DNA of 64,000 nucleotides from Nymphaea colorata. Lineage: Eukaryota; Streptophyta; Magnoliopsida; Nymphaeales; Nymphaeaceae. The translations under genes were made by a program, and so were the position numbers. Position 1 is the stretch's first letter, and each line of letters begins with the position of its first letter. Below the pieces are notes generated by a model, which worked only from the letters and a program-made list of their open reading frames with translations, did not search any database and was not told the origin of the DNA. The stretch covers positions 24,204,981 through 24,268,980 of the forward strand of contig NC_045147.1 of the NCBI RefSeq assembly GCF_008831285.2, in the 5' to 3' direction. Shown here in pieces: positions 1 to 64,000 of the stretch.

Positions 1-242
1 AAAAATTTAAAAAAAAAAAAATCTTTCGATTCGTATCAAAATTCAGAAACTTTAATTGGGCTTCTTTCGTAAAAAACTTTTTGCTCTGCCCATGTTGGAA
101 AGTACGTCATTCATAAAATAAACTTGATTATCAAAACTTGATTATCATGATAAATTTATCATCTCCCATCAATGATTAATGATAATCAAACGATCAGAAA
201 TGATTAGGAGCTTGGCTCTGGTAAGTTTCTCACTCCCACCAG

Positions 243-249
243 TATAAAA
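243..249 (+). promoter_or_regulatory. TATA box of the first RALF gene
   Basis: A TATAAAA match lies about 145 bases before the first ATG of the RALF gene at 391. The surrounding 120-370 region is recognisably similar to 4440-4715, in front of the decayed copy at 4718. The shared stretches include the 'CTCCCATCAATGAT' and 'TTTCTCTATGTAAGTGCAC' segments, so the promoter was duplicated with the gene. In the decayed copy the TATA element reads TAATAAA. Confidence 0.6.
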
Positions 250-390
250 GCACGAGAGGAAACACCAGATAAGAAGCAAGGGAATCCGTTCATTCCGTTT
301 CTCTATGTAAGTGCACCTTCGTGGCGCGCTGCTTTCAGTCAGTCTGTGGGTTATAAACAGGAGGGAGGGTAAAGAAATTTTTAAGAGGAG

Positions 391-801
391 ATGGCACCCA
401 TGGCTGCGGCCAAAACCCGTCGAGTCCTGCTGCTCACTGTCTTCATGTTGCTCCTATTAACATGTTCAGGCAGCGGAGGAGGGGGTGGAAATGGAACGCT
501 GGGTCTGCATCGCAGGGTGGTGGAGGTCGGTTCCACTGAATTCGGGGGAGGGAGATTAATTGCATGTGAAGGACCGATGGGCGAGTGCTTCGAGGGAGAG
601 GAGGAGCTGATGGATTCAGAGATCAACCGTCGGTTGCTTGCTTCTGGAGGTGGCGGAATCGGTTACGACGCTCTTAAAAAGGAAGTTCCCAGATCACTCA
701 TGGCCAACAAGCCTGGAATGTCCTATCGGGGATGCGCACCAAACAGAGCCTACATGTGCCGTCCCTGCTCGTACGTAGCCGGATGCAACCGCCCTATCTA
801 G
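391..801 (+). CDS. RALF-family secreted peptide with contracted cysteine loops
   Basis: This 136-aa intronless precursor belongs to the RALF family, which are secreted peptides perceived at the cell surface by FERONIA-type receptor kinases with LLG co-receptors. Residues 11-25 form a hydrophobic signal peptide. An acidic propeptide (GPMGECFEGEEELMDSEIN) is followed by the site-1-protease-type site RRLL at 80-83. An IGYDALKK motif at 90-97 corresponds to the YISY region. The four C-terminal cysteines are C115, C123, C126 and C132, spaced x7, x2, x5. The intact canonical copies in this window at 13173 and 16511 have x9, x12, x5 and an NPYxR segment that is absent here. Two in-frame ATGs (391 and 400) are possible; paralogues start at the equivalent of 400. 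The family call rests on the propeptide and RRLL site shared with its neighbours. The altered C terminus makes activity uncertain. Confidence 0.85.
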   Translation: MAPMAAAKTRRVLLLTVFMLLLLTCSGSGGGGGNGTLGLHRRVVEVGSTEFGGGRLIACEGPMGECFEGEEELMDSEINRRLLASGGGGIGYDALKKEVPRSLMANKPGMSYRGCAPNRAYMCRPCSYVAGCNRPI

Positions 802-2065
802 GTAACAAGTGTGAAGGCCTCTTTCTGTATTAATATTATCCCTCCCTCCCTCTCTCTCTCAGAATAAATTCAAATTGAAATCCTTTGGGACGATAGTTGC
901 ACGCGGATCCTTTCTTAGAAGGATTTTTAATTCCCCTCATTGTGTTTGCTTTTCGTTCCACATTTTACTTGATTTGTCATCTGTAGCACGAGTTGTTGGA
1001 ATTATTGGCCTAATTCAACTTTAATGGATAAAAAAAAAACATACAAATAATTGATTATGAAATATTTATCCATGTTCATGATGGTCGGCATATACATTAC
1101 GATGAGAAAATGTATACATTCAAATGAAGCGACACAATGGAGAGACATTAAATTCAAAAGCAGAGAAAATCTGTCCTGACCTATGCTGCTATGCACATCA
1201 CCAAGGGCGATAATGGCAGACGAGAAATCGACTCTGCGCACTGTAGCAGGTGAAGTTATAGACTCTGCGCACTGCAGCAGGTGACGCTCCCTTGCCGCTT
1301 ACCTGAGGCGCTCCTCCGAATGGAGCACGTTACCAATGGTTGCAGGATCCCTTCTCTCTGTAATTCTTTTATTTGTTCCAGCCAATCCTCGCTGTTGCTG
1401 GTCGGCAGTTTCGGCTTTTCTTTTGGGGCTCCGGCATCGGATGCTCGTCAGCAACCCACCTCCCTTCCCCTTTGTTGCATCTGCAAAGGGGTCACCGTTG
1501 GGTGACCCAAGACCTCCGGGCCCCGACTTCTCTGTCACGTTCCCCTTTGTTAAATCACTAAATTTAGTATCTTTTCTTGATCCGGGAACCAATTGTAAGT
1601 TTTTTTTTTCCTCAAATGAACAACGTGGACCTATGTTATAAAATACAAAACTAGAACGGCCAAGTGAAAGTCCGAATTTATATCTAGTGAATTTGTAAAA
1701 TATTATTACTTCTTCGGCCATGTAACCACTGGTACATTTTTATATGTAGTTGTCTGCCGTCTTAACTCTTAACCTCTGGTACTTAATTGTGCCACTACTC
1801 TTCCATACAAATTAAAGGCCCTAGGCGCAGACCCTTCCTTATAAGGGGTTGTTTAGAAGAACTACTCTCCAATTATGTTAACCCTGGACGTCTGGCTTGT
1901 AGTATTTGCCTTTCCTTGTTAAAAGATAAACCAAGAAATTTATGGACTTACTTCAATCAACCTGATTTGGTCGTAAGACGTACGCTTTTAGAAATTCTCT
2001 AGCAGAACATGCATCCAAATCGCAATCTGAAGGTGAAATGTTTTTGCCTCTTCTTATCATCTTAT
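802..2065. other. Intergenic, no gene seen
   Basis: This is the 3' flank of the first RALF gene. It holds a tandem doublet at 1230-1284 (two copies of about 24 bases starting GACTCTGCGCACTG, 31 bases apart). Longer open frames between 1281 and 1721 overlap on both strands and show no recognisable protein character. Confidence 0.5.
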
Positions 2066-2300
2066 CGACATAGCAAAGTATCCACCAATAGCTAGCATTG
2101 ACAGGCAGTACGTGATCCTCGTCCTCAAGATAATTCAAAGCGTTTTCAGAGTAGGGCAGCCGGGAAACGCCGCCACCTTCATCTTGCCGGCATACGTATG
2201 ACTGTGTGGCTATGGAGCAGTTGCACGTCAAGAAAAAAGTGGCCGTCTCAGTCTAACGGGGACATGCATGATGTCCCTCCTGGGGAGCAAAACGGGTTAG
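2066..2300. repeat. Dispersed cluster repeat, copy 1
   Basis: This is one of three related copies of an intergenic segment (others at about 6003-6258 and 6615-6897). The shared order is a TGGC...GCAG stretch, 'GTGGCTATGGAGCAGTTGCA', 'GTGGCCGTCT', 'GTCTAA', 'GGGACAT.CATGA' and a terminal 'GCAAAA.G.ATTAG'. No frame is conserved between copies, so it looks non-coding. It probably marks the 3' flank of the duplicated RALF unit. Confidence 0.6.
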
Positions 2301-3098
2301 ATGTCTGATCAAAAGCTTTCTTAAAAACGTTATATATGATATATAGAGGAGGATTAATTATGTTAAGAAATGAACAAAAACCAATCCCCGGCACACTGGA
2401 AATTCGACGGAAACTTTCTATTCAGAATTGGACCCCTTGCAACGCCATCTGTACGCACCACGACGATGGCCTCTTATTTAGTGCAAATCATTATAGATCA
2501 TTCAATATTAATGTGAACTGCCGCGAAACTAAAATGGTAGGTTTTTTTTTTCTAAGAAAAAAGTGAATGGGTATGATGTATCACATCACATGGATGAACC
2601 ACATTACAGGGACGTCCATGATTTCGGTGAGTACTGTTAATGCATACGTCGCTGTCCAGTCCAAACTAGTTACCCATCGACTCAGTAATTAAAGTCGTCA
2701 TCAATGCGCTGGATAAACGACGACATGTATGTCACGTTTCGTAGACTTGCAAATGTTGCATAGGCCCAGCTGGCATTCAAAATTAAGTACATCTTGGTTA
2801 CAATTTATGATTTGATCACCAATATTATGATTTAGTAACTAGAAGTAGTTTCAAACTTGGTGAATTAAATGATTTCACAAGTCTCTGCTGACTTTATCTC
2901 TTTCGTCATTGTCACAGTAATATGTGTTTCTTTGGCCTAGCCAGTAGAGCACAGGAGGCCGAGACACCAGGTTGAAAGAAAGCAAGGTAACCCTCCCCAT
3001 TCAGTCTCTACATACAATTGCACATTCTTGGGGCGCTGCCGTTTGTGTTGTGGGGGGGAAGAAGAGGGAAGATCTTGGATGAGAGGAGTGGCACAACC
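2301..3098. other. Intergenic and leader of the second RALF copy
   Basis: No gene is seen in 2301-2930. From about 2940 the sequence resembles the leaders of the other copies (CATTCAGTCTCTA.ATA, GCACATTC.TGGGGCGCTGCCG), ending at the ATG at 3099. Confidence 0.45.
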
Positions 3099-3502
3099 AT
3101 GGCTGCGGTCAAATCCCACGGAGCCCTGCTGCTCGGTGTCCTTCTCTTGCTCTTGTTAGCATGCTAAATGGAACTCTCGGTCGCCATCACAGGGTGGCGG
3201 TGGAGGTCGGTTCCACTGAATTTGGGAGGGAGGGATTAATTGGCTGTGATGGACCAATGGGCGAGTGCTTCGGCGACGAGGAGGAGGAGGAGGTGCAGAT
3301 GGATTCAGAGATCAACCGTTGGTTGCTCTCCGATGGACCGAATACTACTCCCTATGTCAGTTATGATTCTATTCGAAAGGGAGGTGGCTACCCCGCCATG
3401 ACCAAGGCTCTGATGCCCTATCTGCCATGCACAAAAGAGAGGGTCTTCCACTGCCGTGACCACCGCGGCTGCGGGTACCAATGCAAGAGAGGGAATCTGT
3501 AG
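3099..3502 (+). pseudogene. Frameshifted RALF, short-loop type
   Basis: The ATG at 3099 opens a signal peptide closely matching the neighbouring copies (MAAVKSHGALLLGVLLLLLLAC). It stops at 3165-3167. Relative to the copy at 391, a net 22 bases are missing between the signal peptide and the NGTLG segment, which throws the rest out of frame. The remaining open frame (3161-3502) still encodes propeptide and mature regions: VEVGSTEFGR, DSEINRWLL (the RRLL site is changed to RWLL) and four cysteines spaced x7, x5, x3. Without the joined frame, the surviving product has no signal peptide. It looks like a recent loss, because no other stop has accumulated downstream. Confidence 0.75.
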
Positions 3503-4440
3503 AGTCATTACCGACTCTAAGTCAAGCATACGATAGATTGGTGAGGTCAGGAACGAAGCGCTTGAGACAGAGGGATGGCTCAAGCTTGTAGGTGAGTCTC
3601 TGGTGGTTTTCTTCGTAAATTGTTGTGCTTTCTTTGTACGCATTATCTTCGCGAATAATGGCTATGTTTAACTATTGATGCAATGTTACGTTGTTTGGTT
3701 GAGCATATCATTTGATGTCGTTTGACAAAGTTTTTATTTAACTTCGCTAGATAGTTGTTAATATTTGGTTAAGTGGATCACTGTCGAGTTTATTGTTGAA
3801 AATTATTGGAAGACCAGAACTTTACCTGCATTCCACTACGAACCAAATGGTAATCAGTCTTCGAGTAATATTTTCGGAAAAGTCAGAAATTATTCATTAG
3901 AGAGGTTGAAATATGATTTTAAAATTTTAATAGGAAAATTTTTATCTAGGACTGCATAAAAGTTTTTTAAAAAATTACACGTATCTTTTTTTTTTTTAAT
4001 TATGAAGGGTTGCCAAGGCTCTGCCGGCTCACCTGCTCCGCCCCCGATCCATGGAAAACGTAATTTGCATTTGAACGGAACCAGTTTTGGCGTTGAAAGG
4101 ATGTGCAGGTGAGATTTTATTGTACAGAAAGGTTGAATTTTTTAACCAACCGAATTTCGGATTTTGTAAAATCTTATCTGGATCACACACACAATGTAGT
4201 TGTATATATTTTGTAAATGTTGACTGAAAAGGCGAGTCTTCGTATCAATGAGGTGGTTAGACAAGGACATCCACTTTAACTCTTTGCGACTTGCATTGCA
4301 CTAGAGCCACCAAGCATTAGAAAGTACCCCATCGTTACATAAGCGTTCGTGATTTGATGAGACGACAATAACTTGACAAGTTTTGGTCTGCAGTGCCGCA
4401 AAATTAAATCAATTAACAATCACAGTGCAGCACAAACTTG
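3503..4440. other. Intergenic, AT-rich, no gene seen
   Basis: Only short open frames without recognisable domains are present. A possible short degraded element is seen near 4010-4120. The promoter block homologous to 120-370 starts at about 4440. Confidence 0.4.
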
Positions 4441-4717
4441 GTAATTTATATCAAGATAAATTTCTCTCTCCCATCAATGATCACTGAGAAATCAAACCAT
4501 CAGTCATGATGGTTAGAAGGGCTCGGCTGAATTTCTCTCTCCCACCATCATCAGAGTTGTTTCTTTTCCTTTTTCCCTAATAAAGGAGAAGAGGACACAC
4601 CAAATTACAAGCAAGGAATATTCCGGCCATTCAATTTCTCTATGTAAGTGCACGCGCTGCCGTCGGTCTGTGGGTTAACACGAGGAAGGTGAAGATATTT
4701 GAGAGGAGACGGCAGCC

Positions 4718-4950
4718 ATGGCTGCGGCCAAAACCCATAGAGTCATGCTGCTGAGTGCCCTCCTCTTGCTTCTTTTAACATGTTTAAACAAGGGAGGAGG
4801 TGGTGGAAATATTGGAACGCTGGATCTCCATCACAGGCTGGTGGAGGTCGGTGACTCGGTTCTACTGAAATGGAGAGGGGGAGATTAATTGGCTGTGAAT
4901 GATCGACGAGCGAGTGTTTCGAATGGGAGGTAGAGGAGCTGATGGATTAT
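4718..4950 (+). pseudogene. Truncated RALF relic
   Basis: The ATG at 4718 starts MAAAKTHRVMLLSALLLLLL, an intact RALF-cluster signal peptide. It is followed by a glycine-rich stretch and a LHHRLVEVG segment matching the first gene. An insertion near 4850 shifts the frame and a stop occurs at 4886-4888. Out-of-frame homology (ATTGGCTGTGA, CGAGCGAGTG, GAGCTGATGGATT) continues to about 4948. There the gene is abruptly replaced by the GATAA-rich repeat. The entire mature peptide is missing. Confidence 0.75.
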
Positions 4951-5265
4951 GTGGTTTATAAGATAACAAATAATTATGAGATAATGTGCATGATATAACA
5001 AAAGGTTTTTAAAAAAATAAGATAACATAGAAATGTATGAGATAGAACGGATGGATATATGAAAGGACGCTAAACATTTATAAGATAACAAAAGATTCAT
5101 AAGATAATGAGATAATAAAATGATGCATAAGATAATACTAAACAAGATAATATGAGATAATGAGATAAATGACAGATATATGATATAATCTTAAACATAA
5201 TTATGAGATAATGTTTATGAAATAATAAAATATTTATGAAATAATAAGATAACACTACAAGCGAG
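4945..5265. repeat. Degenerate GATAA-rich low-complexity repeat
   Basis: About 320 bases are dominated by variations of ATGAGATAAT and ATAAGATAAC, repeated many times with irregular spacing. The repeat begins exactly where homology to RALF ends, so it marks the breakpoint of the truncated copy. Confidence 0.6.
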
Positions 5266-5636
5266 ACAAAAAAATAAAAAGTTCACAGAAGTATATTGGT
5301 TATAAACCGGACTGGCAAAATTTGTATTACATTTATTTAACAAATACACATGAAAAAACAACACGTGAGAATTAAAATATTTTAAAACCATATGCAGGCT
5401 AGAAAAATAACATCCACTAAAACCAAACTAAAGACACCTCGACACTGGTCACTCAATCCGATCAGTTATATTATGAAACATTGATAAATAAAAAATGAAC
5501 ATTGCGCAACATGCACATGGCGCCTTGATATCAGTCCAACTCGATTGAAGTCGACCTATTTTTACAAGACCGCTAGCTCTTTCTTAGTTCGGTCTTTCGT
5601 AAAACTTTATACGAACATGCATGAAATTTGAGAGTC

Positions 5637-5736
5637 CAACACACCAGGCATCGCAAAGTTAAAAGAAACTACTAACTTTACTTAAGCAACACACCAGGCA
5701 TCGCAAAGTTAAAAGAAACTACTAACTTTACTTAAG
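5637..5736. repeat. Exact tandem duplication, 50-bp unit
   Basis: Two adjacent 50-base copies run from CAACACACCAGG to TTTACTTAAG (5637-5686 and 5687-5736) and are identical base for base. A short GAT trinucleotide run follows at about 5752-5770. The surrounding 5266-6000 region shows no gene. Confidence 0.9.
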
Positions 5737-6002
5737 CAAGTTGGACTTATGAATGATGATGATGATGATGTTTGAGATCTTTATAACGTCGAACAGAAAA
5801 AGATTTTTTAAGCAACCAAGCTAACTAGCTAGGTCTAACTGAACCGGGTCCAGTTGGGTTAGGTGAAGCGTGTGCGTGTGTAGACGAGAGAGAGTTCAAA
5901 CTAACTTTTCGAGTTACCACCCCTTCTACTCATATCGATGAAATCGAATTGCCCGCAACAAATATACATTCTTTAAAAAAAACCAGTAATCTCAAGACGA
6001 AG

Positions 6003-6258
6003 TGTCCACTTGTGGCCAGGACTGATATGGCAGCATATCCTCTTATTCAATATAACTTTGAGTGTTTTCAACGTAGAATATAATAAGGACAGATAGGGAA
6101 CACCTTCATGTTGTCCTTATCAGCCTATGTGTGGCTGCTGTGGATATGCAGCAGTTGCCTGTCTAAAAAAATTGGCCGCCTTTGTCTAACGGGGACCTCC
6201 ATGACGTCTGCAGTTAAGGTGACACATCCATCCAGGACAGCCAATTAGAGAGAGAAGC
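6003..6258. repeat. Dispersed cluster repeat, copy 2
   Basis: This copy is similar to 2066-2300 and 6615-6897. It shares 'GATATGGCAGCAT.TCCTCTTA', 'GTAGAATAT', 'TAGGGAACACCT.CATGTT' and 'CATCCATCCAGGA' with copy 3. It is closest to copy 3, only about 600 bases away, which suggests a local duplication. Confidence 0.65.
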
Positions 6259-6614
6259 CCAAGGAAAATTGAATGGTTGCTTCATTTTTTTTAAAGTCGC
6301 CCAGCCATCAATCTATCATTGACAATTAATAGAAAAAAAAAATGTGATGGGTATTTGCATCATTTAGTATTATTTCATATTTTTTTTTTCCTTATGTTTC
6401 TATTAACCATTCAACTATTTCAGGTGGATAGTCTTGATTAGTTAAGCTGAGTGACTTTGAAAAGTTCAATTAACTCACTTATATATATATATATATTGCA
6501 CTATGTGCTTCTGACGACCAAGTATTGGAGGAAAATAGAATCAGAACATGCCTCAGAATCATAATTTAGGATACACGAAGCGTTTTCTTGTTCATCTCAT
6601 CAATTAATATATAT

Positions 6615-6897
6615 AGGAAAGTCTCCACCTCTGGCGAACAATGATATGGCAGCATTTCCTCTTAGTCAAGATAACTCAGAGTGCTTTCAACATAGAATAT
6701 GACAAGGAGAGGTAGGGAACACCTCCATGTTCATCTTATCTATCGACGTATGACTTCTGTGGCTATGGAGCAGTTGCATGTCAAGGAAAAGTGGCCGTCT
6801 TTGTCTAATTACAGGGACATTCATGATGGATGTCTGCAGTAAACCGTGGCACCACCGATACAATCCATCCAGGAGCAGCAAAATGCATTAGAACTCG
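6615..6897. repeat. Dispersed cluster repeat, copy 3
   Basis: This is the third copy of the segment also found at 2066-2300 and 6003-6258. It retains 'GTGGCTATGGAGCAGTTGCA' shared with copy 1 and 'TAGGGAACACCTCCATGTT' shared with copy 2. Open frames crossing it differ from copy to copy, so it is unlikely to be coding. A short TA run lies just upstream, at about 6480-6496. Confidence 0.65.
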
Positions 6898-7504
6898 CAT
6901 ATTCGATCGACGCGTTCTGCAACCTTACAATTACAGACCGTGGCTTAGTGCAAATACAGTTAACTTTTAAGGTATAATGTACTCAAATTACCTAGGCTTT
7001 AAGTCATGCATTCAACAATTAAATTTGAAGACAAGCTCACTGGTCACACTTGCGCGGCGTGCACACGGGTTGGAGGTATAAATTTTAATATTGATATAAA
7101 TTATCATTATATAAATTTACAGTGGGGAACTGGACAGGGGTTAGACCAGTTGGCATCGGATTAAGCTACATTAGTTCATGAAGGTACATCCTCGAACATG
7201 CATTGAGATTGCAAAGGGATCAGACCGGAACCATTTAACTAGGACCAAAGTCAATTCCCAGTGCACTAAAAAATTGACAAAAACATTCAAACCAGAACTG
7301 GACCACCTGCATCAGTACCACCTTAGTACCACCTTAGTGGAGATCTTTATGGATCATTCAATAATGTGCCTTTGTGAATCCATGACCATTTCATCACTGT
7401 CAATCTCTTTACTAAATGGTAGCTAGTAAAGGAAAAAGAAAAAACCCGGACGGCCAATGGTAGCTTTTAAATCATCTCCTTTCTATCGATCAAATTAGGG
7501 TTGT

Positions 7505-7790
7505 TCTTTGAGACGAGTTGAGCCAGCTCGAACTCTCCTCGAACTCTCCTCATGTGCCATTTCAGCAATATATTTTTTTTGATAATTTTATGGGACGTAT
7601 TTTGTATATTTCCTTTCTCGAATTTAACCGAGTTTAACTGAGCCGAGCTTCTTACTTAACTCAAGCTCGACTCGTTTAAGTTGTTGACTTCATTTCTTAA
7701 CTTGAACTCGACTGGTTTAATAAACTAGTCAAGTTTGAGTCAACTTTATCAAGTGAGTTCAAGTCGAGCCTCAGTCTGCTGTACTCACTC
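7505..7790. repeat. GAGCTCGA-type dispersed repeat
   Basis: The sequence is built from GAGTTGAGCCAGCTCGAACTC-like and ACTCGACTGGTT-like words. A related stretch occurs at 12790-12910, where it also forms a tandem doublet. Such degenerate GAGC/CTCGA repeats are common debris of plant transposable elements; the class is not resolved here. Confidence 0.4.
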
Positions 7791-7837
7791 ACTCTAATCC
7801 AAATATAACCTAAAAGCCCGATCCCTTATTCAGTCTC

Positions 7838-7845
7838 TATATATA
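7838..7845 (+). promoter_or_regulatory. Probable TATA box of the fourth RALF copy
   Basis: TATATATA lies about 73 bases before the ATG at 7918, within a leader shared with the 3099 copy (TTATTCAGTCTCTA, GTGCACGTTCCTGGGG). The spacing suits a TATA box plus a short 5' leader. Confidence 0.45.
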
Positions 7846-7917
7846 CGTGCACGTTCCTGGGGAAGTGCCGTGGGTTTGTGAAGGAGGAAGAGTTGTGAGG
7901 GGAGAGGAGAGGCACCC

Positions 7918-8317
7918 ATGGCGGCGACCAAAACCCATGGCGTCCTGCTGCTGAGTGCCCTTCTCTTACTCTTATTTGCATGGCCGGGCAAGGGAGGAGA
8001 GGGTGGAGGAAATGTAACTCTCACCCACCAGTACAGGGCGGGGGAGATGGGTTCCACTGAACGGGGGAGGGGGGCATTTGGCTGTGATGGACTGACGAGC
8101 GAGTGCTTAGAGGCGGATGGATTCAGAGATCAACCGTCGGTTGCTCGCTGCTATGCCTATTTACAAACAATACATCTCTTATAAAGGTCTTGGACGAGAC
8201 GCCATCCAGGGCGCCAACCAGAGATTGGTTTCACGGAATTGCCCAAAAACCAATCCCTATCCATGCTTCCACTGCTCTTTCAAGGCTGGATGCGATCGGG
8301 GACCCGGTAGTGGTTGA
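7918..8317 (+). pseudogene. Frameshifted RALF, short-loop type
   Basis: The ATG at 7918 opens a good signal peptide (MAATKTHGVLLLSALLLLLF) and the propeptide segment FGCDGLTSECLE. Compared with the copy at 391, a net 11 bases are missing just before the conserved ATGGATTCAGAG. The original frame therefore runs off to a stop at 8184. The displaced frame (8117-8317) carries MDSEINRRLL, a perfect YISY motif and four cysteines spaced x7, x2, x5, identical in spacing to the copy at 391. One indel is enough to explain the break, so it is probably a recent pseudogene. Confidence 0.75.
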
Positions 8318-8345
8318 TGGTGCTATCTTGATGGTATGGTATTGA

Positions 8346-11040
8346 AGAACAGTATTAAGGATTCTTGTAACCACCCTATTCTCCTCTCTCTCTCTCTCTT
8401 TTCATTTCTTTTTTGCTCTGGCTTTGTTATCTACTGTAATGGTTTGAAAGGATAGGGCCTTGATTATTGTACGCCCTCGGCGAGCGACCATATCTCTCAG
8501 GCCACCACGGATTCAAAATTCTCTCCCGAGGAGACCTTTCTAATGCATCTCAGATCCACACTCCCACACGGTTTGTCGATTCTGCCAAATCAAACGTGCG
8601 ATTCACTTTCCCACAAGTAATCCAATTTTCGCTGTCCGCAAACTTTTAGCCGGTAAATAAATGGATTGTTTGACACCCTCTCTCTTATTAAATACGGCGG
8701 ATTTAAGATCTTCGACAGGTTACAGAAAGGAAAGCATTTCTTATCGCGATGGTTCGTATAAATATGGCCGATCATGTTTTTTAGCTTTCTTGATACATGT
8801 CATGCCGACAACTTTCAAATAAGGACACACTTTTAACTTTATATTTTAGTTTAAATATTATATGCCTTTGCTTAGAACATAAAAGTGACGATTTTTTTTT
8901 TTTTTTTTTGAAATTTAAACGATATCGATGGATGGTATTATTTTGACTGCTTGGCGTGAAAAGTTAATTTACATGAAAGGAACGACTACGATAAAATTGG
9001 AACAATTCTCAAAACCGGATCCCATTAATATTTATATTTTTTAATAAAAGTAAAAGAGGAAAAAGGTAGAAATCAATCGATCAATGAGAAAGGTATCCGA
9101 CGCTTGTTCGAGTATTGAGTGACATATATATACGACGCTTGTTCGTGTGTTGAGTGGCACATATGAGACCAATCGGCGCTCCTTACGATTTGAAAATGTC
9201 CAACATAGGCCCGTGCATGCAAAACTGTGTTATTCCAACATAAAATATAAATGGGATGATTTCTACCAGCACCACTTGAACCACTCCTACAGAATAGCGA
9301 TAGCTATTCAATTGTCTGGTTTTCTGTTAACATATGAATAAATATGACTTAATCATTACTTATTTGATATTAAGTTAATTTATTTCTGAATTATACATGC
9401 ATTTAAGATATTTTACAATCTTCTTTACGTTCAAATGACAAATTATTGTTTTTTTTTCATTCAAAAACAATAGTTAACAAAAACCAGCTCCAAGTCACGA
9501 GTTAAGGACGGAGGAGCCCAGTCTTGAGGTTTTAAAACATTGATGTTAACCGCAAACAATGCTGTTCACAAGTCATTAGGTTTTTTTTTTTTTTTTTTTT
9601 TTTTTGTGAGCTTCCTCTTTCTTTTTTCTCTTCTTTACTTTTTTCATTTGGCTTTTTGTGCCATCCATTACATCTCATATTTTTTCTTTTCGTAGTTAAT
9701 TATCATCCAAAACATCAACAAGCCTTTTGGATGGAAAATGTTGATATGTCTAAACAACTAATTTGTCTTAAACAAAAAGGCAATTTTTTAAAACAAATAG
9801 ATTTTAGCTCAAATTTTCTAAGTTGGTTCTTCATCAATTTCAAGTATTCACACTTTAGTTATGTCTTCTATCGACATAGTCAAACTTAAAACAATGACAA
9901 ACTCGTGAACAAACGGACAATTAGGACGGGTTGAACCAAGTTATTGTTTGCCTAGGACGCTCACTCCCCACCTACGCTCGACTCTTTTTCAACGAGGAAC
10001 CACCACAGAGAAAAGAAGAAATCTCCATTTAAAGGTACTTTTCGGATATATTTTAATGTTTTTCATTTATAAAAGATGTGTTTGTAAATTATTTCATAAA
10101 ATGCAATGATCATTTGGAATGTTCAAATGTTAAGCAGCTCTTAGTAAATACATCGAATGTTTCACATGTTTATATAAATTTATCTTAATGGGGAGAAGAG
10201 GAGAGCGCATGCTGGTTTTTCATCATGAAAGCAAAACCGGACTCAAGAAAATATCAGATGGTAACCAAACAGTATAAGGAGTATCACAATCGCCAACCCC
10301 GACTAATTTTTCATCAAATTATTTGGCTCCGAAGAGGGTGGTGCACTTGGGTGAGCAAACCGCTTATAATCCATGGATTTGAGATCACTGCAGATCTCAT
10401 GATGAAACAAACGCAGCCTTGAAATTTGCACGAGCCTCTGAGCATTTATAAGCGAAATCTCTTTCTTTTAAAAAATTGTCTTTTTTATTGAAGAAAAATT
10501 AGTTGTTTTGATATATCAACATTTTCCATCCATGAGGGTTGCGCTTGTAAACACCTTTTCATCAACACCCAAGCTATCATCAATTATAAGTTGTTCAAAC
10601 ATTTAAGCTGTTACCTATGAATTCATCTCTAATTAAACAATAAAGCAAGAGGAGAAGGGTCCATATCCAATACGGCCTCCATGCTCATCAAGAATACAAT
10701 GTAAACAAAAGGACAAAAAGGCCATGAAAAGCGACTGGTTGAAAGAGAGCTTCCTTCTTTTTATTGGATCCTCCAATCACAGGATTGTTGATGTTTGGGA
10801 TCATAAAATAACTATGAATAAGAAAAATGCGAGACGTAATGGATGGAACAAAAAGTCGAGTGAGAAAAGTAAAGGAAAGATAAAAGAAAAAAGGAGATAA
10901 GGAAAGGATGCACCATTCTTTGAAAAATTGGACTAGATTTTAGCGACCTATCTTGTTCAAATTATGCTATAAACCAAAAGTGCGCCTAGATGAATCAAGA
11001 GAGAGAGAGAGAGAGAGAAAGACTATTGTTAACCAAGGCC
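8346..11040. other. Intergenic, AT-rich, no gene seen
   Basis: This region contains CT-rich runs (about 8380-8400), long T runs (8892-8910, 9581-9605) and an AG dinucleotide run (10999-11019). Open frames are short and featureless, and I see no protein-coding homology. Confidence 0.4.
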
Positions 11041-11098
11041 ATGTTTGGGACCGGAATTTATCTCCCCAACCATGATCACAGTTTCTTTTTTTGTCCTT

Positions 11099-11240
11099 GC
11101 GAGATTAATTGGAGCGATGGACCAGTGGCGGTCGGTTGCTCGCTTCAGGAACATCAGATGTGAACCATCTTAGTGTAACATCAGCTACGATGCTCTCAAA
11201 ATGGGAGTTCCGGAGGCTGTTATTAGCCATTTAGATCAAT
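11099..11240 (+). pseudogene. Short RALF fragment
   Basis: Matches to the copy at 391 appear in the same order: GAGATTAATTG, then GATGGACCAGTGG, then CGGTCGGTTGCTCGCTTC (the RRLL region with the preceding propeptide deleted), then AGCTACGATGCTCTCAAAA.GGGAGTTCC (the S/GYDALKKEVP segment). No signal peptide or cysteine region remains. It is a relic of another short-loop RALF copy. Confidence 0.65.
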
Positions 11241-13070
11241 TCTTGTGCTCGTTAGTTATTCTTTTAGAGTCACCAACTAGAAAGTGCATTGTCTTTCGGC
11301 CGTGAAGAGAACGATTTTCTAATTCCAATTTGGCATCAAGCAGGGCACAATGATTTCACACAGCCGACAATTCCTCAAATCAGTTTCTACAATTAGTCCG
11401 CGTGAATCCAAGTCTGAACACAATATTTGTTTGTTTCCCTTCTACACTAAGTGCTCCCAATTCATGTGAAAAAAACTAACTTTCTCAACTCTGTCGGCAC
11501 ACGTTCATCGATTTGATATCTCAAGCTTTTAAGGCCCTGATCTAATTTGGTTTTTGTTTGTTTGGTGGGAACCAAAGTAGTGCGTGTCACGTCTTGGGAA
11601 AATTTAGGCCTGGGAAAGTTGGTCACTCTACCAATCCTGCGACCAACTCTAGTGATAAACTTTTAATTGGACGAATATTTCTAAGTACGATTTGGTAACT
11701 CCACCTTACCTCTTATTAAACTTTAGTCCAACAACTCTGAGAAGGTAGGTGGCTGAGATCAGCTTCTCAAGTAGGCCAGCCCCAATATTCTCTCCCTCTA
11801 AGCATTTCTTTGAACAAAATTCTTGAAGAAATGAACCTTTTTCTGTTTTGTGAACGTCACAAACTTAAAATGACAAGTTCAAAACACAAGAAGAAGTTAA
11901 GCCCGACTCGGTCAAGCCAAGGAACTTTTCATTCAAGTTTTCACCTACCCTGGACGAAAAATTCCACTTGAAAGAATGTTTTCTCGATGACATACCAACC
12001 TCGAGGACCCAAACGGGTTTTACTGTGCACCAAAATTCCATGCACTAAAATGCTCATAATAAAAAAAATTATAAAGACAAAAAAAAAACGAAAATGCTAA
12101 AAACATATTCCTTTTTAAATAAGTTTTAAAATATCTCAAACTCCCTACCGTATATGCGTTGTGCGTACCGAAAGACGCACACAACTCACTCGTCCTAGCC
12201 GAAGTCATAGCCTGTGCAGGTCTTAAACCTAACTATCCACCCTTCTTTGAAACTCGACCGCCTGCCCTTATTCACCTCTCCGTCCATAAGTTGACAAGCA
12301 AATGTCTGTTAGTAATTTCACCGTCCATGAAAGCAGAGTGTTTTGGTAATCCTTTTCTATCAAACATCCGTAATCCTTTTCTATTAAACATCTACCAAGT
12401 AAAAAATAAACAAATCAAAACAACTAATTATGATTAATTTGCTGATAGTTGGCTCTGGTTGGTAAAATTCACGAAGGTGTTCATTAATTTTATAAGTGGT
12501 CACAATCAAACCTGCTGAGCACTTGTCGGCAATCACATTAGGAAAAAAAACAAGATAGAATCGTATAATTTAGGCTGGCATATTTGGTTTTGAAGGTTTC
12601 AAAGGACTATCGTCACCATTTAGGTGATACCTTTCTGAAATAAAAAAAAAAAAAAAAAAAAAATTCGAAGGTGTTTTTGTGTTTGATAAGCCAGTACACG
12701 GCCGGTGCTTGCACCAAGTTTTCACCGTTTTCGTCACCACCATCCTCCCTGCTGTGACTGAACCAGCTGCCATCGACAGTCAGTCTTACGAGTAGGGCTG
12801 TTCATGAGCGAATCCGAGCTGAGTTGAGCCAGCTCGAACTCTGAGCGACTCCGAGCTGAGTTGAGCCAGCTCTAACTCGGCTTGAGTGTTTTGAAAGAAA
12901 CTTGAACTCAGCTAGAGATAACAATACTTAATAAAAAAATATACCTGACTTCTTTTTGTCCAATTTTCTTATTTACCTTATCCCAACTACCATGATTTGA
13001 TCGTAGCTAAAATCATTAAACAAAATGAATCGGAAAAGATGGGGACAGGGAAGCAGGTGTTACCGAATTA
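11241..13070. other. Intergenic, no gene seen
   Basis: The region holds A and T runs (12640-12662) and a 37-bp tandem doublet at about 12806-12879 built on GAGCGA.TCCGAGCTGAG, related to the repeat at 7505. No convincing coding sequence is present. Confidence 0.4.
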
Positions 13071-13078
13071 TCTCCCTT

Positions 13079-13084
13079 TATAAA
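13079..13084 (+). promoter_or_regulatory. TATA box of RALF at 13173
   Basis: TATAAA lies about 90 bases upstream of the ATG, in the context CTCCCTTTATAAACCCCA. It is similar to the CTCCCTATAAAACCCA element before the next intact copy. Confidence 0.7.
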
Positions 13085-13172
13085 CCCCACAAGTACGAAC
13101 TTCTCTAATCATCTTCTTCTTACCTCCTCCACTTCACCGACAGAGAGAAAGAAGTCGAGACATCGGCAAGCG

Positions 13173-13541
13173 ATGGCTAAGCTCGGCGTTCAGTTGTTTA
13201 CGGCAATGGCAGCGGCGCTGCTGGTTGCGGCGTCGTTGACGGGGGAAGCAGAGGCGGGGCTGCTGAGCGGGGAGAGTGGGGTCGGGTGGCTGCCTGGAAG
13301 GCCGGCGTGCGATGGGACGATCGGTGAGTGCTTTGGCTGGGAGGCCGAGGAGATGGGGATGGACTCGGAGAGCAACCGGCGGATCCTGCAGACAAACCAG
13401 TACATCAGCTACGAGGCGCTGAAGAGGAACAGCATCCCCTGCTCCACCGGCGGCGCCTCTTACTACAACTGCCGCCCCGGCGCAGAGGCCAACCCCTACA
13501 CCCGCAGCTGCAACGACATCACCCGCTGTGCCCGCTCTTAA
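13173..13541 (+). CDS. RALF-like secreted peptide precursor, canonical
   Basis: This is a 122-aa intronless precursor. A hydrophobic signal peptide spans roughly 5-28. The propeptide contains the conserved WLPGRPACDGTIGECFG and MDSESN segments. The dibasic processing site RRIL is at 69-72. The mature peptide of about 50 residues has YISY at 77-80, GASYYNC at 94-100, NPYTR at 107-111 and cysteines C90, C100, C113 and C119 (spacing x9, x12, x5). This is the standard RALF layout. Mature RALFs bind CrRLK1L receptors with LLG proteins at the cell surface and control growth, wall integrity and pH. The mature C terminus is nearly identical to that of the copy at 16511, so the two are probably recent duplicates. 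Confidence 0.95.
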   Translation: MAKLGVQLFTAMAAALLVAASLTGEAEAGLLSGESGVGWLPGRPACDGTIGECFGWEAEEMGMDSESNRRILQTNQYISYEALKRNSIPCSTGGASYYNCRPGAEANPYTRSCNDITRCARS

Positions 13542-16390
13542 TTCACCTCCCGCCTCCTCCTCTTGATTGCCTTCTCATCATTGCAACCCAATTAAACCTC
13601 TTCTTCCTACTTCTCCTCGTTATTCACTAGTATCCCGTGTCAGCTCCTACTGATCTCTACAACGGTGTCTTGTGTAGATTCATACAGCCCTGTGTTACGA
13701 CGGTCCTCTTCGTTTTCTTCTGTTTTTCCTTCCTTCTGTCGCTCGTTTATTGACTCTCTGTTGTTTGCAATAATAAATTATGAAGAGAAATAAATAAACT
13801 TTAACGCTTGGTTTTTTCATTGAAAGAAATATATATATTTGCTACTTTGAAGCTCACGATTTCGCGATCAATGTTGTGTTATAGTAAACGAGCCATAAAT
13901 TTTAAGACAACAAAAATGGTAGGATTGGAATTTGATTCACAATCTTCAATTTGACACCTTCGACATTCGCTCATGCCAACTTGTATATATGTCATTACAA
14001 TGGCCATTATACACTTTTTTTTTTTTAATCAAGTTGACTACGTGGGCATGTGTCTGCTGAGGACAATTGACACCCCTCATTTACAACCGGGTGTCTCTAG
14101 TGTCACTTAAATGGTGAGATTCAAAACCGTGTTCCATTCAGCATCTGGTGAGAACTGAACGCCGCCGTTCTCAGAACACAGCATTTCTCGTATGCTATCA
14201 AGCATGCTGTTGCGATCTTGCAATATATAACATGTAGAGTATGATTGGGATCAAGTATTAGACGGAAATGTGAAGTATGTGTATGCTCACTTGGTTCACT
14301 AATGAGTAAAGAATGAACCGCCAGCTCGCCAATTATCTAACTTTCAAAGAAGGATTCGCTGAGCTGCTCACTAATTACCTAGCCCGAGCATGGTGGACGG
14401 ATCTGGTGACGTCTCAGCTGCTCATGAAATGATCGCTGTCAAACAGATGTAGCGAAGAGCCAGAGACGAACTGGTCCAACTTCAGCCTTGACGACATAAT
14501 TTGACCTAATCAGATGACATAAGAAGACAGAACTAAGTTCATAGTCGTCATTAAAGTCCCCGTCTGTTTGACACGTTACTTAACTTCCTGATCTCCAAAC
14601 ACTGCATTCTGCTTGGAAAATGGTTGATTTTCAGGCTTGAGCGTGACAAACAACCAAAAGTAAGACAAACAGGCGAGGTCCAGCGTTAATCAATGGCAAT
14701 TTTACTGGGACATGCCATTTTGGTAAGAGATATTTCCAGTCTCAGCCTCCCCCCATATGATTCCTATTCTCTCTACCAAGTTTCAATCCCATGAAATATT
14801 GTTCCTCATGATCTTCCATGAAAACAACCAGATTACATCTGGTGGTTTGGCAATCAGAACAGTTTGTAACTGTTTTATGAATAATTCATGAAACAATTAT
14901 TGAAGTGTTCCAATAATCTGCCCCACAATTTTCATAGTATATTCATAAAAGAATTGCAAACGCCAGAGCCCACAAAAGTCCAACTACATTTCCGTATTGA
15001 AAAATTAGAGTAAGAAGAGAAAGAAGGTTGAAGTGGTTCTCGACCTTCAATGATAGAGTGGCCGTGTTGAGATTCATTATATGACATCTTTAATCACAAA
15101 AGGTATTGATGTTGTGTTAAGAAAGTTGTTACAAAGATTTTTCCATCATTAAAAGCCAGATATTTCATAAGTTCACAACACGGCGATCCATCTCCTGATG
15201 ATTGTTTTCTTTTGGAATATTTTCTTCGGCTTCGGGCCCGACCCCGCCACTCTATCCAGTCACATTTTCGCACACGCCTCTCATGTCGCTTGAACTCCCA
15301 TCATAAAGTGTTTTCCTAATCAACTCTACTTATATGTCGTAGCCTTGTGGGCAACCCGGTCGGCAAATGCGCCTTCTTTTCCACAAAAATTATTAAGAAC
15401 CCTCGGGTGCACAAATATGTAGGAAACATACATAAGTTAAACCAGTGAAAAGAATAAAATTTAGATGGGGATGCGACGAGCGAATGCTCTCAGAATTTAT
15501 GTTCCATAAATTAGATAAGTTTCAAATCTTTCCCAAATGTAGAAACTTCGGGAAAAAAGCTGGATATTTCCCAATAAAAAAAAAGCATGCCAGTTTCTTT
15601 TTCTGAGTATCTAGAAAGCAAATCACTTTGGAGAAGCTAATTAAACAAGTTGCTTAACATTTGAACATATGATGCAGTTATCTGCTTCTTCTTCTTTTCT
15701 TTTTTTTTTGTATTTTATGCTTCAGCGGGGCTACTACACGCATGCTTCTAAGATAATCCAGTTGACTTTTTTTGGCCAATTAAGAATTGTGAAAAATAAA
15801 GCTGCCTTCAGATAAGGGGACATTGCTTGAATATCAATTAGACTCTTTTGTTTCTAGGTTGACAATACTATATGTTAGAGAAGATGCAATAGGTAGGTAT
15901 TAGACTATTACCTATTTATCGCATCTTCCCCAGCATAGACTAGCGTCCTAAAAACAAAAGGACTTAATGTTCGAGCTACATATATGACGTGAATTTCTTC
16001 GGCCATCCGGATGCTTCGAAGACTCACTCTTGGGCTGTGTGTGTGACAGGCAGGAAGATTGGGACGGGCTAGCTTTATCAGTACTTTTGAGAAGAAGCAA
16101 GATTTGATTTCTAATGAAGAGGAACGCTTTCATACCAATCCATAAGCCATAGTGTCAGGCCGACGCTTAATATTCCACAACTTGTTTTGTGTTTTGGTTG
16201 GACTAAATTAAATAGGTTCCTCGAGATTTTTTTTTTTTTTGTTTTTACCCATTTGATACTTTCTAACGTGTGTTCCACGGTATATGCGCAGCTTTATTAC
16301 ACAAGATTACCCGTCCTAAGTCTGAATCGTTTCTTACTACTAATAATTGCGAGAATAAATCGATTATAGGCCAATGACATTAAAATAATT
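13542..16390. other. Intergenic, no gene seen
   Basis: A near-palindromic 49-base hairpin lies at 15880-15928. T runs occur at 14018-14028 and 15700-15711. Nothing with coding character was found on either strand. Confidence 0.4.
15880..15928. repeat. Near-perfect inverted repeat (hairpin)
   Basis: The arms 15880-15903 and 15905-15928 match as reverse complements at about 20 of 24 positions, with a one-base centre (arms begin GAAGATGCAATAGG and end CGCATCTTC). It could be a tiny foldback element or the core of a MITE; a transcribed small-RNA hairpin is possible but unsupported. Confidence 0.5.
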
Positions 16391-16434
16391 GATTTGAAAA
16401 GCACGTCGGTGGGTGGTCAACATGCATCCCTCCC

Positions 16435-16440
16435 TATAAA
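16435..16440 (+). promoter_or_regulatory. TATA box of RALF at 16511
   Basis: TATAAA lies 71-76 bases before the ATG. The flanking CTCCCTATAAAACCCA parallels the element in front of the 13173 gene. Confidence 0.7.
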
Positions 16441-16510
16441 ACCCAGCACGAACCGATCTTCTCCCACAACCAGAGAAATTCCAGAGATAACCGAAGAGAG
16501 GGAGAGAACC

Positions 16511-16864
16511 ATGGCGACTCTTTGCTCCCGTTTCATCCTGATGGTGGTGGTGGCATTGGTTGTCTCATCGGACGCAGGCTTGCTTAGTGGGGAGGGAGGC
16601 GACCAGCTGGGGTGGCTGCATGGGCGGCGGGCATGCGAGAGCTCCATCGAGGAGTGCATGGGAGGGGAGCAGATAGGGATGGAGTCGGAGATCAACCGGC
16701 GGATCCTGCAGGCGGCGTCGCAGTACATCGGCTACGGAGCTCTGATCAAGGGGAGCACGCCCTGCTCCGTCAGCGGCGCTTCCTACTACAACTGCCGCCC
16801 CGGCGCAGAGGCCAACCCTTACACCCGCTCCTGTTCCGTCATCACCCGCTGCGCCCGCTCTTAG
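16511..16864 (+). CDS. RALF-like secreted peptide precursor, canonical
   Basis: This is a 117-aa intronless precursor. I chose the ATG at 16511 (context ACCATGG) because it directly precedes the signal peptide (MATLCSRFILMVVVALVVSS). An in-frame upstream extension to 16394 lies across the TATA box and is not plausible. The propeptide has GWLHGRRACESSIEECM, and the cleavage site RRIL is at 63-66. The mature region has YIGY at 72-75, SYYNC, NPYTR and cysteines C85, C95, C108 and C114 (x9, x12, x5), ending ITRCARS. It shares its C terminus almost completely with the 13173 gene. Confidence 0.95.
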   Translation: MATLCSRFILMVVVALVVSSDAGLLSGEGGDQLGWLHGRRACESSIEECMGGEQIGMESEINRRILQAASQYIGYGALIKGSTPCSVSGASYYNCRPGAEANPYTRSCSVITRCARS

Positions 16865-18545
16865 AGTCAACTTCTTCCGTTCCGTCTCCTGTTTTGTTTT
16901 CCTGATCTTTTTTCGTTAACGTGTAAGAGAGTGCGTACGCATTTATGGTTTGCTTGTTCTAGTTGGCGGGGAACGTTCAAGGCGTATGTAATATAAGATA
17001 AATCAGGAAGATACTTGATAAAACAGTCAACGGGCTCTCCCCTTAATGATCCGTCTCCGGTATCTCTTGTTGAAGATTAACAGATCCTCTGCAAAGCGAT
17101 TGTACAATACGATAGCAATTACACCGACAAAATCAAGTTTGATTTAAGGGGCGTCTGACTAGTCCAATATATTCAAAATCTGCTTAGACGATCACCATTT
17201 TGCATTGAAAAAATGTCGGATTTAAAGCTGGAGAAAGAAGGTGTGATCTTAATTCTACTGTTCTTAAATCCTCAGGATTTTATAGTAGGGATAATAAGAG
17301 TTTTTTCCAAACTTAATTATAGCCGTGAAACGTCCTCCCTTTATGATTTGAACTCTCCAGATTTGCCCTCGGATGGCTTCATTTGATGCATAAACTAATG
17401 AGATTCTAAAAGGATCTCGGACAGTACAAATATCCGAATGTTTTTTGAATTTCTTGAGTACACTGAATTCTGCATAACAGAACGAAAAGACGAATTTTGA
17501 TTTTACCACAAAGAACAAATCTGTACTGTTGGGATGTGGTTAAATAAGAAGTTAATTTTCTTTGTTCAATTTTTTTTATTTGATTGCATCGTCTGTAGAT
17601 ACTTAACTTATAAGCTCGTAGATTTTCAAAATCTGTTGGTACGATCACGAAAGTATCATAATTTGTTTAGTAAAAACGATGCTCATGAATTTACATATGC
17701 CGCTTCTCCAAAACATGATACCCAATTTTAAAGGGAAAACTGTTTATGTAAAAATAAATATGATTCGTAGAATGATCCTTATGAAATTCGACCGAGATGA
17801 TTTTTTCCATATGTATGCAATTACTTCAAAACATTCCCATGTCGGGCCTCGTAAAAGCTTTAATTAAACCTGCATGCGTCCGAAAGTTTACTTGATTTCC
17901 TTTTAGGATAAAAAATTTTGAACAAGCTAGGGCGATTTAGTATATAATTTTTCCATCTACCGACGACCAAGAACAAGGGCGAACTGGGGGCCGTCATGCG
18001 GGCTACTCATTTATTAGCTAGTGTAATATTATTATTCTGTAAATTAAAAATATGAGCCCAACTATATATCGACCTGGTAATAACTTTTGAATCTTTCTGA
18101 AGATAAAAAAAAAAATCTGAAAATACAAGGAAAGAATAAAAAACAAATTGTTTACTAACCAAAGGATTAACAACGTTGTATCATGCTATCAACTTAACAA
18201 TGTCTCCAGAAATTAAAATTTCATGCACCGTAAATACGCTGTGCATCTTTTTCCCGCATTCAACAATAAAACCGTCAACGTGTTGCTGAATGTCAATATT
18301 CAATAGAAACAATATCTATTAAGGAGCCATCGGTTTCCAAAATAATCAAATAACTGAACAATGAATTTATGTGCCTTTGTTCGCTTATTCAATTGGGTAT
18401 TCGCCTAAAGAAGAGGAGTTAGAAGCACCCAAGTGGCGCACATTTAGCCTTGATCTCTTATTGATGAGGGACCGCGCGCTCAAGATGCGGAAGCCTGCAC
18501 ATGGATAACGAACGCATCTGTTATTCAAAAAGAATGGAGCTAGCC
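16865..18545. other. Intergenic, no gene seen
   Basis: The region is AT-rich with only short open frames in several phases around 17264-17867. None has a recognisable domain. Confidence 0.4.
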
Positions 18546-19245
18546 ATAAGAAGAAAAGAAAATAAACTGGGACTTAAAGTTCCCAATGCATGCTTTTAAA
18601 AATACATAAACTTGTTGCTTTTAATGGAGTTGCGTCACAAGAGATTTGGGATGGAGTAAGAAGAATGAATGAAGCGCCTAAAAGGCATCATATCACATAA
18701 AGAAACCCCCACTTTAGTTTGCGTTGAACTAGGGAACTTCCAAGCTAAGTAGGCAGATTTTTAAACGAAAACCAATTTCTGTACCTGGTTGCCTGACTGT
18801 TCCAGTGGGCTCTTAGGGCCACTTGCCATCTCTTTCTTTCCCTGTCTTGTTGAACTGTAAAAGTGTACATGATGGAGCCGATGAGCAACCGGCCGACATT
18901 TTCGTGGAGCGTCGTGTCGCTTTCCCATTGTACGCCTCGATGAGGGGAGGGCAGATCAGGAGAAATGGATGGGTTTGGCTTACTGCTAGGAATTACTGCG
19001 TGAAAGATGAACGATGCTCCTTTGGAGATGTCGCAGTTCTCCCCAGTGCCGCCTACCCCGTTAGACGCCATTGTCCATCAATTCTTTCCTAGTGCGACGG
19101 TCGGGTCCATCCCGGATTTTCAATTTGTTAATTCGCTTGTTCTGAAGCATAATTTTTCTGGCTCTTGCAACTCCGGCGAAGAAGATATAGCGCTATTCCG
19201 GAGACACACACACACACACACCGAGGGACAGAGAGAGAATGGAGA
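18546..19245 (+). pseudogene. Orphan RALF promoter block, coding part lost
   Basis: The right part (18850-19245) matches the upstream region of the intact RALF at 29330 in order: CGGCC..CATTTTCGT.GAG, CCATTGTACGC, GGAGGG, GAGATGTCGCAGT, a GGGTCC.TCC element, GGCGAAGAAGATATA, a CGCTATT.CGGAGACACACAC segment and AGAGAGA before an ATG at 19239. After that ATG no RALF coding sequence follows. The left part (18546-18780) is similar to 21530-21770, so the duplicated unit was larger than the gene. An AC run lies at about 19204-19221. Confidence 0.65.
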
Positions 19246-20505
19246 TAAAAGCATTTGATTGATTTACTATGGTTCGAACATGAGGGGTGTCAGGCGATTT
19301 CTTAAAAGTCAACAATACTAATTGTCGTTGTCTTCCTGAAAAAAAAAAGGTTAATTTTCTACTTATTTTTTACATTATTAGTCAAGTTGATCGTCAAAGC
19401 AAATTACAATCAGTCCATGAAACTTTATATTTATCCAGTTCCAACATATATGCATGAGAAATGAGTAAAATAGTCTCAAAATACCGCTGGTTTTTCAAGT
19501 AATTTCTTTGTTTCCAGTCCTAAAATTTCAATTTTGTAGTCGAAAAGGTTCACCATGAAAAGAAAATTAAAAGAAAACCAAAAAAGACAAGTCAAAGTGC
19601 AAGAGCTGATGTCAATATATTTGATTGGCGTTAGATATTCGATCGAACCATTCTCAAAAACCAGATAAGGAAAACAAAATTTAAATAAATACTTATATCG
19701 AATGCTCTTGCATGGTTGAAAATCAATCAAATTTGGTGTAAAATTTAGATTCGGATAAAAAACAGATTCAGATTGCATTTGGATTATAAAATCGGATTTC
19801 GGGGTTGAATGTAACTTTTCTTTGTTCGTATTTCAACCTAAATTTGGATCTAAATATTTGAATATCCAAAAAAAATGTTATTAAGAGTATATTTCATTTG
19901 AATCCAATTAGGTTGACATCCTTATTAGCAAAAGAACTGGATAACGCTCTCTTTTTTTATATATGTTATTTTGTAATCAATTTAAAGTATTTAATTTTCT
20001 TTTTAATTTAAAAAACCGAAAGAAAGAAAGTTACGGGCACATGTGTAATGTAGTGGTAATATCGTTATGTCAACGGTGTTTGTAAAAAAGGACTAAAACT
20101 CTTACTAAACACGTAAATATGTTCAAAAAGTTGGCGGTAATAAAAAAACTCTTATATATCTATGCTGTTTGAAAAAAAGACTAAAATATCTTGCTAAACA
20201 CATAAATATGTTCAAAAAGATGGCCGTAAAAAAAAAAGAAAAAAAAAACTCTTTTATCAAACAACAAAAGCAATTACTTTTGGCATAGGCTCTAGAGACT
20301 TGCAACGGCTTTAATTTTTTGAGTGATTTCTTTTAGAATATTTATAGTATGACGAACCACAACTTACTCAAAATATTAAATATCATCGCAGATTTTACTC
20401 GAAACGAAGTATTGCCTATTATGAACAAGCACCAAAAGAATTTTACGGTTTCAATATGCGGATTCGTATGTGACTAAAGAAAGAGAGATCGGGGGAGGGA
20501 GAGAA
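19246..20505. other. Intergenic with flank homology to 30290-30960
   Basis: No gene is seen. About 20120-20460 resembles 30670-30960 (ACACATAAA.ATGTTC, ACTCTTT.ATCAA, TTACTCAAAATATTAA.ATCATC.CAGAT, CAATATG), which is the flank upstream of the 31489 RALF. About 20070-20230 contains two related copies of an AAACAC.TAAATATGTTCAAAAAG stretch. Confidence 0.5.
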
Positions 20506-20534
20506 CCATAGCGATTCTTAGCTCTCGCTTCACC

Positions 20535-20884
20535 TATTGATGTATGGAACTTGATTCATACTAAATATTCATATGCAATACCGGTATGGTTGGGGTTCGA
20601 GGGCGTTCGCTCCCGAAGGATTTTTTTTTCTTATGTAAGGCCATTTATGTCATTTTGTACAAATGCGGGTTTCGCCCTAATCCTTATGTTGTGAGAATGG
20701 CCGCAGTTTTCAATGTAGTCTTCTCTGATAATGTTTGTGTTCATCTGTGAGTGAATAGTAAAGATCTGTGCGACCGTGGACGTATAAGATTATTGCTTTG
20801 AATCACGTAAATATTTATCTTCTTTCTTGTTGCTTTTAACCCCTCTTGAGAGTGCGTGAGAAGAGTTGTTGTTTGTTCCTAACA
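20535..20884 (+). mobile_element. Solo LTR, Ty1/copia-like
   Basis: The 350-bp insertion is flanked by the 5-base target duplication TCACC (20530-20534 and 20885-20889). It begins TATTGATG, plausibly a TG-to-TA change at the terminus, and ends CCTAACA. Near the 3' end it carries the CCGTGGACGTA ... ATCACGTAAAT arrangement that I recognise from many plant copia LTRs. It sits inside a RALF pseudogene, so the insertion site can be read directly by comparison with the 16511 gene. No internal retrotransposon region is present. Confidence 0.8.
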
Positions 20885-20957
20885 TCACCTTGATGATGGT
20901 GGTGGCTGTAGTGGCGTTGATGGTCTCGTCGGACTTTGCCATGGCAGAGGAGAGGAG

Positions 20958-21150
20958 CATTAGTGGAATCAGAAATTTCCAATTTTGATACAAAGGGGCA
21001 CTAATTCAATAAATACAATCCTTTTTGAGCATTTATATATAGAAACATTCATATATTCCAAACAACAATATGAAAATATGAAAACTAATACACTTTTGTG
21101 AGGCTGGTGTCAAACTGCGGACACCAGCTCCCATGTGGCTTCCACACTGG
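20958..21150. mobile_element. Small TIR-like element with internal hairpin
   Basis: This AT-rich insertion in the RALF pseudogene resembles 48905-49085. Both begin CA.TAG..GA..CAGAA, continue with AAGGGGCACTA.T.CA, and end in a hairpin followed by a TG-rich tail closing in CTG. The hairpin here is GCTGGTGT ... ACACCAGC. No clear target duplication was found. Confidence 0.5.
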
Positions 21151-21330
21151 GGAGGAGAGGAGATTTGGAGGCCGTCAAGGCGGCTTTCCAGTACATCAGC
21201 TACTAAGTGCTGATCAAGGGGAGCATGCCGTTTTCTATGGCCGGCACTCCCTACTGCAACTGCTATCCCAGAGCTGCTCATGCCAGAAGCCTTGTTATAT
21301 ACAAGGCTTTTGCTCTTTTGCATTGAGCTA

Positions 21331-21779
21331 AGAATTTTTTTGTCGTAGGGGTTAAACTATAATTTCAAAATTTTAACAAGAAGTAAAATAAATAAAAAAT
21401 TATATATATTAAACTAAAAAATTTTATAATTTTTTTTGCATATAAATTTTTAAAGTTTTTAAAATCTGATGAGGGGCCAAAAACCCTAACGATCCTCTTC
21501 CCTCCACCCCCTTACAAAAAAAAACTTTGGCTACATGACAGAAAGAAAACTGGGCCTAGAAGCTCCTAATTTATGCTTTTAAGAAGATACTACTCCTTGC
21601 TTTTAATGGAGTCGAGCAAGAAGAGATTTGGCTGGAGGCATAAGCGTGATCAGAACCTAAAAAGCATCACATTAAAAGCAAATTAATAAAACACGCCATA
21701 TTAGAATTTGTGTTGAACCGAGCAACTTCTAATCTAGGAAGGCAGATTTTCAAACGAAAACTAACACATTATTGTGCAC
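21331..21779. other. Intergenic, partly duplicated flank
   Basis: About 21530-21770 is homologous to 18546-18780 (AACTGGG.CT..AAG.TCC, TTGCTTTTAATGGAGT, AAGAGATTTGG, AGGCAGATTTT.AAACGAAAAC). No coding sequence is seen. Confidence 0.5.
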
Positions 21780-22290
21780 ATCCAGATCTCGTGGATATTT
21801 AGAAGTTGGCCTTCAAAGAGGGAGTATATATTTCAACGCTAAGGAAAGGCCGAGAAGAACTAAGTTGGCACCGCACCGATACAAGCCAGTATAGCACCAA
21901 CTTTTTTCGCTTGAGATGTGGCAGTCCCTCCAAAGCCGGGGCGGGGCCTAGGCACGTCAGTATAATTCTTTCCTAAGGTCGGGTCCATCCCAGATTTTTA
22001 ATTTATTTGGCTTCTTCTCAAAACATATAATTGTAATTGTTTCGTTGAGGGCGAGCGATAAGGTGGTCCATTCGATAGACTCTGTGGGTGGTTCAAATGT
22101 CAGTGTGCTTATTTTTTATATAGTAATAGGTCCTATAACACAAGTTGGATAAACCATGAAAACAAACCACTCGCTCTGAAATAAAGAAAAATATAATTGT
22201 TTCGCTTGCCTTTAAATATATTTCTTTTGTAGCTCTTGTAATTTCTTTCTCGCCAGCATTATTAGGACCTAAAAATCGTTTTAAGCAAAA
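21780..22290 (+). pseudogene. Second orphan RALF promoter block
   Basis: Order-conserved matches to the promoter blocks at 18850 and 29000 include GAGATGTGGCAGT, the AATTCTTTCCTA segment, GGTCGGGTCCATCCCAGATTTTTAATTT and CTTCTTCTCAAAACAT. No ATG or RALF coding sequence follows. The block is interrupted by a SINE-like insertion at 22045-22193. Confidence 0.55.
22045..22193 (+). mobile_element. SINE-like insertion
   Basis: The 149-bp insertion is flanked by an exact 11-base duplication, TAATTGTTTCG (22034-22044 and 22194-22204). It contains GGTGGTTCAAATG, which resembles an RNA polymerase III B box, near its 5' end, and an A-rich tail. Size, target duplication and B-box-like sequence fit a plant SINE; the A box is not convincing. 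Confidence 0.55.
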
Positions 22291-24389
22291 AATTTAAACA
22301 AAAAAATCTCACAAAAGTATCTAATAGACTAAATTTCTTCAGTAACAACTCTGGGCAGCAGTCTGTCGTGAAAATGCAATTAGTCATTTGCTTTCACATC
22401 GTAGGACCCAGTGAAACGCCTCCTAAAAAATAGGAAATGGCGAACAAGAATTAATGGTGATGTTGAAAGGGTTCTATTAACCGAACAAAAAAAAAAAAAT
22501 CCATCAATTTTCAAGATAAGAATTGTCGCGGCCTAATTTTTTAATTGAAAAAATTTCAAATCCGCTCTTATGGTTTTGAGCCACAGTTTGTTGAGTTGAC
22601 TAGGGCACGAGTTTGGATTGCTAAAAAAAACTTGGTCACCAGTCAAGGTTGGTTTGACTTAACTATGATTCGTCTCAAATTGGCCTGACTCCGCCCTGTT
22701 TCATTATTTTGGTTCAAGTTATTTTAAAACTCGACGAGTCAACCCGACAACCCAGTCATCTATCGATCTGAATCTGAATCACAGGTTAGCCAACTGTGGT
22801 TGGTTTGAGCATATAATAAATCCATCATTAGTTTTAAAGCCAAACAAAGTGGCCCTTTCACATTAAAAGTTTTGCTCGTTAGCCACAGATCACCACCTTT
22901 GTGTGACGGTAGTTGCATAAAACACAATTACAAAAAATACCAAAGAGCCATATTTTGTTGCCTAAAAACACTAAAAGACCCTTAAACTAAGCATAACTGA
23001 AAAGAAAGTCGGTTTTCCTCATTTTCCTGTTCACCAGCTCTCAATCGTCTGATTTTTCAGGAGCAGTTTAAAGCCCTTTTCAAGTAACCACATCTCTCTC
23101 TTTCTCCTGCCGTCCTTCCCTTTGCTTTCTTTTCATCCATACTGTTGTTACGAATACAGGTCTTCGTAATTTCTAAACTGTGTATTGGTTTTTTTGCCGA
23201 GAAATTTTAGTAACCCATTATATCATCCAAGAATGTATGGTCTCTTCTAACAATCATATGTTGAGTGTCCATATATATGAATTACATGTAAAAGGTGATG
23301 ATGCTCAGGATAATTAAATAATGCTGATATAAAGCAACAATTAAAGGCTAGCTAGCTATGGCCCAAGATCATTAGATTCTTTTCTACATGCAATTCCAGG
23401 CATTTTTTTTTAATCGTATTTGTTGTTTATGCACACAATGGCAGCAAATGAACATCAACTATGAATTTATTAGTAAATCCTTTTTGCAAATGAACACCAA
23501 CTCTGAATTTATTAGTAAATTATTCTTTCATCCTTTAATAACTTCTGATTTAACGTTGTTAAGAGTAGGGAGCTCGACTCTTTTATTAAGGTAGCATGTT
23601 TAATGTCTAGTGAAGAAATGCCAACCTACAACCTACAATATTGCAGCATAACCAACTGCTATGACTATCATAAAATTATTACTTCTTTCTTGTTGATCTG
23701 CACACTCAATATATATTTATTATTTATCATGGTTTTCAACAGTTGATATACTTGCACACATTCGCAATTAAATTTCCCTCAATTACCACTTGACGAAATG
23801 GTCGATATGCTCGGTTTCTATGCGCTCTCACTCTGCGGCGCCACAAGTGTTGAAGGGCGTTCGATAGGAACTCTCTGTTCCCAAAAAATATGGTGTGTTC
23901 CTGTTAGCAACTGCCCTCCTGAGAGTCTAACATCCCCCTTGGTTTATTAATAGCGTGTCTAAATGTATCACAAGTTTTTGATTGGTTTGAAGTTAATATT
24001 ATTCTCTCAAGGAAACACGCGTTCTTGCATTCCACCGTGTGACCCTAGTGATTTGTAGACATGGTTTGAGGCTTTGAGTAGTGTTTGGGATGTGGACTTG
24101 CTAAAGGCCAATGCACAGCCAACCTTCGATCTGCAACAAGCTATGTCCAAATTTGAACATTTCACTACATAATTGTGCACATCCAAACTTCTTGGATCTT
24201 CAGAAAGCTAGCCCTGATCAAGCTGCCGACGGCTGTTTTACACAAACCGGAGAAAGTAACATGCATTTTCCTTGCGTGGTTTTTCCTTGGCCTTTCCATT
24301 TCAAGAAGGTCGCTTGCCGTCTCCTTCCTTGCCTGTCGTTGACGCGGCCGGCGCCAGAAAACGCTGAACTGTAAAAGAGTATGATGTGG
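22291..24389. other. Intergenic, no gene seen
   Basis: Short open frames only. About 22600-22770 has ACTCGACGAGTCAACCCGAC-type words like the other GAGC/CTCGA repeats. From about 24165 the sequence again resembles 21770 (TTGTGCACATCCA), leading into the third orphan promoter block. Confidence 0.4.
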
Positions 24390-24540
24390 CATCCGTGCCA
24401 CCGCCACCGGCCGGCATCTTCGTCGGGGGCCTTGTCATTTTCCATTGTACGCCTAAATGAAAGGAGGGTGGAAGAGAAATCGATGGGGTTGGTTTATCAC
24501 AACTTTCCCGATTGAGATGTCTTGGTCTCCCCAATGCCGC
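24390..24540 (+). pseudogene. Third orphan RALF promoter block, left part
   Basis: It matches the 18880 and 29000 blocks (CGGCCGGCAT.TTCGT.G.G, CCATTGTACGCC, GAGGGTGGA, AAATCGATGGG.TTGGTT, GAGATGTC). It is cut at 24540 by the 3.9-kb element and resumes at 28450. Confidence 0.6.
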
Positions 24541-27500
24541 TGTTAGGACCCGAACCCTGGCCGAGCTAGAATCGTCGAACCTAGTCTCGAGTCCTAAATC
24601 CAAGATCTCCTGAGGTGAGCCTAAATCATAAACCTAAACAAATTATACAAATGAACTACCCGGCCGGACAGGACCCCGGCGCAAACCCAGTAGGAAGTGA
24701 ATACACGAAAGGGTAATCCCAAAAAACCTAACTAAGCAAAACCTACTACAATAAACTACGACGGGTGTGAGGCTTTACAATCGTTCGCGATACAAGATTG
24801 CACTCACAACTCACTCAGACAAACCATGCAAACCATTCAAACCATCATCCTAGAGCGTACACACCACACCCAATTCCCTAGGAGGCTGGTCGACTCGTGG
24901 TCGTGTCTAGGCCAAGGGCCGTCGAGGTACCACTTAAGTCAACAATGGCCGTAGCCGGGCTGAAAAGCAAATACAATAATAAAGCGCCCTGCCCTCGTGT
25001 CTATAGGGGGATGGGGGTTATACCTTCCAAGCTGGGGCTTGGATATGATCAGCAAGGGCCACGAGGAGAATTCCAATCCTCGGGCAATACAGCAGCAAGG
25101 AGGGAAAGGAGCCGACTGAAGATGGCAGCGATGGACGTCCGCGCTAGGAAGTAGATTGGGCGCCGATGGTGTCCACGCTAATCAGGAAAGAATGCCGGAC
25201 AGCTACTGGAAATGGCCCTCCTGGCCGTGCGCAAGGTGGTAGTAAGAGCTTACTACCGCTGGAAGGATCCTTTGAGTGTGGGGAGAGCCTTCAAGAACTG
25301 GCGGGTTCAAGGAAGAACCCGGACAAACCTAGACTTATCTAAGGCTCGGGTTGGGCTTGGTTGGACTGGACTCTATAGGAGGTTCGGTCTAGTCAAAGGG
25401 GGTTAAGGGTCGGGGTAGGCTTAGTCCGTGGAATTAGGTAAGGATTTGGGGTCGCCTAACTACAAGGGAGGCTAAGGGAGGAAACTTGGGACAAGCGAGC
25501 CTAAGCTCGTGTCAAGGTCAATGAAGACCGAGAGAGAGTTAGGGTCGACTAGAAGGTGGCTGCTACTGGACCAAGCTGATGGGTCCGGGCTAGAAGGTCA
25601 AGAGAGGCACTCGAGGTAGGCTCAAGTCGTCTAGGTTGGCTAGAGAGGAACAAGGATGGGTGGCGGTGTAAATTCCCTAAATCGTCTAAGACAAGAGGAA
25701 AAGTGACGGATTAGGACAAGGCCACACAAAGAGGTTTTCCTAAGGGAGGAGATGGCGCGAGAGGCAAGCTAGAAGATGGTTCGTGCTTGGCTGGTCTGGC
25801 CAAGGAGAAGCGCCGACTAAGCTAACCAAGGGGAAAGGTTCGGTCTAGAACCTTGGAGAACCTAGCTAAGGAGAAGAGTTCGGTCTAGAACTCAAGGAGA
25901 CCTAACTACAAGTGGGTCCGTCTAAGGCTGGCTGGGCTGGGTCAAAGCTCGGGTTGACTAAGACCAGATTTGGGTTCGGATGTTGGAAGGGTTGACTTGG
26001 ACTAGGCTTAGGTTCAATTGTAAACGGGTTGACTCGAATCAAGTCAAGACTCAAGAGAGAGAAAGTGGGTGCGGAAGAAAAGGGCGGCTTGGGTCTAGCC
26101 GTACAAAGTGGGTTTGGTCTTTGGCAAGTGTTGACTTGATTGCCTTTTGACCGTGGCTACTTTCCACAAATAAGGAAAGGAGGGCTCGTGGTTGAGGGGA
26201 GTCCAGAAGATGACACGATGGGGTTCTAGCTACGAGGAAGTAATTCAAAAATGGTAGTGGTTTCCTAATCTAGTTAAGGCAAGGGGCAACGGTCGGGTTA
26301 AGACAAGGACTCGATTGAGGGGGTTGCCTAATGAAGAGAGGTGAGGTGGCGCAAGCAGATTTCCTAACGGGCTGGGGATAGGGACATGTGGCAAGAATTG
26401 GAGGAGAAGATAGCTAAAGGAAATTCCTAAGGCTTTGCCATGTGGAACCGTGTGGGTCCCATGGGGAAGGAGGTGGCTCGCCAGATGGAAGGGAGGTGTT
26501 ACACGGTTTAGGGAAGTGATAATGAGATAAGCACGAGGTGGCCAGGTGCTTAGGGAATTATGCATGAAAAAGGGGTGGGACGGTTTGGGCAAGGATGAGG
26601 TGGCAAGCTACTTGGCTAAAAACAAGGAAAGGTGGATATCTAGAAGATAAGGCAATTGACTAAGGTGGAAATGAAATGGAGAAGGTAAGTCGACACAAAA
26701 GGAGAAGGACCTTGGATGGGCGACACGTGGCACAACTAAGGGCTAGGATTAACACAACAAAAGAAAGAAGAAGACTTACCAAAATTGAAGCCGACGGTCA
26801 AGGAAAGTGCGATGAAGCACCGGCGGCTAGGGTTGAAGGCCCTAGTGCGCTCCTCCAAGAATGACCAAAATGCCCCCACGAGCTAGTTAGGAGTTCGAGT
26901 ACACTGGAGGGTAATTCTGTCCTTGTCGTCGTTAAACTCAGGGTGACCGGAAAGAGTGCAGCGGTCACCGGAAATAGGACTATTACGGCCAAGGCTCAAT
27001 CGTTGTTACGAAAACTCCGATTTTCACCAAATGTACCGAAATGACTCCTTTTCTTTTGGCGATCACCTTGACAATGTTTTTCTGCCGTGATCACTCTCTA
27101 AACCACCATATTTCACATATTTTTCTTGCTGTTTTTGCTGGTGGAGTTCTTTTGAAACCGATCAATATTTGTATACTCTTTTTCACCGTCGGTTCTTTGA
27201 TTCTTCCAGATTTGCACCAAGAGATTATAGATCGGATCTAGGCCTCGTAAGAGAGATTCTAAGGGTGGCTTTCCCGCCGGAATTCCAGAACTAGCTCACG
27301 GGTTTGGCACCGTGAACCAGTCTTAGATCGAATGAGAAAATCACCTCTAGAATGCTCCCAACGAGCAACCTAATTCCAACAAGAAATCCCAAAGTACTAA
27401 CCTCGCTTCTAGTCCTTTTTGAAGGTGAACGTTGTCTGTCCTTCTTCAATCATCCCGATGATGGATCAGCCTCTCAGGTTTTTTGGAAGGAAGGTACCGA

Positions 27501-28444
27501 ATCCACTAACATGCCGTGGGGAGTATTCGTGGTCTAAGGAGCCGCGCCTTCGCCGGAGCTACTTCGTGGTTCTTAGCCTTAAGCCGTCGGTCGATAGGAA
27601 GGAGGAAGACAAGAAAACAAGGGTGGAAAGGAAGAGGGACCTTCGGTTGACCAGAGGGAGAAAGCAATGCCGAATCACCTAGGAAACGACAAGGAGAAGA
27701 AAAACGTCACAGAGAAAATGACAAAGGACCGAGATTTACCTTGAGGACCAGTAGGAAAACGCCATGGGCAAGGAGACGTCAAAAAGGAAGAAGAAAATCT
27801 AAGGCAACGAGAGAGACCACCGCGGGAGAGGGGTGAGCCAGCAAAGACGAGAGAGAGACAAGGGCCTTGCGCCCAACACCACCAATCAACACATTCTCTT
27901 CCTTCAATATTCAATAGCATAATCATTTACAAAGGAGCGAAAACTTATATACTACTCTAAGTGACTCGGTTCACAATCCGAACCGGTTCTTTACATGATT
28001 CAAATCTAATACTAAAGAAATCCAAATCTGAATTAAAGTGGACGCTACCCGTCCAAAGAATTGTAAACCCACGGATCTAGGATCCGTTTTCTCTTGGGCG
28101 CATGGATGAGCTTGGGTAGGCTCATCCCGATTTGCCTAGGTTCAGCCTAGGCTTACCCCGTTTGATCTAAGTTCTAGGACTCCGCGTAGGTTCAGACCAC
28201 TCTAGTCGGGTGAGTCCCAAACTTGGATCATGACCGCTTCTAAGGTTCGACCTTGTATCTCTTGCACTTGGCCGTTGTTGCTCCGCCCGCTCCGCCCACT
28301 GCAATAACTCCAAGCTGCTCTTTAACCTCGCGAGACGATCTTTCTAGGCTGGTCAAGTCATTTCCAGCCTTTACGAGCCCTGCTGGACCTACCTTGGTCC
28401 TGGATTTGGTCCTAACGGACCTAGTATAAATTTGGCTCGTAACA
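24541..28444. mobile_element. Large LTR-like element without coding region (solo LTR or non-autonomous)
   Basis: The 3904-bp insertion is bounded by the exact 5-base duplication GCCGC (24536-24540 and 28445-28449). Its ends are TGTTAGGACCC and GGCTCGTAACA, giving the TGTTA/TAACA inverted ends typical of LTRs. It is richer in CTAGG and TCAAG words than the surroundings. No gag, protease, reverse transcriptase or integrase signature is found in any frame. Internal short duplications (for example TTCGGTCTAGAAC twice, near 25829 and 25878) occur. The most likely reading is a solo copy of a very long LTR, as in some gypsy chromoviruses, or a non-autonomous derivative. Confidence 0.7.
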
Positions 28445-28449
28445 GCCGC

Positions 28450-28690
28450 CCACTAAAATAGGCGTCATTGCCCGTCAAATTCTTTGTCAGGACCCACACG
28501 AACCGCACCGGGTCCATTCCAGATTTTTAAGTTGTTTCACTTGTTCTCAGATGTACTTTGTATTTCTTTTCACCTTTATTACAGTGACAATGGGGAAAAC
28601 GAATCTGGCGAAGAAGATATACATAGAACTATTGCCAAGATAAACATACGAGAGAGAGAGAGAGAGCTGAAAACAACACCACCACAAATG
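28450..28690 (+). pseudogene. Third orphan RALF promoter block, right part
   Basis: It continues the block broken at 24540: GCGTC.TTGCCCGTCAA.TTCTTT, CGGGTCCATTCCAGA.TTTTAA, CACTTGTTCTCA, GACAATGGGGAAA.C.AATC, TGGCGAAGAAGATATACA, then an AG run. No ATG or RALF coding sequence follows. 28700-28980 is A-rich with GGTAAAAAAAAAAA runs and no gene. Confidence 0.6.
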
Positions 28691-28984
28691 TTTAACCTGT
28701 ACTCTCAATGGGATGCTTTTTAGGCAGTTCATGCGTATAACTCCAGCCAAATCTCTTTTTGCCCAACTGATCCACTCAAAGCAAGAAGTTGGTCTTTTCT
28801 TCCCGTCCATTCTTCCTCCAAATGGTAAAAAAAAAAAATTCCACCTTTTGGCTAAAAAAATTTCCGTTTTCACCTCCAACGGTAAAAAAAAAATCTCCAC
28901 ATTTGATGAAATAAAAAAATTTCAAATATTTGAATTTTTTCTTTTTTTTCTACAAGATCTCCATGCCATCAAACGGCCCTAAAA

Positions 28985-29329
28985 GTGATGAGACTGACGT
29001 GCAAACGGCCAGCATTTTCGTTGAGGGTCTTGTGAATTTTCCATTGTACGCGTCGGCGTCAATGAACGGAGGGTAGATGGAAAATCGATGGGATTGGTTT
29101 GTATCACCTTTTCCGGTAGAGATGTCGCAGTCCTTTCGGTTGGAAGCGTCGTTGCCCGTCAATTTTTTTCTAGTACCAATGCCGGGTCCGTTCCAGACTT
29201 TTAATTTCTTTACACCTCTGTTAGTAAATCAAATTTGACAATGGGGAAATCAAATCTGGCGAAGAAGATATACACACAAAGCGCTATTGCGGAGACACAC
29301 ACCAAAAGAGAGAAAGAGAGAGACAGAGG
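28985..29329 (+). promoter_or_regulatory. Promoter and leader block of RALF at 29330
   Basis: This is the intact version of the block found as orphan copies at 18850, 21780 and 24390/28450. Its terminal part (CGAAGAAGATATACACACAAAGCG, then GGAGACACACACC and a GA-rich leader) directly precedes the ATG. There is no strong TATA box; GATATACA at about 29265 is the best candidate. Confidence 0.5.
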
Positions 29330-29716
29330 ATGGTGAACCCGAGAGACCCCTTCCTCCTGGCGACAGCAATAGCGTTCTTGGCATGCGCCTTGTTGAGCGG
29401 AGAGGTGGAAGTCGGCTCGCTGAGCGGGGAGAACGAGCTGGGGTGGGCAGCGTCCTGGTCGGCGTGCGACGGGACAACTGGGGAGTGCTTGGGGGGAGAG
29501 GAAGCCGAGGAGATGGCCATGGATTCCGAGAGCAACCGGCGGATCCTGCAGGGTACTGGCAATTACATTTCATACAGGGGACTGCATCGCGATCCCTCAT
29601 GCCCAATTCACGGAGTTTCCTACTACCAGTGCAGTAGACCAGCGCCGTTGAACGACCCTTACAAGCGCCCCTGCACCTTCCGCAACGAATGTGCGCGTGG
29701 TAGCCCGCCATTCTAG
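29330..29716 (+). CDS. RALF-like secreted peptide precursor
   Basis: This is a 128-aa intronless precursor. A hydrophobic signal segment spans about 8-28. The propeptide LGWAASWSACDGTTGECLGG and EEMAMDSESN matches the other canonical copies. The RRIL site is at 70-73 and YISY at 79-82. Cysteines are C91, C101, C115 and C121 (x9, x13, x5), with VSYYQC and NDPYKR in place of YYNC and NPYTR. It ends NECARGSPPF, a longer and less basic tail than the ITRCARS copies. The frame is intact and the start codon directly follows the conserved GA-rich leader. Confidence 0.9.
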   Translation: MVNPRDPFLLATAIAFLACALLSGEVEVGSLSGENELGWAASWSACDGTTGECLGGEEAEEMAMDSESNRRILQGTGNYISYRGLHRDPSCPIHGVSYYQCSRPAPLNDPYKRPCTFRNECARGSPPF

Positions 29717-31140
29717 GAACCTACCTACCAGACTGACATCTGAACTCTCCCCCCATATCCACGCGCCCACACCTTTGTGGTGTCTTACTCTTCACCTTGT
29801 TGGAGCCGTTTCGATTTTCCGGTCGTATTCATACGTTTCTTTTAGTTTTGTGGTATTCCTCCATCTTCGTTAATTTCTCTCTCCATCCTTTTTTGTCTAT
29901 TTTAACTTCGTTTCTTGGGGTATCTTTCCGGTGATGCGTGAATGTGAAATAAGAAGTTCTGTGTAAATTTCTTGGGGTTTCCCAAAGTCCGCCATAGTAA
30001 TTCTCATTTACTTTCTACAAAAGTAACTTGTATCAGAAATGAGCGAACTCAATCTCAAAATTAAAGTGGTTCCCTTGTACTTTTTTCCCTTTTTAGGATC
30101 CATATGTATATTTGTAAAAGGTAAAAAAAAAAAAAGGAAAATAATGAGAGAAAAAAAAAGAGAATAGGGTTTTGAAAAACCTGCTTCAAAATTTTGTGTT
30201 GATAGACATAAATATTAATATATTTATTCATTCATTCATTTATTTATTTATCCAGTAAGATGATTCAATTTTATGGTAGAAAAGGATGGGGACTTTGAAA
30301 AGAAAATCTAAAAGAAAGAGAAAAAAGAGTGAGAGAGCAAGAACCTAACAGGAGATGGAGAAACCGGTCTCAAATGGAACTGGATATAATTGATTTTTTA
30401 TATTGTTATTTTCTAGAACAACGGGATGCTCCATTCATTAGATTAGATAAAGAAGATTGTCAAGGTTTCGTGATTTGCTGCTGAATGCAAAATAATTTAA
30501 AATTTTTAAGCTATTTTTCAATCTTAAAAAAAAGAAGCGGTACAAGGCTTATACGTAATAATATGTTGCGTTAATACCATTGCTTATAAAATTGCCTAAT
30601 GCAGTTCATCAGCAGCTTTTAAAGCTGTTATTTCTGGCTTGAGGTGTGACGCCAACCCGGTCATAGGGTTCTGACGAAAAAATGTGTAAATATCTGGTGT
30701 TTGAGAAGACTAAAATGCCTCTTGCTATAAACACATAAAGATGTTCCGATAATGTTGAAAAGAACTCTTTCATCAAGGAACAAAAACCAAGTCCACTCAG
30801 AGGCTGGTGACGCCTTCAAGTTCTGAGAACTTCTTTTAACAATCATAATATGCTGATTACTCAAAATATTAACATCATCACAGATCGAACGCAAATCAAA
30901 CTATCACTTATTATGATCAAATATCAAAATAGCTTTAAGAGTTCAATATGATTTGTTTGAAACCTTCTTTACAGCAGACAAGAATTGCTTATCATTTGTG
31001 AGCGACAACTTCCAAGTTATTGCAGAGTAAAGAACGGGCATTGCTTAGGGCCTCAAACTCGCAACTTTAAAAAAACAAATTAAGAATTTTATGTCAAAAA
31101 ATGTCGCTTCATTTTTTGGTACAACAACGATGGCCCCTTT
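29717..31140. other. Intergenic, no gene seen
   Basis: About 30670-30960 is homologous to about 20120-20460, showing again that flanks were copied with the genes. A TTCA/TTTA tetranucleotide run lies at about 30225-30252. Confidence 0.45.
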
Positions 31141-31488
31141 CATGAGAGCTTCGACGGATTCCTTCTCGGGCCCCCAAAGCCCCACACGAGCAGGTCGGGA
31201 GAGATCCAAAAATGACCTGTGAAAATTTTCTACCCTCCTGGAGATGGATGAGAATGATTAACTGTTTTACTCGCTAAAAGTTGAACAACTGCCGTTTAAG
31301 CTCCAAAGCCGCCTGCTACGCTAGACAACATTGCCTGTCAGTCTTTCAATAGTGCAAAGCTGCTAACGGCGGGTCCAGTCCATCTCACGCTTTTGATTTT
31401 TTTCGCTTGTTCTCAAATGTAATGGGGAGAAAGGGTCTGACAAAAGTAGAAAGAGTCATCGCAGAGGAGGAAAGAGGAGAGAGTGGTG

Positions 31489-31887
31489 ATGGCGAACCAG
31501 AGAGGCCCCTGTTTCCTGGCCATGGAGGTAGCGTTCTTGGGTGCCGCCTTGATGACTTTGGAGGTGGGCGCCTCCTCGCTGAGCGGGGAGGGCGGGCTGG
31601 GTTGGGCAGCGGCCTGGCCGGCGTGCGGTGGGGCCACCGGGGGGTGCTTAGAATCAGGGGAGGAAGCGGAGGAGATGGCCATGGACTCGGAGAGCAACCG
31701 GCGGATCCTGCAGGACACGACGCACTTGAGTTATGCGGCGCTGCTCAGGGACTCGACCCCCTGCAAACACCCCGGATCTCCCTACTCCAACTGCCGACCA
31801 AATGCTGTCAACCCTTACACCCGCCCTTGCGCCGACATCACCGGCTGTGGCCGCCATCAAGTTCCGGCAACCCGCCTTCGAGACTGA
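31489..31887 (+). CDS. RALF-like secreted peptide precursor, divergent C terminus
   Basis: This is a 132-aa intronless precursor, starting at the ATG in GGTGATGGCG. The signal region (about 8-29) is followed by LGWAAAWPACGGATGGCLESGEEAEEMAMDSESN, nearly parallel to the 29330 copy. The RRIL site is at 71-74. YISY has become HLSY (79-82). Cysteines are C92, C102, C114 and C120 (x9, x11, x5) with NPYTR retained. The usual ITRCxR ending is ITGCGRH, followed by a ten-residue tail, so the terminal basic residue before the last cysteine is lost. The frame is open throughout. Confidence 0.88.
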   Translation: MANQRGPCFLAMEVAFLGAALMTLEVGASSLSGEGGLGWAAAWPACGGATGGCLESGEEAEEMAMDSESNRRILQDTTHLSYAALLRDSTPCKHPGSPYSNCRPNAVNPYTRPCADITGCGRHQVPATRLRD

Positions 31888-34090
31888 CTTCGTCTCTGCG
31901 GTCATATTCATATCTTGTAGTTTCGTGGTGGTTCCTCCATCTCGCTTAATTTCTCTCTATGTTGTCTTCTCTTAGTGGGCATCATCCGGAGATCGGTGAA
32001 TGTGAAATAAGCGATTATGTAGATTTGAACACGAAACAATGGTTTACCATTTGCTTCTGTTGGTAAATGTGATCACTTCCTGCTGGGGACGATAGATCCT
32101 GTTGAACCTTACAATGTAATTTCAGAAAAAACTGTCCAACTACAACTTGGATCAAAATTTTCAATTTAATGGTGATTAAGAGTTCTCTTTCAGCTTGAAA
32201 CTTAGAAGGCCATTCTTGGATAAGTTACATTTGCACAAGCAACTAAGATTATGCAATGGTTACAAAGTCACAATCTAAAAGTCTTCAAATTTTATACATC
32301 GGCTGGGTTTGAAAGTAATGAACGTCGGGGATTGCATCCCTAGTGTATAGAGCAGAGCCAATTTAGATTGATTTGTATGTATAAGCAAATCCCATTTCAT
32401 TTATATGTCTTTTGAGGAGTTCTATGTAGTCCTTAGTATATGATATGGTCAAGACGCAGTTCACCAGTGTCCTTAAAAGGTTGACATTGGAAGCCATGAG
32501 GTGTGATGGAAGGCCTAGGCCGCCGGTTATATTTTTCCAGCCCAGTTTCACATGATTGTACGGTGCTTGTGGAGACTGAGACGGCTCCTAGCAAACTGCA
32601 AACACCAAAAAGGTGTTGAAGAAGTTATGGAAATGTTGAAGAAACACTCTTATCAAAAAACATCGTAGTAGGGACAGGGACAGTCGGCTGATAAGAGCTG
32701 CTATGAAGGGTAGAACCAGTATAGTGAAATCAGTTAACAAATTTGACTTGTCATCCAATAAAAAGCTATCACGTGCCATATACCGTTGATTTTTAACATT
32801 TTTAATCCTCTGTTCGGCTATGGCCCATGTCATCCATTCCTCGGCTAGATAGTTTTTGAGATCAACCTATGGAAGACTGAACCGTTCACATGCTCGAACG
32901 GTATACCCGTACCTTCACGTATAATGTAAAACTCAACCATTCAGGATCCTCAGGGACCTGAGCACCAACAAGATGGCAATGGCCTAACACCGACGGCATC
33001 TGGTCGATTGAGCGCACCCATACAAGTTCACCCACCTCAGAAGCGAAAGCAAAAAATTATACACTTTACACCCTGACAGTTCCAAGCCACCATCACAATT
33101 CTATTCCTATGGAAAACAGCTCAGAAAAGGACAGCATTGACAGGTAAAACCAATTAAGATTAAAAAAACAAAAAATAATGCTACCAATCTAGTTGCTCCA
33201 TCGGGTATATGCATGTAAGATTTTATTTGTTCCATCGGGTATATGCAAGGACGTTAGGATATATGTATATATATATAAGCCGCGGATATGTAGCATATTC
33301 TACTCTCGTAAGTGATATTTTCACCGTAAAATGTAGACCTTTCCGAATTTCCTCACCTCACCTTCAAATGTGAGAGATACCTATTCCTGAAATGCCAATA
33401 GTTTGAATCTGGACAATGTAAAACCTTCTAAAATAGAACAATTCGTGTAACTAGAAAGTACAAATTGTTTAGATCTTTAGTTTGGATTCATGTTCAATTG
33501 TTCTCTATGTTATGTGAAACTCAGTTAGACTTCTAATATAACAATTTGGTCATGAATTCCACGGTCGGTCGGAGATGAATCTTATGATAAAATAAATGTT
33601 ATCAATGATCTAGCGACCAAATGCTAATTTGAAAAGTTATACGCACGTTTTACATGGTTTAGATAATATTACAATATCTAATGAATCAGAATTCAATTTT
33701 AATAGAAGTGAACTGGTAACCTTATATTGGTTACGCTATACGGATGCATGATTTTTTAGAGGTAACATTGTGGCCATCAACTCTCTCGTGCATGTTGATA
33801 AAACTACAACAACGAAAATCGATATCACCCTTTCAACTCAAAATTACATATTTCTAGCTGACATCATTTACCAGCAAGGATTTATCCTAAGTACGTCCAC
33901 ATCCATGATTCAACATTCCACCGCCATTTATATAACACTGAAAGAAAAGAGAAATGACGCACTGGATCTCAAAATTTACATACCTACCTAGCCAACACCA
34001 CCAATTCATCCGTGAAACCGTATAGCAACAACACAGACGACCTGAAAAATTTACACGTCTACGTAAACCAGCAAGCACTACCAATTCAGA
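31888..34090. other. Intergenic, no gene seen
   Basis: The RALF array ends here. Minus-strand open frames at 32363-32833 have no recognisable domain. A short doublet with the core CCATCGGGTATATGCA occurs near 33198 and 33233. Confidence 0.4.
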
Positions 34091-34627
34091 TCAAAGGAGC
34101 CTATAATTCACAAACGCCACGAAAGCAACCCAGAACAAGTAAGGCTTGACGAGATCGCCGGCGATCGGATTGGCCGATCGGAAGCTCCGGTAGCATACGA
34201 CAGCTAGGCCAACGAGCAAAAGGGAAATCGCGAACGCAAAGCGTGTCGCGCCGAAGCCAAAAGCCAGCGCCCAGACGAAGCTGAGTCCGAGCTCTGCCGC
34301 GTACACTGACAGGGCGCCGGACTGCTGCTGCAAGCCGCCCTCCACCCAGACGAGCCACGAGGAGAGACCCATGGTGGCGCACGAGACCAGCCAACCGAAG
34401 TCGTGGAGCCAAACCGGACACCAAACCGATCTGTCGCGGAGATGGCGGTCACCCAGTCGGAGGTTGACGCAACCTAGCAGGAAGGGTATCGCCACGGCCA
34501 CGGCAAGAGAGCGCAGGCCTCTCTTGGCCAGCGCCATCTTGTTGGCTCTCGGGTTCTTGCTTCTGACGTCGCCGCTCGACAGGCGCGACTCATCTCGGAC
34601 TCGGTGCTTCAGATCAGACGACTCCAT
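34091..34627 (-). CDS. TSPO: TSPO/MBR-family tryptophan-rich membrane protein
   Basis: This 178-aa intronless protein matches plant TSPO (outer membrane tryptophan-rich sensory protein) in overall layout. A charged plant-type N-terminal extension ends in MALAKRGLRSLAVAVA (31-46). TSPO motifs follow in order: WCPVW (69-73), a segment ending WLVWVEGG (91-98), a transmembrane stretch at about 109-125, another at 130-146, and the C-terminal AGDLVKPYLFWVAFVAFVN (156-174). Plant TSPOs bind porphyrins and are induced by ABA and osmotic stress; they reside in ER/Golgi membranes and are removed by autophagy. The expected five hydrophobic segments are visible. Compared with the pattern I know, loop residues are shortened by about 10-20 aa. 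It is a single-exon gene, as is usual for plant TSPO. Confidence 0.85.
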   Translation of the reverse strand: MESSDLKHRVRDESRLSSGDVRSKNPRANKMALAKRGLRSLAVAVAIPFLLGCVNLRLGDRHLRDRSVWCPVWLHDFGWLVSCATMGLSSWLVWVEGGLQQQSGALSVYAAELGLSFVWALAFGFGATRFAFAISLLLVGLAVVCYRSFRSANPIAGDLVKPYLFWVAFVAFVNYRLL

Positions 34628-35926
34628 GGCTTGACGAAGGGAAGAAAACAGATGACAGGAAGAAGGAGCAGAAAAAAGGACAGGGTTTCAAGGAGATGAG
34701 GAGGAAGAAATGGCGTCCTTGTATAACAACGTCCCTCATGTCGAGGATGACCAAAAGGGCCTTCCAATTTCTCAAAACGACCACCACGGTGCAGATCTGA
34801 ACGGCGCCCATATTCAGCTTGAGTCATCCGACCGCGCCGATACAGGCGCGAGACCGACGAGACCAGGGGAGGCCCTTGAGCGCGACGAGCCAAAGCTCCC
34901 CAACGGGGATAAAATGGTAATTGTGAAGGATAGAAAGTAGTTGTGCGGAAGACCTTCGTAAAAGGCGGGGGCGGGGGATTTTGGTGCCCCAGCGGACGTG
35001 TCGCTCCGCCTCCATACGTGTATGGAGAGCATGCAAGGAACCATCTCCCGCGGAAGGGACACGCACACGTGGGAGCAGCAGTGCCACGTAATCGAGTCCC
35101 CGATCTTCCGGGTGCTCTTATGGAAAGACGCTGAAACTGCCTCAAGAAACTGAGAGGCAAGTCAGACGCACGGCCCCTGAAATGGGACCCGGCGGTGCGA
35201 GATTTTGAGTGGCTGCCGACGGACGGCGGTCGTCCATGTCCATATATATTTGGTTTATCGCCGGCTTGGCCGCACGTCCTCACATGCCGGCGCTTCTTTG
35301 GACAGCCGAGGAGGAGGAGCTCTCAGGCTGACAGCCCACAATGAAAGATCAGGAAATCTTCCCGCGAGGAAAATTCAAATTTGGGTAACATAATACCAAC
35401 TGCGACCTAGTCCCTTTCTTCGGTAGTCACATCCAACGTGATCAAGATCAGATTTCATCTCGCCTCATATATACGCTCAGCGGTCATAGGAAATAAATAA
35501 AATAAAAATTATTTTTTTTTCTCTCCTACAAATACACGATACAAAATATGGCCGATATTTGGAAGGGGCCGTTTTGGGTCCTACTTTCGTCGTATCATTC
35601 TCTTAGTGCCTCGCCATTGTTAATGACACTCATCGTTCCATCCTTCGTTCTTGCAATTAAAAGCTTTAAAAAGCTAACTGAAAAATAGACAGGTAAACCA
35701 ATCATGCATAAGCAGTTTCGTTGCCGAAGTGTTGACACAGAAGAATATACTTAGACAATATGAAGTTGTCGTGGTGCACCGTCGCGGTTGTTTTCGAGTT
35801 CACCTGTGCAGTTTTCAGTTCAAATTTTAGAGATAAGTGAACCATTAAAGATGAGCAAACAACAAATTAAGGGACTGGCTTAACTTAACCATTCAAGCAT
35901 AGTGTACTGAACAACAAAAGAGATGC
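34628..35926. other. Upstream region of TSPO and spacer
   Basis: 34628-35340 is GC-richer than the rest and probably includes the TSPO leader and promoter. Overlapping open frames on both strands here have no recognisable domain. 35340-35926 is AT-rich and shows no gene. Confidence 0.45.
35065..35090. promoter_or_regulatory. G-box/ABRE-like elements upstream of TSPO
   Basis: A CACGTG G-box at 35066-35071 in the ACACGTGGG context and a CCACGTAA at 35084-35091 lie about 440 bases upstream of the TSPO start on the minus strand. Paired ACGT-core elements are the usual ABA-responsive arrangement and fit the ABA induction known for plant TSPO genes. Confidence 0.5.
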
Positions 35927-38900
35927 TTACCCTGTCACACAGAGCCTCCGTAGAGTGACAGACGTTCTTTTCTGTTGGCCAATTTCTCTCCCCTCCCAGA
36001 CCTGAAACCCTGGCTTGCGGTTAATTTCATGTTTCCACAGATAGCGAGCCTCTCCTGACATGAGAACAAGAGATCCAGGCTTTAAGAGGACAGGAACCTT
36101 GTCCGAAATACAATATCCTTTGTCCTCTTCTTTGCCTTTCTGGCTGCTGGAAGCCTCCTTCGCTAATGTGAAGTGCATCACACAATCAGATTCCAACGAG
36201 ATTATGGCAATTCCATCATCAAAACGCATGAGGTCTACGTGACTGCATATTCCCTGCACAACAATAAGATGATGAACCTTTTTCTTACACAAAAGGACGT
36301 GCATTACAGAAGAAAAGGCGTGTCAAAATGATTATATCTTTTTTTGCCATCATAAGCTTTGACATATTCTGACAAAGAAATGCAGCAGTAACTGATTTAA
36401 AGAGTATTAGCACTGATGTCCATAAGCCAAGAGATTTACCAGTCTATTGAAAAAAATATGGTGTCCAAAGATGGGACCATCTAGGAACATGGGAAACACA
36501 AAGTGCAAGACTTACAAGAGAACATGACACATTTAGGAATTTAGGACGATCACCCTGCAATCTAGAGAAGCACATCACTCATTAAAAAGTAATACATCTT
36601 ATAACACCTTTCTTGGGAGTTTAACCTTTGAGAACTTAACGTCATAAGAAACCTTAAACCATTTTCAGCGGACTACTTGTCATTGTAAACCGAATTGATT
36701 AAGTAATAGCATTCACAAATGCATTATTTAGCTTCTGAGTTACGGCCTGTCTTGCCCTAAAGATGACACTTGGTTCACTGGAATGTTTCGCTGAAACATA
36801 ACCGCTAAGCTGGCACCAAAATATTCATTGTGGTATTGGACAGTATGCACTTTATCGTTCACCATAAGGACAACTTGACTCATACAACGTTTTATGAACC
36901 CGCACACGTATAATTGATGGAAAATTAACATTTTACCTTATGGAAAACAAGAGTTTTCAACGGGTGAATACATGTTCCAGTAGTTTTAGTTTATTCACAG
37001 ATAGGTTCTGCTACCGGTTTGCCTTCGACAGTCAAAACCTACTGTAGAGCGTGGAGCCTTACTATACAAGAGTTTCCACCATACGTTAAGCCAAATTTGC
37101 TGTAACACTGAGTTTACAAAGAAACAATGGAAAGACCTCTTGTACAGCATGCAAAGTTTGGCAAAGCAGTACCACATCAAAATCAGGAAATACTTGACTC
37201 TATAATGGGTTCCTTTTTATCAGATTACTCATCAGTAAGAGATACTTACCCTTTACGGGATCATATATGACAAAGGGAGAGAGAGAGAAGAGAATGCTGG
37301 AAAAAAATATCTCCTAGCAGCTGGTTAAAGCGCTAATCAGTGAGTTAGTAACTTCTGTAAACTGTACAGTGCTTCATCCTAAGGAAACAGATGTGCTAAT
37401 CAGTGACTTACCAAATTCTGTAAACTGTACAGTGCTTCATCCTAAGGAAACATACATGGAATACAGGATAGGAACAGCATAGCTCACCTCAAAAGATTAC
37501 AAGCAGTGATGGTTATTGAGATCATGGCATTCGACTATTAGTGAACACGTTGAGAAGAGAGAGGCAACAACTATCTGCATACGATGAAGCAACAACTACC
37601 TACATGTGTTCCATAGTTAGGGTGTAAGTTAGCAAAGTGGAAATATCGTGAACTGATTCAACCGAATAATAACAGTTGATTACAGCCTATATAAACACTC
37701 TTGTAACCCTACTGTGTTCATGAATGAAAACAGAGTTGAAAATGTTCATCTATCTTCTTTAACTTTCCAATATGGTGTCGGAGAGAGCTTCTTCGCCAAT
37801 GAAGGGGCTGCAGACGACTCAAGAGATCGTCCTTCTTCACCAAAGCAATGACTCGATCCATATTCTCAAATCTCTGTAGCATCTTGACAGTGGTAAAGCA
37901 AAAGAAAATTATTTTTGCAGCAAAGATGGTGTTGAGGATTAGAGTATCTCTCAACTAAGTATTAATGAAGGTGTGAATACAGTTGTTGATTAAGATCATA
38001 CGCGAACAGTATGCCGACATTCTCATAAGGCTACAGCCACTGACTAAGAAGGACTTCTATATATTTTGTCCCGAACTTGGTTTACGGTTACTCCTTTTAC
38101 TCCCACACCAAGTTTATGGGGGAGTATTAAGGCCATGGCATTCAACTATTAGTGAACACGTTAAGAAGAGAGAGGCAATAACTATCTACATAGGACCAAG
38201 TAATAACTACCTACATGTGTTCCATAGTTAGGGTGTAAGTTAGTGACATGGAAATGTTGTGAAATGATTCAACCGAATAATAACGGATGGTTACAGTCTA
38301 TATAAACTTTCTCTTGTATGAGGTTTAATGGGTTTTTCCCCCACTGAGTTTATGAATGAACACAGAGTTGAAAATGGTTGTCCATCTTCTTTATTTTTCA
38401 ATAATGATAAAGGAAAGCTGCTTATACACAAAGGAAGAAAAGACCATCCACTCTTTACAACAACCTCCTCTAGGAAGAAGTGGCCACAGTGGTAAGTGGA
38501 AAAACCACGGCTGGTTAGACCTACCAATTGCCAATCCATAGTCCAGCTGGGTCCTGGACCACCATAATATGCACTTTGTTATCGAGGTTACTGTGTTCTT
38601 TGACAGGAACGTAGTATCAGTAATAAACACTCCACTAGGAGAGAAGCAATACCTTTTATATAAGAAAGATTAAACAAGAAAACATGCAGCAGTTAAATTC
38701 ATATCTAACAAAGGGAAAGGTGCACACCTCACCCGGATGGTATACATTGACAATCATTTGGTCAAAAAGTGGCTCCCTCCAGAGCAGATCAGCTGGAAAC
38801 GGGTGCTCTTCCACTTTGCAGTGAGCACAAGCAGTTAAATGGCCATGATTTTCACCATTCAACTCAAACAGATAAACAGCTTCATGGATGCAGCAGGAAA

Positions 38901-40995
38901 GTTCAATAGCCCAATTTGGAAGATCTCCAAACCTCATAGCCTGCCATAGCAGTGTTGCATAGCTAAGTTTCACACAATTAACAATTCAGATGATAGCTGG
39001 CTCTTCTTTGATTATAAAGCTGATGAAAATATCGGTAATAGAGGAAGATGTACCTGATTGTGAGATTGCTCGGAAAACCATCCTTCTACGAGCATACAAA
39101 ATTTAAGATCAAAAGAAATTCAATTGATAAAATGAAAAAAGAAAACTCCAAATGTGAAATGCACATCAATGGCATGTGGATAATTTGCTGCAACCAAATG
39201 CCCGAATACTTCAAGGATGAAAGCGTGAAAGTTGAAATATGGCCCACATATCAGACAATATCCTTTTGTGACAATAAAAACCAAATATTTCAAGCCATTG
39301 ATATCAAAATTGCATCTTTAAGCACGTTAACTGCAAAAGAATCTATATGGCCCAACAAGAAACTTGCCTGTGGTTCATGCTAAGGCAACATATTTAGTGA
39401 TGCAAGGACCTACAGAAGGCAGATGCTTAGACGGGAGCACATGAACAGAAGACACAAATAGCCATACTTGCTGCATAATTTGGTCGCCGAAAATGGAAAA
39501 AAATTAATTAGCTACACTAGCAGCTTCAGCAATTTATTTCTTAAAAATGTGATCCTATGCTTCATACAGTACAACTAAATCCCATGCTTCATATAGAACA
39601 ACTAAGCAATAGGTCTCTAAATGTTCTGGGAAAATTCTATTTTTGCAGTACTGGATTTCATGATCTACATTAAAGCGAAAAATATCAAAGCTGAAAATTA
39701 TACCCAATAAGAACCATACAATGCAGAAATTATCGAAACAATCTAATGCCACACAAAATTGCATTCCTAGAAAATATTCACCCCTCCCACTTCCAGACTA
39801 GCCATATCTGCATGATGATTTATGCTCCTCCAAAATAAAACCAAGCAAATCCAAAACAAGATTTTTTATGTAGGCTTCCTTCTGCAGTGGGCAATGGTCT
39901 CCCAAATTTACGTGGCTTCTCAGTTTAACATCAATCTGTTTATCATGTTTCCTTCTTTTCATGCTCTCTTGTTTAATTTTGTGACTTTATTCCTTTGCCA
40001 GTAATGCCTCTCGCTTGCATGTTTCCAATCTAGATATCTTTTTCTACCTTGAGTTAAAAACATTTCCAAGTTAGCATGTTTATATTCCATTTGTTCTATA
40101 TGACCCATGGCGAAGGAAATCCTGGATAACTTCCAGCCAGTGGAAACTGCAAGATGTTGTTAAGTATATAAAACAACAGCAGCCCTTCCCCTTCTTATTC
40201 TAGTAGCTTGCTTTTTTCTACAAGAACACCACCTGAGTTTGAACTTGCGCATAAGCTTCAAAATGACAGGAGAAGGGGAAAAATCTAGCACAATTTCATG
40301 ATGAAAAGATCAATACGCAGCCCGGAGCAATCCGAATTCAAGCAACTACAATTTCGAGGGCGACGTACTACAGCTTCATATAAACATGAGTGAAGTCGTC
40401 CATCCGGACCAGGTCTGTGTCTTATAGACACCAATATCTAAACAAAGGGACCAGTTTACTAGGTTGAGGGAACTCGTTTGTCTCATTACGATAGGGATCT
40501 GAAACGGATTCCAAAGATTCAGAACGATGAGCATCGAAGTTAAAGTAACAACTAGCATAAATTCGACCGTTATCTCAACAATACAGAACTACGAGCCTCT
40601 AAATGAGAACGATTAACCAGCGATTATGTGATCGACTTGCTACAGAGGAAGAGAGAGAAAATGCAAACCCACCTTGTTGAATGGCGTGGAGTAATGAGAT
40701 TTGATTGCATGGAGAGAGGAAATTTTCGCAGATCCACAGACCGTTTATGCCTTCCACCTTCTCCCACGCCGGCGGATTGTGCTGCGGAGCACAGATAGAA
40801 TCTGCTTATTTTTATCACAAGCATACCTGATCAAAAACTCGGAAAGCCCGAGAGAGATGAAAGGAGATTGTGGGTTCAGAAGCACACCTCTCTTTCCAAT
40901 ACAATCCTGGGATGATCTTCTTCCCCTTCAGGTTCTCCGTCTGAGGAGTCCCCAAACACTTCTCTCAGAGCGCTCTTCTGGTCATCCAACTCCAT
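35927..40995 (-). CDS. AlkB-like Fe(II)/2-oxoglutarate-dependent dioxygenase
   Basis: Five exons give a continuous 262-aa protein: 40995-40888, 40781-40673, 39085-39054, 38940-38728 and 36253-35927, all with GT-AG borders and matching phases. The start is the ATG before MELDDQKSALREVFGDSSD; an upstream in-frame extension has no ATG. NGLWICENFLSP (about 50-61) is the usual N-terminal part of this family. The catalytic core has the iron ligands H159 and D161 (GICSHVDLMRFDDGIAIISL) and H229 (YLWKHEINR), and the 2OG-binding RTSVTLR pair R250/R256. It most resembles the small plant AlkB-homologue proteins (Arabidopsis At4g02485 type). AlkB enzymes oxidatively remove alkyl groups from nucleic acids or proteins; the substrate of this branch is not established. 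Intron 4 contains a TRIM element. The gene is divergent from the isoleucyl-tRNA synthetase, with 1.9 kb between starts. Confidence 0.88.
37332..37453. repeat. Tandem doublet in the AlkB-like gene intron
   Basis: Two adjacent copies with a period of 63 bases start GCTAATCAGTGA and share CTGTAAACTGTACAGTGC and TTCATCCTAAGGAAACA. It lies in intron 4. Confidence 0.8.
37514..38400 (+). mobile_element. TRIM-like miniature LTR retrotransposon
   Basis: Two direct repeats of about 256 and 276 bases (37514-37769 and 38125-38400) enclose a 355-bp non-coding interior. Both repeats begin TATT, carry CATGGCATTC.ACTATTAG, CTATATAAAC (a TATA box) and end in CA after CATCTTCTTT. Directly after the left repeat, TATGGTGTCGGAGAGAGC resembles the initiator-tRNA-Met primer-binding site of copia elements (TGGTATCAGAGC). 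Directly before the right repeat is a polypurine tract, ATGGGGGAG. Without any protein-coding capacity, this is a TRIM. The flanking bases (ATGGT and ATAAT) are only a weak match, so no clear target duplication remains. It lies in intron 4 of the AlkB-like gene, in opposite orientation. Confidence 0.8.
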
Positions 40996-42764
40996 CTGGT
41001 TACCGTCCGTGGAGTTCAGTTTCAATTCACTGACCCGCCGCCGAACAACGATGTATAACAGCTCCAATTGGCGGGTTTCCAATGCACCTTCGGGTTTTAG
41101 AAATTCGGAGTGCGCGCCCAAACCGCGAGGGGCAGCAGCAGGTATTCGACGGTCAGGGTTGGTCTGGTCCGTGGACCCGTTTTGGTGGGGACGAAAGCTT
41201 TCTTTTGCAGGTCCATCCTTGACTATAATCTCACATGAAGGCTTCTGATCAAAGTCGATTCTTTTGACTATAATTTAACAATGTTTTGGTATCAACAGTA
41301 TGATAAGATGATGCCCATAAAGGTTGAATAAATTAAGCATGCATGCAAGACTAGGGAAAAGAAATCCAAAAACAAGAGAGATTGGATTATACCATGAAAA
41401 AATATATATATATTTTGTAAAACATGGTTTTGTGAAAAAAAAAAATTAATGAGTTTTGAAAACATATTATCATGGTAGAGGGGATTGGTTTTCATTCGCA
41501 CACTGTTTTAGGTCCACCCAAGCACGTCAAAAAAAGTATTTTAGATGCAAAATGAAGATATTTTTTTCAACGCGCATCCAAACACCCATCAAAATGCAAT
41601 TACCAGGATAATTAAGGGTGTGCATGATTGCGTATGTATTCTAATTAGATGGAACGCATAGTTTGGGTCGTACAACTCAAGCACTGGCATGTTAAAATTA
41701 AGAGAAAAAACCCAGATGCTAAAATCATGGATTTTCAATCAAGGCTGATTTGAAAAAGGACTTGCACGTATTGTAGGCTAAACAAGTAAACGACGGATGA
41801 TTCAAACCCAAACCTTCTTTTAATATAGCAGACAGCAGCGATAAAACTTATGTGCATTTGAATTATGGGAGCTAGTAAATACCGATATGTTCATATGTTA
41901 CAAATATGTCCCTAAAAAAGTCACAGGTAATTCGAGTTGTAACTGTGCGAACATGTTGATAACTCTACAACGGTATGTGATAATTTATTATGATGACAAC
42001 GCAGCAGTTACCATTGATCATGAAGGAAATCCAGGAGTTTTTGGTTCAATTGCATGTGAATCGAGACAATTAAATTTCACTCTCGTTAGTTTCAAAAAGC
42101 ATTATAAATAATGAACGTTTAGTAGACGGAAACAATGATGTGGTAAGGTAAGGTTTTTGAAATGGATCAATTAGTAGATTATGTTCCAGGCATCTACCGT
42201 TAACCAAAAGAGGGAAATATGTTGATTATATCAAACAAAAAATAAGTGAACAAAATGATAATTCGTCATGGGTAGAAACACCATTGGCGATATATAACCA
42301 TCATGCAATATATTTAAATATTATTATTTTAATGACATCTTCTTATAATTAAGACTGCATGGGCGGGTCACGCTTGTTAAGCCCAAACAAATAGAACAAA
42401 ATTGAGTGTCACAGTCGGGTCTGGTTCAATTCTCTACGTAACCAACCCAATTCAGACCTACGCCCCGAATGAAATGGCCAAAATTATAAACTAAATGCCC
42501 GTGACATTTATCTGATCCAAGATCCAAACTCGGATACTATTGCTTTCAAAGTACTGAACGTCCCTAACGTTCGGATTTCGGGATTTCCAGATGAAGTGTG
42601 AAAGAAAAAAATCACCGTTGGGAGAGGACAAATAGAGGAAAAAAAAAAAAAAAAAAAAGTTCGGGATGAGGTTTTGACTCGTTGTCTAAACCTTCTCTTC
42701 TTATCCCATTTCCCGCCCCACTCCCGCTCTCTTTTGGGTGTGCGGGCGAGCGTTGTCTGTGCCG
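40996..42764. other. Divergent promoter region, no gene seen
   Basis: This is the spacer between the AlkB-like gene (minus) and the isoleucyl-tRNA synthetase (plus). 41250-42590 is AT-rich with no coding signal. An A run lies at about 42640-42658, followed by a pyrimidine-rich stretch (42690-42730), probably near the synthetase transcription start. Confidence 0.45.
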
Positions 42765-42870
42765 ATGAAGGTCATTGATGCTTCCAGCCGGTGAACGAAA
42801 TCGATAATTGATGCTTCCAGCCGGTGAACGGAATCTTCAGGACCTCTACGAGGGGCAGAAGCCCAAACGG
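42765..42870 (+). promoter_or_regulatory. Upstream ATGs in the isoleucyl-tRNA synthetase leader
   Basis: A 33-base tandem doublet (42774-42806 and 42807-42839, both starting ATTGATGCTTCCAGCCGG) places ATGs at 42778 and 42811, with a further ATG at 42765. The first two open frames end at 42794 and 42807. The third (42811) stays open across the main start, through the first splice junction, to a stop at 44034. If transcription starts upstream of 42765, these could lower translation of the main frame. Confidence 0.45.
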
Positions 42871-42877
42871 ATGAACC

Positions 42878-60844
<17,967 letters not shown>

Positions 60845-61685
60845 ATTCACTGTAGTCCACACAACCAACTACGCCCGACTCTGCGGATGGATGTTGTCAG
60901 CAGACTCAGCACTGTATCAGGATCCTTGTTCTTCCCTCTCTCCAGCAAGCCAACCTCTTACTGGTAGGTGCCTAAAATAAAGGAAACGGATCAAACGGGA
61001 ACTAAACTAGCCACAAAGAGGACTTCAGATTGATGACCGCAAAGACAAGGTTAGAAGCAGTTTATTTTTATTCTTCATATGATGTATATATCAGGTCGAT
61101 CATTTTTTCTAATTTATGTTTGAAAAAATATTTAATATATTATCCCCAAGGAAATGGAAGATTTTTTTTTTCCATGCTCATTTAACTTACAAACGAATAG
61201 TTAAGGTGTTACTTTGATATTTGAGAAATGTGGCGAATGAACTTTTAAACGGTGCGGTATTTTACAGGATTTTGCAACAATTTCCCCTCAACAGGAGGCT
61301 ATGTTTTTTTTAGGTGGGACTTCACAGAACCAGTTTCGAAAGAAGACATAGGTTTACCTCGGCAACCGTGGCAACTCAACGGCCTTAGTTCCAGACCTTG
61401 AAGTAGAACAAAGTCAAGGTTCAATACTCGGGGTAAGTTCCCCAAAATTCTGCACGCTAATTAACCCAAGAAGGAAAAAAAATAAAAAGAAAAGAAAAGA
61501 ACAGCCCTAGCAGCTGTGTTCAATGCCTCATTATGGTTTCTTGCATGTAAAATTGAAAATAAAATGGCCCATAATTTTGGTAGCATCCATGTCTCAAATT
61601 GAAATTAAAGAATAACTTCTTCCGCGTATAAAAAATCACAACGTTTGAATGGGAGTTGCTTAAATTGTTGTCCTTGATCCCATCT
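60845..61685. other. Convergent spacer, no gene seen
   Basis: This is the 3' flank of the synthetase and of the DMP gene. 61310-61450 looks like a short degraded repeat (GTGGGACTTCACAGAACC). No coding signal is seen. Confidence 0.45.
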
Positions 61686-62321
61686 CTACGCCCTTATATG
61701 CAGAGCATCTGCTCTTAACAAAAATGGATAACCAATCCCCTTCCTCTTTGAGGGGAACATCACAAGCAGAAGGCTGATCACAAACCCGAATACCAACGGG
61801 ACCACGTTAGTCACCTTCCTTGGCATAGCCTTGTAGTAGCACGCCGCAACATCATTATGTGACGAAGCAAATGCCAGAAATGCTACAATTGATAGAGTGA
61901 CATGAAACAGATCGCTTAATCTCAGTCGGTAGGCCGATGGGTCGGCAGGCTTTCTCCGGCCGCCGCTTAAGCTCCATATCCCATGGATGGTAGCAACCCC
62001 ATAACAAATTCTTCCAGATACTGTTCTGTAACTGTCCATCAATGTAAAGAATGCGCACGACAACACACAGAAGCCTAAGAAGATGGCCGTCAGCCACCGG
62101 TTTAGTGTACCGCATGATCCATCGTTGGTCGCCAGTGGAGCAAAGATGGTGAAGCCCAGGATAGTTGCAGTCGGTAGCAGGACATTAAGTCGCGCCGTGC
62201 CGCTAAGGATTGCGTTTAACATGTAAATGAACCGGGTCTCGTTGGATTCAGCATCGTCGTCGTCATTGTCGTCACAAATTTGAATTAGAGGTTTTCCGAT
62301 GGGGATGTCTACGGAAGCCAT
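61686..62321 (-). CDS. DMP (DUF679) four-pass membrane protein
   Basis: This 211-aa intronless protein is of the plant-specific DMP family. After an acidic N terminus (DDNDDDDAESNE, 17-28), the conserved core begins GTARLNVLLPTATILGFTIFAP (41-62). Hydrophobic segments at about 44-62, 76-95, 138-155 and 172-189 give the expected four membrane spans. The family hallmarks are GTLNRWLTAIFL, CAFFTLMDSYRT and an SDLFHV motif before span 3. DMP proteins act in ER and vacuole membranes during senescence; the DMP8/9 branch is needed for gamete fusion. I cannot assign the branch here. The ATG at 62321 is the first before the acidic region, and a TATATA element lies just upstream (about 62356). Confidence 0.92.
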   Translation of the reverse strand: MASVDIPIGKPLIQICDDNDDDDAESNETRFIYMLNAILSGTARLNVLLPTATILGFTIFAPLATNDGSCGTLNRWLTAIFLGFCVLSCAFFTLMDSYRTVSGRICYGVATIHGIWSLSGGRRKPADPSAYRLRLSDLFHVTLSIVAFLAFASSHNDVAACYYKAMPRKVTNVVPLVFGFVISLLLVMFPSKRKGIGYPFLLRADALHIRA

Positions 62322-63250
62322 GGATAATGCTCAGCAGGAGCTTTGATGTTTTGTGCTATATATGCAATACGCAATCTTATCTTGTTATTCCTTTTCTGGT
62401 TGAGGAGGTCAGCTTTAATTTGGCGTTTTCTTTGCCGGAAGAAAGAACTTCTGAATACGTTAAGCATCAGTATGAAGCGTGAGGAGGTGACTACAAGCCA
62501 GTCAGCCACGATCAGAATTAAAGCATCAGAATTTTATTCTGGTTGGGATTCATTAAATTTAAAGCTCGTGAACCTTGTCAGGCAATAGCTCCAGAAACAC
62601 CTTCGAAATCACAAAATTGCTTATGTTGGGGCTTATTAAGCTTGCTACCAGAGGCATTTATTTATCCTCTGCCTCACGTTACGGTATATATATATATATA
62701 ATTCTGGTTCTGGATCTTTTTTAACTAATTTTAAGCAGAAGCTACTGAAGAATCTCAATCTCAGGCCCCAGTCCAGATCGCCGCTTCGTTTCTAACATGA
62801 TTTTTGACATAGCTTGCTTCATTTTGCTAATTTATTTAAAGTTGTGTCAAATTTCTGCAATTTGCTTCTTATTTTAATCCTTTTGCATTCGAATGAAAAC
62901 ATTTCAAGTTATTTTTACTCAAACTCAAAGGGCGTGGTACAATTGGGCAGTAAGGCGGTTTACATTTAAAAGATTCTTGTAGTCGTCGTCACACCTTGGT
63001 GTTATATTCCTGCGAACTGCAAAATAAGAACTATGATGACCAAGAATCTTAGAAGCACAAAAGTATAATCCTTGAATTTTACTCAGAGACAAGAGACAGT
63101 TTCTTTTACATAAATTAGTATTAAATATGAAGGAAAATAAAAAATTTCTATCGAAAAGCGGAGTATAACATTTATCAGGTAGCCCGGAAGATCTTCCAGT
63201 CGTTTTCGGCAGTCGGATTTTGTTTTAAGAAAATATGGCTGACGAATGGG
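62322..63250. other. Intergenic, promoter of DMP and spacer
   Basis: A TATATATATAT run lies at about 62684-62700. No gene was seen. Open frames at 62309-62588 overlap on both strands and lack domains. Confidence 0.4.
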
Positions 63251-63331
63251 AGAGATCGTCAGCCAATCAAAAGCAGACACGTAGGAGCAGCAGACGAATC
63301 CTGAAGGACGCCACGCGTCCCTCTGGTGCTT

Positions 63332-63367
63332 CCTTCGCAGCGAAGGCGCCCCTCTGACCTTCCAGAA
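63332..63367 (+). promoter_or_regulatory. Palindromic and heat-shock-element-like motifs
   Basis: CCTTCGCAGCGAAGG (63332-63346) is a perfect palindrome around CAG. TTCCAGAA (63360-63367) fits the TTCnnGAA half-pair of a heat-shock element. Both lie 110-140 bases upstream of the TATA box at 63474. Their function here is inferred only. Confidence 0.35.
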
Positions 63368-63473
63368 GAAACGGAGGAAGGCCGACGGCCGGTAACTGTC
63401 TCCACGCGCCAGACGCGGTTTTCGACCGTCGGATACGGAGCGCCCCTTATACCCGCGATAGATTTTCTTCTCC

Positions 63474-63479
63474 TATAAG
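63474..63479 (+). promoter_or_regulatory. TATA box of the last gene
   Basis: TATAAG in TCCTATAAGAAGG lies about 166 bases before the ATG at 63640. The intervening sequence is a C/T-rich leader. Confidence 0.5.
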
Positions 63480-63639
63480 AAGGCTGCGTCAAACCCCATA
63501 GACAAATCGGTAAACAAAATTCCTCCGTTGCCTTCCGATTCTCTGCCTTATTCTTCCCGCTTTTTGTTCTCTTTAGATTCTGCGCTTCTACGCTTCCGAT
63601 CTTCTTTCTTCGGTTTCTCCTGTAGATATAATCAGTCGA

Positions 63640-63672
63640 ATGGCTGAAGCCACCAATCGTCCTTCTGATATG
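63640..63672 (+). CDS. First exon of an unidentified gene, truncated by window end
   Basis: ATG at 63640 (GAATGG context) starts MAEATNRPSDM. It is followed by GTACTAAAC, a plausible splice donor, leaving a long intron that runs to or beyond the window end. It follows a TATA box and a pyrimidine-rich leader in the usual order. I do not recognise the protein from eleven residues, and no second exon could be placed with confidence before 64000. Confidence 0.4.
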
Positions 63673-64000
63673 GTACTAAACTTGTATCTTTTCTCCTTTT
63701 CTTCTCTTTCGGTTGTTTTCTCCAATTGATTGCTTAAGTTTCGAACCATGATACGAAATCGGCTTCTGTGCTGTCTAGATACGGCGTTGATTTCATCTGA
63801 AATATGAGTGTTTGGGTTTCTTTTTCTCATTTGATATTTGAGACTAAATGTTTGTTTTCTTCTGCCTCTTTATTACGAAAAAGGGGCCAATCCGGCACCT
63901 GGATTTGAAGCAGGAGATATTTGAATCAACATTTTTTTTTTTTTTCAAATTGTCGTTCTTTCACTTTGATTCCGAAGGAAACTATGTAGAACATGCGAAA

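Follow-up and report, generated by a model that had tools for sequence, protein, structure and literature searches.

The question raised by this locus is how a gene that looks like a RALF precursor came to carry its cysteines at unusual distances, and whether its product can still act as a RALF ligand. To our knowledge, the cysteine frame of RALFs of clades I-III is regarded as nearly fixed. Paralogues with one moved cysteine that lie beside canonical sisters would therefore offer a ready test of which disulfide is required for RALF signalling; should the genes prove silent or in decay, the case would be one of ordinary turnover of tandem peptide genes. The window, a stretch of 64,000 nucleotides of Nymphaea colorata (C10:24204981-24268980), was analysed together with flanking DNA, and the 407.8-Mb assembly was searched for related copies. 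Positions are those of the window, negative ones lying upstream of it (Table 1). A literature search on RALFs of water lilies or the genus Nymphaea returned no title or abstract that deals with this array.

Table 1. Features of the RALF array and of the gene at 391-801
Feature	Position	Strand	Basis or remark
TATA-like box TATAAAA	243..249	+	157 bases before ATG 400; position only; flank alignment
RALF-like precursor gene, 136 aa	391..801	+	open ORF; Pfam RALF match
Hydrophobic leader, probable signal peptide, core VLLLTVFMLLLL	400..465	+	hydropathy
RRLL, predicted cleavage site of site-1-protease type	628..639	+	sequence
Predicted mature peptide, 53 aa, net charge +6	640..798	+	sequence
IGYDALKK	658..681	+	same residues in solved Arabidopsis RALF4 (YIGYDALKK)
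Cys homologous to canonical Cys2	733..735	+	constrained and codon alignment
New Cys (TGC) at the Arg place of NPYxR (canonical CGC)	757..759	+	codon and DNA alignment
Cys homologous to canonical Cys3	766..768	+	constrained and codon alignment
Cys homologous to canonical Cys4	784..786	+	constrained and codon alignment
Variant copy, broken	3099..3502	+	stop in leader and frame change; Cys2, new Cys, Cys3 and Cys4 kept
Variant copy, 5' fragment	4718..4950	+	leader and pro-region only, without mature part
Variant copy, broken	7918..8317	+	frame break at pro-region/mature junction; mature part x7-x2-x5, NPYPC
Canonical RALF, yardstick	13173..13541	+	x9-x12-x5
Canonical RALF, yardstick	16511..16864	+	x9-x12-x5
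Canonical RALF, yardstick	29330..29716	+	x9-x13-x5
Canonical RALF, yardstick	31489..31887	+	x9-x11-x5

The gene at 391-801 has an open frame (MAPMAAAKTRRVLLLTVFMLLLLTC...EINRRLLASGGGGIGYDALKKEVPRSLMANKPGMSYRGCAPNRAYMCRPCSYVAGCNRPI), and its precursor matches the Pfam RALF profile (PF05498) with 29.3 bits at a cut-off of 22, in agreement with the first-pass annotation, which had called it a RALF precursor from the letters alone. The ATG at 400 (MAAAK...) agrees with the start of the other copies, and the one at 391 would add three residues. The leader is homologous across all copies that still have one, both intact copies and the broken one at 7918 have the TATA-like box, and RRxL follows an acidic pro-region (EGEEELMDSEINRRLL). 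RRLL and IGYDALKK are both in place, and the receptor-proximal part is recognisably retained, as had been proposed; the YISY-type motif reads GIGY in this gene (first Tyr to Gly), YVSY in the copy at -3175 and YISY in that at 7918. A sequence search of the PDB with this gene returned RALF4 chains only, as weak matches (best E 0.043) with IGYDALKK in common. The 53-residue mature part, searched alone against Pfam, gave no RALF profile match; its match to zf-C2H2_REST (12.8 bits, below the cut-off of 27) was taken as chance. The profile match, the cleavage site and the N-terminal motif make the gene a RALF, but one that lacks Cys1 and an intact NPYxR.

Genome searches with protein and DNA queries found six tandem copies of this kind, hereafter the variant copies, at -5270, -3175, 391, 3099, 4718 and 7918, of which four are broken (-5270, 3099, 4718 and 7918) and two, 391 and -3175, are intact. 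The second intact gene lies outside the window, 3.2 kb upstream (C10:24201805-24202212); it encodes 135 aa with the spacing C-x5-C-x2-C-x5-C, and its precursor matches PF05498 with 22.9 bits (cut-off 22). The copy at -5270, likewise outside the window, has lost its tail after Cys2; it shares an identical stop in the leader with the copy at 3099, and the two are near relatives (dS 0.09). The x7-x2-x5 spacing reported for the gene at 391 and for the mature part of the 7918 copy was reproduced in our translations, as was x7-x5-x3 for the copy at 3099, where small in-frame indels are responsible and the four cysteines of the variant set are retained. That set (Cys2, new Cys, Cys3, Cys4) occurs in each of the four copies whose tail is complete, including the intact one at -3175. 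In six frames of 84 kb, the motif C-x5-7-C-x2-C-x5-C was found at three sites only, all of them RALF copies, and its occurrence in the variant copies is not due to chance. In a protein tree the variant copies form a single clade (support 91/98), whose placement relative to the canonical genes lacks resolution. Since they form one clade with a common cysteine set, the change probably arose once, ahead of the local duplications, a conclusion with moderate support that agrees with the order of events proposed in the first-pass annotation. A 190-base direct repeat (6000-6189 and 6619-6808, 80% identity) also lies between RALF copies.

The first-pass annotation described the unusual spacing as a contraction of the cysteine loops, and here our results differ. 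Mature peptides of the variant copies were aligned with nine canonical RALFs with their cysteines pinned, either in order or with the first, third and fourth cysteines set against canonical Cys2, Cys3 and Cys4, respectively, which implies the loss of Cys1. Under the Cys1-loss pinning the mean score was 39 for the gene at 391 (7 in order), 32 for the copy at -3175 (16 in order) and 30 for that at 7918 (6 in order); the contrast was weak for the copy at 3099 (13 versus 11). A profile of canonical peptides aligned the 391 and 7918 copies in the same way as the Cys1-loss pinning; in the -3175 copy it set the first cysteine off by a few residues, with PYxC still on PYxR, and one MAFFT run also put that cysteine elsewhere. 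At the codon level, canonical CCC TAC ACC CGC (P-Y-T-R) aligns with CCC TAC GAT TGC in the -3175 copy, GCC TAC ATG TGC in the gene at 391 and CCC TAT CCA TGC in the 7918 copy, and all three have one additional codon between the new cysteine and Cys3. One C-to-T change at the Arg codon would thus explain the new cysteine. The Cys1 site is occupied by Arg in the gene at 391 and by Phe at -3175, the alignment being less sure there for the 7918 copy. The four cysteines, hence, do not all stand at conserved RALF positions: Cys2, Cys3 and Cys4 are in place, Cys1 is missing and the fourth cysteine is relocated, so that one was lost and one gained; the constrained and codon alignments together rule out contracted loops. 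In line with this, the Cys3-Cys4 spacing of the 391 gene is unchanged at 5 residues, and its Cys2-Cys3 loop has 10 residues (8-10 across the complete copies with x2) versus 11-13 in the canonical copies of the window. The canonical spacing itself is less uniform than the x9-x12-x5 that had been taken as standard, which holds for two of the four window copies. NPYxR had been described as gone; the motif is broken before Cys3 (RAYMC in the 391 gene, IPYDC at -3175, NPYPC at 7918), but it was altered more than lost, as much of it survives in the sister copies, with the Arg turned into Cys.

With the canonical RALFs of clades I-III (Campbell and Turner 2017; e.g. Arabidopsis RALF4 and RALF23) the variant copies have in common the leader, the acidic pro-region, RRxL, a YISY-like helix, a basic mature peptide and the Cys3-x5-Cys4 ring; they differ in lacking Cys1 and in the new cysteine, two residues before Cys3, that replaces the Arg of NPYxR. 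RALF-related peptides of clade IV also have a non-standard cysteine set and variation in YISY, but many of them lack Cys2, whereas Cys1 is the one missing here, and neither RRxL nor the acidic region is found in that clade (PMC5258720). As both are present in the gene at 391, it is, on these features, not a member of clade IV. The RALF mimics of Fusarium and root-knot nematodes likewise lack the Cys1-Cys2 disulfide and keep the second (PMC10442051), but the variant copies carry a replacement cysteine and are plant genes within a plant RALF array.

Selection was estimated from the two intact genes. Over the whole gene omega is 0.72-0.79 (CI 0.53-1.19, p 0.21 against 1), with 0.45 (p 0.05) for the pro-region and 0.92-1.09 for the mature part, whereas the values for canonical tandem pairs of the same array, 0.31-0.35 and 0.19, are all plainly lower than 1. 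Constraint on the variant pair is therefore weak. Purifying selection on the mature peptide was not detectable by omega in these two genes, the alignment being short and of low power, and no test for positive selection was significant in the subgroup. A value near 1 had been named beforehand as counting against the first-pass proposal, and the mature part indeed gave about 0.9-1.1, which is compatible with decay and with weak function alike.

The reading we favour, and consider rather likely, is that the variant copies are a lineage-specific, local tandem subgroup of RALFs with a relocated cysteine, whose members would be weak or altered ligands and undergo birth-and-death turnover; we read the data in this way in preference to a new function, which is not proven. 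On this view, the ancestor of the subgroup lost Cys1, and its NPYxR Arg changed to Cys, with one codon gained before Cys3. The precursor would be secreted and cleaved at RRLL, and the peptide would act on receptors through the I-G-Y helix and the Cys3-Cys4 ring, while the subgroup turns over through duplication and decay, its mature peptide under weak constraint.

It is possible, though in our view unlikely, that the gene at 391 is a functionless pseudogene in waiting, unconstrained since its duplication and open by luck. The whole-gene omega, which is indistinct from 1, the similar value of the mature part and the four broken sister copies all fit such a history, but at the dS of the intact pair (~0.48) a simulated neutral frame was still open in ~5% of runs per lineage, and the joint chance for both, as the product of the per-lineage figures, is ~0.003, so that neutral drift would probably have broken the two frames. 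The pro-region omega also speaks against it, as does the retention of the cysteines amid fast-changing neighbours: three copies agree in 12 of 47 columns, and all four cysteines stand in these (P 0.003), in an alignment that favours cysteines. The TATA-like box points the same way, with the reservation that the broken 7918 copy has it too.

Under the birth-and-death reading, the disulfides deserve attention. In RALF8, NMR showed bonds Cys1-Cys2 and Cys3-Cys4 in a free peptide that is mostly disordered (PMC6511734), and according to a review the immune effect of RALF1 requires the second bond, the one that fungal and nematode RALFs keep when the first is absent (PMC10442051). With Cys3 and Cys4 retained, and with a possible new partner five or seven residues on from the now unpaired Cys2, the variant peptide would most likely still form two disulfides, Cys2-Cys' and Cys3-Cys4. 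AlphaFold2 models of the mature peptides of the 391 gene (pLDDT 49.5, pTM 0.19) and of a canonical copy (pLDDT 55.1, pTM 0.24) were of low confidence, as expected for peptides reported to be mostly disordered (PMC6511734), and they are silent on disulfides. That the Arg site of NPYxR was taken over as the new partner of Cys2, and that the two-disulfide peptide is functional with changed binding to receptor or wall, we regard as doubtful. As RALF4-LLG3 binding has been placed in the Cys2-Cys4 region (PMC10442051), its alteration may also have consequences for co-receptor binding, beyond LRX and wall polymers. This bears on a new role, e.g., as a putative decoy or antagonist that binds LLG through its N-terminal helix and leaves the receptor or LRX complex incomplete, which seems very improbable: IGYDALKK matches RALF4, the Cys2-Cys4 region is altered and an omega near 1 leaves room for constraint mixed with positive change, but positive selection had no significant test behind it, and LLG3 binding in the altered region weakens the case for an intact co-receptor contact. 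Finally, that all four canonical cysteines were kept and the loops cut to x7 and x2 is almost certainly wrong. The cysteine total of four and the unchanged x5 fit it, but a long stretch would have to be inserted ahead of the first cysteine and about ten residues removed from between the second and third; it also scores much lower in three copies and is contradicted by the DNA, which puts TGC opposite the CGC of NPYxR.

Other RALF-like sequences were noticed on the same chromosome. Two 3.1-kb loci, L013 (C10:24391172) and L015 (C10:24373056), carry copies, close to each other, with x9-x12-x3 and the ending RCSGTCLR, and the omega of their mature part is indistinct from 1. L017 (C10:24377207) is RALF-like as well and has YISY and two cysteines, but its frame soon ends (RPPFP, then a stop), and its profile match is limited to positions 10-46. 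Elsewhere in the window, an open stretch (52284-52625, plus strand) that weakly matches a tRNA-synthetase editing domain (21.4 bits, below the cut-off of 25) is probably a single exon of a gene for a class I tRNA synthetase, and two ORFs on the minus strand match TspO/MBR (34094-34687, 198 aa, 85.1 bits) and DUF679 (61689-62330, 214 aa, 174.4 bits).
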